A DNA stretch of 64,000 nucleotides from Hyphomicrobiales bacterium (GTDB taxonomy: Bacteria; Pseudomonadota; Alphaproteobacteria; Rhizobiales; Rhizobiaceae). The stretch lies in the NCBI GenBank assembly GCA_900473685.1, contig UCNE01000017.1, positions 62,001 through 126,000 of the forward strand, read 5' to 3'. The number at the start of each line of letters is the position of its first letter. Within the stretch, counting starts at the first letter, position 1. Made by a program: the position numbers and the translations under genes. The notes beneath the pieces are model-generated. The model saw nothing but the letters and a program-made list of their open reading frames with translations. It did no database searches and was not told where the DNA came from. This document shows, piece by piece, positions 1 through 64,000 of this stretch.

Positions 1-88
1 TGGCCGTGGCGCGGCTCTCTTCCGTCGCCAGTTGGGCGGCGGTGAGAACCTCGGGAGGACGGGTGATTGGCTCTGCTACAAAAGTCAT
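1..88 (-). CDS. mutS: DNA mismatch repair protein MutS, N-terminal fragment (partial, runs off the window)
   Basis: Reading leftwards from ATG at 88-86 there are 29 open codons up to the window edge. The peptide begins MTFVAEPITRPP and contains LATEESRATA, which matches the conserved start of alphaproteobacterial MutS just before the mismatch-binding domain. MutS recognises mispaired bases and starts mismatch repair. The gene is divergent from maeB, an arrangement I recall from Sinorhizobium. Only the extreme N-terminus is visible, so the call rests on this short motif and on context. Confidence 0.7.
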   Translation of the reverse strand, partial: MTFVAEPITRPPEVLTAAQLATEESRATA

Positions 89-190
89 GCTGGTTCCAAA
101 AAAGTGGTGCCACACTATCCATGCGCGTTTATAGAAGACAACACCAAAGCGGCTGAGGAGAGCCGTCGCCCACAAAAGGTTGGAGGACTT

Positions 191-2476
191 ATGCCCGCAA
201 ACGACAAGCCCGGTCGCAGCACGACCAGCGTCACGGATCAGGAAGCGCTGGATTTCCATTCGCAGGGCCGGCCCGGGAAACTGGAGATTTCGCCGACCAA
301 ACCGATGGCAACGCAGCGCGATCTGTCGCTTGCCTATTCGCCCGGTGTCGCGGTTCCGGTCAAGGCGATCGCCGCCGACCCCTCCAAGGCCTATGACTAC
401 ACAACCCGCGGCAACATGGTGGCGGTAATTTCCAACGGCACGGCCATTCTCGGCCTCGGCAATCTCGGTGCGCTCGCCTCCAAGCCGGTGATGGAGGGCA
501 AATCGGTGCTCTTCAAGCGCTTTGCCGATGTCGATTCGATCGACCTCGAAGTCGATACGGAAGACGCCGACGAATTCATCAATTGCGTGCGGTTCCTCGG
601 CCCCTCCTTCGGGGGTATCAATCTAGAGGACATAAAGGCGCCGGAATGCTTCATCATCGAGCAGAAATTGCGCGAAATCATGGATATTCCCGTTTTCCAT
701 GACGACCAGCACGGCACGGCGATCATCGCAACCGCAGGTCTCATCAACGCGCTACAGCTGACAGGCCGCGATCTCAAAACCACACGGCTGGTGTGCAATG
801 GCGCAGGTGCGGCGGCCATTGCCTGCGTCGAGCTCATCAAGTCGATGGGTTTTGCGCCCGAAAACATCATCATGTGCGACACCAAGGGCGTCATCTATCA
901 GGGCCGCACCGAAGGCATGAACCAATGGAAGTCCGCGCATGCGGTCAAGACCGACCTGCGTACGCTCGAAGACGCAATGAACGGCGCGGATGTGGTGCTC
1001 GGCCTATCGCAGAAAGGTGCCTTCTCAGAGACAATGATCCGCTCCATGGCGGAAAAGCCGATCATCTTCGCCATGGCCAATCCCGATCCGGAAATCACGC
1101 CGGAGGAGGTGTCTGCCATTCGCGACGACGCGATCATAGCGACCGGCCGATCCGACTATCCGAACCAAGTCAACAATGTGCTGTGCTTTCCTTACATGTT
1201 TCGCGGTGCGCTGGATGTCCACGCCTCGACCATCAACGAAGCCATGAAAATCGCGGCTGCGCAGGCCCTGGCGAGCCTTGCCAAGGAAGACGTGCCGGAT
1301 GACGTCGCTGCCGCTTACCAGGGCAACCGCCCGCGGTTTGGTCCGCAATATATTATTCCCGTCCCCTTCGATCCGCGGCTGATCTCGGCCATCCCGGTCG
1401 CCGTTGCCAAGGCTGCGATGGAAAGCGGTGTCGCCCGCAAGCAGATCCCGGACCTTGCCGCCTATGGCCGCCAGCTGTCAGCCCGTCGGGACCCGATCGC
1501 CTCGACGCTGCAGCGCATCTATGAGCGCGTCCGCCGCCAACCGAAACGGATCGTCTTTGCCGAAGGCGAAGAGGTGCAGATGATGCGCTCGGCGATTGCC
1601 TACGCCAACCAGGAACTCGGCACCGCCATGCTGCTCGGCCGCGAAGACCGGATGCGCCAGACGGCTGAGCGCGAGGGTATCGATCTCGACCGGCCGGGCA
1701 TTCAGCTGGTCAATGCGCGCATTTCCAAGCGTACGGCCGCCTATACCGACTATCTCTATGCCCGGCTGCAGCGGAAGGGCTACCTGTTCCGCGATGCGCA
1801 GCGCCTGATCAACAACGACCGCAATCATTTCGCCGCCTGCATGGTCGCATTGGGCGACGCCGATGGCATGGTGACGGGGATCACCCGCAACTATTCCACC
1901 GCGCTCGAGGACGTCCGCCGCTGTATCGACGAGAAGCCCGGTCACCGGGTGATCGGCGTCTCGCTGGCGCTTTGCCGCGGCCGCACCGTTCTGGTGGCCG
2001 ATACGGCGGTTCATGACATGCCGTCTGCCGATGAACTGGCCGATATCGCCGAAGAGGCCGCCGGCCTCGCCCGCCGCCTCGGCTATGTGCCGCGCGTCGC
2101 GATGCTCGCCTATTCGACCTTCGGCCACCCTTCCGGTGAACGCTCCGAGCGGGTGCGCGAAGCCGTCAAGCTGCTCGACAAGCGCCGGGTCGATTTCGAG
2201 TATGACGGCGAGATGGCGGCCGATGTGGCGCTGAATGCCAAGGTGATGGAACAATATCCGTTCTGCCGTCTGTCAGGCCCGGCCAACGTTCTAGTCATGC
2301 CGGCGTTCCATTCCGCCTCGATCTCGACCAAGATGCTTCAGGAGCTTGGCGGCTCGACGGTGATCGGCCCGCTGCTCGTCGGCCTCGACAAGTCGGTGCA
2401 GATCGTCTCGATGTCCGCCAAGGACAGCGATATCGTCAACATGGCGGCACTGGCGGCGCATAACGCCAATAGCTGA
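191..2476 (+). CDS. maeB: NADP-dependent malic enzyme with C-terminal phosphotransacetylase-like domain
   Basis: This 761-residue cytoplasmic enzyme oxidatively decarboxylates malate to pyruvate, feeding acetyl-CoA and NADPH supply during growth on C4-dicarboxylates. The N-terminal malic domain is recognised from SLAYSPGVAVPV, and the adjoining part contains VFHDDQHGTAII. The NAD(P)-binding fold includes CNGAGAAAIAC. The PTA-like domain starts near residue 440 (RIVFAEGEE) and runs to the end; in this class it is regulatory or structural. The length fits the large rhizobial Tme/Dme type (about 760 aa). The frame is open upstream to 32, but ATG 191 has GGAGG at 182-186 and gives the family N-terminus. 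Tme (NADP) and Dme (NAD) are hard to separate by eye, so cofactor choice is inferred. A strong terminator follows. Confidence 0.93.
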   Translation: MPANDKPGRSTTSVTDQEALDFHSQGRPGKLEISPTKPMATQRDLSLAYSPGVAVPVKAIAADPSKAYDYTTRGNMVAVISNGTAILGLGNLGALASKPVMEGKSVLFKRFADVDSIDLEVDTEDADEFINCVRFLGPSFGGINLEDIKAPECFIIEQKLREIMDIPVFHDDQHGTAIIATAGLINALQLTGRDLKTTRLVCNGAGAAAIACVELIKSMGFAPENIIMCDTKGVIYQGRTEGMNQWKSAHAVKTDLRTLEDAMNGADVVLGLSQKGAFSETMIRSMAEKPIIFAMANPDPEITPEEVSAIRDDAIIATGRSDYPNQVNNVLCFPYMFRGALDVHASTINEAMKIAAAQALASLAKEDVPDDVAAAYQGNRPRFGPQYIIPVPFDPRLISAIPVAVAKAAMESGVARKQIPDLAAYGRQLSARRDPIASTLQRIYERVRRQPKRIVFAEGEEVQMMRSAIAYANQELGTAMLLGREDRMRQTAEREGIDLDRPGIQLVNARISKRTAAYTDYLYARLQRKGYLFRDAQRLINNDRNHFAACMVALGDADGMVTGITRNYSTALEDVRRCIDEKPGHRVIGVSLALCRGRTVLVADTAVHDMPSADELADIAEEAAGLARRLGYVPRVAMLAYSTFGHPSGERSERVREAVKLLDKRRVDFEYDGEMAADVALNAKVMEQYPFCRLSGPANVLVMPAFHSASISTKMLQELGGSTVIGPLLVGLDKSVQIVSMSAKDSDIVNMAALAAHNANS

Positions 2477-2492
2477 GCGCGCATCTGAAACG

Positions 2493-2527
2493 AAAAAGTC
2501 CGCCCGGAAAACCCGGGCGGACTTTTT
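2493..2527. terminator. Bidirectional intrinsic terminator between maeB and olsB
   Basis: A perfect 15-bp inverted repeat (2493-2507 and 2513-2527) encloses a 5-base loop. The outer ends are A5 and T5 and the core is CCGCCCGG/CCGGGCGG. Because both flanks carry the A/T runs, it can end transcription of maeB from the left and of the convergent gene from the right. Confidence 0.9.
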
Positions 2528-2663
2528 CATGCACTATGTTTGGCTTGATCAAAAAATACTCATTCGAATACACGATACGCAATACCGGCAGACTGATCAA
2601 AAACGTCCATTCAGATGCAAACCAAGCGGAATTGACGACAAAGCATCACCCCAACGCAGCTTC

Positions 2664-3542
2664 TCAGCTTGCGAAACGGCCTGCATCGGCGCCGTAATAA
2701 TTCAGGTAGCGGCCGGAGATATTGGTGATCGGCAGAACGATCAGCACGTCGGTGGTACGGAACGCATGATCGACCACGGCACCATTGCCAACCATTGCGC
2801 CCAGACGCATGTAACCCTTGATCAGCGGCGGCAGTGCGGCAAGCGCCTTGCGCATATTGATGGCTTCGACCGGCATCAGGTCCATGGTGCGGAATAGTTC
2901 AGGCCGTGCCGAAACATCCCATTCCCCGCGCACCACCATGTTGTGATGCAGGAAAGACAGCGCCAGTGCATGTTCTTCCGGAATGACACCCGGAAACGAG
3001 CCGCAGCCGAACATGGCATCGACGCCATATTTCAGTGCATAGGCCCAGTTTCCCTGCCAGAGAAGTTCGACCGTGCGCTTGGTGCGGTATTCCGGCAGGA
3101 CGCAGGAACGGCCAAGCTCCATGAACTTCTTGTCCGGATGGCGCTCCAGCAATGATCCGACCGAAAATTCCGAAGCCGAATAGAAACCACCTGTCCGGGT
3201 CGCGACGTCCTGGCGAAGCAGACGATAGGTTCCGACGATCTGATCTTCCGGATCGCCTTCGATCGACGTGTCGAGCACCAGAAGATGATCGCAGACCAGA
3301 TCCCAGGCATCGGCGTCGCGCTTGCGGCGGTCGGCCTCTTGCGGGATCTGCGCCTTCATCTCTTCGACGAAAACCTTGTAGCGAACAGCCTGCGCGGCAT
3401 CGATTTCGGATGCATTGCGGGCAAGCCGCGTCTCGAGATTGCCGATGCGGCCAAGTATGTCATGCGCCGGGGCATTGACGCCCCGGACACGGGTCTGCGG
3501 CTGTTCAGCCACCACAACCAGATCCAGAGTTTCGATTGTCAT
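2664..3542 (-). CDS. olsB: L-ornithine N-alpha-acyltransferase (ornithine lipid synthesis)
   Basis: The 292-residue protein belongs to the GNAT-like OlsB/'hemolysin' family. OlsB transfers a 3-hydroxyacyl group from acyl carrier protein to ornithine, making lyso-ornithine lipid, the first step of phosphorus-free membrane lipid synthesis. The family region begins near residue 30 with LGRIGNLETRLA and AQAVRYKVFVEEM, and continues with LGRSCVLPEYRTKRTVELLW and FGCGSFPGV. The length matches rhizobial OlsB. It converges on maeB across a bidirectional terminator. The partner acyltransferase OlsA is not in this window. Expression of ols genes in rhizobia is commonly phosphate-controlled, but I did not identify a Pho box. 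Confidence 0.85.
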   Translation of the reverse strand: MTIETLDLVVVAEQPQTRVRGVNAPAHDILGRIGNLETRLARNASEIDAAQAVRYKVFVEEMKAQIPQEADRRKRDADAWDLVCDHLLVLDTSIEGDPEDQIVGTYRLLRQDVATRTGGFYSASEFSVGSLLERHPDKKFMELGRSCVLPEYRTKRTVELLWQGNWAYALKYGVDAMFGCGSFPGVIPEEHALALSFLHHNMVVRGEWDVSARPELFRTMDLMPVEAINMRKALAALPPLIKGYMRLGAMVGNGAVVDHAFRTTDVLIVLPITNISGRYLNYYGADAGRFAS

Positions 3543-3634
3543 CGTACGTCATCCTAGCCGCTTCAATCCTGTCCGGCTTAAACCATGTTTCTGCGACAGG
3601 ATAGTGACATCAGAGCGGCAAGAAAACAGCCAAA

Positions 3635-5938
3635 TCACGGAGCAAGCAGGCGATCAAGTTCGGCGGTCAACGCTTTCGGATCGGCGGGTTTGGACAACAC
3701 GGCGTTTGCTCCGGCAGCCAGAAGTTTCCGCCGCGTATCGGGTTGCGTATCGGATGTCAGAAAGATCACCGGCACGGGCCTGCTGCCGGATTGGCGTTCG
3801 TCCTCGCGCAGACGCTCCAGCATCGACAGCCCATCGCCGCCGGGCATGTTCAGATCGCTGATGATCAGTTCCGGCGCGATACGGACGGCAGCCGGCGCAT
3901 CGAACAGAGTGAGGGCAAGCACCCCGAAATCATTGACGACGCGAACGGTGTGGCCGGCTTTTTCCAGAACGGAACGCACCATGAGGGCATTGATCGGATC
4001 ATCCTCAGCCAGAAGCACCCCGCCGTCGGCCGGCCGGTCTCGCAGGGCGGGAACCTCGCGCAGCATCGGGCGGTTATCATTGATTGCGTCGCGCACTTCC
4101 ATTCCCTTCATGCGGCCGCGGAGCACCTCGACCAGAGACTTTTCCCGCAGCGGCCTGATCAGCCAGGCATGGTAGCCGTCCATTTGATTGATCTGCCGGC
4201 CGTTACGCTCTTCCGGATTGATAAGATAGGTCTTGCGCAGCTTCTGCTGTTCGAGACCGGGCATCTGCGTCAAAAGCCGGCGGAACTGGGCGGCGTGGCG
4301 ATGGTCGACGATGATGTCGGTCAAAGGCATGCCCGTCGACATCGCCCGCACGGCAGCAGCCTGCGCATCCTCCACGGTTTCGGCGCGTTCGCAGACACCG
4401 CCGAGCGTTCGGATGGTTGCAGCAAGCGCCGTGGAGGCAGGACCGGCCGGCGCCATGACCAGCACGCGGGACATGCCAAGCACATCTTTTCTGGCAAGAG
4501 AGGCGGTCGCAAGATCGCAACCGAGCGCGGGGAAGCGGATTTCAAACGTGCTGCCGGTGCCGGGAGTGCTGGAAAGCGTCAGCGCGCCGCCATACTCCTC
4601 CATGATCCGCCGCGAGATGGCGAGCCCAAGGCCAGCGCCACCGGCGCGCTGAGCATTGCCGCCCGCCTGTTCGAATTCGTCGAACACCCTGGCCTGCTCC
4701 TGAGCATTCATACCAGGTCCGCTGTCCTCGATGCTGACAACAATCGTTTCGCGGTCGAGAGATGCACTGACGAGCACACCGCCTGTATGGGTGAACTTGA
4801 CCGCATTGCCGATGACATTGAACAGGACCTGACGCAGGCGGGCCGCATCGAAATCCATCAGCCCCGGCACATCCGCGGCGATGGTGGCGCCGATCTCGAT
4901 GCCCTTTTCATGCGCCCGGTGCGACAGCATCTCGACAACGCTCTCGATCGTTTCGCGCAATGGCTCCGGTGCCGGGCGCAACTGGAACCGGCCAGCCTCG
5001 ATCGAGGAAAAATCAAGCAGATCATCGACCAATTGCACCAGCGCATGGCCCGATTCGCGCATCCCGGCCAAGTAATTCTTCTGCTCGCTTGTCAGCCGTG
5101 TCTGGCTGATCAGGTGGCTCATGCCGAGAATGCCAGACAGCGGCGTGCGGATTTCGTGGCTGACGGTCGCAAGCAGCCGCGACTTCGCCTGGCTTGCCCG
5201 TTCGGCGCGGCGGCGCGCTTCCTCGCTTTCGCGGGCGATCCGGCTTTCCTCGGTGACGTCGCGGGCGATGCTGTGCAGCATGAAGGCACCGCTTGCCGGC
5301 TCGCGGGCAACCACATCATGCCAGTCGAATATCTTCGTACCCGTATTGGTCACGATGCGAACACGGTAGTGATTAGAACCAGAGGCCGGTTCGAAGTCGA
5401 TCCCGAGCGCCTCGCAGGTGCGCCCTTCCGGATTCAGCCACCCGGTCAACCGGCAAAACACCGAATTGGCCTGGACGATCTTGCCGCCCGGTTCGCGAAT
5501 GACGGCGATATCGCCGAGCGCATCGTGGATGGTTGAGAGAAGCTGCGATGTCTCGCTCCGCTCCCAGCGGCTATCGCTGGCCTTTTCCTCGCGGATGCGT
5601 CCCGTCGCGGCAGCGGGCCGGACGCTGGATCCGTACCAATCCTTGAGCAAGAGAGCAGCGCCGGTGATGCCGGCAACGGCCAGACCGGCCGAAAGCAGAT
5701 AGAAGCCGGCATCGATGCCGGTACCGAGAATGGCGGCAGACCCCAGAAGCCCCGCACCGGCCAAGGCCGGCTTCAGCACCGGATAGCGCTCACTCGCCCC
5801 CTTGAAGCCATCCCCCGGCTCCAGCGAATGCGGATCATCGGCCAGCGGCGTATCGGATGCATGCCGGTTGTTCAGCGTACGCTTCGGCGCGCTGAACTCG
5901 GTGGTAATCCGTTTTCTGAGGTTGGACAGGTCGCTCAT
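3635..5938 (-). CDS. Hybrid sensor histidine kinase/response regulator
   Basis: The 767-residue protein has a hydrophobic region at about 55-100 (two membrane passes), a PAS-like domain at 130-235, then HisKA with phospho-acceptor His261 in SHEIRTPLSG. The ATPase domain has the N box NVIGNAVKF (residues 374-382) and glycine-rich AGLGLA (435-440). Residues 490-610 look like a degenerate receiver without the usual acidic cluster. The C-terminal receiver (640-767) carries EDD at 645-647, phospho-acceptor Asp695 in LIISDLNMPGG, and the Lys of LSKPAD near the end. It probably autophosphorylates and passes phosphate to its own receiver and onward to an unlinked HPt or regulator. No cognate regulator is adjacent, so the stimulus is unknown. 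ATG 5938 starts an N-terminus rich in basic residues. Confidence 0.88.
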   Translation of the reverse strand: MSDLSNLRKRITTEFSAPKRTLNNRHASDTPLADDPHSLEPGDGFKGASERYPVLKPALAGAGLLGSAAILGTGIDAGFYLLSAGLAVAGITGAALLLKDWYGSSVRPAAATGRIREEKASDSRWERSETSQLLSTIHDALGDIAVIREPGGKIVQANSVFCRLTGWLNPEGRTCEALGIDFEPASGSNHYRVRIVTNTGTKIFDWHDVVAREPASGAFMLHSIARDVTEESRIARESEEARRRAERASQAKSRLLATVSHEIRTPLSGILGMSHLISQTRLTSEQKNYLAGMRESGHALVQLVDDLLDFSSIEAGRFQLRPAPEPLRETIESVVEMLSHRAHEKGIEIGATIAADVPGLMDFDAARLRQVLFNVIGNAVKFTHTGGVLVSASLDRETIVVSIEDSGPGMNAQEQARVFDEFEQAGGNAQRAGGAGLGLAISRRIMEEYGGALTLSSTPGTGSTFEIRFPALGCDLATASLARKDVLGMSRVLVMAPAGPASTALAATIRTLGGVCERAETVEDAQAAAVRAMSTGMPLTDIIVDHRHAAQFRRLLTQMPGLEQQKLRKTYLINPEERNGRQINQMDGYHAWLIRPLREKSLVEVLRGRMKGMEVRDAINDNRPMLREVPALRDRPADGGVLLAEDDPINALMVRSVLEKAGHTVRVVNDFGVLALTLFDAPAAVRIAPELIISDLNMPGGDGLSMLERLREDERQSGSRPVPVIFLTSDTQPDTRRKLLAAGANAVLSKPADPKALTAELDRLLAP

Positions 5939-5994
5939 GACGCTTGGCCTAGCATAACAAGCGTTTTGATTGGCTTCAGCCGGCCTTTAAGATT

Positions 5995-6483
5995 TTAACG
6001 ATCCTGCTTTTTCATATGCAACAGTTCATCGAGAATGATCAAACCGGCACCGATCGTGATGAAGCTGTCGGCAAGGTTGAAGACGGCAAAGGACCATCGC
6101 GGCAGGTGAAACAGCACGTAGTCGATGACGTAGCCAAAGATCAGGCCGTCAATCACATTGCCGATGGCACCGGCGATGATGAGCGCGTAGCCGAGATGCG
6201 TCAGGAAGCGATCCGCCGGCGTCTTGCGCCAGAGCCAGATGACGAAGGCGACGACGACAACTCTCAAGCCAATGATGGCCCAGCGTTCGACGCCCGAAAA
6301 AAGCGAAAAGGCGACACCGTAATTGTAGACACGGTGCAGAGCGAGGAATGGCAGGACAGCGACGCTTTCGCCGTAGGGCAGCCAAAGCTCGACGGCAGCC
6401 TTGATGGCCTGATCCAGCAGCACGGCGACGACGATCAGGATCGCGACCGGCACCGGGCGCGAAAAAAGGGCGGTCTTTTGCAT
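5995..6483 (-). CDS. lspA: Lipoprotein signal peptidase (signal peptidase II)
   Basis: The 162-residue, four-pass inner-membrane aspartyl protease removes signal peptides from diacylglyceryl-modified prolipoproteins. Family motifs are NYGVAFSLF, then [16 protein letters not shown], and [14 protein letters not shown]. The catalytic aspartates are expected to be the one in YVIDYV and the one in NLADS. Its start codon shares a base with the stop of the upstream TrmH-type methyltransferase (TGATG), so the two are probably translated in a coupled way. Confidence 0.95.
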
Positions 6484-7337
6484 CAGGTTCTATCGTCCAG
6501 CGTCAGCAGATGGCGGCGTGCCTCAAACAGCATGATGCCGGTGGCAATGGCCAGATTGAGGGAATCGGCCCGGCCTTGCTGCGGAATCCGGGCAAGGGCC
6601 GTTGCTTCCCGGGCAAGTTCCTCGGGCAGGCCGGCCTGTTCGTTGCCCATCAGGATGACGACAGGCTTCTTGCGGTAGTCGATGGTGCGGTAATCGACGG
6701 CACCGGCAAGATGAGTGGCGGCGAGTTGCACGCCGGCGGCCTTCTGCCATTTGACGAATTCGGCGACCGTGGCACGCATGAGCGGCATGGCGAAGACCGA
6801 ACCCATGGTGGCCCGCACCGTTTCCAGCGAAAACGGATCCGTGGTCTCGCCGACGAGGATGACGCCGGAGGCGCCTGCCGCATCGGCGGTGCGGATGATG
6901 GTCCCGAGATTACCGGGATCGCGGACGCGATCGAGCGCCACATAGGTTTCGCCCAGCACAGGTTTGACATCCCGCAGGTTGGCGTAGCGCTGTTCAAAGA
7001 CGCCAACGACCATTTGCGGATTGTCGCGGCGGGTGATCGCCGACAGAACCTTCTCGCTGACCTCGAGCACAAGCCCGCCGGTGGCCACGGTCTTCAGCGC
7101 GACCTGCTCGACCTGCGTCTTGCCCTTGGCCGCCTTGGCATAGACCAGCGTCTTGATGGTCCAGCCGAGATCGAGCGCATCGATGACCAGCTTCAGGCCT
7201 TCGGCGATGAAGGACCGGGTTTCGTCGCGCTCCTTCTTGTTGGCAAGTGCCTTGATATCCTTGATGATCGGATTGGCGAGGCTGGTGACTTCCTTCACCT
7301 GGCCGACGCGCCGGGGTCCCTGATTATAATCGTTCAT
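6483..7337 (-). CDS. TrmH/SpoU family RNA 2'-O-methyltransferase
   Basis: The 284-residue SPOUT-fold enzyme probably methylates a ribose 2'-OH of rRNA or tRNA using SAM. The substrate-binding N-domain (to about residue 115) is followed by the three SpoU motifs: [29 protein letters not shown], and [15 protein letters not shown]. The start at 7337 overlaps the upstream gene's stop (ATGA), which favours it over the in-frame ATG at 7349. The downstream lspA start overlaps its own stop. The exact nucleotide modified cannot be told; RlmB-like 23S rRNA modification is one possibility. Confidence 0.88.
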
Positions 7338-8494
7338 TTCGGCACCCAACGGGAAAAGAGAGAGGTGGACAGCGCACGGCCCGGCTCGTTGCCGTCAAGA
7401 CCGCCTTCGCGCAGGATCAGTTCGCCCGATTCCACTGCGCCACCGCGGCCACGCATCGTTTCGCGCATCAACTCGTGGATGGAATAGAAGCTTGCGCGGA
7501 TCGAATAGGCGGTAAGCACCAGCCCCTTCGCATCCGGCGACAGGATTTCGCGGCAGATATCCAGCATCAAAGCGAGATGATCGAAAAGCTGCCAGACTTC
7601 ACCATTCGGACCGCGGCCGAATTTCGGCGGATCAGTAAGGATGATGTCATAGCGGCTGCCACGGCGCTCCTCGCGCTGGATGAACTTCATCGCGTCTTCG
7701 CAAATCCAGCGGATCGGCAGATGATCGTTACGGCCAAGCGCCTGGTTTTCGCGCGCCCAGCCGATCGCCTTCTTCGAGGCATCGACATGGGTGACCTCAG
7801 CGCCTGCCTTTGCGGCGATCAGCGAGGCAACACCGGTATAGCCGAACAGGTTCAAAACCTTCAGCGGCCGGCCCGCCGTCTCAATCTGCTCCTTCATCCA
7901 GCTCCAGTGAGCCAGCTGCTCCGGGAAGACGCCGACATGGCGAAATGCGGTGAAGCGGCCGTAGAACTCGGCATCGAGGATCTGCATCGGCCAGGTTTCG
8001 CCAAGCACCTGCCGCGGGAAACGCCAGCGCCCCATGCCGTCTTCGTCGGTATCGCCGGTGAAGATCGAATCGGCATTGTCCCAGACATGCGCGGGCAGCG
8101 TTTTCGGCCAGAGCGCCTGCGCTTCGGGGCGAACGATGCGGTAAGGGCCGTATTGCTCGAGCTTCAGGCCATCGCCGCTGTCGATCAGGTGATAATCGCG
8201 CGCACCCTTGGTCTCCAGGATGATCGGAATACGCTCATCCGGCTTGGCGCCGGTGCGGATACGCACCTCGGCACGCGGCGCTGGTTCCGATGCCGCGGAT
8301 TTTGCCGGTGTTCTCTCCACGAATGCCTTGGCAGGAGGCCGAGGCTCACCGCTGCGCACTGCCTGGGGTTTGGATTGCTGGGGCTTGGATTGCGATGACC
8401 GGCTGGCCGGCGCCTGTACGGCGCGGCCCTGCACGCCGCGCGACGACGTTGCCGGTGCGGTTTTGCCCTTTGGCCGTCTGTCTTTATCTTTCAC
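7334..8494 (-). CDS. Class I SAM-dependent rRNA methyltransferase, RlmI/RlmK-like
   Basis: The 386-residue protein has a low-complexity basic N-terminus (residues 1-80, rich in Lys, Pro, Ser, Gln and Ala), probably RNA-binding or disordered. The Rossmann methyltransferase domain has the SAM-binding LNLFGYTGVASLIAAKAGAEV, the acidic strand end VTHVDASKKAIGWARENQ, and the catalytic-type motif LTDPPKFGRGP. The DPPKF form resembles the RlmI/YccW group of 23S rRNA cytosine methyltransferases; the target is inferred. It is the first gene of an overlapping three-gene unit with the TrmH-type gene and lspA. Confidence 0.82.
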   Translation of the reverse strand: MKDKDRRPKGKTAPATSSRGVQGRAVQAPASRSSQSKPQQSKPQAVRSGEPRPPAKAFVERTPAKSAASEPAPRAEVRIRTGAKPDERIPIILETKGARDYHLIDSGDGLKLEQYGPYRIVRPEAQALWPKTLPAHVWDNADSIFTGDTDEDGMGRWRFPRQVLGETWPMQILDAEFYGRFTAFRHVGVFPEQLAHWSWMKEQIETAGRPLKVLNLFGYTGVASLIAAKAGAEVTHVDASKKAIGWARENQALGRNDHLPIRWICEDAMKFIQREERRGSRYDIILTDPPKFGRGPNGEVWQLFDHLALMLDICREILSPDAKGLVLTAYSIRASFYSIHELMRETMRGRGGAVESGELILREGGLDGNEPGRALSTSLFSRWVPK

Positions 8495-8612
8495 GCCGTT
8501 TCGCCCGTCAGCTGCTAGTGTTCAAAGGCTGCAAATAGCACCGCTCTTTCTCTTGGCAAAGCTGTTTCCGATCTGCGATACATTTGGGCAGACATGATCA
8601 GGGAGGATCATC

Positions 8613-9071
8613 ATGGAGATGCAGGGCGAAGAACGTATTGCTGCCCGCCGCGATATCGTCTGGGCGGCACTGAATGATCCCGAGATTCTCAGGCAATGTA
8701 TCCCCGGCTGTCAGTCGCTGGAGCTGACATCGCCGACCGAACTCTCCGCCAGCGTCAAGATCAAGATCGGCCCGGTTTCGGCGTCCTTTTCCGGCGATGT
8801 CGTGTTGTCGAACATCAATGCGCCCGAGAGCTACACGATTTCCGGTGAGGGCAAGGGCGGCATTGCCGGTTTTGCCAAGGGTGGCGCGGATGTTGTCTTG
8901 AAGGAAGACGGCTCCGAAACGGTTCTTGTTTACGAAGCAAAGGCAGAGATCGGCGGCAAGCTGGCACAACTCGGCTCGCGGCTGGTCGGCTCCAGCGCCA
9001 AAAAACTTGCCCAGCAATTCTTTGCCGACTTCAATGCCGCCGTCACCGCACAGGCCGCGGCAAACAGCTGA
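8613..9071 (+). CDS. CoxG-family SRPBCC protein (carbon monoxide dehydrogenase subunit G-like)
   Basis: The 152-residue protein is a START/SRPBCC fold of the CoxG type, with AARRDIVWAALNDPEIL and CIPGCQSLE at the N-terminus and a C-terminal helix KKLAQQFFADFN. Members are membrane-recruitment or assembly factors for molybdenum hydroxylases such as CO dehydrogenase, but many stand alone. No hydroxylase genes are nearby, so the partner is unknown. GGGAGGA lies at 8600-8606, 6 bases before the ATG. Confidence 0.8.
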   Translation: MEMQGEERIAARRDIVWAALNDPEILRQCIPGCQSLELTSPTELSASVKIKIGPVSASFSGDVVLSNINAPESYTISGEGKGGIAGFAKGGADVVLKEDGSETVLVYEAKAEIGGKLAQLGSRLVGSSAKKLAQQFFADFNAAVTAQAAANS

Positions 9072-9077
9072 ACGGAA

Positions 9078-9425
9078 TTATTTGGAAGAAGCCGGAAGCA
9101 GCGTCTGTGCGGCAATGGTTTCGGCGCGGGCGCGGTGCTTGTCGGCTTCCGCATGCCATTTCACCGCTTCATGCGCTTCATTGCGCGCCCGCTTGCGATA
9201 TTTGCCCTGCGTGAACCACGTCGTCAGTGAGCCGACGATCATGCCGAGGATTACGGCGAGAAACAGGAAGACGAAGAAGGGTGCTGAGGCCGACAGGACG
9301 CTGTCGGTGGGATTGAACGGATTGAGCGCCAGCGTCACCGTCTGCCGGTTGGCAACCGACAACACGATCAGGATGATGGCGACCGGCACCAGCACCACGA
9401 TGTTCAACAGCTTCTTCATCATCAT
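9078..9425 (-). CDS. LapA-domain (DUF1049) small inner-membrane protein
   Basis: The 115-residue protein has a first membrane helix at about 4-24 (LLNIVVLVPVAIILIVL), the family's VANRQTVTLALNPF, and a second helix at about 47-68 followed by a basic cytoplasmic tail (KYRKRARNEAHEA). The family includes LapA of E. coli, which acts with LapB in control of LPS assembly; the role here is inferred. It follows ihfB by about 55 bp on the same strand and is probably cotranscribed. Three ATGs in a row (9417-9425) leave the exact start open by two residues. Confidence 0.8.
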   Translation of the reverse strand: MMMKKLLNIVVLVPVAIILIVLSVANRQTVTLALNPFNPTDSVLSASAPFFVFLFLAVILGMIVGSLTTWFTQGKYRKRARNEAHEAVKWHAEADKHRARAETIAAQTLLPASSK

Positions 9426-9479
9426 TTTGTGTCTCCGTCATACCGTCTGCCCGAGGCATTCAGGCGCCGGGCGGACGTC

Positions 9480-9782
9480 TCATTCATCATCTTCGTCATC
9501 GGCGCCAGGATTAAGGCGTTCGCGCAATTCCTTGCCGGTCTTGAAGAAGGGAACCCATTTTTCCTCGACGAACACGCTGTCGCCGGTGCGCGGATTGCGG
9601 CCGGAGCGGGATGGCCGGTTTTTCACCGAAAACGCGCCGAAGCCGCGCAATTCGACCCGGTTTCCGCCCGCCAGGGCGTCTGTAATCTCATCGAGAACGG
9701 CATTGACGATATTTTCGACGTCACGGTGATAGAGATGCGGGTTGCGTGCCGCAACAATCTGCACCAGTTCTGACTTGATCAC
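9480..9782 (-). CDS. ihfB: Integration host factor beta subunit
   Basis: The 100-residue HU/IHF-fold DNA-bending protein pairs with IhfA and supports sigma-54 promoters, recombination and nucleoid structure. The DNA-intercalating arm contains RNPRTGDSV, and the first helices begin [17 protein letters not shown]. The acidic tail DDEDDE is typical of alphaproteobacterial IhfB. It uses a GTG start (9782-9780) with AGGGGG upstream. It lies downstream of sppA and upstream of the lapA-like gene, the same order (sppA-ihfB-lapA) seen in many alphaproteobacteria. Confidence 0.95.
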
Positions 9783-9866
9783 TGTCGCCCCCTGTTGTGA
9801 ATTTGTATGTGATCTTAAAGCGTTAAGCCTATCGGGCGGCCTTGTCCACCTCTTGCGCGGACTGCC

Positions 9867-9896
9867 ATGCCGTTTTCAAGCCTCCAAAAACGGCAT
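9867..9896. other. Stem-loop in the sppA-ihfB intergenic region
   Basis: ATGCCGTTTT at 9867-9876 pairs perfectly with AAAACGGCAT at 9887-9896 around a 10-base loop. There is no T-run on either side, so it is not a textbook terminator. It may moderate read-through from sppA into ihfB or stabilise the transcript end. Confidence 0.45.
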
Positions 9897-9917
9897 CCAA
9901 AAGGCCATCGTGTCTTT

Positions 9918-10877
9918 TCAGTCGCCGCCAACCTGCCAAACGGAAACCAGACCGTCAAGAAACAACTTCTCGCGACCCAATTTTTCGAGTGCGCCCAAAG
10001 ACGGAAAAGCGTCATATCCCAAGGATTTGGCCACGGCGGAAGCGGCCGATCCGAGCCCGAACGGCAGGGATGAACTGGGTGCTTTCCACTCGATGACATC
10101 CAGCCCCTTGCCAACCTTGCGGCCATCAAGGAAGGCGCGGATCTCATCCTCGCCGCCGAGTTCATCGATCAGCTTGAGTTTCAGCGCCTGGCGGCCAGTA
10201 AAGATGCGGCCGTCAGCAAGCTGCAAGGCCTCTTCACGCGGCATCTTGCGGCGATCGGCAACGAGATCGACAAACCAGTTGAAGCTGTCATCGATCATCG
10301 CCTGGATTACCGCCTTGGCATCGTCGCTTGGCGGATGGAACGGCGACGGCTCGGCCTTCAGCGGCGCGGATTTGATTTCCTCCAGCGACACGCCGATCTT
10401 GTCCATCAGATTCTTGAACTGCGGGTATTGGAAGATGACGCCGATGGAGCCGGTGATCGAGCTGTCGCCCGCAATGATACGGTCGCCGGCAAGCGCGATC
10501 ATGTAGCCGGCCGAGGCAGCCAGTGTGCGCACATCGGAGACGACCGGCTTCTTGGCCGCGACCTTGCGGATGGCTTTGAACAGCACTTCGCCGCCATAGG
10601 TCGTCCCGCCCGGCGAGGAAATGGTGACAACCAGCGCCTTGACCGCATCGGTTTCAGCGATGGTGTTCAGCCGCTCCAGCAGTTCGCGGTCATCCTGAAT
10701 GATGCCGGAAATGGTAACGCGGGCAATATGCGGCTGGCCAAGGCCGCCCATCCGGCCTGCACCGGAATAGAGATAGGCGGCGATACCAGCGCAAAGCACG
10801 AGAGCAATGGACACAATCCGCCAGAAACCGAGCTTCCGCCGAAGTTGGCGCCGGTCGGCGATGGCAAGCTGATCCAT
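9918..10877 (-). CDS. sppA: Signal peptide peptidase SppA (short, single-domain type)
   Basis: The 319-residue, membrane-anchored serine protease degrades released signal peptides on the periplasmic face. One N-terminal membrane helix lies at about 19-39 (WRIVSIALVLCAGIAAYLY). The ClpP/crotonase-like core has ISSPGGTTYGGE and the nucleophile motif RTLAASAGYMIALAGDRI, with the Ser of AASAG as the likely nucleophile. The length matches the short (36K) type of Bacillus and alphaproteobacteria rather than the duplicated E. coli type. AGGAGG sits just upstream of ATG 10877. Confidence 0.92.
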   Translation of the reverse strand: MDQLAIADRRQLRRKLGFWRIVSIALVLCAGIAAYLYSGAGRMGGLGQPHIARVTISGIIQDDRELLERLNTIAETDAVKALVVTISSPGGTTYGGEVLFKAIRKVAAKKPVVSDVRTLAASAGYMIALAGDRIIAGDSSITGSIGVIFQYPQFKNLMDKIGVSLEEIKSAPLKAEPSPFHPPSDDAKAVIQAMIDDSFNWFVDLVADRRKMPREEALQLADGRIFTGRQALKLKLIDELGGEDEIRAFLDGRKVGKGLDVIEWKAPSSSLPFGLGSAASAVAKSLGYDAFPSLGALEKLGREKLFLDGLVSVWQVGGD

Positions 10878-11102
10878 GATCTTTCCTCCTGTTCAAGGGC
10901 ATAGGGACGTGTGGTCCCGCGCGCGAAACGCACAATTCAATAACCGCAGCAGGCTCCCGTTGTAACCCGGCCTGAACAAAATTCGCGCCTCACATTGTGG
11001 TTGAACAAAAAAATCTCCATATTCGCGCTCACTCACATCGCCTGACAGCCAAGGCATATGCGCATTTGCGCCGCGATGTATTTTGATCAACGGGTTTATT
11101 TC

Positions 11103-11771
11103 ATGCTGAATGACGTGCAATTTTCCGGCGCCTTGCCGCATTCGGGGCCGGTTCTCACCGACGCCTATACCCTGGCAGCGCGCCATTCGCGCCGGGTCAA
11201 ACGGCTGAAAATCATGCTTCCGCTGATCGCCCTGCTGATCGGCGCCATTTTCGTTGCGGTCTCCGTGGTGCGAGCCTTCCTACCGGAAAACCTGCAGATC
11301 GAGAATGCAACGATCGAGAACGGCAAGATTGTAATGCAGAACCCGGCAATTTCCGGACGCAACAAGCAGGATATCAGCTACTCGATGAAGGCGACGCGAG
11401 CGCTGCAGGATATCGCCAATCCGGACATCATCACCCTTGAGACGATCCATGCGGAAATGCCCGTCAACGATACGCTGATCGCCACCGTAGAGGCGGCCAG
11501 CGGCATTTATGACCGTGGCCGCAACACGCTGGATATGAACGCCCCTTTCACGATCACCATGAACAATGGCCTGATTGCCGATTTCGAAGCCGCGTATCTC
11601 GATATCAATGCCGGCGAGATGGAAACCAAAAAGCCGATTGCAATCAGCATGAACGGCGGTTCCATTGTTGCACAGACGCTGAGAATGACGGATAAGGGAC
11701 GCATTGTTACATTTGAAGGCATGGTGAAGGTCGTCGTCGATCCCAAAACCATCCGTAAAACCGCAAACTAG
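11103..11771 (+). CDS. lptC: LPS export ABC transporter periplasmic protein LptC
   Basis: The protein has 222 residues from ATG 11103. A short cytoplasmic N-terminus is followed by one membrane helix (about 34-55, LPLIALLIGAIFVAVSVV), and then a periplasmic beta-jellyroll with repeated strands, e.g. ENATIENGKIVMQNP and ISYSMKATRA. LptC couples the LptBFG ATPase in the inner membrane to the LptA bridge. It is the first gene of lptC-lptA-lptB with 15- and 13-bp gaps. The frame is open up to 11058, but 11103 gives the usual N-terminus. Confidence 0.9.
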   Translation: MLNDVQFSGALPHSGPVLTDAYTLAARHSRRVKRLKIMLPLIALLIGAIFVAVSVVRAFLPENLQIENATIENGKIVMQNPAISGRNKQDISYSMKATRALQDIANPDIITLETIHAEMPVNDTLIATVEAASGIYDRGRNTLDMNAPFTITMNNGLIADFEAAYLDINAGEMETKKPIAISMNGGSIVAQTLRMTDKGRIVTFEGMVKVVVDPKTIRKTAN

Positions 11772-11786
11772 AAAACCGGGGCACAT

Positions 11787-12347
11787 ATGTCGGCCACTCC
11801 AGCCTTTTCCTTTCGGCTTGCCGGAACATTCATTCTCTTGAGCCTTTTTGCCAGCGCCTCTTTTTCTCCGGCCGCCGCCCAGGCGACGACGAGCAAGATG
11901 AAGGGCATGCAGCTTTCCAATGATGAGCCGATCCAGATCGAAAGCGACAAGCTTGAGATCAAGGATGCGGAAAGCAAGGCCATGTTCACCGGCAATGTGA
12001 AGGTCGTTCAGGGGACGACGACATTGCAAGCCGGCAATATGGTGGTTTTCTACAAGAAGGGCGGCGGCTCGATTTCCGGCGGCAATGCCGAGATCGATCG
12101 CATCGAAGTCACCCAGAAGGTGTTCCTGCAATCGGGCACCCAGCAGGCGACTGCCGACAACGGCGAGTTCAACATGACGGCGCAGACACTGGTGCTGAAG
12201 GGCAAGCAGGTCGTTCTGTCCGAGGGCAAGAATGTCTTTACCGGCTGCCAGCTGAACGTTCAGATGGATACCGGCGAAGCACAGCTGCAAGCCTGCGGCG
12301 GCCGCGTCCAGATCCAGCTCGACCCGAAGTCCCAGAAAACGAATTGA
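11787..12347 (+). CDS. lptA: LPS transport periplasmic protein LptA (OstA-like)
   Basis: The 186-residue protein has a signal peptide (residues 1-33, cleavage near AAAQA) and an OstA domain: EPIQIESDKLEIKDAESKA, FTGNVKVVQGTTTLQAGNM. It forms the periplasmic bridge that carries lipopolysaccharide to LptD/E. The tail ends in a Gln/Lys-rich strand. It is followed 13 bp later by lptB, in the conserved lpt order. Confidence 0.93.
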   Translation: MSATPAFSFRLAGTFILLSLFASASFSPAAAQATTSKMKGMQLSNDEPIQIESDKLEIKDAESKAMFTGNVKVVQGTTTLQAGNMVVFYKKGGGSISGGNAEIDRIEVTQKVFLQSGTQQATADNGEFNMTAQTLVLKGKQVVLSEGKNVFTGCQLNVQMDTGEAQLQACGGRVQIQLDPKSQKTN

Positions 12348-12360
12348 TGCAGACGCCGAC

Positions 12361-13170
12361 GTGAACATCCCTTTTCTTCACAAACGCAAACGGGGCGCCA
12401 AGCCTGAAGCCGCTGCGGCTACGCGCGTCGTCGACAAAGCGCGCTATGAAGGCACGCTGATCGCACGCGGCTTGACGAAGGCCTACCGCGGCCGGCGGGT
12501 CGTCGATGGCGTGTCACTCGTGGTGCGCCGTGGCGAAGCCGTCGGCCTGCTTGGCCCCAACGGCGCCGGCAAGACCACCTGTTTCTACATGATCACCGGC
12601 CTTGTGCCGGTCGATGAGGGATCGATCGAGATCAATGGCAATGACGTCACGTCGATGCCGATGTACCGCCGCGCGCGTCTTGGCGTCGGCTATCTGCCAC
12701 AGGAAGCGTCGATTTTTCGCGGCCTGACCGTCGAGGACAATATTCGCGCGGTCCTCGAAGTGCATGACAAGAACAGCGAACGGCGCGAAAGCAAACTCAA
12801 TGAGCTGCTTGGCGAATTCAATATTTCCCACCTGCGCAAGTCGCCGGCCGTCGCCCTTTCCGGCGGCGAAAGGCGGCGTCTGGAAATTGCCCGGGCACTG
12901 GCAACCGACCCGACCTTCATGCTGCTCGACGAGCCGTTTGCCGGCGTCGATCCGATTTCCGTTGCCGACATCCAGGCGCTGGTGCGGCACCTGACCTCGC
13001 GCGGCATCGGCGTCCTGATTACCGACCACAATGTCCGCGAAACGCTGGGCCTGATCGACCGCGCCTATATCATCCATGCCGGCGCAGTGCTGACGCATGG
13101 GCGGGCCAACGATATTGTTACCAATCCGGACGTCCGCCGCCTCTATCTCGGCGACAATTTCAGCCTCTGA
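12361..13170 (+). CDS. lptB: LPS export ABC transporter ATP-binding protein LptB
   Basis: The 269-residue ATPase powers extraction of LPS from the inner membrane with LptF/LptG, which are not in this window. Walker A is GPNGAGKTT, the Q-loop lies in YLPQEASIFRGL, the signature is LSGGERRRLEIARAL, and Walker B is FMLLDEPFAGVDP, followed by the switch His in ITDHNVRE. It has a GTG start at 12361 and a basic N-terminal extension of about 30 residues relative to E. coli LptB. A terminator-like hairpin lies just downstream, before rpoN. Confidence 0.95.
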   Translation: MNIPFLHKRKRGAKPEAAAATRVVDKARYEGTLIARGLTKAYRGRRVVDGVSLVVRRGEAVGLLGPNGAGKTTCFYMITGLVPVDEGSIEINGNDVTSMPMYRRARLGVGYLPQEASIFRGLTVEDNIRAVLEVHDKNSERRESKLNELLGEFNISHLRKSPAVALSGGERRRLEIARALATDPTFMLLDEPFAGVDPISVADIQALVRHLTSRGIGVLITDHNVRETLGLIDRAYIIHAGAVLTHGRANDIVTNPDVRRLYLGDNFSL

Positions 13171-13193
13171 GGCTCAAGCCTGATGACCAAAGG

Positions 13194-13222
13194 AAAGCGG
13201 CGCCGCGAAGCCCGCCGCTTTT
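13194..13222 (+). terminator. Intrinsic terminator after lptB
   Basis: A 9-bp perfect stem AAAGCGGCG/CGCCGCTTT (13194-13202, 13213-13221) has a 10-base loop and ends in a short TTTT. It would separate the lpt transcript from rpoN at least in part. Confidence 0.6.
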
Positions 13223-13423
13223 CAACAAACCTGTTGCAGGCAGCCATCCTGACTTTCATGTCAGCAGTGGACTGCCCACGGCCCGTCCATTCATCTTATT
13301 TCCGGCCGCCGCTTGACCAAACCCCATTAATACGCAATTTTTGGGCCAGTTGAAGAACCGGCTGTTTCACCCCCTCGAAAGATGAGAGCCGGCTCCGGTC
13401 ATCAAGCGGAGTTTTGCGTCAGA

Positions 13424-14998
13424 ATGGCACTTTCAGCCAGCCTCTTCCTGCGTCAAAGCCAGACCCTGGCGATGACGCCGCAACTGATGCAGTCGATCCA
13501 GCTGCTGCAGATGACGCATTTCGAACTGAACCAGTTCATCGAGCTCGAAGTCGAGAAAAACCCCCTGCTGGAATTCGCCAGCAATGACGACGCGCCCGCC
13601 GGGCCGGACCGGCATGGCAAGGACGACCTGCATATCACCCAGGACGAACGCAGCGACCGGGATAACGCGGACAGCGCGGCATTCGATCCGCTCGGCGACG
13701 TCTACGACAGCGCGACGTCTGCGACCGGCGAGCGGATGAGCGAACAGCTCGATGCCAATTTCGAAAATGTCTTTCCCGACGATACGGCACCGCAGCGCGC
13801 CGATGCGCCGGAGCTTCTCAGCCAGTGGAAATCCATGCCCGGCGGCGGTGAAGGCGAAAGCAGCGACGGCTACGACCTCGACGATTTCGTTGCCAACCGC
13901 GTCACGCTGCGCGATTTCCTCAACGAGCAGGTTCCCTTCAGTGTGCATGGCGCGGCCGATCTGCTGATTGCCCAGCACCTGATCGACCAGCTCGACGAGG
14001 CCGGCTACCTGCATGCGGATATCACCGGGATGGCCGAACGGCTCGGCTGTGCAACAGTGGATGTGGCGCGGGTGCTCGACAGCCTGCAGCAGCTTGATCC
14101 GCCGGGCGTCTTTGCCCGCTCGCTCAGCGAATGCCTGGCGATCCAGCTCAAGGCACGCAACCGGCTCGACCCAGCCATGGCAGCAATGCTCGATAATCTG
14201 GAGCTGCTTGCACGGCGCGACTTTGCCAGCCTGAAGCGGATCTGTGGTGTCGATGAGGAAGACCTGATCGACATGCTTGCCGAAATCCGCAAGCTCGACC
14301 CGAAGCCCGGTACCGGCTTTGAGGCAAGCCCGTCGGAAGCGATCACGCCGGATATCGTCGTACGCCCGGCACAGGACGGCAGCTGGGCGGTGGAACTCAA
14401 TCCCGACGCTCTGCCGCGCGTTCTCGTCAACCAGACCTATTACGCGACGGTCTCCCGTCACGCACCGAAGAACAGCGCCGACCATGCCTTTCTGACCGAA
14501 TGCCTGCAGACCGCCAACTGGCTGACCCGCAGCCTCGACCAGCGCGCCAAGACGATCATGAAAGTGGCAACCGAGATCGTGCGCCAGCAGGACGCCTTCC
14601 TGATCAACGGCGTCGAGCATCTGAAGCCTCTCAACCTGAAGACTGTCGCTGACGCGATCAAGATGCATGAATCGACCGTCAGCCGTGTCACCTCGAACAA
14701 ATACATGCTGACGCCACGCGGGCTGTTCGAACTCAAATACTTCTTCACCGTCTCGATCGGATCAGCGGAGGGCGGCGACAGCCACTCGGCGGAATCCGTG
14801 CGTCACCGCATCCGCAACATGATCGTTCTGGAAAGCCCGGACGCCGTCCTTTCGGATGACGATATCGTCGACCTGCTGAAAAAGGGGGGCGTCGATATCG
14901 CCCGTCGGACTGTGGCGAAGTACCGCGAAGCGATGAACATCGCCTCCTCCGTGCAGCGCCGCAGAGAGAAGAAGGCACTTGCCAAGGTCTCGGCCTGA
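13424..14998 (+). CDS. rpoN: RNA polymerase sigma-54 factor
   Basis: The 524-residue factor directs RNA polymerase to -24/-12 promoters that need enhancer-binding activators, serving nitrogen, C4-dicarboxylate and related regulons. Region I is glutamine- and leucine-rich (RQSQTLAMTPQLMQSIQLL). It is followed by an acidic region II (about 55-140), the core-binding domain, a helix-turn-helix (KMHESTVSRVTSNKYM) and the RpoN box ARRTVAKYRE near the C-terminus. The frame opens at 13382, but ATG 13424 gives the family start MALSASLFLRQSQ. hpf and ptsN follow, the classic rpoN neighbourhood whose products modulate ribosome hibernation and the nitrogen PTS. Confidence 0.95.
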   Translation: MALSASLFLRQSQTLAMTPQLMQSIQLLQMTHFELNQFIELEVEKNPLLEFASNDDAPAGPDRHGKDDLHITQDERSDRDNADSAAFDPLGDVYDSATSATGERMSEQLDANFENVFPDDTAPQRADAPELLSQWKSMPGGGEGESSDGYDLDDFVANRVTLRDFLNEQVPFSVHGAADLLIAQHLIDQLDEAGYLHADITGMAERLGCATVDVARVLDSLQQLDPPGVFARSLSECLAIQLKARNRLDPAMAAMLDNLELLARRDFASLKRICGVDEEDLIDMLAEIRKLDPKPGTGFEASPSEAITPDIVVRPAQDGSWAVELNPDALPRVLVNQTYYATVSRHAPKNSADHAFLTECLQTANWLTRSLDQRAKTIMKVATEIVRQQDAFLINGVEHLKPLNLKTVADAIKMHESTVSRVTSNKYMLTPRGLFELKYFFTVSIGSAEGGDSHSAESVRHRIRNMIVLESPDAVLSDDDIVDLLKKGGVDIARRTVAKYREAMNIASSVQRRREKKALAKVSA

Positions 14999-15231
14999 CC
15001 GCCGCCAGCGCCTGGCTGCAACCCCATGGCCTGCCCCTGTCTATCCCCGATATCCCAGCAATACCGGCGCTTTCGGGCTCAAATTCCGGATTTCTTAACT
15101 GTTTCGTTGACTCCTACAGCAACCGGTAGTATGAGGCCGCCGCAATGGGCACCGGCATACAGCCTGCCTTAAGCATATCCCTCCAAATCCCGGCTGTTCC
15201 GTCGCAATTTTTTTTTGCGTGCGTGAAATGC

Positions 15232-15260
15232 TTGGATGACGGATGCGGTTGGAATAGACT
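15232..15260 (+). promoter_or_regulatory. Candidate sigma-70-type promoter of hpf
   Basis: TTGGAT (15232-15237) and TAGACT (15255-15260) are separated by 17 bases and lie about 35 bp before the hpf start. A run of nine T (15208-15216) is just upstream. The rest of the 295-bp gap after rpoN shows nothing else I recognise. No convincing -24/-12 sigma-54 site was seen here. Confidence 0.35.
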
Positions 15261-15293
15261 GGCTACGCAAATCACGAAAAGAGAGGAAACTCC

Positions 15294-15869
15294 ATGAGTG
15301 TGCGTGTATCCGGTAAACATATGGAAATCGGCGAAACGTTTCGTCTTCGGATCGAAGACCAGATCGAACAAGCCGTAACCAAATATTTTGACGGAGGATA
15401 TTCAAGCCAAGTCACTGTGGAAAAGTCTGGATCCCGTTTCAGCGCCGATTGCAAGATACACCTCGATTCTGGTGCTGCCTTGCAGGCGAGCGGCGAAGCG
15501 AACGACCCGCAAGCCGCATTTGACGCAGCGTCGGAGCGGATTGCCAAGCGCATCCGCCGGTACAAGCGGAAGCTCAAGGACCACCACAATGGCAATGGCA
15601 ATGCTGGATTTGCTGAAGTAGCCTACACCGTAATGGATTCAGTGCCCGATGAAGACGATGAGCTTCCGGATAATTATGCACCGACGATCGTTGCGGAGAG
15701 TTCAAAACAACTGAAGACAATGTCTGTCGCAAACGCCGTCATGGCGCTCGACATGACAGATGATCCCGTTCTGATGTTCCGTAGTCCTGGCAATGAACAG
15801 TTGAATATCGTCTATCGACGCAACGATGGAAACATTGGCTGGATCGACGCAGCCAATATAAAGGGTTAA
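15294..15869 (+). CDS. hpf: Long-form ribosome hibernation promoting factor (HPF/RaiA family)
   Basis: The 191-residue protein has an N-terminal S30AE domain (1-100; SVRVSGKHMEIGE, ERIAKRIRRYKRKLKDHH) and a C-terminal dimerisation domain (about 130-191; DDPVLMFRSPGNEQLN and YRRNDGNIGWID). Long HPF proteins dimerise 70S ribosomes into inactive 100S particles in starvation. The RBS is GAGAGGAAA. It lies between rpoN and ptsN, as is usual. A hairpin with a trailing T-run follows the stop. Confidence 0.93.
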   Translation: MSVRVSGKHMEIGETFRLRIEDQIEQAVTKYFDGGYSSQVTVEKSGSRFSADCKIHLDSGAALQASGEANDPQAAFDAASERIAKRIRRYKRKLKDHHNGNGNAGFAEVAYTVMDSVPDEDDELPDNYAPTIVAESSKQLKTMSVANAVMALDMTDDPVLMFRSPGNEQLNIVYRRNDGNIGWIDAANIKG

Positions 15870-15879
15870 GTGGATGATG

Positions 15880-15920
15880 TCCGGGGCCGGTCAGCCGGCT
15901 CCGGACAGTCTGCTTTTTTT
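15880..15920 (+). terminator. Terminator or attenuator between hpf and ptsN
   Basis: An 11-bp stem with one G-U pair (15880-15890 with 15895-15905) has a TCAG loop. A T7 run (15914-15920) starts only 8 bases after the stem, so termination is probably partial. Confidence 0.5.
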
Positions 15921-16046
15921 CTGGTGGTTTACGCATGGAAGACCGTTGACGGTCCGCCGGTAAAGCGCCGAGAGAAGAATGGATGGAGCCGCCGTCCGGC
16001 ATTTTGCCGGGCGATGCGGTTTCTACCTGCGAACGAGGACAAAAGA

Positions 16047-16511
16047 ATGGCATTGGCAGGCTTGCTGCAGCAGAATGCGATACTTCCGGCCATGAAGGCC
16101 AATTCCAAGAAGCAGTTGCTTCAGGAATTGGCGGCAAAAGCATCCAAGATCACTGATTTGCCCGAACGGGAAATCTTCGACGTTATCCTTCAGCGCGAAC
16201 GACTGGGCTCGACCGGTGTCGGCAACGGCATTGCCATCCCGCATGGCAAGCTTGGCCACCTGTCGTCGATCGTCGGCATTTTTGCGCGCCTGGAAACACC
16301 GGTCGATTTCGAAGCACTGGACGACCAGCCGGTCGATCTGGTCTTCCTGCTGCTCGCGCCGGAAGGTGCCGGCGCCGATCATTTGAAGGCATTGTCACGG
16401 ATCGCACGCGTGTTGCGCGACCCGGAAATGGTCGCCCGTTTGCGTGCGACCGATTCCGCCTCCGCCATCTACGCCTTCCTCAGCGACGATCAGGCCTCCA
16501 ACGCCGCCTGA
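16047..16511 (+). CDS. ptsN: PTS IIA-like nitrogen regulatory protein (EIIA-Ntr)
   Basis: The 154-residue protein has phospho-acceptor His66 in GNGIAIPHGKLG. It receives phosphate from the EI-Ntr/NPr chain and regulates potassium transport, the stringent response and other targets rather than sugar uptake. The frame is open back to 15870, but the upstream part reads across the post-hpf hairpin and is not family-like. ATG 16047 with GAGGAC at 16034-16039 gives the known N-terminus (MALAGLLQQNAIL). It converges with the LuxR-type gene, 9 bp apart. Confidence 0.93.
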   Translation: MALAGLLQQNAILPAMKANSKKQLLQELAAKASKITDLPEREIFDVILQRERLGSTGVGNGIAIPHGKLGHLSSIVGIFARLETPVDFEALDDQPVDLVFLLLAPEGAGADHLKALSRIARVLRDPEMVARLRATDSASAIYAFLSDDQASNAA

Positions 16512-16520
16512 TCCGATCCC

Positions 16521-17354
16521 TCAATACAGGTTATGCTGATTGAGATGATCGATGAAAATGCGGAACAGCTCCGCCTGGCTGGAAATGGCCAGGCGCTTGT
16601 AGATGTTCTTACGGTGGATGCGCACCGTGCCTTCCGAAATACCGATGCTTTCCCCAATCGACGCATTGCTGTGCCCGCGCAGGATAAGCCGCACGATATT
16701 GCGCTGCTGTAGCGTCAGCCGGTCGGCACAGAGCCTGCCGAATGCTTCTTCCATCAGATCATCCTGACCGGCCTGCGGAAACGCACGGCTTGTCTCACGC
16801 TTCCAGCTTGAGCGGATCGCCGCCTGCACGATCGGCTCGTAGGCGCGCAGGTTTTCCAGTTCGCTATCGCTGAAAACCGAGTGGCCGTTCACCCGCATCA
16901 GCGAATAGGTGGCCGTGACGCCGCCATCCAGCGGCACCAGAAATCCGACCTCCTCGACCAGCGATCCCGATTGCGTCGAAACACACGGGTGGACCTCGCG
17001 TGACGTACTGAACTGCGTATCGAAGAAATCATCCGGCGCCAGATCGCGCATCCGCCAAAGACCAGCCGGATGCCTGTTGTTGCAGGCGACGTAGAAGGGA
17101 TCGAGCAGATAGGCGCCGCCGAGATAGGCGGCCCAGGCCTGTGGTTCCACATGCCGGGTATAGCCGTCATGCAGAAGCAGTGGACGTGCATCGTAGGGAA
17201 AGACGAAGACGCCGGACAGATCGAACGCGGCCACCGGGCGCAGCATCGCATCGAGCGCCGCGCCGAACCCGGGCGTCGAAAGACCATCTATCAGCGCGGC
17301 GATCTGGCGGGCTTCGTCTGGCAGCAAAGGCGGGACCTTCATGTCTTCGGGCAT
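16521..17354 (-). CDS. LuxR-family transcriptional regulator
   Basis: The 277-residue protein has a C-terminal LuxR helix-turn-helix (about 212-262; LRGHSNASIGESIGISEGTVRIHRKNIYKRL). The N-terminal sensory part (about 20-190) is not an obvious autoinducer domain or receiver. It is divergent from an SDR and an aldonolactone oxidase, and a TATCCC-N4-GGGATA palindrome sits 14 bp before its start, so it probably controls itself and that pair. The ligand is unknown. No luxI homologue is present in the window. Confidence 0.85.
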   Translation of the reverse strand: MPEDMKVPPLLPDEARQIAALIDGLSTPGFGAALDAMLRPVAAFDLSGVFVFPYDARPLLLHDGYTRHVEPQAWAAYLGGAYLLDPFYVACNNRHPAGLWRMRDLAPDDFFDTQFSTSREVHPCVSTQSGSLVEEVGFLVPLDGGVTATYSLMRVNGHSVFSDSELENLRAYEPIVQAAIRSSWKRETSRAFPQAGQDDLMEEAFGRLCADRLTLQQRNIVRLILRGHSNASIGESIGISEGTVRIHRKNIYKRLAISSQAELFRIFIDHLNQHNLY

Positions 17355-17367
17355 TCTTCCGGCGATC

Positions 17368-17383
17368 TATCCCTTATGGGATA
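17368..17383. promoter_or_regulatory. Candidate operator for the LuxR-type regulator
   Basis: A perfect inverted repeat TATCCC-TTAT-GGGATA lies in the 90-bp divergent region between the LuxR-type gene and the SDR. Its dyad symmetry and 16-bp size suit a dimeric LuxR-type DNA-binding domain. It is the only clear dyad I see in this gap. Confidence 0.5.
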
Positions 17384-17444
17384 TCGACAGCCCCCACCGC
17401 GTCAACAATAATCCTTGAAAAGCAGAAGCACGAGGAGAACGGCA

Positions 17445-18212
17445 ATGGCAGGCAGGCTTTCCGGAAAGACCGCGTTGATCAGTGGAGGCGCCGGAGGATG
17501 CGGCCTTGCCGCCTCTGAGCTCTTTGCCCGCGAGGGTGCCCGCGTCGGCATCGTCGACCTGCCGCGCAGCAAGGGCGAAGAGGTTGCTGCCCGGATCCGC
17601 GCCGAGGGCGGGCAGGCATTCTTTGCGCCGGCGGATGTTTCGGTTTCCTCCGAGGTCAAGACAGCGGTCAAGGCCGTCGAGGATACGTTCGGAGCAATCA
17701 CCGTTCTCTTCAATCACGCTGGCATTCTGGCCGTCGGACCTTTCCTGGAAACCGAAGAGGATGAATGGGACCGGCTGATGGCGGTCAACGTGCGCTCGAT
17801 GTTCCTGATGACCAAGGCGGTGCTGCCGGGCATGCTGGCTGCCGGCGGCGGCAGCATCGTCTCGACCTCATCGATCTCGGCGGTCGCCGCGACGCCGATG
17901 GAAGTGCTGTACGATACGACCAAAGGCGCCTGCCACATGTTCGCCCGCGCCATCGCCGTTGAATTCCGCGACCGTGGCATCCGTTCCAACGCCGTCTGCC
18001 CCGGCTTCATCGCCACCGACCACGGCAAGCGCGAACTGGTCGGCCTTGCCAAATACGGCGTCGATGTTTCCGATGCGGCGATTGCCGCTCAGCAAGGGCG
18101 AATGTGCGACCCGATGGAAGTGGCACAGGCGGCCCTCTTCCTCGCCAGCGACGAATCCAGCTTCGTCAATGGCACGCACCTGTTCGTCGACAATTGTTTT
18201 ACGGCGATGTGA
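17445..18212 (+). CDS. Short-chain dehydrogenase/reductase (SDR)
   Basis: The 255-residue classical SDR has a cofactor motif SGGAGGCGLAASELFA, NHAG near residue 90, catalytic Ser in STSSISAVAA, and the YxxxK pair in LYDTTKGACHMFAR. Asp in IVDLPRSK suggests NAD preference, which is inferred. The substrate is unknown, but the next gene encodes an aldonolactone-type oxidase, so a sugar or polyol pathway is plausible. The frame opens at 17415, while ATG 17445 has GAGGAG at 17432-17437. Confidence 0.88.
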   Translation: MAGRLSGKTALISGGAGGCGLAASELFAREGARVGIVDLPRSKGEEVAARIRAEGGQAFFAPADVSVSSEVKTAVKAVEDTFGAITVLFNHAGILAVGPFLETEEDEWDRLMAVNVRSMFLMTKAVLPGMLAAGGGSIVSTSSISAVAATPMEVLYDTTKGACHMFARAIAVEFRDRGIRSNAVCPGFIATDHGKRELVGLAKYGVDVSDAAIAAQQGRMCDPMEVAQAALFLASDESSFVNGTHLFVDNCFTAM

Positions 18213-18234
18213 AGAACAAGGGGAGAACGAAACC

Positions 18235-19470
18235 ATGATGCAAACAGGCGGCCACTGGCGCAACTGGGTGGGAAATCAATCGTGCATCGTCAGGCACCGG
18301 GGCGCGCCGGACAGCGAGGCGGCATTGGCGAACATGGTGCGGGAGGCGACCTCGAACGGTCTGAACGTCCGCTGCGCCGGTTCGGGCCACTCGTTCACGC
18401 CGGTGGCGTTAACCAGCGGGCTGCACCTGACCCTGTCAGGCCTACAGGGCATCAGCCATATTGACACGGCGCGCAAACGCGTTTCCGTCCATGCCGGCAC
18501 GACGATCAACACGCTGGGCAAGGCCTTGAAGCGTAACGGCCTGTCGATGATCAACCAGGGCGATATCGACAGCCAGGCGCTGGCAGGCGCTCTGACAACA
18601 GGCACGCATGGCACCGGCCTTACGCTCGGCAACATGGCCTCGCAGATCGTCGGCATGCGGCTGGTGCAGCCGGATGGCGGCATCCTTGCCATCGACGACA
18701 GCGAACCGGACATGCTGAATGCCGCCCGCGTTTCCATCGGCATGCTCGGCGTCATCTCCGAAATCACCCTGCAGGTGATGGAGAGCTACAATCTCCATGA
18801 AAAACTATGGCGCTGCACCTTCGACGAATGCATGGAGCAACACGACGATCTCGCCGCCAACCACCGGCATTTCGGCTTCTTTTGGTGCCCCGTGCCGGAA
18901 AGCCGTCATTGCTACTGCCTACCGGATACGTCCTCGGTCTCGACCACGACGAGCCTTTCCGATGTCTGCGAGATGAAGACCATCGACATCACCGATGCGC
19001 CGCCGATGGAGAGCGCTTTCGAGAAGATCGCCTACTCCTCGGAAATCTACCCGATCGAATATGTGCCGAATTTTCATGAGCTGGAATATGCCGTGCCGGT
19101 CAAATACGGCAAGCAAGCCTGCACGGAAGTGCGCAAGCTGATGCTGGAAAAACACCCGACCTGCATCTACCCGATCGAATACCGCTTCACCGCCGGCGAC
19201 GGCGGCTGGATCAGCCCGTTCTTCGAACAGGATTCGATCACGCTCTCGGTCTCCGGCCAGCCGGGCACGGACTACTGGAACTATCTCAAGGACGTCGACG
19301 ATATCCTGCGCCAGTTCGGCTCGCGCCCGCATTGGGGCAAGCTGCATTTTCTGGGTAGCGAGGATGTGACAGCGCTCTATCCCCGCGCTGGGGATTTCCG
19401 GGCGCTGCGCAACAAGCTTGATCCGGAAGGCCGTTTCCTGAACGATCATCTGAAGCAGTTGTTTGGGTAG
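18235..19470 (+). CDS. FAD-linked aldonolactone oxidase-type protein (D-arabinono-1,4-lactone oxidase family)
   Basis: The 411-residue protein has a PCMH FAD domain (RCAGSGHSFTPVALTSG, TGTHGTGLTLGNMASQI) and the ALO C-terminal domain with the family's HWGK motif (SRPHWGKLHFL). Relatives oxidise sugar lactones such as L-gulono- or D-arabinono-lactone; some are dehydrogenases. The start is at ATG 18235, next to a second ATG at 18238. It follows the SDR by 22 bp and is probably in the same operon under the divergent LuxR-type regulator. A palindromic repeat begins about 20 bp after the stop. Confidence 0.82.
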   Translation: MMQTGGHWRNWVGNQSCIVRHRGAPDSEAALANMVREATSNGLNVRCAGSGHSFTPVALTSGLHLTLSGLQGISHIDTARKRVSVHAGTTINTLGKALKRNGLSMINQGDIDSQALAGALTTGTHGTGLTLGNMASQIVGMRLVQPDGGILAIDDSEPDMLNAARVSIGMLGVISEITLQVMESYNLHEKLWRCTFDECMEQHDDLAANHRHFGFFWCPVPESRHCYCLPDTSSVSTTTSLSDVCEMKTIDITDAPPMESAFEKIAYSSEIYPIEYVPNFHELEYAVPVKYGKQACTEVRKLMLEKHPTCIYPIEYRFTAGDGGWISPFFEQDSITLSVSGQPGTDYWNYLKDVDDILRQFGSRPHWGKLHFLGSEDVTALYPRAGDFRALRNKLDPEGRFLNDHLKQLFG

Positions 19471-19490
19471 TTTCGAGTGTGTGGAGGGTC

Positions 19491-19640
19491 ACCCCCCTCT
19501 GTCACTCCGTGACATCTCCCCCTCAAGGGGGGAGATTACAGAAAGCCCGAATTCTACCAACAGACGTTAGATAAGCACAACGTTTGCGGCTCATCTCCCC
19601 CCTTGAGGGGGAGATGTCGGCGTCGCCGACAGAGGGGGGT
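19491..19640. repeat. Rhizobial palindromic intergenic repeat, family A, copy 1
   Basis: A 150-bp element lies between the lactone oxidase and grpE. The terminal 13-bp inverted repeat is perfect (ACCCCCCTCTGTC / GACAGAGGGGGGT). Internal arms contain CTCCCCCTCAAGGGGGGAG at the left and its counterpart at the right, so the transcript would form nested hairpins. It resembles the mosaic repeats known from rhizobia (RIME-like); other copies are at 23671 and 55977. Confidence 0.85.
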
Positions 19641-19669
19641 TCCGCGGCACAAAGCCAGCCGACCGAGCC

Positions 19670-20284
19670 TCAAGCCGCTGGTGTTTCGTCCGTTGCAGGC
19701 GCCTTCGGGCCGCCCTTGGCGACGCCGACCATGGCGGGGCGCAGGACGCGTTCGCCGATTGTGTAGCCGGCCTGAACGACCTGCACGACGGTGTTGTTCG
19801 GAACTTCCGCATTCGGAACTTCGAACATCGCCTGATGGAAGTTCGGATCGAACTTCTGGCCGACCGGCTCCAGCTTCTGAACGCCGTGACGCTCAAGCGC
19901 CGACAGCATCGCACGCTCGGTCATTTCAACACCTTCGATCAGGGAATTGAGACCAACGTCACCAGCTTCGCGGGCTTCGGCCGGAATGGCATCAAGCGCG
20001 CGGCGCAGGTTGTCCGAAACGGCCAGCATGTCGCGGGCAAAGCCGGCGACGGAATAGGACTTTGCATCCTTGACGTCGCGGGCGGTGCGGCGGCGCAGGT
20101 TGTCCATTTCAGCGGCAAGGCGCAGGTAGCGGTCGCGCATGTCGGCCGCTTCGGCCTTGGCAAGCTCCAACGGATCCGGCTCGGAAACGGCTGCCTCGAC
20201 CTGCTCATCGGCGGCCTCTGCATAGGCTGCAGCGGCTTCGTCCGCGTTCACTTCAGCACCATGTTTGTTCATATCGTCGGTCAT
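19670..20284 (-). CDS. grpE: Nucleotide exchange factor GrpE
   Basis: The 204-residue co-chaperone drives ADP release from DnaK. It has an acidic Ala/Glu-rich N-terminus, a long coiled coil ([20 protein letters not shown]), and the C-terminal signature with [12 protein letters not shown] and [18 protein letters not shown]. The frame extends to 20353, but ATG 20284 has a GGAG site and gives the usual start. It is downstream of hrcA on the same strand, the standard heat-shock pairing. I looked for a CIRCE element here and did not find one. Confidence 0.95.
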
Positions 20285-20399
20285 GACGGTCTCCGGAATG
20301 TCAGTATGTCTAGGATTTGGTGTCGATATCGAGCTTTGAGGCCGAAAAATCAAGGGTGCAATCGAAAGCTGCCGGAAAAACCGGCCGCTTCACGGCAGG

Positions 20400-21497
20400 T
20401 TACCGCGACAAACGCGACATCAATTGTGCAGTATAGTCCACCATCGGCACGATGCGCGAGTAATTCAGCCGCGTCGGACCGATGACCCCAACGGCGCCGA
20501 CGATCTTGTCGTCGCTATCCTTGTAGGGCGCGACGATCAGCGACGAGCCGGACAGCGAGAACAGCTTATTTTCCGACCCGATGAAGATCCGCACCCCCGG
20601 CCCGCTTTCGGCCAGGTTGAGGATCTCGATCAGGCTGTCCTTCTTTTCCAGATCGTCAAACAGCATGCGCAGCCGGTCGACATCCTCGGCGCCGGCGAGC
20701 CCCTCCAGCAGATTAGCACGGCCGCGCACGATCAGTTGCGTCGGCTTGTCGTCGGCCTCGCTGCCCGACCAGATGGCAAGGCCGCGCTCGACCAGATCCT
20801 GGCTCAGCGTATCGAGCTCGCGCCGGACAGTTTCTTTGACCTTTTCGAGCTGGCCACGCACCTCGGGCAAAGTCTGCCCGGCAAGATGCGCGTTCAAGAA
20901 ATTGGCGGCTTCCGTCAGCTGCGAACTGGTGACGCCGGCCGGTAGCTCGATGATCCTGTTTTCCACCTGGTCGTGTTCGCCGACAAGCACCGCCAGCGCC
21001 TTGGTCGGCGCCAACCGCACGAACTCGACATGCCGCAGCACCGGATCGTTCTTGGCTGTGATCACCAGTCCAGCCCCGCGCGACATGCCCGACAGCATCT
21101 GGCTCGCCTCGGTCAGCAGCGTTTCGACCGGCTGGTCGCGATCGGCGCGTCGCACGTGCCGATCGATTGAGGCTCGGTCTTCTGGCGACAAGTCACCCAC
21201 CTGCATGAAGGCATCGACGAAGAATCGCAGGCCATTTTGGGTCGGCAGCCGTCCGGCGCTGATATGGGGAGAATAGATCAGGCCGAGGTCTTCAAGATCG
21301 CTCATCACGTTGCGAACGGAGGCCGGCGACAGCGACATCGGCAGGATGCGGGACAGGCTGCGCGATCCGAGCGGCTCGCCGCTTTCCAGATAGCTTTCCA
21401 CGATGCGACGGAAGATTTCACCCGACCGCTCGTCGAGCGCCGAAAGCCTTTCCCGCATTGCAGATTTATCCAGCACCATTCGAACGCAAAAACCCAT
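20400..21497 (-). CDS. hrcA: Heat-inducible transcription repressor HrcA
   Basis: The 365-residue winged-helix repressor of chaperone genes binds CIRCE elements. The N-terminal DNA-binding domain has [18 protein letters not shown] and [12 protein letters not shown]. The GAF-like core continues to [13 protein letters not shown]. The start may be ATG 21497 or ATG 21479; the second gives [12 protein letters not shown]. It precedes grpE by about 115 bp and is divergent from rph. CIRCE sites are expected at groESL elsewhere in the genome. Confidence 0.93.
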
Positions 21498-21667
21498 CCT
21501 GTTGAAGTCAATTGAAATATAGTGATCCCGGCCCGGATAGCAAAAGGGAAATTGGCTGGAAAGCCCGCCGTACAGCGCCTTTTGCCGCTCTCCACTCTTT
21601 TAGAGCAAATGATTTCCCTTCCTTCCAACATAGGTTAGAAGGCTGACAAACATCACAGGAGTTCACG

Positions 21668-22387
21668 ATGCGGCCTTCCGGCAGAAAAACCGACCAGATG
21701 CGCAAGGTTTCCTTCGAGCGCAATGTTTCCAAACATGCAGAAGGTTCTTGCCTGGTAAAATTCGGCGACACGCATGTGCTGGTCACGGCGAGCCTGGAAG
21801 AAAAGACGCCACCGTGGCTGCGCAACAGCGGCAAAGGCTGGGTCACGGCCGAATACGGCATGCTACCGCGCGCCACCGGCGAGCGCATGAAGCGCGAGGC
21901 GGCATCGGGCAAACAGAGCGGCCGCACCCAGGAAATCCAGCGGTTGATCGGCCGTTCGCTGCGCGCCGTCGTTGACCTCCAGGCACTCGGCGAACGCCAG
22001 ATCTCGATTGACTGCGACGTCATCCAGGCCGATGGCGGCACCCGCACCGCCTCGATCACCGGCGCCTGGATTGCGCTGCGCGATTGCCTCGCCTGGATGG
22101 AAGCCCGCAACATGATCAAGGTGGAAAAGGTCCTGAAGGACCATATCGCCGCGATCTCCTGCGGTATCTTCGCCAACCAGCCGGTGATCGATCTCGATTA
22201 TCTCGAAGACTCGGCGGCTGAGACAGATGCCAATTTCGTCATCACCGGCTCCGGCGGCATTGTCGAGATCCAGGGCACGGCCGAAGGCAAGCCATTCTCC
22301 GAAGAGGAATTCGGCACGCTGCTCGGCCTCGCCAAGAACGGCATTGCCGAACTGGTCGGCATGCAGAAGCAGGCCATCGGGGGCTGA
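21668..22387 (+). CDS. rph: Ribonuclease PH
   Basis: The 239-residue phosphorolytic 3'-5' exoribonuclease trims tRNA precursors to the CCA end. Family motifs are [43 protein letters not shown], and the [12 protein letters not shown] active-site region. AGGAG precedes the ATG. It is divergent from hrcA and followed by a palindromic repeat, then the VOC gene and rdgB, a neighbourhood I recognise from rhizobia. Confidence 0.96.
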
Positions 22388-22406
22388 GGACGCCCATGCG
22401 ATCAAT

Positions 22407-22521
22407 GCCCCTCATCCGCCCTATCGGGCACCTTCTCCCCGTCGTGACGGGGAGAAGGACCAGACGGCAATCTCTGTCGTCCCCTCTCCCCGCGTGCGGG
22501 GAGAGGGCCAGGGTGAGGGGC
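22407..22521. repeat. Rhizobial palindromic repeat, family B (double hairpin)
   Basis: A 115-bp element lies between rph and the VOC gene. The outer inverted repeat is GCCCCTCATCC / GGGTGAGGGGC. Inside are two near-perfect hairpins: CCTTCTCCCCGTC/GACGGGGAGAAGG (22431-22458) and CCCTCTCCCCGC/GCGGGGAGAGGG (22482-22507). Its right end provides the GAGGGG that serves as RBS for the next gene. Confidence 0.85.
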
Positions 22522-22526
22522 AACGC

Positions 22527-22946
22527 ATGGATAAGCTGAAATTCGAAGGCGTTCTGGAGACGGCGCTCTATGTTGACGACCTCGATGCGGCGGAGGCATT
22601 TTACGGCTCCGTTCTCGGCCTTGAGAAAATCAGCCGCGCGGGAAACCGGCATATCTTCTTTCGCTGCGGCCCCGGCGTTCTGCTGATCTTCAATCCGGCG
22701 CAAACGATCAAGCCGCCACCGGTTGATGGCTTGCAGGTTCCGCCGCACGGGACACATGGAAACGGGCATATGTGCTTGCGGGTCGCGAAAGGCCAGCTCG
22801 CGGCCTGGGAAGACAAGCTGAAGGCTGCGGGTGTCGCGATCGAGACCGATGTGCATTGGCCATCCGGCTCCCGGTCCTTCTATTTCCGCGATCCGGCTGG
22901 AAACAGCCTGGAATGCGCCGAAGCCAGTCTCTGGGCTATCGACTGA
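22527..22946 (+). CDS. VOC-family (glyoxalase/bleomycin resistance/dioxygenase fold) protein
   Basis: The 139-residue protein has paired beta-alpha-beta-beta-beta modules: [23 protein letters not shown] at the N-terminus and [19 protein letters not shown] at the C-terminus. The final Glu in ECAE is a usual metal ligand, and a His occurs in [10 protein letters not shown]. Substrate is unknown; members include lyases, thiol transferases and resistance proteins. ATG 22527 uses GAGGGG at 22515-22520, which lies inside the repeat. Confidence 0.85.
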
Positions 22947-22986
22947 AACGAATGGGCGGAATGTCCGCCGGATGAGAAAGACGCAG

Positions 22987-23631
22987 ATGCGCAAGCTTGA
23001 AGACAAGACCCTGATCGTTGCCAGCCACAATGCCGGCAAGATCCGTGAAATCCGCGACCTGATCGGCCCGATGGGCTTTGAGGCCAAGTCGGCGGCCGAT
23101 CTGAACTTCATCGAACCGGACGAGACCGGCACGACCTTCGAGGAAAACGCCACGATCAAGGCGCTGGCCTCCGCAAAAGCCTCCGGCATGCCGGCGCTTT
23201 CGGACGATTCCGGCCTTGTCGTCGATGCGTTGAATGGCGATCCCGGCGTCTACACCGCCAATTGGGCAGAAACCGCTGACGGCACGCGCGATTTTGCCAT
23301 GGCGATGCAGAAGGTCGAAACGGCCATCCAGGAAGCTGGTGCCACCGCCTTCGACCGGCGCACCGGCCGTTTCGTCTCGGTGCTCTGCCTCGCCTGGCCC
23401 GATGGCCATGTCGAGTTGTTCCGCGGCGAAGTGGAGGGCCATATCGTCTGGCCACCGCGCGGCACGCAGGGATTTGGTTACGACCCGGTCTTTCAACCGC
23501 TCGGCTACGACACCACATTCGGCGAAATGAGCGGCGACGAGAAACACGGCTGGAAGCACGGCGATACGGACGCGCTTTCGCACAGGGCGCGGGCGTTCAA
23601 GCTTTTTGCCGAGACGTGCCTGAGTGCTTAA
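22987..23631 (+). CDS. rdgB: dITP/XTP pyrophosphatase (RdgB/HAM1 family)
   Basis: The 214-residue house-cleaning enzyme hydrolyses dITP, XTP and ITP to the monophosphates, keeping damaged purines out of DNA. Motifs are [13 protein letters not shown] (substrate P-loop-like SHNxxK), [25 protein letters not shown], and [10 protein letters not shown]. An in-frame ATG at 22972 is an alternative start. It follows the VOC gene by 40 bp and ends before a palindromic repeat. Confidence 0.94.
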
Positions 23632-23670
23632 GAGGCCCAGGTTGACTGATTGCTCCGAATTCGAGGCGAT

Positions 23671-23803
23671 TTACCCCCCTCTGTCACTCTGTGACATCTC
23701 CCCCACAAGGGGGGAGATCATTCTTTTCCCAAAAGGCCTAAAAGCCTGCGGCTAATCTCCCCCCTTGTGGGGGAGATGTCGGCGTCGCCGACAGAGGGGG
23801 TAA
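23671..23803. repeat. Rhizobial palindromic repeat, family A, copy 2
   Basis: A 133-bp element has TTACCCCCCTCTGTC at the left and GACAGAGGGGGTAA at the right, with inner CTCCCCCACAAGGGGGGAG and its inverse. It fills much of the 314-bp gap between rdgB and hemW; the remaining 140 bp (23804-23945) is plainer DNA, presumably with the hemW promoter, though I could not pick out a clear one. Confidence 0.85.
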
Positions 23804-23945
23804 CCCGGCTCCGATTTCAGACATAGAGATAAAAGACGAAACCGTATAAGAGACGGGATAGCGTTTAGCGTCTCCGGCCTCTAAATATGCGGACAACACG
23901 ACCTTAATGCCGTCGCGCCTTAGCGCCTGAAAGACCCAAGACAGA

Positions 23946-25121
23946 ATGGCCACTTTTTCTTCCATCGGTGACAGCAAGGAGCCCGGTTTCGGGGTCTATG
24001 TGCATTGGCCCTTCTGTGCCGCAAAATGTCCCTATTGCGATTTCAACAGCCATGTCCGGCACCAGCCGGTTGACCAGCCGCGCTTCGTCAGCGCGTTTCT
24101 CACCGAAATGGCAGCGATGCGGCATATGTCCGGGCCGCGCACCGTCACCAGCATCTTCATGGGCGGCGGCACGCCATCGCTGATGAACCCATCAACGGTC
24201 GAGGCCATTCTCGACGGCATCGCCAATCTCTGGCATGTGCCCGATGGTATCGAAATCACCATGGAGGCAAATCCCTCCAGCGTCGAAGCCACTCGCTTTC
24301 GCGGCTACCGCGCCGCCGGGGTCAACCGCGTTTCGCTTGGCGTGCAGGCGCTGAACGACCGGGACCTGAAATTTCTCGGCCGGTTGCACAATGTCGAGGA
24401 TGCGCTGAAGGCCATCGGCTTGGCGCGGGATATCTTTCCGCGCATGTCGTTCGACCTGATCTATGCCCGCCCCAACCAGACCGTCGAAGCCTGGGAGCAG
24501 GAGCTGAAGCAGGCGGTTTCCTATGCCGTCGATCACCTGTCGCTCTACCAGCTGACGATCGAGGAAGGCACGCCCTTCTATGGACTACACAAGGCCGGCA
24601 AGCTGATCGTCCCGGATGGCGAGCATTCCGCCGTGCTTTACGAAGCGACGCAGGAGATCACCGAAGGCTTTGGCATGCCGGCCTATGAGGTATCCAACCA
24701 TGCTGCTCCCGGGGCAGAAAGCCGCCATAACCTCACCTACTGGCGCTATGGCGACTATGCCGGCATTGGCCCGGGCGCCCATGGACGTCTGACGCGCGGC
24801 CGCAACAAGATCGCCACTGCGACGGAGCGCAAGCCGGAGTACTGGCTGCAGCTGGTCGAGGAGCATGGCCATGGCATGATCGACCAGGAAGTGCTAGGCT
24901 ATGAAGAACAGGCCGACGAATTGTTGCTGATGGGCTTGCGGCTCAAGGAGGGCATCGACCTCGTCCGCTGGCAGGACCTGTCAGGCCGCGAACCCGACCC
25001 GGACCGCGAACAGTTCCTCATCGAACACGGCTTCATCGAGCGCCTGGGCAATTCCCGGCTACGCTGCACACCGGCCGGCATGCTGATCCTCGACGCCGTG
25101 GTTGCCGATCTCGCCTGCTAG
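23946..25121 (+). CDS. hemW: Radical SAM haem chaperone HemW (HemN-like)
   Basis: The 391-residue radical SAM protein has cluster motif CAAKCPYCDF (CxxxCxxC) near residue 25. Typical features are FMGGGTPSLM, RVSLGVQAL, DLIYARPNQT and the HemW C-terminal domain (NLTYWRYGDYAGIGPGAHGR). HemW inserts haem into client proteins and is not a coproporphyrinogen oxidase, although it was often annotated as such; that substitution rests on the shorter length and on rdgB/rph context, where HemW is usual. The TAG stop lies in the first bases of a downstream repeat. Confidence 0.92.
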   Translation: MATFSSIGDSKEPGFGVYVHWPFCAAKCPYCDFNSHVRHQPVDQPRFVSAFLTEMAAMRHMSGPRTVTSIFMGGGTPSLMNPSTVEAILDGIANLWHVPDGIEITMEANPSSVEATRFRGYRAAGVNRVSLGVQALNDRDLKFLGRLHNVEDALKAIGLARDIFPRMSFDLIYARPNQTVEAWEQELKQAVSYAVDHLSLYQLTIEEGTPFYGLHKAGKLIVPDGEHSAVLYEATQEITEGFGMPAYEVSNHAAPGAESRHNLTYWRYGDYAGIGPGAHGRLTRGRNKIATATERKPEYWLQLVEEHGHGMIDQEVLGYEEQADELLLMGLRLKEGIDLVRWQDLSGREPDPDREQFLIEHGFIERLGNSRLRCTPAGMLILDAVVADLAC

Positions 25122-25222
25122 AGCAAGTTCCAGCAAAAGTGCGTAGCGGTTTTGCGTCCGGAATTGCGCAGAGTCAAAAGATAGAGCGTTTTCGCATTCT
25201 CAGAAAAGCGGAAATGCTTTGA
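25119..25222. repeat. Rhizobial intergenic repeat, family C
   Basis: About 100 bp between hemW and the MarR-type gene has the form AGAGCAAGTTCC ... ATAGAGCG ... GGAAATGCTTTG, an imperfect long inverted repeat. I recognise its pattern from other rhizobial intergenic regions. It starts at the hemW stop codon. I see only one copy here, so boundaries are approximate. Confidence 0.5.
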
Positions 25223-25225
25223 GTC

Positions 25226-25714
25226 TTACTCAAACGCAGCCAGATATTTTTTGGCAATCCTGTCGAGCGCCGCCCGTTCGTCCGGGTCCAGCAGCGCCGT
25301 CAACCGGTGCTGGTTGGCGACATGGGCGGTGACGGCGCGTTCGACCAGAGCAAGCCCTTCCGGCTTGAGTGCGATCAATACGCTGCGGCGATCGTCCGGA
25401 TTGGTCAGCCGCTCGACGAGTTCAGCTTTTTCCAGCTGATCGATCCGGTTGGTCATCGTGCCGGACGTGATCATCGTGGTTGCCAAAAGGTCGCCGGGTG
25501 ACAGCCGGTAGGGTTTGCCGGAGCGGCGCAAGGCCGCCAGCACATCAAAACTCGCCGACGACAGTCCAAGCTCCGAAAAGGTCTTCTCGACCTCGCGGCC
25601 AAGATAGGTGGATAGCCGCGCCAGCCTGCCGAGCAGGCCCATCGGCTCGACATCGAGGTCCGGGCGCTCCCTGCGCCACTGCACTAGAATTCTATCGACG
25701 TGATCTTCATCCAT
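25226..25714 (-). CDS. MarR-family transcriptional regulator
   Basis: The 162-residue winged-helix regulator has the DNA-binding core FDVLAALRRSGKPYRLSPGD, LLATTMITSGTMTNRID, and the wing LTNPDDRRSVLIAL. It is divergent from an EamA-type exporter gene, and a perfect 16-bp palindrome lies 22 bp upstream of its start. This suggests it represses both genes and is released by a ligand that the exporter handles; the ligand is unknown. Confidence 0.88.
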   Translation of the reverse strand: MDEDHVDRILVQWRRERPDLDVEPMGLLGRLARLSTYLGREVEKTFSELGLSSASFDVLAALRRSGKPYRLSPGDLLATTMITSGTMTNRIDQLEKAELVERLTNPDDRRSVLIALKPEGLALVERAVTAHVANQHRLTALLDPDERAALDRIAKKYLAAFE

Positions 25715-25735
25715 GGTTTTTGGTACGCAGGATTC

Positions 25736-25751
25736 ATCTTGACGTCAAGAT
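25736..25751. promoter_or_regulatory. Perfect-palindrome operator for the MarR/EamA divergent pair
   Basis: ATCTTGACGTCAAGAT is a perfect 16-bp dyad of the TCTTGA-N-TCAAGA type bound by MarR-family dimers. It sits between the two divergent starts (25714 and 25796). A single related half, GTCTTGAAT, follows at 25773. Confidence 0.7.
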
Positions 25752-25795
25752 AATCCATGCTACCTTGGTTTTGTCTTGAATTAGAGATACTTCAT

Positions 25796-26698
25796 ATGAA
25801 GATAAAATCCTCCTCTCTCACTGATATCGCCCTGACGGCGATCGCGCCCGCCATCTGGGGCAGCACCTATGTGGTCACCACCGAATTTCTGCCGCATGGC
25901 TATCCCCTGACAGTCGCCATGCTGCGTGCGCTTCCGGCCGGTCTCATCCTGCTGTTGATTGTCCGGCAGTTGCCGCAAGGCATCTGGTGGGTGCGCAGCT
26001 TCATTCTCGGCGCGCTCAACTTCTCGTTTTTCTGGGCGACGCTGTTTATCTCGGCCTACCGCCTGCCCGGCGGCGTCGCGGCAACCGTCGGCGCCATCCA
26101 GCCGCTAATCGTCGTCATGCTGGCGCGGATGCTGATCGGAACGCCGGTCAGGACGATGGCAATCGCCGCAGGGATCGTCGGCATAGCCGGTGTCGGCCTG
26201 CTGGTGCTGACACCCAGCGCAACGCTCGATCCGATCGGCATCATTGCCGGGCTGGCCGGTGCTGTCTCAATGGCATTTGGGACCGTGCTGACGCGCCATT
26301 GGGCACCGCCGGTATCAAGCCTGACCTTTACTGCATGGCAACTGACCGCCGGTGGCCTCTTGCTGGTACCGGTCGCCCTGTTGTTCGAGCCGGCCCTGCC
26401 AATGCCGACCATGGCCAATGTGCTCGGCATGGCATGGCTGGGGCTGATCGGAGCGGCCTTCACCTATCTTCTGTGGTTTCGCGGCCTGTCCAAGCTCGAG
26501 CCCGCAGCCGTCGCCTCGCTCGGGTTTCTCAGCCCGCTGGTCGCAACGCTGCTCGGCTGGGGTGTGCTCGGCCAGAACCTGACGCCGCTGCAGATTATCG
26601 GCATGGGGGCGGTGCTGGTCAGCGTGTGGCTTGGGCAACGCGCCCAGATGGCGCCCCGTCCGGCAGCCCCGCTCGCAGCAAAAACGGTCAGCCCTTAG
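25796..26698 (+). CDS. EamA-family drug/metabolite exporter
   Basis: The 300-residue protein has ten predicted membrane segments in two EamA repeats. The N-repeat begins TAIAPAIWGSTYVVTTEFLP; the second repeat starts near residue 145 (PIGIIAGLAGAVSMAFGTVL). Families of this kind export amino acids, purines or drugs; the substrate is unknown. The frame opens at 25757, but ATG 25796 gives the membrane-ready N-terminus. It is divergent from a MarR-type repressor. Its 3' end overlaps the converging P5CR-like gene by 11 bp. Confidence 0.85.
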   Translation: MKIKSSSLTDIALTAIAPAIWGSTYVVTTEFLPHGYPLTVAMLRALPAGLILLLIVRQLPQGIWWVRSFILGALNFSFFWATLFISAYRLPGGVAATVGAIQPLIVVMLARMLIGTPVRTMAIAAGIVGIAGVGLLVLTPSATLDPIGIIAGLAGAVSMAFGTVLTRHWAPPVSSLTFTAWQLTAGGLLLVPVALLFEPALPMPTMANVLGMAWLGLIGAAFTYLLWFRGLSKLEPAAVASLGFLSPLVATLLGWGVLGQNLTPLQIIGMGAVLVSVWLGQRAQMAPRPAAPLAAKTVSP

Positions 26699-27476
26699 CC
26701 GCCTTCTCCGTCGCCGCGGCCAACCCCTTGGAGATTGGCCCGGCGATATCTGCCGACAGCATCGCCGTCAGCCCGGCGGCGGTGGTTCCGCCATAGTCCG
26801 TGAAGATCCGAACTGTATCGGCCGGTGTTTCCAAAGCCCCGGCCAGCCATGTCCCGGCACCCAGAAAAAGCTGGCGGACAGCGATGTCGGCCACATCCGG
26901 CGCCACCCCGTTTTTAATCGCATCCCGGATCATCACATCGGCAAAAGCGGCAATGAAGGCCGGACCAGAACCGGTCAGCGCGGTGAAATAATCCAGCTCG
27001 CTTTCTGTCGACAATTTCGCCGTCTTCCCGGAACAGGCGAAAAAGCGGTCAGCAAAGACCTCATCCGCCACAGTTGTTTCAGATGTCGAAAACCACGGTG
27101 TGAAGGACAGCCCCTGCTCGGCGCAGGCATTCGGCATGGCGCGGATGATACGTTCGCTTTTGAAGCGTGCCTGGATTGCTGCTGCAGAGACTCGAGCCAT
27201 GACCGAGATGACCAGCTTGCCGGACAGATCGAGGTCCAGCGCATCGATATCTTCCGGCCGCACGGACAGGATAACGATATCAGCCTCTGCCACCAGCGCC
27301 TGGTTATCGGTGGTAAACTGGATATCCGGCCAGGCTTCAAACCCGGCCTTGCTGCCACTGCGCGACGACAGGATCAGATCGGCGGCAGCGACGAACCCTT
27401 TGGCCAGCGCAGGGCGAAGCAAAGCCCCGCCCAGCCAGCCCGTTCCGCCGATGACGCCGAGCGTGGTCAAGCCCAT
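26688..27476 (-). CDS. Pyrroline-5-carboxylate reductase family protein (ProC paralogue)
   Basis: The 262-residue protein has an N-terminal Rossmann motif VIGGTGWLGGALLRPAL, ILSVRPEDIDAL, and the P5CR C-terminal signature LTGSGPAFIAAFADVM with FTDYGGTTAAGL. True ProC makes proline from P5C. This protein diverges in the N-terminal loop (GGTGWLG rather than the usual GxGxMG) and is adjacent to an M29 aminopeptidase, so it may act on a related imine or serve a separate role. It overlaps the aminopeptidase 3' end by 10 bp and is probably cotranscribed with it. Confidence 0.78.
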   Translation of the reverse strand: MGLTTLGVIGGTGWLGGALLRPALAKGFVAAADLILSSRSGSKAGFEAWPDIQFTTDNQALVAEADIVILSVRPEDIDALDLDLSGKLVISVMARVSAAAIQARFKSERIIRAMPNACAEQGLSFTPWFSTSETTVADEVFADRFFACSGKTAKLSTESELDYFTALTGSGPAFIAAFADVMIRDAIKNGVAPDVADIAVRQLFLGAGTWLAGALETPADTVRIFTDYGGTTAAGLTAMLSADIAGPISKGLAAATEKAAKG

Positions 27477-28714
27477 TCGCCCTTGCGCATGACCGGAACC
27501 TTGGCCCCGTCAGCGCGAACGCCGTCGATATCGACCTCGCCGGAGCCGATCATCCAGTCAATATGGATCAGGCTGGAATTGCCACCCTGCGCCGTGATCT
27601 GCTCCTGGCTGAGCGTTGCGCCATCTAGGAAGCACTTCGAATAGCACTGGCCGAGCGCGATGTGGCAGGAGGCATTTTCATCGAACAGCGTGTTGTAGAA
27701 CAGAACGCCGCTGGCCGAGATCGGCGAGGAATGCGGCACCAGCGCCACTTCACCGAGACGGCGGGCGCCCTCGTCCGTGTCCAGCACCTTGTTCAGCACT
27801 TCCTCGCCCTTGGTTGCCTTCGCTTCGACAATCCGGCCGCCTTCGAAGCGCACCTGGATATTGTCGATCAGCGTGCCCTGATGCGACAGCGGCTTGGTGC
27901 TCGACACATGGCCATCGACACGCAGCGCATGCGGCGTGGTAAAGACTTCTTCGGTCGGAATATTCGGGTTGCAGGTGATGCCGTTCTTCGCCGTTGAAGC
28001 GCCGCCGTGCCATTCGTGACCATCGGCGAGCCCGACCGTCAGGTCCGTGCCCGGGCCGGTGAAATGCAGGGCGGAAAAACGCTCGCCGTTCAGCCATGCG
28101 GAACGTTTGGCGAGATTGGCATTGTGCTCCGTCCAGGCGGCAATCGGATCGGCGACATCGACGCGGGAGGCGGCAAAGATCGCATTGGCGAGCTTTTCGA
28201 CGGCAACCTGTTCGGCGTCATCCGGGAACATCTGCTTGGCCCAAGCGGGGTTGGGATAGGAAACGATGTTCCAGTTGATGTCGAAATTGGAGATCTTTTC
28301 GAGGGCCGGCTTGTAGGCCATCGACATCGCCTTGTTGGCGCGCGCCACCTTGGCCGGGTCCTGCGCCGCCAGCATCATCGGGTTATCGCCGGATATGGCG
28401 AGACGGGCGGTGTTGGCACTAAAGGCCTTGGCCATGCCGTCATAAAGCCAGCCGCTGGCCTTGTCGAAGCTCTCGTCGGGTGCGTAAGCATAACGGGCAA
28501 GCGTTGTCTCCTCGTCGGAATAGAACGTCGTCACCAGCCCGGCGCCGGCAATATAGGCGTGCTTGGTGATCAGCCGCACCAGCGGCAAGGCGGCAATCGG
28601 CGCCGTGATCAGCAGATCCTGGCCGCGCTCGAGCCGCAGCCCGACCTTGATGGCCACCTCGGCGAGTTTGTCCAGTTTGACGGGATCGACGGCTTGGTGG
28701 ACGGGAGAGGTCAT
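27467..28714 (-). CDS. M29-family metallo-aminopeptidase
   Basis: The 415-residue cytoplasmic dimer-type peptidase uses two metal ions to remove N-terminal residues. Metal-ligand regions typical of the family appear: IPTEEVFTTPH, GEVALVPHSSPIS, SCHIALGQCY and SLIHIDWMIGSGEVDIDG. An upstream in-frame ATG exists at 28771, but 28714 has CAGGAA upstream and matches the family start (MTSPVHQAVDPVKLDKL). The downstream P5CR-like gene overlaps it, hinting at peptide/proline turnover, which is inferred. Confidence 0.88.
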   Translation of the reverse strand: MTSPVHQAVDPVKLDKLAEVAIKVGLRLERGQDLLITAPIAALPLVRLITKHAYIAGAGLVTTFYSDEETTLARYAYAPDESFDKASGWLYDGMAKAFSANTARLAISGDNPMMLAAQDPAKVARANKAMSMAYKPALEKISNFDINWNIVSYPNPAWAKQMFPDDAEQVAVEKLANAIFAASRVDVADPIAAWTEHNANLAKRSAWLNGERFSALHFTGPGTDLTVGLADGHEWHGGASTAKNGITCNPNIPTEEVFTTPHALRVDGHVSSTKPLSHQGTLIDNIQVRFEGGRIVEAKATKGEEVLNKVLDTDEGARRLGEVALVPHSSPISASGVLFYNTLFDENASCHIALGQCYSKCFLDGATLSQEQITAQGGNSSLIHIDWMIGSGEVDIDGVRADGAKVPVMRKGEWA

Positions 28715-28799
28715 CGCATATTCCTGCTGGCTGGTTTTTCCGAACCACCGGTTTAATGCGGTTCGGATCAAAACAGAAGGCTTTTGCGATGACCTTCAC

Positions 28800-29489
28800 T
28801 CAGGCGGCGATCCTGCTGTGCGCCAGGAGATAGGCGCCATGATGCTGCAGGAAGGCGAGCAGCCGCTCGGGATAATCCGCCGCCACCGCGCTCACCACGC
28901 TCGGCCGGACAGCAAGCGCCGCGCGCCAGGCGTTGACACGCGGCAGCCCATCAAAAATGCCGCTTGGAAGCAGCGCCTCGAACAGTTCGAAATAGCGAAA
29001 CACCGGCGCAAAAACCGCATCGACCATGCTGAATTGTGAGTCGGCGAAATACGGCCCCTCGGCAAGCTCCTGCTCAAGGGTAGTGAACTTCGTCCGAAGG
29101 ACCTGCCGCTTTGCTTCGAACTGCGCACCGTCTGCCGTCGTCTCGTAGACCCAGAGGTCGGCGAGGATGGAGGAGCCGAATTCCATCCAGCCGCGATGCC
29201 GGGCGCGCAACAGCGGGTCGGTGGGATGGAGCGCGGGACCACGCTGCGTTTCCTCCAGGTACTCACAGATGACAGCGCTTTCGAACAGGATCGCATCGGC
29301 ACGGCCGCGCGGAACCGCCAGCAGCGGCACCTTGCCGAGCGGCGAGATCCGCAGGAACCAATCCGGCTTGGCGGCTAGATCGATATAGGTCCGCTCAAAC
29401 GGGACGCCCTTTTCCGACAGGACGATCGAGGCACGCTGAACATAGGGGCAGAGATGATGGCTGATGAGGGTGAGAACTTTCGAGTGCAT
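28800..29489 (-). CDS. Glutathione S-transferase family protein
   Basis: The 229-residue protein has a thioredoxin-fold N-domain (LISHHLCPYVQRASIVLSEK with a CPY motif), the cis-Pro region GKVPLLAV, and the glutathione-binding LFESAVICEYLEE. An all-helical C-domain follows (PTDPLLRARHRGWMEF). CPYV suggests an omega- or beta-type activity using Cys. ATG 29489 with GGAG upstream is preferred to 29522. It is divergent from a MarR-type gene with two operator-like sites between. Confidence 0.85.
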   Translation of the reverse strand: MHSKVLTLISHHLCPYVQRASIVLSEKGVPFERTYIDLAAKPDWFLRISPLGKVPLLAVPRGRADAILFESAVICEYLEETQRGPALHPTDPLLRARHRGWMEFGSSILADLWVYETTADGAQFEAKRQVLRTKFTTLEQELAEGPYFADSQFSMVDAVFAPVFRYFELFEALLPSGIFDGLPRVNAWRAALAVRPSVVSAVAADYPERLLAFLQHHGAYLLAHSRIAA

Positions 29490-29507
29490 GGCAGGTCTCC
29501 AGCTATT

Positions 29508-29565
29508 TAGATGCAATTGCATATATTGTCATTTGCCATTTCCGTCAAGATAGATGTAAATGCAT
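29508..29565. promoter_or_regulatory. Two direct copies of a MarR-type operator in the GST/MarR intergenic region
   Basis: TAGATGCAATTGCAT (29508-29522) contains the perfect 12-bp palindrome ATGCAATTGCAT. TAGATGTAAATGCAT (29551-29565) matches it at 13 of 15 positions. Spacing is 43 bp, close to four helical turns. The second copy ends 2 bp before the MarR start codon, which fits autorepression. Confidence 0.65.
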
Positions 29566-29567
29566 TT

Positions 29568-30023
29568 ATGTCTGAGAAGCGAACCGATACGGATCAGCCG
29601 CCAAGCGCCGATGTCACCCTGGCCTGGATCAACCTGATGCGGGCGCAGCAGCGCGTACTCGGCGCGATCGAGCGCGATTTCAAGGATGCCGGAATGCCGC
29701 CGCTCGGCTGGTATGATGTGCTGTGGGAGCTGGCCCGGGCGCCGGACGGACGGCTGCGGCCCTTCGAGATCGAGGAGCGGACGCTGCTGGCACAATATAA
29801 TCTCTCCCGCCTGATCGACCGGCTGGAGAAGGAAGGCCATGTCGAGCGCCGCACCTTCGATGACGACGGCCGGGGCCGCTGGGTGGTGATCACCGCAAAA
29901 GGCCGCAGCCTGCGCGAAGCAATGTGGGAGGTCTATGGCAAATCAATCGCACGTCATGTCGGCGCCAGGCTACCGGAGGGCGATGCGGCCCAACTTGCGG
30001 CGCTGCTGTCGAAACTCGCCTGA
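29568..30023 (+). CDS. MarR-family transcriptional regulator
   Basis: The 151-residue winged-helix protein has recognition region FEIEERTLLAQYNLSRLIDRLE and wing FDDDGRGRWVVITAKG. ATG 29568 follows the second operator copy by 2 bp; an upstream in-frame ATG at 29511 lies inside the first copy and is unlikely. It probably represses itself and the divergent GST gene, responding to an electrophile or aromatic compound (inferred from the GST). Confidence 0.87.
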   Translation: MSEKRTDTDQPPSADVTLAWINLMRAQQRVLGAIERDFKDAGMPPLGWYDVLWELARAPDGRLRPFEIEERTLLAQYNLSRLIDRLEKEGHVERRTFDDDGRGRWVVITAKGRSLREAMWEVYGKSIARHVGARLPEGDAAQLAALLSKLA

Positions 30024-30025
30024 GA

Positions 30026-30499
30026 TCAGGCGACCAGCGGCGCCGCCACTGCCTTCAATGCCTTGCGCGCATCATCCGGTGCGAGCCGCACCTGCAGGCC
30101 GCGCTGGCCGCCATTGATATAGACCAGCGGCTCGGCAAGGGCCGTCTCCTCGATCGCCGTCGGCACCGGTTTCTTCTGCCCGAACGGGCTGATGCCGCCG
30201 ACATGATAACCGGTCAACCGCTCGGCCTCGGCAGGCTTCATCATATTGGCCGACTTGCCCTGAAACGCCGCCGCCAGCTTCTTCATGCTGACTTCCCGAT
30301 CGGACGGCACAACGACACAGACCGGCTTGCCGTCAACCTCCGCCATCAACGTCTTCAATACGCGGCAGGGCTCCTCGCCCAGCGCCTCGGCCGCCGCCAT
30401 GCCGATCCGGTCGGCAGATGGATCGTAGTCATAGGTATGAACGGTAAAGGCGGCTGCGGCCTTTGTCAGCGCAAGCGTTGCCCGGGTGCTCTTCGACAT
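30026..30499 (-). CDS. ybaK: Cys-tRNA(Pro)/Cys-tRNA(Cys) deacylase, YbaK type
   Basis: The 157-residue protein has the YbaK/ProX fold, with conserved MKKLAAAFQGKSANMM and GYHVGGISPFGQKK. The enzyme hydrolyses cysteine mischarged on tRNA-Pro, correcting an error of prolyl-tRNA synthetase. The family Lys in VSMKKLAAA is the key catalytic residue. It converges on the MarR-type gene (2 bp apart) and stands alone. Confidence 0.9.
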   Translation of the reverse strand: MSKSTRATLALTKAAAAFTVHTYDYDPSADRIGMAAAEALGEEPCRVLKTLMAEVDGKPVCVVVPSDREVSMKKLAAAFQGKSANMMKPAEAERLTGYHVGGISPFGQKKPVPTAIEETALAEPLVYINGGQRGLQVRLAPDDARKALKAVAAPLVA

Positions 30500-30529
30500 G
30501 GTTTTCCGTTTGCTCTGCGATATGGACGG

Positions 30530-30751
30530 TCAGCGTTGGTGATCACGATCAAGCTGCTCCAGGAGTTCCAAGCCCCGTTCTTTATTGCCACGCCCCGCCC
30601 TTAGTCGGAAACGTGTCTCAGAATCGAATTCGGCGATCGCCTTGGTGGAAAATTCTTCGAAAAGCTTATTGAGGCTCGTTCCGCGCGCGGACGCCAGCGC
30701 CTTCAAACGCTCATGCTGATCAGGCGGCAGCCTTATCGTCAGTGTGCTCAT
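30530..30751 (-). CDS. Ribbon-helix-helix antitoxin-like protein
   Basis: The 73-residue protein has an Arc/HicB-type N-terminus (STLTIRLPPDQHERLKALAS, with RGTSLNKLFEEF) that would form the DNA-binding strand and helices, and a charged C-terminal tail for toxin binding. ATG 30751 overlaps the stop of the PIN gene by one base (TGATG); an upstream TTG at 30754 is less likely. Paired with the PIN protein it makes a toxin-antitoxin module with the antitoxin second. Confidence 0.75.
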   Translation of the reverse strand: MSTLTIRLPPDQHERLKALASARGTSLNKLFEEFSTKAIAEFDSETRFRLRAGRGNKERGLELLEQLDRDHQR

Positions 30752-31176
30752 CAAAATTTCCTTTCTGCCAGCAATTCGCCGGCTGTCTGGATAGACAATT
30801 GCGGAAACAGCAATTCGGCGCGCGCGAAGTCCCGTTTATTCGCCGTAACGATCGCCGCCGCACCGCCACCAATCGCCAGCTCGACCAAGTGATTGTCAGC
30901 CTCATCTTTAAGATTCGGGCGCCAGAGATAATAGATTGGTACCCAAACACAACAGGACAGAAAGGCGTCCAACAGCTCTGTCCGCTCGGCCGAAGAAAGA
31001 AACCGGGCGCCAAATAGCTCCTCCCTTCCGCAGACATCCTCATATTCGGCAAACAGCGAGTTCCCCATGAGAGGGATGAGCCTCTCCTGAAGACACAGCC
31101 TGATAATTTCTCGCGGCGCACCATCCGCATTCATGATGGCGGATATAAAGATGTTTGTGTCGACAACAACTTTCAT
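30751..31176 (-). CDS. PIN-domain protein, putative toxin of a toxin-antitoxin pair
   Basis: The 141-residue PIN ribonuclease-like protein has the first acidic residue in VVVDTNIFISAI, a central Glu in FAEYEDVCGREE, and later Asp residues in LKDEADNHLVELAI and TANKRDFARAE, consistent with a metal-binding site. It belongs to the group often called PIN-family putative toxin (COG1569-like). It is encoded just upstream of a ribbon-helix-helix gene with overlapping stop/start. Typical toxins of this kind cleave tRNA or mRNA; the target here is unknown. Confidence 0.78.
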   Translation of the reverse strand: MKVVVDTNIFISAIMNADGAPREIIRLCLQERLIPLMGNSLFAEYEDVCGREELFGARFLSSAERTELLDAFLSCCVWVPIYYLWRPNLKDEADNHLVELAIGGGAAAIVTANKRDFARAELLFPQLSIQTAGELLAERKF

Positions 31177-31227
31177 TTCCGAATGATAGCATATGCGCCA
31201 TCAGCTTTCGAAGAAAAATCTCGCCCT

Positions 31228-31572
31228 TTAAAACATCGCCTCATAAATCTCCGGCTTGAAACCGGCGGTGAACTTTCCATTGTGATCCAGCAGCGGGCGC
31301 TTGATCATCGACGGTTGGGCCAGCATCAAGGCAATCGCCTTGTCTTCATAGAGATCCTGCTTGTCAGCATCCGGCAGTGCCCGAAACGTCGTCCCCGCCC
31401 TGTTCAGCACCGTCTCCCAGCCGAGCGCAGCCGTCCAGCGCTGAAGTGTTTCGCGCGAGACGCCGGAGGCCTTGTAGTCGTGGAAATCATAGGCGATCCC
31501 CTGGGCTTCCAGCCAGGTCCGCGCTTTCTTCATCGTGTCGCAGTTCTTGATGCCATAAATGGTCACGCTCAT
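31228..31572 (-). CDS. ArsC/Spx-family reductase-like protein (YffB type)
   Basis: The 114-residue thioredoxin-fold protein has active Cys in IYGIKNCDTMKKARTWLE and the Arg/Pro loop PSMIKRPLLDHNGK. This is the ArsC/Spx/YffB layout; the function of YffB is not settled, and arsenate reduction is not implied because no ars genes are near. The frame opens at 31620, but ATG 31572 gives the family start MSVTIYGIKNC with GGAAAAG upstream. Confidence 0.85.
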   Translation of the reverse strand: MSVTIYGIKNCDTMKKARTWLEAQGIAYDFHDYKASGVSRETLQRWTAALGWETVLNRAGTTFRALPDADKQDLYEDKAIALMLAQPSMIKRPLLDHNGKFTAGFKPEIYEAMF

Positions 31573-31656
31573 GCACTTTTCCTCATTGCAGGCCCGCATT
31601 GCAGGCATGCGGGATAGCATGAAGATAACCGGCTGAGAACATACTAACCGGCTGGA

Positions 31657-32436
31657 TCAGCGCTCCAACATATCGATCAGCTGCGGCAGATCGGCGACCG
31701 TCTCGATGATGTGATCGGCACCGGCGGCCTTGAGCTTGGCACCGACCTTTTCGTGCAATGCTGCGCGTTCATTTGGAGACAGAGCCGCCACCTCGTCCGG
31801 CGTCAGCCCCGCCTCGTTGCCGGAAAGGGTCAGGCCAACAGTGATGCAGCCGGCCGCCCCACCTTCGGCGATGCCCGGCTCGGTATCGTCAACCTTGATC
31901 ACTGCGCCGGCCGGATAGACCATCAGGTCGAGAAAGCACTTGTACATGCCGATCGGCGTCGGGCGGCCAAGCGGCAGGTCGTCGGCGCAGATGAGATTTT
32001 CGGGCGCATAGCCCTGCTCTGCCGCCAGCGGCAAAACCCGCTCCATGATCGAACGCGTATAGCCGGTGGTCGAGCCTATCTTGATGCCCTTGGCGCGCAG
32101 ATAGGCGACCGCTTCGAGCGTGCCGGGGATAAGCGTGCAATAATCGCTGACGACCTCTTCGTTCAAGGGAACGAACAATTCATAGACCTTGTCGATGGCG
32201 CTTTCGTCCGGCGCCGTCCCCTGCGCCGATGTCCAGCGCGCCGCGATATGCGGTGCAGACAGCATGGCGCTGATATGGGCACGCTTCGGCAGGCCCATCG
32301 GCTTGCGGGCATCAGCAATGGTCACATGGACACCGAATTTGCCAAATGTTTCGACAAAGGCGCCCATCGGCGCGAAGGAACCGAAATCGATGACGGTGCC
32401 GGCCCAGTCGAATATAACGGCCTTGAACTTGCTCAT
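31657..32436 (-). CDS. phnX: Phosphonoacetaldehyde hydrolase (phosphonatase)
   Basis: The 259-residue HAD-family enzyme cleaves the C-P bond of phosphonoacetaldehyde to acetaldehyde and phosphate. Nucleophile Asp10 lies in AVIFDWAGTVID, and the Schiff-base Lys51 in MGLPKRAHISAM marks true phosphonatases. HAD motif II is GSTTGYT and motif III/IV is KVDDTEPGIAEG. Its ATG overlaps the stop of the upstream FAD oxidoreductase (ATGA). The usual 2-AEP transaminase PhnW is absent nearby, so the aldehyde may be made by that oxidoreductase. Confidence 0.93.
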   Translation of the reverse strand: MSKFKAVIFDWAGTVIDFGSFAPMGAFVETFGKFGVHVTIADARKPMGLPKRAHISAMLSAPHIAARWTSAQGTAPDESAIDKVYELFVPLNEEVVSDYCTLIPGTLEAVAYLRAKGIKIGSTTGYTRSIMERVLPLAAEQGYAPENLICADDLPLGRPTPIGMYKCFLDLMVYPAGAVIKVDDTEPGIAEGGAAGCITVGLTLSGNEAGLTPDEVAALSPNERAALHEKVGAKLKAAGADHIIETVADLPQLIDMLER

Positions 32437-33563
32437 GCGGCACTCCCATAGAGTTCATTGATGGTTTCCTCGCCGATGCCGAACGCCGTCGAGGCGCCGT
32501 ATCCAGCGGTGACGACGACGATGCGGACGCTGTCGGAAGGCTTGTCGGTAAAGCGCCAGCGATCCGGCGAGGACGCATAGGTCCCGAGCCAGCGCTCGGT
32601 GATCACCCGCCCCGGCAGATCGAGCACCCGGTCGAACTCGCCAAGGATCAGATCATCGACGGCGTCCGACGCGAAAGGATCCGGCGTCGTGGAATAATGA
32701 TGGCTGTCGCCAACCACCAGCGAGCCATCAGCCGACTGGGTGACGATCAGGTGAATACCGTTGTTGCGTTCGGCCTTCAGGTCCGCATCGAGACGCTTTT
32801 TCAGCGGTTCGGCCTCCGGCAGATCGGCATAGCCGAGATAGCGGCCAAGCCCGAGATCGGACATCACGGCCGTCTTGAAATGAACTGGCTGCTGCGGCCG
32901 CACACGCAGCATCTGCAGCTTGCAGCGGGTGACATTGTAGGCTGCGATACGCTCGGCAAAAAGACCGGTGAAATCATCGCCGGGGCAGACGACCACCGTT
33001 TCGGCCCCGATCACGCCATCTGCGGTTTGCACGCGTGGCGGTTCGACTGAAGTGACGGTGGTGATACGCAGGAAGGTGATTTCAAGTTGCTGCTCGAGAA
33101 ACCGGGCCAGCAGCGGGATCGCCGTGCGGGATTCGACGCGAATTTCATGCGGGCTGTAGAGCGAGACGCGGGCGGCATCGGCACGCAGGCTGGGTATGAT
33201 TTCCTGCGCTTGCTGCGCCGTCAGCCTTTCGCAGCCTATGGCCATCTCCGTGCGCAGAAAGGCATCGATCACCGCTTCGGATTCATCCAGCCGGGAAGCC
33301 AGCACCATGCCGCGCTGGACGACGGCGATGCCGGCCTTGTCAACCGTTTCCGCCCAGATATCACGGGCGCGCCGCGCCATGGTCCAGCAATCGCCTGCCC
33401 CCTGGCCGGTGACGGTGACGAAGCCGAAATTGCGGACCGAGGCGCCATTCGCCTGCGCATCCCGGTCGATGACGACAACCCTCTTCCCGCGCTTTGCCGC
33501 CGCATAGGCATGGGCAAGGCCGACAATACCGGCGCCGACAACGGCGAGATCATAAATGGGCAT
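32433..33563 (-). CDS. FAD-dependent amine oxidoreductase associated with phosphonate catabolism (TIGR03364-like)
   Basis: The 376-residue DAO-type protein has dinucleotide-binding LAVVGAGIVGLAHAYAAAKRG at the N-terminus, ASVRNFGFVTVTGQ (flavin loop), and ERWLGTYASSPD with VTAGYGASTAFGIG at the C-terminus. The family is known for association with phosphonatase-type enzymes and is proposed to oxidise an aminoethylphosphonate variant to phosphonoacetaldehyde. The downstream phnX, overlapping by 4 bp, fits this. ATG 33563 has GGGAGCGC upstream; the frame open to 33773 is not family-like. Confidence 0.82.
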   Translation of the reverse strand: MPIYDLAVVGAGIVGLAHAYAAAKRGKRVVVIDRDAQANGASVRNFGFVTVTGQGAGDCWTMARRARDIWAETVDKAGIAVVQRGMVLASRLDESEAVIDAFLRTEMAIGCERLTAQQAQEIIPSLRADAARVSLYSPHEIRVESRTAIPLLARFLEQQLEITFLRITTVTSVEPPRVQTADGVIGAETVVVCPGDDFTGLFAERIAAYNVTRCKLQMLRVRPQQPVHFKTAVMSDLGLGRYLGYADLPEAEPLKKRLDADLKAERNNGIHLIVTQSADGSLVVGDSHHYSTTPDPFASDAVDDLILGEFDRVLDLPGRVITERWLGTYASSPDRWRFTDKPSDSVRIVVVTAGYGASTAFGIGEETINELYGSAA

Positions 33564-33726
33564 GCGCGCTCCCCTGCCTGCGACGGAACAGGTCCGGCCT
33601 GACTGGCGGCTAAAAAGCGCATGTTCATAAAGGGAATATGACAACCGCCGGCGATACGGCGATTGTCCACGGCATTCACGCTGAAAGCTCCGGCGGCTGA
33701 AGCCACGGGAGCGGATAGCGATGGAC

Positions 33727-34785
33727 TCAGGCTTCGAGTGCACCCGGCTTGCGCGCAGCCTTTGTCCGCTCATCGCAGGCGATTTTCATCAGATTGTCCC
33801 TGCGGCGAGCGAAACGCTGCGAGGTGCGCGTCGCGACCAGGCCGGCCTGGGGCGCATGGATATCGATCGAGCCACCTTCCATGCCCGGCGCCGTGACGAT
33901 CGTCGCCAGCAGATCACCGGCAGCGACGGTATCGCCGATGGTGCGGTGAAACAGCACGGCACCGGCCTGAGGCGCGCGGATCATCTCGATATTGTCGAGC
34001 GGTGTCACCTTGCCCTTGTAAGGCTCGAGGGGCGCAGCAGCGTCGCCAACCGCGCCGCGTGCGGCGAGAAAACGCCAGAGCCCGTCCGCGTCCTTGCGGG
34101 CCATGTCCGGATAAACATCGCGTGTGCCGCGAAGCTCGACCGTGACCGCCAGACGGCCCGGCAGCCGCTTTGCCTTTTCGGATGTTTCATGTTTCCAGGC
34201 ATAGCCGACCGCCTCTTCAAAGGCGCTGCTTTCACCATCGGCGAGAAACACGGCTTCCATATCAAGCGCCGATGCCAGATCGGCAGCCTCGGGCCAAAAG
34301 GCCTCGTCGACATAGGTATACTGCACCGACTCGTCATCGCAGTGCAGATCGAGCATGAGGTCGGCGCCCAGAGCCATATGCAGCAACTGCCGCTTCAACT
34401 GTTCAACTGCCGGATAACGCTCGAGATCATCGACCAGCGTCTGGCGCTCCGAAAGCGGGATCAGCGGGAACTCGCGGTTGAAATTGGTGCGCGACCCCAG
34501 ATCGAAACGGCCCTGCAGATCGCCGAAATGCGATTGCGCCGTGCCGATCGGATTGGCCTGCGGAACGATGGTGATGTCGCTGAGAATGGTGCCATCCGCA
34601 TCCGCCCGACGCAGCTTTTCACAGAGGAAATGCAGGAGCGCGGTGCCCGGAAGTTCGTTGGCATGCAAGGCCGCCTGGATATAGATTTTCGGCGCCTTGT
34701 CATCGCGGCCCTTGAACCGGATGACCGGCAGCCGCCATTCGACACCCGGCGTATCGCCCTTGATGGTGATTTCAGAAATATCCAT
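33727..34785 (-). CDS. Succinylglutamate desuccinylase/aspartoacylase-family (M14-like) zinc hydrolase
   Basis: The 352-residue carboxypeptidase-fold protein has metal-ligand region QAALHANELPGTALL and the second ligand in LMLDLHCDDES. The C-terminal part (about 255-345) looks like a small beta domain (RAPQAGAVLFHRTIGDTV). Relatives deacylate N-acyl amino acids; the substrate is unknown. GGGAGG precedes ATG 34785. It lies upstream of the phosphonate pair with a 163-bp gap, so linkage to it is uncertain. Confidence 0.82.
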   Translation of the reverse strand: MDISEITIKGDTPGVEWRLPVIRFKGRDDKAPKIYIQAALHANELPGTALLHFLCEKLRRADADGTILSDITIVPQANPIGTAQSHFGDLQGRFDLGSRTNFNREFPLIPLSERQTLVDDLERYPAVEQLKRQLLHMALGADLMLDLHCDDESVQYTYVDEAFWPEAADLASALDMEAVFLADGESSAFEEAVGYAWKHETSEKAKRLPGRLAVTVELRGTRDVYPDMARKDADGLWRFLAARGAVGDAAAPLEPYKGKVTPLDNIEMIRAPQAGAVLFHRTIGDTVAAGDLLATIVTAPGMEGGSIDIHAPQAGLVATRTSQRFARRRDNLMKIACDERTKAARKPGALEA

Positions 34786-35017
34786 GACATGCCTCCCGTT
34801 TTTGATTTCAGGGGCTTATGCGGCTTCAGCCTGAGACACGCAAGATGTCAGAAATTGCGGCTTGTCCAACATCACGGCACCGCTCCGATCGCACAACGCA
34901 ACCGGCGCATGGCATGCCACACGCCGGACGCGTTCCAAAGGCTGGGGAATTTGGCGGATCGCAGACACAGTCCTCGCAAGACCAGCCCCAGCGGCTCCTC
35001 ACCGCCCCCAAAAACAG

Positions 35018-35665
35018 TCAGTCAAGCAGCGGCCACCGATCGAGATACTCGTATTCGCTCTTGCCGATGATGCTGCGGATCAGCACGAATTCGCGGGCGA
35101 TCCATCGGACAGGCTCGGCAAGCACATGCTCCGGCACCCGCGTCTCATCATACAGCACAGTCATATGCGGCATGAAACGCGGATTGTAGGTGAAGGTCAG
35201 GCCCACAGCCCACATTTCCTTGGCAAGCTGGACATGCAGATCCATCATTTCCTCGCTGCGGATCGCATTGGCCAGAACGACCGCGTTTGCCCCGGCGAAA
35301 TACAGAGCACGATCGAAATTGACCTCGAAAGGCGGGACCTTGACGGTGGCCATCGCCGCCGAGACGGCAAAGACGACATCGTCCGGCATATCCGGATATT
35401 TTCCGATGCCATTGAGCGAGACGTGCAGCAGGTCATGCGGGCGCGGATTTCCCGACAATCCGTACTGTCTGGCGATCTGCCTGCCGGCATCGGCAGCCTG
35501 CAACGCCACCTGGCGCTCCGGCACGAGGGCCAGAAACAGGTTGCTCTTTCCAGCGTCGTCGAGATGCCTCTGGCGGGGCCTGGCCGCCTTCCCGCCACCT
35601 CCGTTGCCGAAGGCAAACAATGTCTGTTCACTGCGCACAACTTCATTCCCGGCTTTTCCAAGCAT
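35018..35665 (-). CDS. 2H phosphoesterase, 2'-5' RNA ligase/LigT-like
   Basis: The 215-residue protein has the two HxS/T motifs of the 2H superfamily: DLLHVSLNGIG and RFMPHMTVLYDE. LigT-like proteins open 2',3'-cyclic phosphates or ligate tRNA halves; the cellular role is unclear. The first 35 residues are an extension before the fold (NLFLALVPE). ATG 35665 has GAGG six bases upstream; ATG 35677 is an alternative. The 232-bp gap to the zinc hydrolase shows nothing else recognisable. Confidence 0.82.
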   Translation of the reverse strand: MLGKAGNEVVRSEQTLFAFGNGGGGKAARPRQRHLDDAGKSNLFLALVPERQVALQAADAGRQIARQYGLSGNPRPHDLLHVSLNGIGKYPDMPDDVVFAVSAAMATVKVPPFEVNFDRALYFAGANAVVLANAIRSEEMMDLHVQLAKEMWAVGLTFTYNPRFMPHMTVLYDETRVPEHVLAEPVRWIAREFVLIRSIIGKSEYEYLDRWPLLD

Positions 35666-35871
35666 GGCAGACCTCATCTCTTTCTGGATGCCGCCAGTAT
35701 ACCCGAGTCGAAAACGAGATCAAGAACAAAACAGGAACATTGTGAATTTATTCCCACACTACTGAAAGGGATAGCGCGAGCCTTGCACCGATTTGATGCT
35801 CCGGCACAGACGGACATTCGCCATGGACGCCCTCATGGCGATGCAAGAAACGGGTGGCGGCTGGGAGAAAA

Positions 35872-36387
35872 TTGAGCGAAACTCTTGGTATGATCGACGT
35901 TGATAAAATCATCACTTCGCCCGTGGGCAGACTTGAGCTTGTGGCCAGGGGCGACGGGCTGGCCGCCATTCTATGGGAAAGGGACGACCCGAAGCGCGTG
36001 CGGCTCGGCGAAAGGGCAGAAAGCCCCGACCACCCTGTTCTGCTTGAAACGGAGCAGCAGCTCGCAGAGTATTTTGCGGGCGTCAGAACGGACTTTACCA
36101 TCCGGCTCGATCTGGCCGGCACCGGGTTCCAGAAGGCAGTTTGGCAGGCACTGCTGACCATCCCCTTCGGAGAAACCCGGACCTATGCCGAGATTGCGCG
36201 CCAGATCGGTCATCCCCAGGCGTATCGCGCCATGGGAGCCGCCAACGGCCGCAACCCGGTGTCGATCATCGTACCCTGCCACCGCGCCATCGGCTCGGAT
36301 GGCCAGTTGCATGGTTTTGCCGGCGGGCTGGATGCTAAGCGATACCTGCTGGCGCTGGAGCGGAACCGCCTGAACGTGGCGGCCTGA
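35872..36387 (+). CDS. ogt: Methylated-DNA-protein cysteine S-methyltransferase (Ogt type)
   Basis: The 171-residue suicide repair protein transfers alkyl groups from O6-alkylguanine to its cysteine. Motifs are GTGFQKAVWQAL, PFGETRTYAEIARQIG, and active-site IIVPCHRAIGSDG. A TTG at 35872 has GGGAG four bases upstream; ATG 35890 is an alternative with no visible RBS. It is followed 59 bp later by a second, more divergent alkyltransferase-like gene. Confidence 0.9.
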   Translation: MSETLGMIDVDKIITSPVGRLELVARGDGLAAILWERDDPKRVRLGERAESPDHPVLLETEQQLAEYFAGVRTDFTIRLDLAGTGFQKAVWQALLTIPFGETRTYAEIARQIGHPQAYRAMGAANGRNPVSIIVPCHRAIGSDGQLHGFAGGLDAKRYLLALERNRLNVAA

Positions 36388-36446
36388 CGGACGACGACGC
36401 ATTTTGACCCAGCATCACCACGGGGGAGAATGGAAGGAACGGAACA

Positions 36447-37010
36447 ATGGCAACGAAAGCACAGACATACCACGTCTTCGAAACCGTGGGCGGCTATTGC
36501 GGCATCGCCTGGAACGATGTCGGCATCACACAGTTCCAGTTGCCAACGCGCAGTGCCGAGGCGACCGAGCGCAACGTGCTGCGCCGTGTGCCGGGCGCAG
36601 AACCCGGCGTGCCAAATCCGGCGGTCAACGCGGTGATCGCTGCGGTCCGGCGGTATTTCGACGGCGAGACGATCGACTTCTCGGATGTCGTGCTTGATCT
36701 CGACGGGCAGGACGAGTTTTTCCGGCAGATTTACCATGCGCTCCGCCGTGTCGGCTGGGGCCGCACCACCACCTATGGCAGCCTCGCCAAGGACGTGGGC
36801 GCCGGGCCGCAGGCCGCCCGCGATGTCGGGCAGGCGATGGCCAAAAACCCGGTGCCCCTGATCATTCCGTGCCACCGCGTGCTCGCGGCCGGCGGCAAGG
36901 TCGGCGGCTTTTCCGCTCCCGGCGGCGCCACGTCCAAGGTGCGCATGCTGGAATTGGAAGGCGTCCATGTCGGAACTGCGGAACCGGTGCAGCAATCGTT
37001 GCTGCTATGA
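36447..37010 (+). CDS. Second methylated-DNA-protein cysteine methyltransferase-like protein
   Basis: The 187-residue protein keeps the active site LIIPCHRVLAAGGKVGGFS and the core DEFFRQIYHALRRVGWGRTTTYG. Its N-terminal domain is longer and different from the neighbour's, and the helix before the active site reads QAARDVGQAMAKNPVP rather than the common AxRAVGxANxxNP. It may repair other adducts. Tandem placement next to ogt suggests old duplication or shared induction. Confidence 0.86.
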   Translation: MATKAQTYHVFETVGGYCGIAWNDVGITQFQLPTRSAEATERNVLRRVPGAEPGVPNPAVNAVIAAVRRYFDGETIDFSDVVLDLDGQDEFFRQIYHALRRVGWGRTTTYGSLAKDVGAGPQAARDVGQAMAKNPVPLIIPCHRVLAAGGKVGGFSAPGGATSKVRMLELEGVHVGTAEPVQQSLLL

Positions 37011-37101
37011 GTGCACAGGCAATCGGCTGAAGGTCGGGCATCGCCGATGCGGGGACCGCCTATTGCGTTGCGCGCCAGCGGATTTACCTGAGTTTGACCG
37101 C

Positions 37102-38019
37102 CTACTTCGGCATCGTGCGGTCAGCCTCTGCCACCAGCCAATCCCAGAGCGCCGTTACCACCGGGTGCCTCAGATTGTGCGGATGGGTGACCAGCGTGAA
37201 CGGTCTCGCCGAGACCATTCCCCTGCCGCCGGCAAGCACCAGTTCGCCCTTCGCCAGCCGCTCGGACGCTAGATTGAGACTGCCGAGGCAGACGCCAAAG
37301 CCTCTTGCGGCGGCATCGAGCATGACGCCGGGATCGGAAAAATTGAGGCCGTGGACGAGTTCGCCACCTTCCAGCCCTCCGGCCAGAAACCATTTCTGCC
37401 AGTCGTCCTCCGTTTCGTCATGCAACATCGGAAAGTCGAGGAACGTACGGCCATCCGGATTTGCGGGCATCCTGGCCCTCAGGGAGGGCGCGCACATCGG
37501 CCAGACCGTATCGGTGAACAGGGTGACCGACATCAGGCCGTCACGGTTATCGGAGGTCTGCGTCACCAGGATATCGACTTCAGAATCGGTCAGATTCACC
37601 TCCTCCTCGGTCGTCACCAGCCATGGCTCCATGTCCGGGTGATCGGCCTTGAGCCTTGCCAGCCGCGGCATGTACCAGCCCGAGGCGAAGGATGGCGGCA
37701 TCGCCAGCACCACCGAGCCCGGCTTGGTATAGAAGCCGAGCCTGCGCACCCCGAGCCGCAGCGTTTCCAGCGTCGCAGCCACCGTGGCTTGGAAATCCCG
37801 CCCGGCATCGGTCAGTTCGACGCGCCGGTTGAGGCGCATGAACAGCGGCTGGCCGAGATGCTCTTCCAGCGCCCGGACCTGATGGCTGACCGCCGATTGC
37901 GTCATGTTCAGCTCCTGTGCCGCCAGCGAGAAGCTCGACAGCCGTGCGGCGGCTTCAAAGCCCGCCATCGCCGCCATCGGCGGCAGGTTTCGGTAGGGGT
38001 TCACATGAGCATTTTTCAT
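37102..38019 (-). CDS. LysR-family transcriptional regulator (GcvA-like)
   Basis: The 305-residue protein has N-terminal winged helix (LSSFSLAAQELNMTQSAVSHQVRALEEHLG, MRLNRRVELTDAG) and a periplasmic-binding-protein-like effector domain (about 90-300). It is divergent from an agmatine deiminase gene, so it probably responds to agmatine, a related amine, or a product. ATG 38019 preferred; the frame opens to 38073. Confidence 0.86.
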   Translation of the reverse strand: MKNAHVNPYRNLPPMAAMAGFEAAARLSSFSLAAQELNMTQSAVSHQVRALEEHLGQPLFMRLNRRVELTDAGRDFQATVAATLETLRLGVRRLGFYTKPGSVVLAMPPSFASGWYMPRLARLKADHPDMEPWLVTTEEEVNLTDSEVDILVTQTSDNRDGLMSVTLFTDTVWPMCAPSLRARMPANPDGRTFLDFPMLHDETEDDWQKWFLAGGLEGGELVHGLNFSDPGVMLDAAARGFGVCLGSLNLASERLAKGELVLAGGRGMVSARPFTLVTHPHNLRHPVVTALWDWLVAEADRTMPK

Positions 38020-38138
38020 CAAACACCTGAAGAATTCGCGTTTGTGGCGGGATCGAAACCCTTTTAACCTCAAGACAGTTCAAAACGAAGCGTTTCCACG
38101 CCGTCTATTGATGAGAAATTTTAATCATGGAGTTCCTG

Positions 38139-39167
38139 ATGCAAACCACCCCTGGCATGGGTACGCCGAAACAAGCCGGGTTCCGCATGCCGGCGGAATG
38201 GGAACGTCATGAGCGCAGCTGGATGATGTGGCCGGCAAGAGCCGGGTTCTGGGACGATATCGCAGCAACCAAGCGCGACTATGCTGCCGTCGCACATGCC
38301 ATACGCGAATTCGAACCCGTCACCATGGCCGTACGGCCGCAGGATTCAGCAGAGGCCCGCGCGATGCTGGGCGGCGACATTAAGCTGGCGATCACCGAGA
38401 TCGACGATTCCTGGGCGCGGGATGCCGGCCCCTGCTTTCTCGTCAACGATCGCGGTGCGCTTGCCGGCGTCGATTTCAGGTTCAACGCCTGGGGCGGCAA
38501 ATATCAGCCGCATGACAAGGATGATGCCTTCGCCAGCTACGTGCTCGATCAGGCGAATGCCCAAAGGTTCAATTCGCGCCTCGTCGCGGAAGGCGGCGGC
38601 ATATCCGTGGACGGTGAAGGCACCATTCTCACCACGCAAAGCTGCTTTCCCAACATCAACCGCAATCCGGACTGGTCGCGAGACGAAATCGAACGCGAGC
38701 TGAAAGACATGCTCGGCGGCGAAAAGGTGATCTGGTTGCCGGGCAATCCGGAGGAAACCGAAACGGACGGTCATGTCGATGGCATCGCTACCTTCGTTGC
38801 GCCCGGTATTGTCCTGATCGAGGGCGCCGGCGATGCGCTATCCCCCTGGCACGCCATCAACCGGGCCAACATACGCGCACTCGAAGGCCAGACGGACGCC
38901 AAGGGCCGGCGCATCAAGGTGATCACGATCCCGGAAGCGGTTGAGGCCGAGGCTGCTGGTGACCGGTTTTGCCGGTCCTATGTCAATTCGTATCTGGTCA
39001 ATGGCGGCGTGATCATGCCGCGCTATGGCATCCGCAGCGATGACCTCGTGCGCGAGACGTTTGAAGCGCTTTTCCCTGACCGCCGCGTGCGTCAGGTGCC
39101 CATCGCCAATATCGCTGTCGGCGGCGGCGGCATCCACTGCATCACGCAGCAGCAGCCTGCGGCCTGA
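38139..39167 (+). CDS. aguA: Agmatine deiminase (cytoplasmic)
   Basis: The 342-residue guanidino-modifying enzyme converts agmatine to N-carbamoylputrescine and ammonia, in polyamine synthesis or arginine breakdown. Features are FRMPAEWERHERSWMMWP, EIDDSWARDAGPCF, AEGGGISVDGEG, and catalytic Cys334 in GGGGIHCITQQ near the end. ATG 38139 has GGAG six bases upstream and is preferred to ATG 38127. It is divergent from a LysR gene and followed 114 bp later by an exported paralogue. I see no N-carbamoylputrescine amidase in the window. Confidence 0.93.
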   Translation: MQTTPGMGTPKQAGFRMPAEWERHERSWMMWPARAGFWDDIAATKRDYAAVAHAIREFEPVTMAVRPQDSAEARAMLGGDIKLAITEIDDSWARDAGPCFLVNDRGALAGVDFRFNAWGGKYQPHDKDDAFASYVLDQANAQRFNSRLVAEGGGISVDGEGTILTTQSCFPNINRNPDWSRDEIERELKDMLGGEKVIWLPGNPEETETDGHVDGIATFVAPGIVLIEGAGDALSPWHAINRANIRALEGQTDAKGRRIKVITIPEAVEAEAAGDRFCRSYVNSYLVNGGVIMPRYGIRSDDLVRETFEALFPDRRVRQVPIANIAVGGGGIHCITQQQPAA

Positions 39168-39281
39168 TCGCGGCAGGAAACACAACGGCACGTGGTGCCG
39201 ATCAAATCAATCTAGCTGCAACGGTTGGCCGTACACGGATCGCCGGTGGCCACCACACCACCTATTCACGTGAGGAGTTCC

Positions 39282-40394
39282 ATGATGATGACACGGCGAA
39301 ATCTCTTGAAGCAGGGCCTGCTGGTTTCCGGAGGCATTGTTGCAGCACAGGCATTTGCAAACAGCGCCAACGCAGCCGGTGAGGCTCAGTCCAACACGTG
39401 GGTCATGCCCGACGAAGGGGCGCCTCATGCTGCGACATGGATGGCCTTTGGTCCCAGCGCTGACGTCTGGGGCCGCAAGCTGCTTCCCGTGGCCAGAGAA
39501 AACCTGGCGAGCATCGCCAAGGCGATTGCAGCGCACGAGCCCGTAAAAATGCTGGTGCGCGAAGAAGAATACGATATCGCAGCGCGCCTGTGCGGCCCTT
39601 CGGTAACGCTGGTGGTGCAGGAAATCGACGATTTGTGGATGCGCGACACCGGACCGGTGTTCGTCAAAAATCAGGCTGCGCAAGCGGGCGCCGTCGGCTT
39701 CAACTTCAACGGCTGGGGTGGCAAACAGGATTATGACAACGACGCTGAAGTCGCTGGTTTCATTGCCGAAACCGTGAAAACCCAATTCATCGAGACAGAT
39801 CTGGTGCTCGAAGGCGGCGGCATCGAGGTCGATGGCGAAGGCACGGCAATCATCACCGAAAGCTGCGTGCTCAACGCCAACCGCAACCCCGGCGTCAGCA
39901 AGGCGCGGTGCGAGGAGGAACTCTCCCGCCTGCTCGGCATTCGCAAGGTCATCTGGCTGCCGGGTATCGCCGGCATGGACATCACCGACGGCCATACCGA
40001 CTTCTATGCGCGCTTTGCCACGCCCGGCGTGGTCGTTGCCGGTTTGGACCTGGATCCGGATTCCTATGACCACGCCGTCACCAAACGCCATCTGGACATC
40101 CTGCGGCAGTCCACAGACATCAACGGGAAAAAACTGGATGTGGTGGTGCTGGAAGGCCCCTCAACTGTACGTAGGAAATACGAAAACAAGGATTTCGCCG
40201 CCGGCTACATCAATTTCTACGTTTGCAACGGCGCCGTCATCGTTCCCGAGTTTGGCGACCGGAAGGCCGACAACAATGCGCGCGACACGTTGCGGGACCT
40301 GTTCCCGGGCCGGGATGTCATCCAGTTGAACATTGACGGCATCGCCGCTGGCGGCGGCGGCATCCATTGCACGACCCAACAGCAGCCCGCCTGA
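39282..40394 (+). CDS. Agmatine deiminase-family protein with Tat signal (exported)
   Basis: The 370-residue protein has a twin-arginine signal (TRRNLLKQGLLVSGGIV, cleavage near SANAA at about residue 32) and the full deiminase fold: EIDDLWMRDTGPVF, LEGGGIEVDGEG, GHTDFYARF, and catalytic Cys363 in GGGGIHCTTQQ. It should act in the periplasm after folding in the cytoplasm. GAGGAG lies 5 bp before the first of three ATGs. It may degrade agmatine or a peptidyl-arginine-like substrate outside the cell; the cytoplasmic paralogue is directly upstream. Confidence 0.88.
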   Translation: MMMTRRNLLKQGLLVSGGIVAAQAFANSANAAGEAQSNTWVMPDEGAPHAATWMAFGPSADVWGRKLLPVARENLASIAKAIAAHEPVKMLVREEEYDIAARLCGPSVTLVVQEIDDLWMRDTGPVFVKNQAAQAGAVGFNFNGWGGKQDYDNDAEVAGFIAETVKTQFIETDLVLEGGGIEVDGEGTAIITESCVLNANRNPGVSKARCEEELSRLLGIRKVIWLPGIAGMDITDGHTDFYARFATPGVVVAGLDLDPDSYDHAVTKRHLDILRQSTDINGKKLDVVVLEGPSTVRRKYENKDFAAGYINFYVCNGAVIVPEFGDRKADNNARDTLRDLFPGRDVIQLNIDGIAAGGGGIHCTTQQQPA

Positions 40395-40520
40395 AAAACG
40401 TTTTGAGCAGGATGCCTGCATCTTCAAACTAGCAGCGGCCGGATCATGCACGCCTGCGGCCGGATTGCCGATTAAGGTTCCGGTCCACGACCGGCATTGA
40501 CATCGCTCCGGGCATCGATA

Positions 40521-40544
40521 ATACTTCACTATATGGCGAAGTAT
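40521..40544. promoter_or_regulatory. Operator-like inverted repeat overlapping the arsR-type start codon
   Basis: ATACTTC (40521-40527) and GAAGTAT (40538-40544) form a perfect 7-bp inverted repeat with a 10-bp spacer. The ATG of the ArsR-type gene (40533) lies in the spacer, so a bound dimer would block its expression. Confidence 0.55.
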
Positions 40545-40871
40545 CAAGCATCCCCTTTCGACCGGACATTTTCAGCACTCGCCGATCCGACGCGGCGGCA
40601 GGTGTTGATGCGGCTGAAAGATGAACCGGGGCTTTCGGTGAGCGAACTTGCCCGGCCGCTGTCGCTGAAGCTACCGGGGATCATGAAGCATCTCGACGTG
40701 CTGTCCGATGCGGGACTGATCACCCGGACCAAGACCGGCCGGACCGTATCGGTCAATCTCTCGGCCGGGCCGATACAGGACGCGATGGCGTGGCTCAATC
40801 AGTATGAACGGCTCTGGACGGTCAGCCTCGACCGGCTGGTGGCGCTGGTGGAAGAGGATGACGGACAATGA
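40533..40871 (+). CDS. ArsR-family helix-turn-helix regulator
   Basis: The 112-residue protein of the SdpR/ArsR-like group has FSALADPTRRQVLMRLKDEP, then recognition helix PLSLKLPGIMKHLDVLSDAGL. It lacks the cysteine metal motif, so it probably senses a small molecule or acts constitutively. It begins an operon with an AHSA1 protein (overlapping ATGA) and a GST. A 7-bp inverted repeat covers its start codon. Confidence 0.86.
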   Translation: MAKYQASPFDRTFSALADPTRRQVLMRLKDEPGLSVSELARPLSLKLPGIMKHLDVLSDAGLITRTKTGRTVSVNLSAGPIQDAMAWLNQYERLWTVSLDRLVALVEEDDGQ

Positions 40872-41302
40872 CCAGCAGCCTTCCGAGCGTGACGATCGTC
40901 CGCACGATCAAGGCCTCGCCCGGCAAGGTTTGGGCGGCGATCACCCGGCCCGAACAGATGCTGCAATGGTGGGGGCCAGACGCCGGACCGACACTCAAGG
41001 CCGAAGCCGATGTGTGGCCCGGCGGCCGGTTCAGCGTCCTGTTCCGCCTGCTGAACGGCGAGGAACACAATCCCACCGGCGTCTACCGGGACGTGCTTCC
41101 CGAGCAAAAGCTGGTCTTCACCTGGGAATGGCCCGGCATGCCCGAACGGGAATCGCTGGTGACCTTCCTGCTCAGGCCGCTCGGCACCGGTACCGAACTG
41201 ACCCTGATCCATGAGCGTCTGCCGGACGAGGAGGCCCGTCAAAGCCACGAGAAAGGCTGGAGCGGCCTGCTCGACAAGCTGCCGATATTTTTGGGAGAGT
41301 GA
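40868..41302 (+). CDS. AHSA1/SRPBCC-family protein
   Basis: The 144-residue START-fold protein (TIVRTIKASPGKVWAAITRPEQM, WWGP, and C-terminal GWSGLLDKLPIFL) is of the AHSA1-like kind that often accompanies ArsR regulators. Function is unknown; these domains bind hydrophobic ligands. Start overlaps the ArsR stop by 4 bp. Confidence 0.85.
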   Translation: MTSSLPSVTIVRTIKASPGKVWAAITRPEQMLQWWGPDAGPTLKAEADVWPGGRFSVLFRLLNGEEHNPTGVYRDVLPEQKLVFTWEWPGMPERESLVTFLLRPLGTGTELTLIHERLPDEEARQSHEKGWSGLLDKLPIFLGE

Positions 41303-41304
41303 CA

Positions 41305-41964
41305 ATGAGCGACCTGACCCTCACCACCTTCGACTGGGTGCCTGACATGCCGCGCGGCTTCGTGCGCGATATCCGGGTACGCTGGGCGCTGGAAGAAGCC
41401 GGCCTGCCCTATCGCGTCGAGAGCGTGCCGTTCAGTGACCGCGACGCTGAGCATTTCGCCCACCAGCCCTTCGGCCAGGTGCCGTGGCTGACCGATGGCG
41501 ATCTCTCGATCTTCGAGAGCGGCGCCATCCTTCTCCATCTGGCCGAAATGAGCGATGCACTGATGCCGGCTGGCCCGCGCGAACGCAGCGCAACGAAAGA
41601 ATGGCTGTTTGCGGCGCTCAACTCGGTCGAGATGGCGAGCCTGCCCTGGTCCTTGCTGATGTTCTCCGGCAATAACGACGGCACGCCCGGATGGACGTTT
41701 TTTGATGGTTTCCTCCACCAGCACCGGCTCAAGCACCTGGAGCCGGTGCTGGCGGGACGCGAATGGCTGGCCGGACGTTTCTCTGTCGCCGATATCCTGA
41801 TGGCAGATGTGCTGCGCCTGGTCGACCGGTTCGACGGACTGGCGAACTATCCCGCCTGCCGCACCTATGTCGCCCGCGCGACGGCCCGCCCGGCCTTCGT
41901 CAAGGCGCATGCGGATCAGATGGCGCATTTTGCCAAGGCGGATTCGGCCGCCACCGCCCACTAG
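41305..41964 (+). CDS. Glutathione S-transferase family protein
   Basis: The 219-residue protein has N-domain FDWVPDMPRGFVRDIRVRWAL with GQVPWLTDGDLSIFESGAIL, and helical C-domain ending RPAFVKAHADQM. ATG 41305 with GGGAG is preferred to GTG 41299, which overlaps the AHSA1 stop. Third gene of the ArsR operon, so it is probably induced with the others. A GC-rich stem (41993-42002 with 42017-42026, GGAAAGGGGG/CCCCCTTTCC) follows and may end the transcript. Confidence 0.84.
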   Translation: MSDLTLTTFDWVPDMPRGFVRDIRVRWALEEAGLPYRVESVPFSDRDAEHFAHQPFGQVPWLTDGDLSIFESGAILLHLAEMSDALMPAGPRERSATKEWLFAALNSVEMASLPWSLLMFSGNNDGTPGWTFFDGFLHQHRLKHLEPVLAGREWLAGRFSVADILMADVLRLVDRFDGLANYPACRTYVARATARPAFVKAHADQMAHFAKADSAATAH

Positions 41965-42044
41965 AACCTGCCAGGCTCCATCCCTCCCACCGGGAAAGGG
42001 GGCCAGGTGATCGCCTCCCCCTTTCCATCAGCTCCCTGCCGAGA

Positions 42045-42071
42045 TGCGTTTTTCAAATTTTTTTGAACGCA
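42045..42071. other. AT-rich hairpin upstream of the monooxygenase gene
   Basis: TGCG...TTCAAA-TTTT-TTTGAACGCA forms an almost palindromic hairpin with a 3-base bulge, about 60 bp before the monooxygenase start. It may be an operator for the ECF sigma factor operon or a terminator for the GST transcript. Confidence 0.35.
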
Positions 42072-42130
42072 GCGATCCGTTTGCCGCCTTCCGGTCGTCC
42101 TTGATGTGTTCGAAACAAAAGGAGCAAACC

Positions 42131-42436
42131 ATGTCCGCCGGATCCGTCATTTTGATCAATCTGCTGAAGGTCAAGCCTGGGAAACAGGAGGCATTGATCG
42201 CACTGCTGAAGCAGAGCACCGACACCGTTATCAGCACGCTTGAAGGCTGGAAGGCAACCCAACTGATCGCAGCAGCGGATGGCGCCGGCGTCGTCATTTA
42301 TTCCGAGTGGGAGACCCCTGCCGCCGTCGAGGCGATGCGCAGCGACCCGCGCATGAAGGCCTATTTTCCGCAGATTATCGAGTTGGCGAGCCTGGATACG
42401 ATCCTGGGCGCTGCGGTGTTGCGTGAAACACGATGA
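42131..42436 (+). CDS. Antibiotic biosynthesis monooxygenase (ABM) domain protein
   Basis: The 101-residue dimeric alpha-beta barrel domain begins SVILINLLKVKPGKQEALIALL and carries VVIYSEWETPAAVEAM. ABM proteins oxidise quinol-like or haem-like substrates without cofactors. AAAGGAGC lies 8 bp before the ATG; the upstream frame open to 42044 is not family-like. It overlaps the next ORF by 4 bp (ATGA), and that one overlaps the sigma factor, so the three are coupled. Confidence 0.82.
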   Translation: MSAGSVILINLLKVKPGKQEALIALLKQSTDTVISTLEGWKATQLIAAADGAGVVIYSEWETPAAVEAMRSDPRMKAYFPQIIELASLDTILGAAVLRETR

Positions 42437-42651
42437 GCGTGAGCACACAGGATCGCGCGGTTCCGCTGGCAGGTCAGGATCACATGATTGCGGCGGTGAA
42501 CAGTGCCATCGGCGGCAGAACGATACTCCATACAATGGCAGGCAGCCATTCGCCGTTCCTGTCGCAGCCGGACGAACGGTCGAAGATACTCATCGACATC
42601 TGTGTCCAGCCGCTGGCAGAACAGCCAAGCGGCGGGGAACATGCGCAATGA
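42433..42651 (+). pseudogene. Truncated alpha/beta-hydrolase C-terminal fragment
   Basis: The 72-residue ORF overlaps the genes on both sides by 4 bp. TQDRAVPLAGQDHMI and TMAGSHSPFLSQPDE look like the last acid and catalytic-His regions of an alpha/beta hydrolase (GHSPF/SHSPF). The first 170 or so residues of such an enzyme, with the nucleophile, are absent. It is most likely a deletion remnant that is still translated, though a functional small protein cannot be excluded. Confidence 0.6.
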
Positions 42652-43505
42652 ATATGGATCAATTCGAAGACCGTTTGAATGCACTGCGGCCACGTCTTCA
42701 CCGCTATTGCTCGCGCATGACGGGATCGGCCGTCAACGGCGAGGATGTCCTGCAGGATGCGCTCGTCAAGGCGTTCCACGCCCGCGCCCAAGGTGTCGAG
42801 GTCGACAATCTCGAAGGCTGGCTGTTTCGCATCGCCCACAACGCAAGCCTCGACTTCCTGCGCGAGAGGGCGCGAACCACGGTCGTTCCGCTCACCGAGG
42901 ACCTGGAGGCAGCCCCTATCCCGCAGGCCGATATCGTTGCCATCAGCTTTCAGACGTTTCTGCAACTGCCTGAACTGCAGCGCTGCGCGGTGATCCTGAA
43001 GGATGTCCTGGGTCATTCGGTCGAAGAGATCGCCGGGATCGCCGGCTGCTCTGCGGCAGCTGCAAAATCGGCGCTGCAGCGTGGGCGCGTTGCGCTGCGG
43101 CAACTGGCGCAGACGCCCGGCGATATCAGCCTGCCTTTGATGTCCGATCCGGACCGGCGCAAGATAACTGCTTACATCCGTTTCTTTCAAAATGGCGATT
43201 TCGACGCAATCCGCACCATGCTTGCCGACGACGTGAAGCTTGATCTGGTGAACCGGCTTCAACTGCAGGGACGCGACAGGATTGGCCACTATTTCACGCG
43301 CTACGCGGAAGTCACCAAATGGCGGTTCGCCTTCGGCGCGGTGGAAGGGCAGCCGGCCATGCTGGTTTTCGACAGTACCGGCCCGATGGAGCGGCCTGCC
43401 CATTTTGTCCTGATCGGCTGGTCGAATAGCCGGATCACAGAGATCCGCGACTTCCTGTTTGCCCCATATGTGCTCGAAACCATCGATTGGACACGGTTGG
43501 ACTAA
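42648..43505 (+). CDS. ECF-type sigma-70 factor with C-terminal SnoaL-like domain
   Basis: The 285-residue protein has sigma2 (LHRYCSRMTGSAVNGEDVLQDALVKAF, LEGWLFRIAHNASLDFLR), sigma4 (LPELQRCAVILKDVLGHSVEEIAGIAGCSAAAAKSALQRGR) and a C-terminal NTF2/SnoaL domain (about 170-285) that in such factors autoregulates activity in place of an anti-sigma. There is no anti-sigma gene next to it. Its ATG overlaps the hydrolase remnant (ATGA). Targets probably include its own operon. Confidence 0.87.
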   Translation: MNMDQFEDRLNALRPRLHRYCSRMTGSAVNGEDVLQDALVKAFHARAQGVEVDNLEGWLFRIAHNASLDFLRERARTTVVPLTEDLEAAPIPQADIVAISFQTFLQLPELQRCAVILKDVLGHSVEEIAGIAGCSAAAAKSALQRGRVALRQLAQTPGDISLPLMSDPDRRKITAYIRFFQNGDFDAIRTMLADDVKLDLVNRLQLQGRDRIGHYFTRYAEVTKWRFAFGAVEGQPAMLVFDSTGPMERPAHFVLIGWSNSRITEIRDFLFAPYVLETIDWTRLD

Positions 43506-43819
43506 CCGATAGAACGGACGCCGCCGGGACGGCGTTATTCCCACTCAATTGTACAGGCTCATCATAAGCCATTGTTTTCACTCGTGAAAATAAATTCACC
43601 TCCAGAATCTACCGCCTACCAAACCGTCAGGAAACTACGCTTTTGATTTCATTGATGAATTTTGCCCAATGGGGGTGGCTCATGTATCGCCTACTATCGG
43701 TGTTTTCGACACACTGCCACGCGCTCCCCCAGAACGGCTCATTCTTAGAAAAGTACCGTCAGCGATGTATCCCATTCGTGGAATGGTCTTTACACGATCG
43801 CGCAACCAGCCCGTCAACA
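43506..43819. other. Gap between the ECF sigma factor and the island's MDR gene
   Basis: The 314-bp stretch is clearly AT-richer than its surroundings, and contains the guaA-3'-end-like attachment site at 43535-43557. Stop codons break it up and no convincing protein is encoded; a 61-codon ORF (43643-43828) has no recognisable features. It may hold remains of an integrase or transposase, but I see no motif. Confidence 0.4.
43535..43557. other. Candidate attachment site (guaA 3'-end copy, distal end of island)
   Basis: On the minus strand it reads ...T-I-E-W-E-stop, the same ending as GuaA (GTIEWE-stop at 46947). ATTCCCACTC is identical in both, and 17 of 21 positions match overall; differences are mostly at third codon positions, as if it came from a different guaA allele. 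With the real guaA end at 46949-46969 it brackets about 3.4 kb. Confidence 0.65.
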
Positions 43820-44800
43820 TCAGGTTAGAACGACAATCTTGCCACCAGCTTTATTGGTTTCCATGCAACGATGCGCTTCGACAATGCCATCGAGTTCGAA
43901 TGTGCGGCCGACCGTCACGCGAAGGTCGCCGCTTGCCACCTGATCGACAAGCGACTGAAGTGGCGTTCGCATGAAATCGTCGGCGTCGCCAGCATAGGTG
44001 GTAAGTGACACTGCCGTTGGGATCATGTCCATAGGGCTGAACTGATCGAACGACCATTTGTCGCCAACCATCCCGGTCATGCAGACGATCCCCTGTGCAC
44101 GGGCCGCTTGAAGCGAGTCGGCGAGCGTCGTGGTGCCAACCAACTCGAGCACCTTGTCAACACCAGCAGGAAACACCTCACGCACCTGCGGAGCGATCTC
44201 GCCGGTGTCGATGAACACCTGATCGGCTCCGTTATCGCGCAGGAGCCGTTCGCGTGAAGCCTGCCGAGTGGTCGCTGCGACACGGGCGCCGTACTTGCGG
44301 GCAATCGCCGCTGCCGCCAATCCTACCGATGTGGTGCCACCACGGATCAGCAGCCGCTCGCCCGGCTGGAGCCGCAGCGCCTTGAACAGGGATCCCCACG
44401 CAGTCTGCAGCATTTCCGGCAAAGCACCCAAGGTTTGCCACGGCAAACTGGTCGACAGTTTCTGGACCTGCGACGCGGGTACGCAAGTGAACTCGGCGTA
44501 GCTGCCATCGAACGCGCGGCCCATGCCGCCCATCGCTGTGGCGACGATGTCGCCGGGAGCGAATTCACCGCCGGGTGCCGCCTCGACCAGCCCGACCGCC
44601 TCGATGCCCAAAATGCGGGGTAGCTGCACATTGGGCGAATGGCCTTGGCGGGTGAACAACTCAGACCGGTTAAGCCCGAATGCCTTGACACGGATCAATA
44701 CTTGGCCAGCCTCGGGGATCGGTACAGGACGAGCTTCCAGCTGAATGGTTTCAGCCCCGCCCGGTTGGTGGAGGACCGCCGCCTTCATCATCACCGTCAT
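43820..44800 (-). CDS. Zinc-independent MDR-type NAD(P)H:quinone oxidoreductase-like protein
   Basis: The 326-residue medium-chain reductase has [45 protein letters not shown] and cofactor-binding [21 protein letters not shown]. It probably reduces quinones or conjugated enones with NADPH. It overlaps the DoxX gene start/stop (ATGA) as the last gene of a three-gene unit divergent from a LysR gene within the guaA-flanked segment. Confidence 0.86.
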
Positions 44801-45201
44801 GATCGAGCCTCCCGCCGACGCAAGAGCAGAGCGCCCACACTGAGACCGGGAGCGCCATCCTTAGCGAGCAGCAACAGCCCGCCTGCCATCGCCACGTTCT
44901 TGAGGAACATGATCATCTGGGTCTGATCGGCAAAGGCCGTGTGGAATACTGCCGCCGAGACAAGACAGAAGCCAGACAGCAGAAGCGCCACGGGACGCGT
45001 CCACAGCCCAATCAAAAGCAGCAAGCCACCGCCGATCTCAAGCGCGATGGTGGGCCAGATAAGAATGGGCGCAACGCCGAACATGGCCATATAGCCCTGG
45101 GTTGCCACCACGGCACCGAGCTTGCCGAGCCCGGACAGCACGAAAATTGCCGCCATCAGCGCCCTTGCGGGCGCGTCGGCGTATTTGGTGAACTGAAGCA
45201 T
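44797..45201 (-). CDS. DoxX-family membrane protein
   Basis: The 134-residue protein has four membrane helices and DoxX motifs ([41 protein letters not shown]). DoxX-like proteins are subunits or helpers of redox enzymes; the role here is inferred from cotranscription with a quinone reductase-like gene. GGGAGAAAG precedes ATG 45201. Confidence 0.87.
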
Positions 45202-45216
45202 GGATCTTTCTCCCTA

Positions 45217-45690
45217 TCAGCCGCGCGGCGGGTTGGTGGTGGAAAAACAGTAACGCGCGATCTTCCACTCGCCGCCGACCCTCTGGAACAGGAACAGTTC
45301 CTGGTTCGCTTCCGGGCCGCCCGCGCCGGTCGCATTGATCCTAACGCTGCCCGCCGAATTGGTGCGGGCGAAGGCCCAATCGGGCGCGATCTGGCGGATT
45401 TCGACGATGTCGAACTTCACCGTCAGCTTGATGGTGTGGAACACCGTGTCATAGGCCATCCGCACGGCGGCGCGGCCGACCGACGAGGGGCTGTGCTGCG
45501 GCATGAATACGCCGTCGTCAGCATAGAGCGCCATTACCCGCTCGGTGTCCGAACTGTTGAGCGCCTGTTCGTAACTGCGCAGGACATGCTCGATCGCGGC
45601 GCCTTCTTCGGTCTGCGCGGCGGCGGGGGTGCCGGCGACCATCGCCAGTACAGCGCCGGCGGCCAGGGTTGATGTGAAAAATCCAGCCAT
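45217..45690 (-). CDS. Exported NTF2/SnoaL-like (SgcJ/EcaC-type) protein
   Basis: The 157-residue protein has a signal peptide (about 1-25, cleavage near PAAAQ) and one NTF2-like domain (AIEHVLRSYEQALNSSDTERVM, ALYADDGVFMPQHSPS, WKIARYCFSTTNP). Such folds bind or isomerise small ligands. AAGGAG lies 7 bases before the ATG. First gene of the island operon with DoxX and the MDR gene. Confidence 0.83.
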   Translation of the reverse strand: MAGFFTSTLAAGAVLAMVAGTPAAAQTEEGAAIEHVLRSYEQALNSSDTERVMALYADDGVFMPQHSPSSVGRAAVRMAYDTVFHTIKLTVKFDIVEIRQIAPDWAFARTNSAGSVRINATGAGGPEANQELFLFQRVGGEWKIARYCFSTTNPPRG

Positions 45691-45803
45691 GACTCATCTC
45701 CTTAATGGTTGGCGTGCTTGCCATCACCAATAGATGCTCTCTTTCCACTTTCGAGATTAGATGGTAAATTCGGCAATCACCCTCCCAATACTGGAAAAGA
45801 GAG

Positions 45804-46706
45804 TTGACCGACCTCAACACCCTGATCGTCTTTGCGCGAGTTGCCGAAGCGGGCAGTCTTTCGGGCGCAGCGCGACGGACCGGCATGCCGGTATCGACCG
45901 TCAGCCGGAAGATCGCTGAACTTGAGGACCAACTTGGCGTCCGCCTGATCGAACGATCGACGCGGCATCTGCGGCTGACCGATGTCGGACAGGAGGTGCT
46001 CGCACAGGCGCAGCGCGGGCTGGAAATCGGAGAGGCGGTCGATAGCATCGTCTCTAACCGCATCTCCGAAGTGCGCGGCACGCTAAGATTGTCGGCGCCA
46101 CCGAGCCTGTCCGATAGCCTGCTCGCGCCGTTGATAGGGGCATTCCAAGCCTCTTATCCCGGTGTCAGTGTGCATGTCTTCGTAACGAGCCGGATGGTCG
46201 ATCATATTTCGGAGGGTATCGACATTGCGCTGCGTTTCGGGCGCCTGAGCGACTCCGCGCTCGTTTCACGACCGCTGCTGCGGTATCGCCACCTTCTGCT
46301 GGCAAGCCCGGACTATCTGGACGGGCGGCGTCTCGACGATCCCGACCATCTCCGCGACCACCGGTTGCTGGCATTCGCGTTCGAGCCGCAACTGTATCGC
46401 TGGATACTTCACCGAGGCAGCGAAAAGCGGACGATCGAATTCCAGCCGAACCTCGCGATGAACGACTATGCCGGGATCGCGGCGTTACTAACCGCAGGGA
46501 GCGGCATTGGCGAGTTGCCGGCGCTGGTCGCCCATGGGCTGGTGGCGCAACGGCGATTGGTCGAAGTCTTACCTAACTGGAGGTTCGAGCCGCTTGAATT
46601 CTCGATCGTCCATCTCGGCAATAGACACATTGCCCGTCCAGTCCGCCTGTTCAAAGAGTTCGCCATCCAAGCGGCACCAAAATTGTTTCGCGATTTACCG
46701 GTCTAG
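45804..46706 (+). CDS. LysR-family transcriptional regulator
   Basis: The 300-residue protein has an N-terminal helix-turn-helix (GSLSGAARRTGMPVSTVSRKIAELEDQLG, IERSTRHLRLTDVG) and an effector-binding domain (about 90-295). TTG start at 45804 with a purine-rich upstream GAAAAGAGAG. Divergent from the NTF2-DoxX-MDR operon (113-bp gap), which it probably controls. The next 240 bp before guaA are non-coding and include a short ORF MARRTYTNAAV... at 46905 that may be chance or an integrase leftover. Confidence 0.85.
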   Translation: MTDLNTLIVFARVAEAGSLSGAARRTGMPVSTVSRKIAELEDQLGVRLIERSTRHLRLTDVGQEVLAQAQRGLEIGEAVDSIVSNRISEVRGTLRLSAPPSLSDSLLAPLIGAFQASYPGVSVHVFVTSRMVDHISEGIDIALRFGRLSDSALVSRPLLRYRHLLLASPDYLDGRRLDDPDHLRDHRLLAFAFEPQLYRWILHRGSEKRTIEFQPNLAMNDYAGIAALLTAGSGIGELPALVAHGLVAQRRLVEVLPNWRFEPLEFSIVHLGNRHIARPVRLFKEFAIQAAPKLFRDLPV

Positions 46707-46946
46707 CCCAGTTTCTAGCGGCTGATGGCCCGCGTTCCACCCTCAAATAGCCGCGCCGATTTTGTACGCTATTCTACGCCATCCCCTATACAACGCCGAC
46801 GGCTTTTTACATTAGAGGCCGAGTGCGTTTCAGATCGATAAAGGTATTTTAAGAGGAGAAAAATCGCGCAAAGTGCGAACGACACAAGCGTGTGGACGGA
46901 GGGCAATGGCCCGCCGCACTTACACTAATGCCGCCGTTTGCTCCTC

Positions 46947-48509
46947 TCATTCCCACTCGATCGTGCCGGGCGGCTTTGACGTCACATCGTAGACAACGCG
47001 GTTGATACCGCGGACTTCGTTGATGATGCGGGTGGCGGCGCGGCCGAGGAAGTCCATGTCGTAATGGTAGAAGTCGGCGGTCATGCCGTCGACGGATGTG
47101 ACGGCGCGGAGCGCGCAGACGAATTCGTAGGTACGGCCGTCACCCATGACGCCGACGGTCTGGACCGGCAGCAGCACGGCAAACGCCTGCCAGATGGCGT
47201 CGTAGAGGCCGGCCTTACGGATCTCGTCGAGATAGACGGCATCGGCTTCGCGCAGGATTTCCAGCTTTTCGCGGGTGATACCGCCCGGGCAGCGGATGGC
47301 AAGGCCCGGACCCGGGAACGGGTGGCGGCCGATGAAGCTATCGGGCAGGCCCAGCTCCTTGCCGAGAACGCGGACTTCGTCCTTGAACAGTTCGCGCAAC
47401 GGCTCAACCAGTTGCATGTTCATACGATCAGGCAGGCCGCCGACATTGTGGTGCGACTTGATGGTGACCGACGGGCCGCCGGTGAACGAGACGCTTTCGA
47501 TGACGTCCGGATAGAGCGTGCCCTGGGCGAGGAAATCGGCGCCGCCGAGCTTCTTGGCTTCCGCCTCGAAGACGTCGATGAAAAGCTTGCCGATGGTCTT
47601 GCGCTTGGTTTCCGGATCGCTTTCGCCTTCCAGCGCATTGATGAACATATCCGACGCATCGACATGCACCAGATGCAGATTGTAGTGCTCCTTGAACATG
47701 GCGACGACATCGGCCGCCTCGTTCTTGCGCATCAGGCCGTGGTCGACGAGGATGCAGGTCAGCTGGTCGCCGACCGCTTCATGGATCAGCAGCGCCGCAA
47801 CGGATGAATCGACGCCGCCGGAGAGGCCGCAGATGACGCGCTTGTCGCCGACCTGCTTGCGGATTTCTGCAACGGCCTTGTCGCGATAGGCGGCCATCGA
47901 CCAGTCGCCCTTGAGACCAGCGATCTTGTGGACGAAGTTAGCGAGCAGCTTGGCACCATCGGGCGTGTGTACGACCTCCGGGTGGAACTGCACGGCATAA
48001 AACTTCTTTGCCTCATTGGCGATGAAGGCAAACGGTGCGTTCGGCGATGTCGCAACAACATCGAAACCGGCCGGGATCGCGGTGACGCGATCGCCATGGC
48101 TCATCCACACCTGATGGCGGGAACCGACGGTCCAGATGCCGTCAAAAAGCGCGCATTCCTTGTCGATCTCGATGAAGGCACGGCCGAACTCGCGGTGATG
48201 GCCGGCTTCAACCTTGCCACCGAGCTGTTCGCACATGGTCTGCTGGCCATAGCAGATACCGAGAACCGGCAGGCCGCTCTCAAACACCACCTGCGGCGCA
48301 CGCGGCGAGCCGATATCGAGCGTCGAGGCAGGGCTGCCGGAGAGGATGATTGCCTTCGGGTTCAGCCGCTTGAAACCTTCTTCCGCCGACTGGAAGGGCA
48401 CGATCTCGCAATAGACGCCGGTTTCGCGCACACGGCGCGCGATCAGCTGGGTGACCTGGCTGCCGAAATCGACGATGAGAACGGTATCGGGATGGACTGT
48501 CGCTGTCAT
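46947..48509 (-). CDS. guaA: GMP synthase, glutamine-hydrolysing
   Basis: The 520-residue enzyme aminates XMP to GMP using glutamine. The class I amidotransferase domain has nucleophile Cys86 in [10 protein letters not shown]; the ATP-pyrophosphatase motif is [12 protein letters not shown]; the C-terminal dimerisation domain ends [11 protein letters not shown]. The last codons are a known integration target for genomic islands, and a degenerate copy of this end lies 3.4 kb away at 43535. A 16-bp palindrome stands about 50 bp upstream of the start. Confidence 0.97.
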
Positions 48510-48556
48510 GACGCGCTTCCGTTGGCTTGGGCTTATGTGATGGGGAACTATGGGCT

Positions 48557-48572
48557 GCCTTTAATTAAAGGC
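48557..48572. promoter_or_regulatory. Perfect palindrome upstream of guaA
   Basis: GCCTTTAATTAAAGGC is a perfect 16-bp dyad about 50 bp before the guaA start, in a 108-bp gap to mtnN. It could bind a purine-responsive regulator or form a transcript hairpin. I do not recognise the protein. Confidence 0.4.
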
Positions 48573-48618
48573 GGCCTCAAGCGCAACGATTACATTGCAC
48601 CCGGACAATTTTGCGGCC

Positions 48619-49257
48619 TCAAACGGTGATTTCGCCGGTTTTCAGGGCGTTTTCCAGTGCATCGGCAGCGCTTGCCAGCTTCTCGTCGATCACATGCAGA
48701 TATTCCGTCCAGTCACCGATATGCTTGAGGTCCGCCTTGCCATCGGAAATGCCGCGCAGGCCGATCAGCGGCAGGCCGAACGACTGGCAGGCGCGCAGCA
48801 CGGCAAAGGTTTCCATCTCAACCATATCGGCGGCGATCGTCTCATAGGCCGGGCCGGAGACGATGTTGGCGCCGGTCGATAGGCTCGCCTGTTTGACACC
48901 CGGAATACGCAGCGGCAGATCGACGACGACAGGCAGATCCAGAAACGGCGTCGCGCCCTTTTCGAAACCAAGCGGCGAGGCATCCATATCGCGATAGGCA
49001 ACGGAAGTGGCCTGATAGACTTCCGCCTGTTCCAGCCGGGCTGAACCAGCCGAGCCGAGCGAGACGACGAGATCGGGCAGGCTGCCCCGGTGAGCCAGCT
49101 CGGCAAGCGTCCGTGTCAGCGCCACGGCGGCCTCGACCGGGCCGACGCCGGTCATCAGCGGCGAGATACGCTCGCGCAGATGCACGCCATATTCGGCATC
49201 GACGGCCATGACGTAGAGCAGGTTTTTGCCTGCCACAGGCTTCAGTTCGAATGTCAT
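48619..49257 (-). CDS. mtnN: 5'-methylthioadenosine/S-adenosylhomocysteine nucleosidase
   Basis: The 212-residue phosphorylase-fold enzyme cleaves adenine from MTA and SAH, in methionine salvage and activated-methyl metabolism. Motifs: LLYVMAVDAEYGVHLR, MTGVGPVEAAVALT, LVVSLGSAGSARL, MVEMETFAVLRAC, and catalytic Asp in LRGISDGKADLK. Overlaps the upstream thioesterase stop (ATGA), so coupled. Confidence 0.88.
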   Translation of the reverse strand: MTFELKPVAGKNLLYVMAVDAEYGVHLRERISPLMTGVGPVEAAVALTRTLAELAHRGSLPDLVVSLGSAGSARLEQAEVYQATSVAYRDMDASPLGFEKGATPFLDLPVVVDLPLRIPGVKQASLSTGANIVSGPAYETIAADMVEMETFAVLRACQSFGLPLIGLRGISDGKADLKHIGDWTEYLHVIDEKLASAADALENALKTGEITV

Positions 49258-49688
49258 CCTTCGATCCCCTCGCGTCCGCGGATCACCATCATCGTGCCGG
49301 TCATCGAGGCAATCAGCTTGGCCGGGCCATCCTGCGAGATCGCGTAGCCACGGCCATCGGAGACGATGATCGTTGTGCCCGGTTTGGTGACTTCGCCGCG
49401 AAACAGGAAACGCTCGCCGCGGCCGGGCGACATCAGGTTGACCTTGAATTCGATGGTGAGGATCGAGGCATCGGGATCGATCACCGAATAGGCGGCATAG
49501 GTGCCGGCCGCATCGAGCGCCGCCGAGATGATGCCCGCATGAAGGAAACCATGCTGCTGGGTCAGCTTTTCGTCGAACGGCAGCTCGATCTCCACCGAGC
49601 CCTGCTCCACCCGCGTCAATTCTGCGCCGATGGTCGCCATGGCGGCCTGCCGATCAAAACTCCTGCGGATGCGCTCGCGAAATTCCAC
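49254..49688 (-). CDS. PaaI-type hotdog-fold thioesterase
   Basis: The 144-residue protein has helix RQAAMATIGAELTRVEQG and the hotdog core QQHGFLHAGIISAALDAAGTYAAYS with catalytic Asp. Members hydrolyse aryl- or acyl-CoA thioesters; the substrate is unknown. A GTG at 49688 gives the usual family start; a TTG at 49754 is also open. Overlaps mtnN by 4 bp. Confidence 0.82.
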   Translation of the reverse strand: MEFRERIRRSFDRQAAMATIGAELTRVEQGSVEIELPFDEKLTQQHGFLHAGIISAALDAAGTYAAYSVIDPDASILTIEFKVNLMSPGRGERFLFRGEVTKPGTTIIVSDGRGYAISQDGPAKLIASMTGTMMVIRGREGIEG

Positions 49689-49757
49689 CGTGTGCTCTCT
49701 ATCGCCCGTGTTGCTGGTCGCGCCGACAGTCGCATGGTGGAAAAACAAGGACAAGCC

Positions 49758-50210
49758 TCAATTCATGAGGAAAATCGATGTGTTGAGCAGAGTGGCGAAG
49801 GCGACCCAGGCGAGATAGGGCGTAAACAGCAGTGCGGAGAGACCATCCTGTTTCCGGCTCACCATGATGAAGCCGATGATCGAGATCAACAGCGCAATAA
49901 TGACGATCAGGGCCATCGCAATCTCCTGAAACCCGAAGAACAGCGGCGACCAGGCAAAATTGAAGATCATCTGCGCCACCCAGAACCGCATGGCGGCGGT
50001 GCGGCGATGATTGAGCAAGGCGCGGGCGCCCACAAAACCGATGACGACATAGAGGATCGACCAGACCGGCGCGAAAATCCAGTTGGGCGGATTGAAGGAG
50101 GGCTTGATCAGCGACTGATACCATTCGCCGGGAATATTGTTGATGCCGATCAGCAGGCCGCAGCCGAGAACGAGGGCAATGAAGAGGATGTAGATCAGGG
50201 TACGATTCAT
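49758..50210 (-). CDS. tspO: TspO/MBR family tryptophan-rich sensory protein
   Basis: The 150-residue protein has five membrane helices and the TspO motifs KPSFNPPNWIFAPVWSILYVVIGF, FNFAWSPLFFG, and TPYLAWVAFATLLN. It binds porphyrins/tetrapyrroles and regulates stress and photosynthesis genes in relatives. ATG 50210 (MNRTLIYIL) is preferred to 50228. Confidence 0.9.
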   Translation of the reverse strand: MNRTLIYILFIALVLGCGLLIGINNIPGEWYQSLIKPSFNPPNWIFAPVWSILYVVIGFVGARALLNHRRTAAMRFWVAQMIFNFAWSPLFFGFQEIAMALIVIIALLISIIGFIMVSRKQDGLSALLFTPYLAWVAFATLLNTSIFLMN

Positions 50211-50291
50211 ACCGCAGACATAGGGCATGCCTCGGCGAACGCCAGCCAGACGGGGCTTTTAATTTGCCCGCCGAAATCCCAATATCTTTTC

Positions 50292-50831
50292 ATGGATGAT
50301 CGCAAATCTTTCGAGATCAGGCCGGGAACGGGCGATGATCTGTTCATGATCGCCGGCGTGCTGGTCGATACATGGCGGTCGACCTTTCGCGGTTTGCTGG
50401 CGGACGACTTTCTCGACGGCATGTCCCGCGAGGAACAGGCCGTGCGTCACGCCCGCAGGATGGGTGCTCCCGGGGTCTGCTACTTCGTCGCGGTCGATCC
50501 TTCCGCAAGTGAGATCGTCGGCTTCGTCAATTTCGGGCCAGGACGTGGCAAGGTTCCCGATGATATCCACGAGATTTATGCACTCTATGTCCGGGCTGAG
50601 CACCAGGGCTCCGGGATCGGCACCGCGCTTGTCCGCTCGGCGGCAAGGCACTGCGCGGGGCAAGGGGCGAAATCGCTGTTCGCCTGGGTTCTCGCTGGCA
50701 ATCCCAACCGGCGATTCTATGAAAAGCTGGGTGCAAATGCTGTGGAAACGGCGAGTATCTGGCTCGATAACAAGCACTACGATCAGGTCGCCTATCTCTG
50801 GGAAGACATCACTCTTCTCCTGAAGCAGTGA
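50292..50831 (+). CDS. GNAT-family N-acetyltransferase
   Basis: The 179-residue protein has acetyl-CoA motif A (LYVRAEHQGSGIGTALVRSAA) and motif B with NPNRRFYEKLGANAVET. Substrate unknown. The frame is open far upstream because of an open antisense frame; ATG 50292 starts the GNAT fold (MDDRKSFEIRPGTGDDL). Ends 10 bp before the convergent DUF1513 gene. Confidence 0.85.
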   Translation: MDDRKSFEIRPGTGDDLFMIAGVLVDTWRSTFRGLLADDFLDGMSREEQAVRHARRMGAPGVCYFVAVDPSASEIVGFVNFGPGRGKVPDDIHEIYALYVRAEHQGSGIGTALVRSAARHCAGQGAKSLFAWVLAGNPNRRFYEKLGANAVETASIWLDNKHYDQVAYLWEDITLLLKQ

Positions 50832-50841
50832 CAGCCAGCGC

Positions 50842-51939
50842 TCAGAGCTTGCCGATCCGGACGATATGCTGGTCCCAGGCGACCCGGCTTTTCGTTTCGC
50901 CAAACGACCCCGAATAGGACGATGCAACGAAGCCATGGGGTGACGCAGCAATGCCTGCCGCATCGGCCAGGCTTTCCTGACTGACGACCCGGCCGGTCTT
51001 TGCCTCGACCGTCACCTCAACGCCCCCCTTCGGCGAAGTCAGCCCAATCAGATCATCACGCCGGTTAACGGCGATGGCACCCACATAGTTGGCGAGCGCC
51101 AGCGTCGTCTCTTCCGGCAACGCCATGAACCGGATGTCTTCACCGCGCGCAAAGGAGCCGGCGAGCGGCGGCAGGTCGTTGCGGGCGCCCTCGTACTGGC
51201 AGGCAAACCAGACCTTGCCATCCGCGTCGATATCGACATGGCGGGTCGAGAGCTGGCGCAGGGTATCCGGCATCGTGTGACGCTCGATCAGCGCGCCGGT
51301 GGCCGTGTCGATCAGCGCAAGCGACGGTTCCATATGATCGAGATTAAGCTTGGTACGGCCAAAATCCGGATGGGTCTCGATGCCGCCATTGGCAACCACC
51401 AGCATATGGCCGTCCGCCGACAGGGTCATGTCATGCGGGCCGATGCCATAGGACGGAAACTCGCCGATGCGGGCAAAGCTGTTGGTGCCGTCATAGACGC
51501 CGATCATGCCGCGATTGCCGGCGAAATCGTTCTCCGTCGCATAGAGCAAACGTCCATCCGCAGAGAAGCAGCCATGACCATAAAAGTGCCGGCCTTCGAC
51601 GGAGGTAATAACGATCGGCTCGATGCCCGGCGCAAAGATCATCGCATAGGTTCCGGGGCGGCGGGCAAAGGCAACGGCACGGTTGGTCACCGGCGACCAG
51701 GTCATGCCGTGCGCACGGGCGGGCAATGGCACTCGCTCGATGATGGCGCCCTCTTCCGTCAACGTCGCCACGCCGTAGGACCCATCGGGCGCCATGAAGG
51801 CGGAGGCATAGACGGCATCCGTGCGGGACAGCGCGAAAGCGGCTTGCGGGGCAAGGGTCGCCACCCAAGCGGCACCGGCCATTGTCAGGAACGTGCGGCG
51901 GTCCGTGAGGGTTTGGCGGGAGATGTTTTGGTATGCCAT
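50842..51939 (-). CDS. DUF1513-family beta-propeller protein with Tat signal
   Basis: The 365-residue protein has a twin-arginine signal (DRRTFLTMAGAAWVATLA) and a seven-bladed propeller-like body (e.g. ARAHGMTWSPVTNRAVAFAR, GIGPHDMTLSADGHMLVVANGG). This family is often encoded with imelysins and a di-haem oxidoreductase, a set thought to act in periplasmic iron handling. Here it is separated from them by corA and a palindromic repeat. Confidence 0.82.
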   Translation of the reverse strand: MAYQNISRQTLTDRRTFLTMAGAAWVATLAPQAAFALSRTDAVYASAFMAPDGSYGVATLTEEGAIIERVPLPARAHGMTWSPVTNRAVAFARRPGTYAMIFAPGIEPIVITSVEGRHFYGHGCFSADGRLLYATENDFAGNRGMIGVYDGTNSFARIGEFPSYGIGPHDMTLSADGHMLVVANGGIETHPDFGRTKLNLDHMEPSLALIDTATGALIERHTMPDTLRQLSTRHVDIDADGKVWFACQYEGARNDLPPLAGSFARGEDIRFMALPEETTLALANYVGAIAVNRRDDLIGLTSPKGGVEVTVEAKTGRVVSQESLADAAGIAASPHGFVASSYSGSFGETKSRVAWDQHIVRIGKL

Positions 51940-51978
51940 GCAAACAGATCCAAATTGGCCGGTGCGCTTTTTTAGCTT

Positions 51979-52113
51979 CCGTCATTCTTGCCCTCGGGCT
52001 TGACCCGAGGGATGTCACAGGAATCCAGCCATGCGACGACGGTCGCATGGAAGAGTCTCTTGCGGCGCAGACGCGCCGTTACTGGATCCCCGCCACAAGG
52101 GCGAGGATGACGG
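51979..52113. repeat. Rhizobial palindromic repeat, family D
   Basis: A 135-bp element between the DUF1513 gene and corA has matching ends CCGTCATTCTTGCCCT and AGGGCGAGGATGACGG, and an inner perfect hairpin CCATGCGAC/GTCGCATGG at 52029-52049. The pattern CTCGGGCTTGACCCGAG is common in rhizobial intergenic repeats. Confidence 0.75.
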
Positions 52114-52156
52114 AGAACCGGGGAAATCGCCAGACACACCGGGTTGAATAACGCGA

Positions 52157-53146
52157 TTAAAGCCAGCCCCGCCGCTTGAAATACAGGAACGGCACCACCG
52201 CCGACAGCACCATTGCGAACAGCGCCAGCGGATAACCGAACGAGAATTTCAGCTCCGGCATGGCATCGAAATTCATCCCGTAGATCGACGCGACCAGCGT
52301 CGGCGGCAGGAAGACGACGGAGGCCACCGAGAAGATCTTGATGATCTGGTTCTGCTCGAGATTGATCAGGCCCAGCGTCGCATCGAGCAGGAAGTTGATC
52401 TTGTTCGACAGGAACAGGGCGTGATCGCCAAGGGCCGCGGCATCGCGCTGGATCAGCTTGATCCGCTGGCGGCTTTCCTTGATCGCCTTGCGCGTGCCGA
52501 TGCCATCCAGCGCCGTATGATAGGCGACGAGACGCCCGACGCTGACGAGGCTTTCGCGGATAACGCTGAGGAAATCCCCCTTCTGGCCGATCTGCTCGAT
52601 CAGCGACTGCAGGTCGCGGGTTTTCTTGGTGACGCTCGAATGGCTCTTGCGGAACACTTCGCGCGAAATACCGTCGATCTCGTTGCCAATCCGCTCCAGC
52701 GCATCGGCCGTCCGGTCGATCATCGCTTCCAGCAAGCCGAGCATCACCAGTTCGCCGCTTTCGCAGGAAACGCCATTCAGGCGCTGCATGCGCGCGGCAT
52801 AGAGATGAAACGGCTTTGGGTCCGCATGGCGCACCGTTACCAGTGTCGCGCCCTTCAGGATGAACGTCACCGGCACCTTCACCGGGTTGTCGCCATCGAG
52901 TTCGGTCGCGGCCGTCATCGTCATAAATTCGGCGCCGTCCTCCTGATAGAGGCGGTCGGAAAGTTCGATCTCCTGCATTTCATCGCGCGTCGGGATTTCG
53001 ATGCCGAGATGCTGCTCGACGCTGCGGGTTTCATCCTGGGCGGGATTGAACAGGTCGAACCACACGATCGGGCTGGCTTCAACCAGTTCCGGGATGGCGT
53101 CGATAAGGGCAAGGTGATTGTTCTGGCAGGAATAGATGCGCAGCAT
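52157..53146 (-). CDS. corA: Magnesium transporter CorA family protein
   Basis: The 329-residue protein has a long helical cytoplasmic funnel, then two C-terminal membrane helices with the CorA signature YGMNF in the loop after helix one (VASIYGMNFDAMPELKFSFGYPLAL) and a basic terminus (YFKRRGWL). It forms a pentameric Mg2+ channel. ATG 53146 preferred; a TTG at 53158 is also open. Its position splits an imelysin cluster. Confidence 0.9.
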   Translation of the reverse strand: MLRIYSCQNNHLALIDAIPELVEASPIVWFDLFNPAQDETRSVEQHLGIEIPTRDEMQEIELSDRLYQEDGAEFMTMTAATELDGDNPVKVPVTFILKGATLVTVRHADPKPFHLYAARMQRLNGVSCESGELVMLGLLEAMIDRTADALERIGNEIDGISREVFRKSHSSVTKKTRDLQSLIEQIGQKGDFLSVIRESLVSVGRLVAYHTALDGIGTRKAIKESRQRIKLIQRDAAALGDHALFLSNKINFLLDATLGLINLEQNQIIKIFSVASVVFLPPTLVASIYGMNFDAMPELKFSFGYPLALFAMVLSAVVPFLYFKRRGWL

Positions 53147-53363
53147 GTCGGGTTCCAATCTGGCAAGTCATCGACCGCCAGCGGACACCCCTTGTGATCA
53201 GGGCCGGACGGTCGAAAAAATCGAAGCTCTACTTCGACTGTCGGGGTTCATGATCCGTTGATCCTTGTTTGGCCGTGCTCACAGGTGAACACGGCTGATC
53301 CATTGCGCCAATGTGCTTTTGTTGTCAACCGCTTGCCGGTTGGGCGAATGCAGTCTTTTTTGC

Positions 53364-54491
53364 TCAGTCGCCATCGGCAAAAGAGAAACCCGAACTGAGC
53401 CCGATCGCAGCGCCAAAATCGAGATTGAGCCGCTGCAGAACGTTGTTAGTGTTTTGCAGAATACGGTTCAGCCTACCGCGCTGTTCGTCACTGGCAATCG
53501 CCTGCTCGACCGGCAGATCGATTTCGTCGAGGTCATCGACATTGGCCTGCAGCAGGTAATTGATCGCGCTGATCATGTCGCGGTTTCCGTCCGGCAGCAG
53601 TGCATCCATGCCGGCGGCATGGAACAAGGCCTGCAGTGCCGAAAAATTCGCAGACAGTGCCGGCATGGTATTGCCGGACCGCCAGTAGATGGCCATTTTC
53701 GGATGGCCCTTGTCCGGTTCGCCCTTGACGATACCGGCATAGAAAGGCCGCAGACGCTGGTCTCTTATGCTTTCGACGCCATGGACGAGAATGCCCAGCA
53801 GTTCGGTCGCCGCTTCCTTGCCATCACGATAGACCGGATTGTCCGGCCCCGGGCTCTTCCAGGCGGACTGGATGCCATCCGGCGTTTCCCATTCGGCGTG
53901 CAGTTCACCGGCCACGGCTTTCAGGTTATCGGCGATCGCAGCGCCATAGCGGCAGCGAAAGCCGTTTGTCTCGGTTGGCAATACCTCGGCTCCAGTGCCG
54001 TAAAGGACGTATTCCAGCGCGCCCAGCCCCTGTGCTGCAACGCTCTTGCCCTTCAGGCTTTCCGCAGAGGTGGCGGTTTCGTCATTGGTTGCCAGAATGC
54101 GCTGGACCTGCTTCAGACCGGTGCTCTTGCGATCCGGGAAAAACAGGAAGCGTTCGAACCGGTTGCCTTCGATAACCGGCCCGACACGGACGATCTCGAT
54201 CGTCGACCATTGCTGGACGACTTCGTCAAAACTCATCTGCACGTCGCCGAGCGTTTCATCGGACGGCTTTTCGCAGAGCGTATGGGCTGCCTCGGCCAGC
54301 GTTTCCGTACCCTCCAGCAGATCGCGGTAGCCAGGCCGGATGAAATCATCGACCGCCTTCTGCATGACACCCGGGACGGCATCCACGCGCAACCCGGCGC
54401 GCGGCGCGGCGGCCTCCTCATCTTCAGCCATTGCCGAAAATGGCAGGAAGGCAAGACTCAAGCCGAGAAGCAGGATATGCCGATGGCGCAT
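53364..54491 (-). CDS. Imelysin-family periplasmic protein (second copy)
   Basis: The 375-residue protein has a signal peptide (1-22, FSAMA) and the imelysin helical bundle: SFDEVVQQWSTIEIVRVGPV and GKSVAAQGLGALEYVLYG. The usual GxHxxE motif reads GLGALEY, lacking the His, unlike the paralogue at 56308. This variant group is encoded next to di-haem oxidoreductases and is implicated in iron acquisition. Its ATG overlaps the di-haem gene's stop by one base (TGATG). No further gene follows in this transcript before corA. Confidence 0.82.
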   Translation of the reverse strand: MRHRHILLLGLSLAFLPFSAMAEDEEAAAPRAGLRVDAVPGVMQKAVDDFIRPGYRDLLEGTETLAEAAHTLCEKPSDETLGDVQMSFDEVVQQWSTIEIVRVGPVIEGNRFERFLFFPDRKSTGLKQVQRILATNDETATSAESLKGKSVAAQGLGALEYVLYGTGAEVLPTETNGFRCRYGAAIADNLKAVAGELHAEWETPDGIQSAWKSPGPDNPVYRDGKEAATELLGILVHGVESIRDQRLRPFYAGIVKGEPDKGHPKMAIYWRSGNTMPALSANFSALQALFHAAGMDALLPDGNRDMISAINYLLQANVDDLDEIDLPVEQAIASDEQRGRLNRILQNTNNVLQRLNLDFGAAIGLSSGFSFADGD

Positions 54492-56257
54492 CAGAGAGAC
54501 TCCAGAAATGTGATCAGGGCTTGTCTATCGGCTTTTTCCAGCGCGGCAAACCGGTTGCGGGCTTTTGTTGCCTCGCCGCCATGCCAGAGGATCGCTTCCG
54601 TCAGGTTACGGGCGCGTCCGTCATGCAGGAAGAACGTATGGCCGCTGACTGTCTTGGTAAGGCCGATACCCCAGAGCGGCGGGGTGCGCCATTCGCCACC
54701 GGATGCAACGCCCACCGGCTGGCCGTCGGCCAGGCCTTCGCCCATGTCATGCAGCAGGAAATCGGAATAGGGCCAGATCAGCTGAAACGCATGCGCCTTG
54801 TTGGCGGCATCGCGGCGGGTGACGAATTTCGGCACATGGCAGGAAGCGCAACCGGTTTCGTAAAACACCTTCTTGCCTGCGAGCGTCTCGGCAAAGCTCG
54901 CCTTGCGCCGTGCCGGAACCGCCAGATTTTCCGAATAGAACGTGATGAGTCCAAGAACTGGATCCGGGGCTTCCGTATCGCCGAGGCGCGGCTGCACGCC
55001 GTCCGGCATCGCCAGACACGCTGTCTGTGCGGGCGTGCAATCGCCATGGCTGCGCCGGGCATCGGGCGACGAGATGCCGATATCGCCAGCCAACGCGTCG
55101 GCTGCCTGCTGGCGCACCGTTGGGCTCTGCGCCTTCCAGCCGAAACGGCCGAGCGCCAGTTTGCCGGATTGCGGGTCGCGGACCACGGGGATTTTTCCGC
55201 GGATGCCGTCACCATCCGCGTCCTGCGGATCGGCATTGGCGATGATATCAGCCGGGTGAATGGCTTCGATCAGACCAAGCCCCGACATCACCTGCGTGAC
55301 ACGCGGTGACAGCGTGGTCGTCGGATCGAGCGGCCCGTAACCGGGCTTGTCGATCGAATATTGCGGCTTGCGCAGGGAAACGATTTCCCCGCCCGCCAGC
55401 GTCACCGGCATTTCCGTATAGCTGATCCGCATATGGCCTTCTGCTGGCAGGCCGGGAACGGCGCTGTCTTGCAATTGCTGGCCATAGACGGGATCGGGGA
55501 AATTCAGCACCTCATGCGCGGCGATTGCCGCCCGTTCGGCATCGGTCTTTGGCGCTCGGGCAAGGCGCAGGAACATCGACGTCGCATCCTCCGAGCCTTC
55601 CGGCGGATGACCGCGGCCATCCTTCAGATGGCAGGTCTGGCAGGCGCGGGCATTGTAGAGCGGCCCCAGACCATCCGATGCCTGCGTCGACGAGGGAGAC
55701 GAGACCCAGAGCTTGCGGAACAGCGCATTGCCGAGCTTGAAACTCTCTTCTTCGGCAAAGGTGATGTTGGTAGAGAATTGCGAGAGAATGTCCTGGTTAA
55801 CGGACGCGATCGAGGTACCAGCCCCGCCGGACATGACTTCGAACTTTTCCGCCTTGGAAAAGTCAGTCGCCGGCCGGGTGACGGCCTCGACACGCGCTCG
55901 ATCAGCCTCGGTCAGGTCATCGCGGATGGAGGACAGCGGGAGAACTTCGGCAAGACTTTCCGTCTTGGCAGGCGGATTACCCCCCTCTGCCCTGCCGGGC
56001 ATCTCCCCCACAAGGGGGGAGATCGACGTGGCGACCTCTCGCCGATCCTCTTGCCCCGAGGTTCCCGTTATCAGACCTACGGACGTGGTGGCAGGCTCGA
56101 AGTCAATCTCCCCCCTTGTGGGGGAGATGTCCCGAAGGAACAGAGGGGGGTGAGCCGCCTGAAACAGGCTACCGCCAAAAACGGAAAAACCGCCCGCCGT
56201 TGTCAAAAACAGAACGGCAGACGGCAATATCAGGCGTCGGGCAGGCCAAGCACGCAT
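54491..56257 (-). CDS. Di-haem oxidoreductase (c-type, DUF1111/thiol oxidoreductase family) with repeat-encoded insert
   Basis: The 588-residue protein has a signal sequence (residues 1-34), an insert at about 36-93 encoded by palindromic repeat DNA, then the catalytic body with two haem motifs CQTCH (about residue 213) and CASCH. The C-terminus ends ATKARNRFAALEKADRQALITFLESL. Relatives are periplasmic cytochrome-c-like electron carriers or oxidases encoded with imelysins. The insert is in frame (177 bp between TTACCC and GGGTGA ends) and shifts no codons, so the protein is probably still made. Confidence 0.82.
   Translation of the reverse strand: MRAWPARRLILPSAVLFLTTAGGFSVFGGSLFQAAHPPLFLRDISPTRGEIDFEPATTSVGLITGTSGQEDRREVATSISPLVGEMPGRAEGGNPPAKTESLAEVLPLSSIRDDLTEADRARVEAVTRPATDFSKAEKFEVMSGGAGTSIASVNQDILSQFSTNITFAEEESFKLGNALFRKLWVSSPSSTQASDGLGPLYNARACQTCHLKDGRGHPPEGSEDATSMFLRLARAPKTDAERAAIAAHEVLNFPDPVYGQQLQDSAVPGLPAEGHMRISYTEMPVTLAGGEIVSLRKPQYSIDKPGYGPLDPTTTLSPRVTQVMSGLGLIEAIHPADIIANADPQDADGDGIRGKIPVVRDPQSGKLALGRFGWKAQSPTVRQQAADALAGDIGISSPDARRSHGDCTPAQTACLAMPDGVQPRLGDTEAPDPVLGLITFYSENLAVPARRKASFAETLAGKKVFYETGCASCHVPKFVTRRDAANKAHAFQLIWPYSDFLLHDMGEGLADGQPVGVASGGEWRTPPLWGIGLTKTVSGHTFFLHDGRARNLTEAILWHGGEATKARNRFAALEKADRQALITFLESL
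55977..56153. repeat. Rhizobial palindromic repeat, family A, copy 3 (inside a coding region)
   Basis: Ends TTACCCCCCTCTG (55977-55989) and CAGAGGGGGGTGA (56141-56153) with inner arms CTCCCCCACAAGGGGGGAG and its inverse match copies 1 and 2. Here it lies within the di-haem oxidoreductase gene, encoding about 59 codons without a stop in the gene's frame. The centre (about 56027-56100) is unlike the other copies. Confidence 0.85.
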
Positions 56258-56261
56258 TCAG

Positions 56262-56296
56262 AAAAAACCGGGCCGCTCACGAGAAGAGGCGGCCCG
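56262..56296 (-). terminator. Intrinsic terminator or attenuator between imelysin 1 and the di-haem gene
   Basis: CGGGCCGC (56269-56276) pairs with GCGGCCCG (56289-56296) around a 12-base loop; on the minus strand a T6 run (56267-56262) follows one base after the stem. It begins 11 bp after the imelysin stop and lies before the di-haem start, so it probably lowers expression of the downstream genes relative to imelysin 1. Confidence 0.75.
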
Positions 56297-56307
56297 CCTT
56301 TGCTTTC

Positions 56308-57588
56308 TCATTGGAAGACGGCGTTAGGATTATCCAGGCTGTCGGAACCTTCAAGCTCGATCGTGCCGAGTTCCAGCGACGCAATGACGCGCTCGACCGT
56401 CTTTGCCTGAGCAACCAGGCCATCAATGGCAGCCTGAATGACGGCATTGCCCTCGGTGTTGCCTTCGCCGATCATCTGGTCGTACTTTTCGACCGTCTCG
56501 CCGCGCTTGGCCATGGCCTGCATCGCGGTGATGGTGGCCGCCAGCTTTTCCTTCATTTCCTTGTCGAGCGCCGGATCCTTGGCGGCAACGAGTTCGGACA
56601 ACGACGGGCCGGTCATCTTGGTGCCGTCGACCTTGGTGTATTCACCGAGATAGGCGGCCTGGATACCGATCGCGTCATGAAGATGCGAGTTGTAGGTATT
56701 GTCCGAGAAGCAATCATGCTCTTCTTCCGGATCGTGCAGAAGCAGGCCAAGCTTCATGCGCTCGCCGGCCAGTTCGCCATAGGAGAGCGAACCCATGCCG
56801 GTCAGGATGGCACCGAGGCCAGCCTTGGGATCGGCTTCGACATTCTTGGTGGCGGCGCCATCCGGCGTCCAGTTGGCAACCATGTCCTTCAGATCGGACA
56901 CGAGCAGATCGCTGGCGGCCTTCAGATAGGCGGCGCGGCGGTCGCAATTGCCGTTGGTGCAAGCCTTGGCGTCATAGTCGGTGTACGGACGATTGCCGGC
57001 GCCCGGGCCGGTACCGTTCAGGTCCTGCCCCCAGAGCAGGAATTCGATGGCATGGTAGCCGGTCGCCACGTTCGCCTCGATGCCGCCGGCTTCCTGCAGG
57101 GTGCCTGCCAGGAACTCTGGCGTAATGTTGGTCGCATCCACATCCTTGCCGTCGATCTTGATTGTCTTGTTGGCAATGACGTTGGCGGTGAACAGCGCGT
57201 TCTCGTCGCTTTCCGTGCCATAGCTCGGATCAACGTAGTCGATCAGGCCTTCATCCAGCGGCCAGGCGTTGACCTTGCCTTCCCATTCGTCGACGATCGG
57301 GTTGCCGAAGCGATAGACTTCGGTTTCCTGATAGGGGTTGCGGGCAGCAAGCCAGGCCTCGCGGGCGGCCTTCAGCGTCGCTTCGCTCGGTGTGGCGATC
57401 AGCGCATCGACGGCTTTGTTCAGCGCTTCAGCGGTCGAGAGTGCATCCGAGAATTTCGCATGGGCGACATCGGCATAGTGCTTGACGACGGCGGCTGCAT
57501 CGGTGGCGGCCTGCGCCGGCTGCAGCGCCAGCATCGACGTGGCAGTGGCAAGCGCCAGCGCGGCGCTGCGAAGGAATGATTTGGTCAT
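56308..57588 (-). CDS. Imelysin-family periplasmic iron-regulated protein (first copy)
   Basis: The 426-residue protein has a signal peptide (1-27, cleavage near AQAAT) and the full imelysin signature with GxHxxE in VATGYHAIEFLLWGQDLNGTG. It also has the conserved region GERMKLGLLLHDPEEEHDCFSDNTY and SHLHDAIG. Imelysins of this type (IrpA-like) act in iron uptake. CCAGGAGAGG precedes ATG 57588; a frame open to 57654 is not signal-like. A candidate Irr/ICE-type box stands about 150 bp upstream. Confidence 0.88.
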   Translation of the reverse strand: MTKSFLRSAALALATATSMLALQPAQAATDAAAVVKHYADVAHAKFSDALSTAEALNKAVDALIATPSEATLKAAREAWLAARNPYQETEVYRFGNPIVDEWEGKVNAWPLDEGLIDYVDPSYGTESDENALFTANVIANKTIKIDGKDVDATNITPEFLAGTLQEAGGIEANVATGYHAIEFLLWGQDLNGTGPGAGNRPYTDYDAKACTNGNCDRRAAYLKAASDLLVSDLKDMVANWTPDGAATKNVEADPKAGLGAILTGMGSLSYGELAGERMKLGLLLHDPEEEHDCFSDNTYNSHLHDAIGIQAAYLGEYTKVDGTKMTGPSLSELVAAKDPALDKEMKEKLAATITAMQAMAKRGETVEKYDQMIGEGNTEGNAVIQAAIDGLVAQAKTVERVIASLELGTIELEGSDSLDNPNAVFQ

Positions 57589-57734
57589 GACCTCTCCTGG
57601 TATTGTCCGAATGAATTCGGCGTTCCCCACCGCCCGGCTCCGCCGGTCGCGCAAGCCGCGCGGCCCGATGGATGGACGTGGCTATTCAGCCCGGGTTTCA
57701 TGAACCAAAATTAAACTTGTGTCAAAGTGTATAG

Positions 57735-57751
57735 TTTAGAATGTTTTCAAT
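57735..57751. promoter_or_regulatory. Candidate iron-response (ICE-like) box upstream of the imelysin operon
   Basis: TTTAGAA-TGT-TTTCAAT keeps one perfect half of the rhizobial ICE motif (TTTAGAA-N3-TTCTAAA) and matches the other at 4 of 7 positions. TTGACA on the minus strand at 57725-57720 could be a -35 element. The match is moderate. Confidence 0.35.
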
Positions 57752-57817
57752 GTGGATGCGGCAGAAAAAACCGCCGCAAGACCGCGGTGAACCCCGGCTG
57801 AAGCGCCTTCAGGGCGC

Positions 57818-59107
57818 TCAGCTTTTGCGGCCCATCAGGCAAAAGAAGAAGCCGTCGGTATCCGTCGATGCCGGCGTCAGCGTCACCGTTTTCATGTCCG
57901 CCGACCACGGCTGCCTCTTGTCAGTGCCGAACAGATCGGCCCAGGCGTCGGCAGCGGAGAGGATTTCGAATTCCGGGTTATCCTCGCAGAACGCGTAGAC
58001 CTGCGCCTCGTTTTCCTCCGGCAGAACCGAACAGGTCACATAGATGAGATGGCCACCGGGTCGCACGAAGGATGAAGCACCAGCCAGCGCTTCCTGCTGC
58101 TGGCCCAGCCGTTCCTCAAGGTTCTTCTGCGTCAGCCGCCATTTGGTGTCCGGACGGCGGCGCCAGGTGCCGGTACCGGTGCAGGGCGCATCGACCAGCA
58201 CACGATCGAACTTGCCGGTAAACGGCTTCAAGCCCTCCAGCCGGTCGTGTACCTGGACATTGCGGGTGCCCGCGCGCTTCAGCCGCTCGATGATCGGGGC
58301 CAGGCGCTTGCGGTCGGTATCGTAGGCGTGGATCTGGCCCTTGTTGTGCATGGCTGCGGACATGGCCAGCGTCTTGCCGCCGCCACCGGCGCAATAATCG
58401 AGGATCTGGTCGTTCTCTTTCGGCATGACCAGATCGGCGACGATCTGCGAGCCTTCGTCCTGAACCTCGAACCAGCCCTTTTCAAAGGAGATTTCGGCGG
58501 TGACGTTGGGCAGGCGCGAGGCACCCTCGCCTGCCTTGACGCGGATGCCGTTACGGGCAATCGCCGCCGGCTCGACGCCGCTGCGGTCCAGCGCCTTCAA
58601 CACCTTGTCGCGCGTCGCCTTCAGCGTGTTGACGCGCAGGTCGAGCGCCGGACGGCCAGCCAGAGCCTGGGCCTCTTCCAGCCAGTCTTCATCGAAATTT
58701 TCTTCAAAGGACCGCTGGACCCATTCCGGGATATCACCCTGGACATGCGGCGGCGCATCTTCGAGCTTACGGCTGGCAAAGGCGGCAACCATTTCGGCAG
58801 TCAGGGGTTCAGGCGCAAACTTGTCGCCTTCCAGCTCTGCGGCCAACTGCTCGGGCGAAACGCCCCACTGGCGGAACATCACGGCATGGCCGAGCGCGGT
58901 CGCGCTGTCGCTGTCCATCAGATAGGCGTGGGAGAGTTTCATGCGCAGCGCGTCATAGACGATATTGCCGATCGCGGCGCGATCACCGGATCCGGCAAAG
59001 CGATGAGCCAGCCCCCAATCCTTGAGGGCATCGGCCACGGGACGCTTGCGCGTTTCGATATCGGCAAGAACCTCAATGGCTCCGGCGAGCCTGCCACCCA
59101 GTCGCAT
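57818..59107 (-). CDS. RsmB/NOP2-type 16S rRNA (cytosine-C5) methyltransferase family protein
   Basis: The 429-residue protein has an N-terminal NusB-like/RNA-binding part, then the SAM-binding LDYCAGGGGKTLAMSAAM, the catalytic Cys motifs VLVDAPCTGTGTWRRRPD and LIYVTCSVLPEENE. It probably methylates C967-equivalent of 16S rRNA or a similar site; a true RsmB has the same layout. Stands between the imelysin cluster and an rlpA-like gene. Confidence 0.88.
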   Translation of the reverse strand: MRLGGRLAGAIEVLADIETRKRPVADALKDWGLAHRFAGSGDRAAIGNIVYDALRMKLSHAYLMDSDSATALGHAVMFRQWGVSPEQLAAELEGDKFAPEPLTAEMVAAFASRKLEDAPPHVQGDIPEWVQRSFEENFDEDWLEEAQALAGRPALDLRVNTLKATRDKVLKALDRSGVEPAAIARNGIRVKAGEGASRLPNVTAEISFEKGWFEVQDEGSQIVADLVMPKENDQILDYCAGGGGKTLAMSAAMHNKGQIHAYDTDRKRLAPIIERLKRAGTRNVQVHDRLEGLKPFTGKFDRVLVDAPCTGTGTWRRRPDTKWRLTQKNLEERLGQQQEALAGASSFVRPGGHLIYVTCSVLPEENEAQVYAFCEDNPEFEILSAADAWADLFGTDKRQPWSADMKTVTLTPASTDTDGFFFCLMGRKS

Positions 59108-59292
59108 CTTTCAAAACTCCATTTTCCGCCGTGGTAGCGGTGATGGCCGTCAAGAGCAAGCCGGGAGGCGCCTGCGCGTGACGAATGCTGACCAGATGGG
59201 AGGCTGTTTTCCATACGGGAGGCCAAGCCTTTCCGTTGGAACGGTATCAAATCCACCCGGAACAAATCCCGGACGGGCGTGTTGTTATGCCG

Positions 59293-59694
59293 TCAGCTGA
59301 CGACGCGATAACAGATGCTGGCGGTGCCGGAGCTGATCATGCCGATGTGGGAAGCGGCGGCCTTGGAGAGATCGAGCACGCGGCCGCGAATGAAGGGGCC
59401 ACGGTCATTGATGCGAACGACGACAGTCTTGCCGTTGCGCTTGTTGGTGACGGCAACCTTGGTGCCGAACTTGAGATTGCGGTGCGCGGCGGTGAGGTAT
59501 GAAGCATTCATCCGTTCGCCGGATGCCGTGCGCGATGTCAGGGCGTACCAGGATGCCCCACCGCAATTACCAGCCTTGGCCGGAGTAGCCTTTGCCTGAC
59601 CAGGTGCAGCCTGGCTTGGTGTAACTGCAGTAAAAGTTGCCCCCAAGGCAAAAGCCGCTGCAAGAGCAGCAGACGTTATCTTCATCTTGATCAA
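59293..59694 (-). CDS. RlpA-like septal ring lytic-transglycosylase fold protein (short)
   Basis: The 133-residue exported protein has a signal peptide (1-30), then the double-psi barrel: [59 protein letters not shown]. The Asp in NDRGPF is the usual catalytic residue. It lacks a SPOR domain, unlike long RlpA. A TTG at 59694 has AAGGGG 8 bases upstream; ATG 59685 is the alternative. Confidence 0.85.
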
Positions 59695-60152
59695 ACAGAT
59701 GACCCCTTCGCTTGAAATTTAGTTAAGTCTTACGAAGGCTCGGGTTTTCAGGGGGAAAAATGGCAAAAACGTGCCTCAACCTTTAACGTTGCATTAGGAA
59801 ATATTGCCAATCTCCGAAAAATTAAAATTACTAAATTTTGAAATTCTGTCACAAAGCTGCAGAAGTGCTTTGGATTCAGGCGTTAGTCTGCCAGAGGCCG
59901 TTCACATCGGCGTGAACATCTATCGGCTCAAGAAAAAGGATTCAATTTTTTGAAATTAGCCGAATCCGGCTGATTTTGAAGCTAGAGAATCCATTATTCC
60001 CGTTATGAGTGCATGAAAATGGCAGCACCACGGAGATATTCTTGCCATTTTCATAGACCAAACGGTCATGGCTGCAACGATATTTGGCCACAATTCATCT
60101 GGTCTATCAGAGACAGATCATAGACTATCCGATCCGCCCTTTACTTGAAAGA
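59695..60152. other. AT-rich non-coding region with a long inverted repeat
   Basis: 458 bp without a gene. It holds ATGAAAATGGCA at 60013-60024 and its perfect complement TGCCATTTTCAT at 60043-60054 with an 18-bp spacer, plus shorter GGTCTAT/ATAGAC elements near 60100. Marked AT content contrasts with flanks. It could contain promoters for the RlpA-like gene, a small RNA, or a degraded mobile element; no such gene is recognisable. Confidence 0.45.
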
Positions 60153-61025
60153 TCAGCCACGCCAGTGGCCGTTACTCCACAATTCCGCTAGCGAAATCCG
60201 ATAGTCTGGGAAGCGGAAGACGAATCCGAGATCACGCAGCCGTGTATTCGAAACGCGCTTGTTCTCTCCATAGAAAGACCGCGCCATCGGCGAGAGCTCG
60301 GCGGTTTCAAAGGGCATTTCGGGTGGCGGCATCACGCCCATCAGGCGGGCGGCTTCGGCGACGATATCCTGCGGCGGCGCCGGTTCATGGTCGGTGACAT
60401 TATAGATGCCGCCGATCGACCGGCCGGAGAGAAAGACGGCAGAACCGGCAATATCCTCGACACGGATGCGGTTGAAGACCTGATTGGGCTTGATCAGGCG
60501 GCGCGCGGTTCCAGCGGCGAGATTGCAGAAGGCGTTGCGGCCGGGTCCATAGATGCCGGAGAGCCGCAGCACTGCGACGGGTATATTGGCGGCCTCACCG
60601 AAGGCCAGCCACGCCTGTTCCGCGGCAACCCGCTCGACGGACCGGGCGGACACCGGCTCCAGCGATGCCTCCTCCGTCACCCAGGCGCCACCATGATCGC
60701 CATAGACGCCAACCGTCGAGAGATAGGCTGCCCATTGCAAATTCGGCATCAAGCCGGCAAGCGGCGGTGCGTCCGGCCGCATCGTCGGGTCGCCATCCCG
60801 GCCGGGGGCGATCGACTGGATGAGATGCGTCGTCTGCTTCATGACGTCAGCAAGTTCCGGCGAGATCGTCACACCGTCATAGACAAGCGCATCGATACCT
60901 TGCGCGCTGAGCGCAGCAAGCTTGTCTTCAGACCGTGTCGTTCCCGTAACGGATTGCGCCAGCGGCAAGAAGGCCCTGGCAATCGCCGAGCCGGAAAACC
61001 CGGCACCCAAGATCAAGACACGCAT
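60153..61025 (-). CDS. NAD-dependent epimerase/dehydratase family protein
   Basis: The 290-residue extended-SDR protein has MRVLILGAGFSGSAIARAF (Rossmann), YLSTVGVYGDHGG, VAVLRLSGIYGPGRN, and GIYNVTDHEPAPP. It resembles the SDR5-like proteins found near queG or as YeeZ-type; substrate unknown. ATG 61025 overlaps the queG stop (TGATG); a frame open to 61049 is inside queG. Confidence 0.85.
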   Translation of the reverse strand: MRVLILGAGFSGSAIARAFLPLAQSVTGTTRSEDKLAALSAQGIDALVYDGVTISPELADVMKQTTHLIQSIAPGRDGDPTMRPDAPPLAGLMPNLQWAAYLSTVGVYGDHGGAWVTEEASLEPVSARSVERVAAEQAWLAFGEAANIPVAVLRLSGIYGPGRNAFCNLAAGTARRLIKPNQVFNRIRVEDIAGSAVFLSGRSIGGIYNVTDHEPAPPQDIVAEAARLMGVMPPPEMPFETAELSPMARSFYGENKRVSNTRLRDLGFVFRFPDYRISLAELWSNGHWRG

Positions 61026-62185
61026 CAGACACCTCCTGCCAGTTTCCATTCGGCGAGAACCTCGGGATCGGTCTCGCCTTGCCGTCTTGCCGCAAAATCA
61101 GAGAAATCACCAGCAGTCATCAAACGTGACAAGGCCCAGATGGCCATCCCCCGCACAGCCGCCGAGGGATCTCCAGACAGGGTGCGACAGAGATCGACCA
61201 AGCCCGTCTCCCCCGAGTTTCCAGCAGCAATCAGACAGTTGCGGACAAACCGGTCACGGCCGATACGCTTGACCGGCGAGCCGGAAAAGAACGTTCGAAA
61301 CGTCGGATCATCGAGCGTCAGCAGAAACGACAGCGGCGGCTCCTTCAGGTCCTCGCGCGCCTTCAGCTTCATCTCGGAGGCAGCGGCGGCAAACTTGTTC
61401 CACGGACAGGCCGACAGGCAATCGTCGCAGCCGTAGATACGATTGCCGATCCTTGGGCGAATGGCGGGATCGATCGGCCCTTTGTGCTCGATCGTCAGGT
61501 AGGAAATGCAGCGGCGCGCATCGATCCGGTAGGGTGCCGGAAACGCGTCCGTCGGGCAGGAATCGAGACAGGCACGGCAGGAACCGCAATGGTCCCGTTC
61601 CGGCGTATCGATCGAAAGATCGGCCGTGGTGAACAGGCTGCCGAGAAACAGCCACGAGCCGAATTCGCGGCTGACGAGATTGGTGTGCTTGCCCTGCCAG
61701 CCAAGACCCGCCTGCTCGGCAAGCGGCTTCTCCATCACCGGTGCCGTATCGACGAAGACCTTGACGTCCTCGCCTGCGCGCGCGGCAAAGCGGGTCGCGA
61801 CCTCCTTCAGCTTGCCCTTGATCACATCGTGATAATCGCGGTTTCGGGCATAGACGGAGATGGCGCCGAGGTCCGGCTTGTCGAGAATATAGCGCGGGTC
61901 TTCATCCGGCCCGTAATTCATGCCGAACAACACAACGGAACGCACGTCGCTCCAGAGCACGCGGGGATCAGCCCGGCGGTCGGCCGTGTCAGCCATCCAG
62001 TCCATCGTGCCGTGATAGCCTTCGGCGAGGAAATCGGCGAGGCGTTCCGGCGCCTGCGGGATGGAATCGGGCAGCGTCACCCGGCAGACGTCAAAACCCT
62101 TGTCGCGGGCTTCGTCCTTCAGGAAGCGGGTGAGCGTCCGGCGCCGCTTGTCATGCTTCTCCTCAAGGAGCGCATTGCCGGGCAC
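61025..62185 (-). CDS. queG: Epoxyqueuosine reductase
   Basis: The 386-residue cobalamin/iron-sulfur enzyme makes queuosine in tRNA from epoxyqueuosine. Two 4Fe-4S cluster motifs: CGSCRACLDSCPTDAF and CDDCLSACPWNKF. The B12 region includes GLGWQGKHTNLVSREFGSWLFLG. GTG start 62185 with AAGGAG 7 bases upstream. It follows the GST-like gene by 11 bp and precedes the epimerase with overlap. Confidence 0.93.
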   Translation of the reverse strand: MPGNALLEEKHDKRRRTLTRFLKDEARDKGFDVCRVTLPDSIPQAPERLADFLAEGYHGTMDWMADTADRRADPRVLWSDVRSVVLFGMNYGPDEDPRYILDKPDLGAISVYARNRDYHDVIKGKLKEVATRFAARAGEDVKVFVDTAPVMEKPLAEQAGLGWQGKHTNLVSREFGSWLFLGSLFTTADLSIDTPERDHCGSCRACLDSCPTDAFPAPYRIDARRCISYLTIEHKGPIDPAIRPRIGNRIYGCDDCLSACPWNKFAAAASEMKLKAREDLKEPPLSFLLTLDDPTFRTFFSGSPVKRIGRDRFVRNCLIAAGNSGETGLVDLCRTLSGDPSAAVRGMAIWALSRLMTAGDFSDFAARRQGETDPEVLAEWKLAGGV

Positions 62186-62196
62186 GGAACCGCTCC

Positions 62197-62889
62197 TTAA
62201 AAATCGAGGTCGGCGTAATGGGAAACCGGGGTAACCCCACGAACACGCTCGGCCAGCAGCGGACGGAAAGACGGCCGCGACTTCAGGCGCTGGTACCAGT
62301 CCTTGACGGCCGGGACTTCCGACCAGTCGATTTCGCCGAGATAATCCAGCACCGAGACGGCGGCCGCAGCGGCCAGATCGGCATAGGACAGCCTATCACC
62401 GGCCAGATAGGTCCGCGAGCCCGCTAGCCATCCCAGGTATTTCAGGTGCTGGCGGATATTCGAGCGAGATGTGCGCAGCATTTTCGAGTCCGGCGCGCCG
62501 CCACCCTGATCCGGCGTCATCTGCAGCTTGAAGATACGCTCGCGAACCAGAGGCCGCGTCACGTCCGCTTCCATCTTCTGCAGGAACCACTCGACCAAGC
62601 GGCGGATTTCGGCGCGCTGGAAGGGGTCTTCGGCCAAAAGCCGCCGATCGCGCTTCAGAACACCGTTGGTCTCGTCGAGATATTCCGAAATCACCATCGC
62701 CCCACAGAGCGCCCGCATGCTGTCATCGACATAAACCGGCAATGTGCCAGCCGGATTGAGCGTCAGGAAATCCCGCCGCTTTTCCCAGGGCTGCTCCTCT
62801 GCCAGTTCCGTCTGATAGCCGTATTCGGACAGGATCAGGCGGACGAACCGGGAGGATGTGGACATCGGGTGGTGATAAAGTGTCGGCAT
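62197..62889 (-). CDS. fzlA: Glutathione S-transferase-fold protein, probably FzlA (FtsZ-binding cell-division factor)
   Basis: The 230-residue protein has the GST fold with the N-terminus MPTLYHHPMSTSSRFVRLIL, NPAGTLPVYVDD, and C-domain DRLSYADLAAAAAVSVLDYL. The sequence pattern and length are like FzlA of Caulobacter and Agrobacterium, a non-enzymatic GST homologue that curves FtsZ filaments and is essential for division. Ordinary GST activity is the alternative. First gene of the fzlA-queG-epimerase run. Confidence 0.65.
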   Translation of the reverse strand: MPTLYHHPMSTSSRFVRLILSEYGYQTELAEEQPWEKRRDFLTLNPAGTLPVYVDDSMRALCGAMVISEYLDETNGVLKRDRRLLAEDPFQRAEIRRLVEWFLQKMEADVTRPLVRERIFKLQMTPDQGGGAPDSKMLRTSRSNIRQHLKYLGWLAGSRTYLAGDRLSYADLAAAAAVSVLDYLGEIDWSEVPAVKDWYQRLKSRPSFRPLLAERVRGVTPVSHYADLDF

Positions 62890-63067
62890 AAGCTATCGGA
62901 TTTCGTCAGTTCGGTTGGGAGGGGATGGGTTTGCCGTGGCGGTTTCGTCTGGCCATGGTGTGTTAGAAAAAGCTATAGGAACTTGCTGCCGCAAACACAA
63001 GCGAATCAGCCAATGCCCTTCGTTGGCCCCAGAGCCTAACCTCCAATGCTTCAGGGAAGCTTAATTC

Positions 63068-63874
63068 ATGGCCGATCAATCGATCATCAGTGCGCTTATC
63101 CTTGGCCTTATCGAAGGCCTGACCGAATTCATTCCGGTATCGTCTACCGCCCATGTCCTGCTCGCCGGACATTTCCTCGGCTTCAAGTCCCCCGGCAATA
63201 CCTTTGCCGTCCTCATCCAGCTCGGCGCGATCCTCGCCATCCTGCTGGTCTATTTCCAGCGGCTGCTCTCCATCGCGCTGGCCCTGCCCAACAGCGCCAA
63301 GGCAAGGCGGTTCGTGCTGTCGATCCTGTTCGCCTTCCTGCCGGCAGCCGTGATCGGCGCCATCGCACATGACTTCATCAAGACAGTCCTGTTCGAAACG
63401 CCGATGCTGATCTGCGTCGTGCTGATCATCGGCGGCGTCATTCTCTATGCGATCGATCGCATGCCGCTGAAGCCGATATATCGCGATGTCATGGATTATC
63501 CACCCTCGCTTGCCTTCAAGATCGGCTTGTTCCAGTGCCTGGCAATGATCCCCGGCACCTCCCGCTCGGGCGCCACCATCGCCGGAGCCCTGCTGATGGG
63601 AACCGACAAGCGTTCTGCCGCAGAATTCTCATTCTTCCTGGCGATGCCAACGATGCTCGGCGCCTTCACGCTTGATCTCTACAAGAACCGGGCCGCCCTC
63701 GACTTCAACGATGCGACGCTGATCGCCGTCGGCTTCATCGCCGCCTTTGTCTCAGCGCTGCTGGTGGTGCGCTCGCTCTTGAACTTCGTCTCCAGCCGCG
63801 GCTTCGCGCCGTTTGCCATCTGGCGCATCCTCGTCGGCACGGCCGGCCTCATCGGGCTCTGGCTGTTCGGCTAA
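63068..63874 (+). CDS. uppP: Undecaprenyl-diphosphatase (bacitracin resistance protein)
   Basis: The 268-residue membrane enzyme recycles the undecaprenyl carrier for peptidoglycan and LPS. BacA motifs: [24 protein letters not shown] and [19 protein letters not shown]. About eight membrane helices. AGGGAAG precedes the ATG. Downstream is a terminator for the opposite strand. Confidence 0.95.
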
Positions 63875-63880
63875 GCCAAT

Positions 63881-63919
63881 AAAAAACCGCATGCACCTCA
63901 GTGAAGAGAGTGCATGCGG
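63881..63919 (-). terminator. Intrinsic terminator for a minus-strand gene entering from the right
   Basis: CCGCATGCAC (63887-63896) and GTGCATGCGG (63910-63919) form a perfect 10-bp stem with a 13-base loop. On the minus strand it is followed by T6 (63886-63881). It lies 48 bp after the stop of the partial gene at the window end. Confidence 0.85.
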
Positions 63920-63966
63920 CCCCTGGCCCCCGCCATAGTCTGGCCGCCCTCGTAGGGCGGAAACTC

Positions 63967-64000
63967 TTATTCGCCGGCGAGCGTGCCGATCGACGCTGTC
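63967..64000 (-). CDS. C-terminal fragment of an unknown gene (partial)
   Basis: The minus strand reads TASIGTLAGE-stop (TAA at 63969-63967) and is followed by the strong terminator just left of it, which supports a real gene ending here. Too short to identify. Confidence 0.4.
   Translation of the reverse strand, partial: TASIGTLAGE

Follow-up and report, generated by a model that had tools for sequence, protein, structure and literature searches.

A dispersed Rhizobiaceae palindrome in frame in a di-haem oxidoreductase and in other conserved proteins

A two-armed palindromic element lies within the gene of a di-haem oxidoreductase (DHOR), where it is in frame and separates the signal peptide from the protein body (window 55977-56154). 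The window is the whole stretch of DNA analysed, 64,000 nucleotides of a genome (G000) whose close kin are found among Pararhizobium and Rhizobium records. Judging from sequence comparison, a palindrome dispersed in the Rhizobiaceae very probably landed in the DHOR linker early in the genus, where it would be translated as about 59 tolerated residues. The insert is presumably neutral for the enzyme, and the conservation of its hairpin cores would most likely come from homogenisation of the repeat or from selection on the hairpin as DNA or RNA. The direct observations are the anatomy of the element, its dispersal, the empty sites in relatives, its recurrence in four further proteins and the low synonymous divergence of the cores.

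The element and its host gene

The sequence-only reading had placed a palindromic repeat in frame inside the DHOR, between signal peptide and catalytic body. Both points are upheld, as two arms and a spacer lie within the 588-codon frame, the catalytic domain (PF06537) starts at residue 143 and the signal-like residues 1-35 lie upstream. The features of this locus, all on the minus strand, are the following:

54491-56257, minus: DHOR gene holding the element; 588 codons; PF06537, E=1e-91, residues 143-588
56153-56257, minus: native N-terminus, signal-peptide-like (residues 1-35), conserved in filled and empty orthologues
56106-56154, minus: arm nearer the gene start (inner hairpin and core 56106-56128), read as HPPLFLRDISPTRGEI
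56024-56105, minus: spacer, 82 bp, 60-74% identity to the spacers of four orthologues
55977-56023, minus: second arm (inner hairpin and core 56001-56023), read as ISPLVGEMPGRAEGG
55985-56161, minus: 177 bp (residues 33-91) missing in three close relatives (G006, G007, G024); ends uncertain by a few bases
56308-57579, minus: imelysin gene (PF09375), directly upstream of DHOR
53364-54491, minus: downstream frame of 375 codons, imelysin-like by eye; its start touches the DHOR stop

By eye, each arm is made of two stem-loops: an inner one, variable in sequence among the copies (GTCACTGCGTGAC, GTCCCTTCGGGAC, GTCGGCGACGCCGAC and others), and a core, which reads ATCTCCCCC-(A/T)CA-AGGGGGGAGAT. The insert, whose ends in DHOR can be fixed only to within a few bases, would be a REP/BIME-like dimer of two inverted units (~47 bp each) round a variable spacer; this description forms part of the explanation held very probable above.

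The DHOR N-terminus carries a charge of +3 and its hydrophobic stretch begins at residue 9. Residues C206, C209, H210, C470, C473 and H474 are invariant among 37 aligned sequences. The contact between the DHOR stop and the next start, together with the imelysin gene before, is as expected of one operon. An AlphaFold model (37 aligned rows) reached a mean pLDDT of 66.2, with residues 1-104 (signal and insert) below 50; this is compatible with a loose linker, in a model of only fair quality where low confidence is no proof of disorder. A PDB search with the DHOR sequence found no solved relative. Elsewhere in the window, an 80-nt stretch at 38589-38668 recurs at 39810-39889, 1.2 kb apart and with 74% identity; the pair perhaps belongs to tandem paralogous genes.

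Dispersal of the repeat family

The DHOR repeat had been assigned to the same family (family A) as two intergenic copies near 19491 and 23671, and this assignment stands, with arms that are alike and spacers that differ. The two copies are:

19488-19641, no strand assigned: copy of the family A element, closed in all six frames; between listed frames of at least 180 codons
23670-23803, no strand assigned: copy of the family A element, closed in all six frames; between listed frames of at least 180 codons

Queried by BLAST with the 177 bp, G000 yields 81 matches at E<=0.001. The core pattern, with at most one mismatch, occurs at 40 places, one of them (C26) clearly unrelated, versus 0 for the reversed control. 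BLAST, arm scans and core pattern combined identify at least 22 two-armed family A elements in this genome. Across 20 of these 22 copies (L070 and L078 set aside), 44 of 120 element frames are open, so the open frame of the DHOR copy is weak evidence when taken alone. Six of 20 spacers have CATTCTTTTCCC or its complement in common, none of them from the four in-frame copies described below. Beyond this genome, the element is present in 185 of 72,556 plasmid records, chiefly of Rhizobium (74) and Sinorhizobium (70); among the best 40 of the 185, seven of which are unannotated, no annotated feature underlies the match. A search of G000 for a RAYT-type (Y1) transposase gave 0 PF01797 matches, the control having matched 5 of 14 known genomes.

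Another palindrome, family B, is likewise dispersed, with 37 arms in G005, 42 in G001, 17 in G010, 13 in G000 and 1 in G006 (reversed controls, 0). A different palindromic repeat was seen at window 22409-22529, with arms TTCTCCCC..GGGGAGAA and CTCTCCCC..GGGGAGAG; a similar one is located at L071:147-267 of the same genome.

In-frame copies in other proteins

The search for family A in coding regions, which the sequence-only reading had proposed, located four of the 22 elements in frame in recognised genes: DHOR, CobN (PF02514, E=0; TIGR02257), FtsY (PF00448; TIGR00064) and UvrB (NF003673). For 15 of the remaining 18 elements (all but the two window copies and L069), one or more frames over or next to the element were scanned, and none shows a Pfam domain across it.

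CobN was sampled in 38 genomes, nine of the genus and 29 of 98 other-genus genomes with a match (121 searched, 100 matched). The motif classifier used the tags A, B and short; tag C, which also matches family A peptides, was dropped. At place 1, the family A signature is found in 18 of 38 genomes, a short stretch (<=25 residues) in 16 and other sequence in four; at place 2, the numbers are 17 for family A, 17 short, two for family B and two other. These counts are no frequencies, as the sampling favoured long frames; each genome contributed one frame over both places, taken as the longest. Family A is also read in frame in the CobN of other genera, and two of the family B arms of G010 lie in CobN. 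In the solved CobN structure 9uk9, the 50 residues of G000 correspond to 2 residues. By eye, the units show the opposite arrangement in CobN site 2 and UvrB of G000.

In FtsY, the family A signature precedes the GTPase domain in 20/20 genus rows and 0/5 outside rows (G013 and G018 left out). The C-terminal tail of UvrB carries it in 10/16 genus rows and 0/2 outside rows, counted over rows with a frame for the motif; the tail of G017 is without repeat-like sequence. UvrB tails (L269-L287) seem built of several repeat-like peptides across species, such as SPQRGEGARRADEG, DTHLPLEGGGRSEAAGGG and SSGLTRGS. The FtsY and UvrB linkers vary anyway, and for this reason they tell less than CobN or RibD. 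In RibD of G012 (L095:2419-3768, minus strand), a full family A element lies inside the reductase domain, which both Pfam and NCBIfam split into two stretches.

Filled, empty and refilled DHOR sites

The DHOR site was sorted by eye in 25 genomes of the genus (G000-G024; a 26th, G160, is outside the sample). The element is intact in 11 of them (G000, G002, G003, G008, G009, G011, G015, G016, G020, G021, G022) and reduced to a remnant in three (G001, G012 with masked bases, G019). Four have other sequence at the site, repeat-like by eye (G004, beside a remnant arm, G005, G014, G017), and in the remaining seven the site is empty (G006, G007, G010, G013, G018, G023, G024). The insert of G005 belongs to family B; in this genome, two such arms occupy the DHOR site and two more lie in CobN.

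In G006, G007 and G024, the matches to protein residues 1-32 and 92-588 abut with no base between them, i.e., with 177 bp less; in G010, the matches to residues 1-32 and 91-588 abut (174 bp less). The prediction that in repeat-free orthologues the signal peptide is followed at once by the segment near KTESLAEVLPL was checked in genus and outgroup orthologues and is correct. In the latter (Mesorhizobium, Mycoplana and others, apart from six listed loci without a single frame), the N-terminal region runs straight into DLS..DRARV.

A gene-body tree of 27 rows, built with the insert and G013 left out, gives the empty G006 and G007 as the closest rows to the window; G022 is filled in the same tree, G010 and G024 are empty. 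The body measures 1368 nt in 26 of the 27 rows and 1365 nt in one. For Root483D2 and P. polonicum, possible footprints of loss can be seen in the nucleotide alignment, and the empty sites of close kin look like losses in sequence comparison, some with footprints. The DHOR gene of G013 (L159; G013:C1:2323092-2324676) is split by frame breaks though its linker is empty; it may be an assembly error or a pseudogene.

The spacer is 82 bp long in eight of the 11 intact copies. Five of these eight spacers (G000, G022, G002, G021, G016) resemble one another at 60-94%; G020, G008 and G003 have spacers with 43-55% identity to these five and 51-67% among themselves, which weakens a purely vertical history of the insert. 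The genomes G008 and G016 (L039, L037), sisters on the tree, have 82-bp spacers only 55% identical, which would be a replacement at constant length. With such spacers in sister genomes, some inserts at least have been exchanged or replaced. The simplest reading of these comparisons is one old insertion in the genus, several in-frame losses and some replacement.

Conservation as DNA and as peptide

The synonymous divergence (pS) of the hairpin cores is 4- to 28-fold below that of the gene bodies: 0.017 versus 0.468 in DHOR (10 rows), 0.110 versus 0.462 in CobN (nine rows) and 0.045 versus 0.378 in FtsY (13 of 20 rows). It is lower in the core in every pair (45/45 for DHOR, 33/33 for CobN, 78/78 for FtsY), pairs that are not independent, and 0/300 draws of body blocks were as low as the core in each of the three genes. 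The core pN/pS amounts to 2.66 in DHOR, 0.85 in CobN and 1.18 in FtsY, against 0.22, 0.15 and 0.20 in the bodies. Ungapped body codons were compared, and the peptide motif used to choose the cores tolerated one mismatch, a selection that keeps pN low. The hairpin cores of the three genes look conserved as DNA, with little sign of amino-acid constraint in the sequences. In the wider DHOR arms, pN/pS is 0.58 (five rows) or 0.76 (ten rows) for arm 1 and 1.74 or 1.01 for arm 2; weak amino-acid constraint on arm 1 would be compatible with these values. The pS of the DHOR spacer is 0.429 (five rows with alike spacers; body 0.476) or 0.468. It is like that of the body, indicating that the arms are not simply young.

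The loop type of the core varies sharply from genome to genome, ACA in the clade of the window and TCA in many other genomes. Exact cores on both strands gave ACA/TCA counts of 30/2 in G000, 31/0 in G006, 2/52 in G016, 3/50 in G020 and 23/23 in G019, as if copies were homogenised within genomes. In the mixed genomes G008, G015 and G019, whose cores were listed in full, opposite-strand arms with exact cores at most 170 bp apart agree in 40 of 41 elements, where 19.7 disagreements were expected; such agreement would also be expected if new copies were made as units. By eye, the two DHOR arms share their loop type in 11/11 copies. Among the five genomes with alike spacers, both arms carry ACA in three genomes and TCA in the other two, which suggests, at the level of sequence, that the arms of the DHOR element changed jointly in place. 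Joint change is opposed by unlike loops within one element in CobN of G016 and in CobN of G015, and by neighbouring units of mixed loop type in FtsY of G008. Conversion, template switching and selection for pairing may each lie behind the pattern.

Alternative explanations

It is extremely improbable that the gene is misannotated, with translation beginning after or within the repeat and leaving it largely untranslated. According to PMC3733652, a large number of the REPs located at the N-terminus of an ORF may not be coding, and an ATG exists inside the second arm (the M of GEMPGR). Such a downstream start, named by the sequence-only reading as the case against its own view, is contradicted by the signal peptide conserved upstream of the repeat, which directly adjoins the body in orthologues with an empty site. 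Downstream of the insert the hydropathy is low, and residues 94-141 of the window DHOR contain no in-frame ATG, GTG or TTG, the first being ATG142 at the domain edge. A c-type haem protein needs an export signal, which would be lost with a start after the repeat or at the second-arm ATG; so the repeat would lie inside the DHOR coding region. Recruitment of the inserted peptide, kept for the function of the protein, would agree with its retention in 11 of 25 genus genomes and with the pN/pS of spacer (0.60) and arm 1 (0.58) in the five rows with alike spacers. We consider it very unlikely given the core ratios of 2.66, 0.85 and 1.18 in DHOR, CobN and FtsY against 0.15-0.22 in the bodies, the several lineages without insert, the other dispersed palindrome at the same place in G005 and the other sequence in G004, G014 and G017.

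The hairpins might instead be kept for their action as RNA or DNA, for example in the stability of the operon mRNA or in protein binding, with translation as a by-product. The cores nearly unchanged at synonymous sites and the shared loop type of the arms (40/41 elements of the three mixed genomes, 11/11 DHOR copies) speak for this; yet the element is absent in 7/25 genus genomes, the unlike loops in CobN of G016 and of G015 occur within one element, and an Rfam scan of the window at gathering thresholds gave no match. The cores are uniform outside genes too, so nothing special to this operon is needed; we regard this explanation as unlikely. Alternatively, the site could be a hot spot hit more than once by separate insertions or replacements, in place of a single old insertion; this would account for the equally long and divergent spacers of G020, G008 and G003 and for family B at the G005 site. 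This appears decidedly unlikely in view of the 60-94% likeness of the other five spacers, their body-like synonymous divergence (0.429 vs 0.476) and the 82-bp length retained in 8/11 copies.

Proposed mechanism and significance

The preferred explanation, a tolerated insertion into the linker, is that a palindrome, which itself contains no coding gene, mostly lands in intergenic DNA, and that landings inside genes would survive only in frame and in tolerant places. Such places would be the linker after a signal peptide, the acidic arm of FtsY, the UvrB tail and the two-residue turn of CobN. In DHOR, the insert leaves both the preceding export signal and the following haem domain intact, and the enzyme is presumably still exported and folded. 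The peptide may then drift, being trimmed in steps of three bases or replaced; if only in-frame insertions and deletions survive, the linker erodes in three-base steps, and other palindromes can land at the same place. The conservation of the cores would most likely result from homogenisation between arms or genomic copies, or from selection on the hairpin as DNA or RNA.

More tentatively, and with somewhat more doubt than confidence, several Rhizobiaceae palindrome families may repeatedly make repeat-coded loops at fixed enzyme sites (CobN 1 and 2, the DHOR linker, the FtsY and UvrB tails), their arms co-evolving as DNA by arm-to-arm or copy-to-copy conversion. If true, a stretch of protein would owe its sequence to the maintenance of a repeat instead of to selection on the protein. 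Repeat DNA may in this way give rise to new protein loops. The presence of this arrangement in several conserved enzymes of soil bacteria that live freely, with filled, empty and re-filled sister sites, would make the idea of a passage from repeat DNA to protein directly testable in cultivable strains, and the low synonymous divergence of coding palindromes would provide a natural test of how repeats homogenise.

Comparison with known systems

The pattern can be read, from the sequences, as a tolerated in-frame spread in free-living Rhizobiaceae like that of the Rickettsia palindromic elements (RPE). The title of a paper from 2002 presents protein-coding palindromes as a feature that is unique to, but recurrent in, Rickettsia. 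As described in the available parts of PMC2229807 and PMC10969869, RPE measure ~100-150 bp, form several families and are found both between genes and in frame in unrelated proteins, where they are tolerated. Family A shares with them, as known here from its frames, the in-frame location within unrelated conserved proteins (DHOR, CobN, FtsY, UvrB, RibD). In contrast to RPE, which are not known outside Rickettsia and near kin, its host is a free-living member of the Rhizobiaceae with a 5.5-Mb genome. Family A also differs in being made of two short inverted units round a spacer, and in that different palindrome families can occupy one protein site; the two systems are likened by description, not by sequence. 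Palindromic repeats have also been reported in proteins of Wolbachia, a host-bound organism (cited in PMC2229807); the likeness lies in their being protein-coding palindromes of an alphaproteobacterium.

The GTAG/CGTC-tagged REPs are small palindromic units, mostly inverted dimers, some of which lie inside ORFs, including uvrB, and two Xanthomonas recB genes hold different REPs at roughly one position (both from the consulted sections of PMC3733652). Family A likewise consists of inverted dimers of short palindromic units; however, it has GTAG/CGTC near an edge, in either orientation, in only 1/20 copies, edges being taken as its own arm bounds. CobN, FtsY, RibD and DHOR are not named among the hosts in those sections, and, unlike GTAG REPs with a RAYT, family A occurs in a genome (G000) without a PF01797 match.

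Among rhizobial repeats, family A would likely be RIME (Rhizobium-specific intergenic mosaic elements) or a kin family. PMC2573895 treats RIME, like other palindromes of rhizobia, as intergenic. Family A resembles RIME as a dispersed rhizobial repeat and differs in being found also in genes. A literature search over titles and abstract starts, with most subscription papers beyond its scope, found no report of in-frame palindromes in rhizobia. In-frame palindromes as a kind are already known from Rickettsia, Wolbachia and some REP families.
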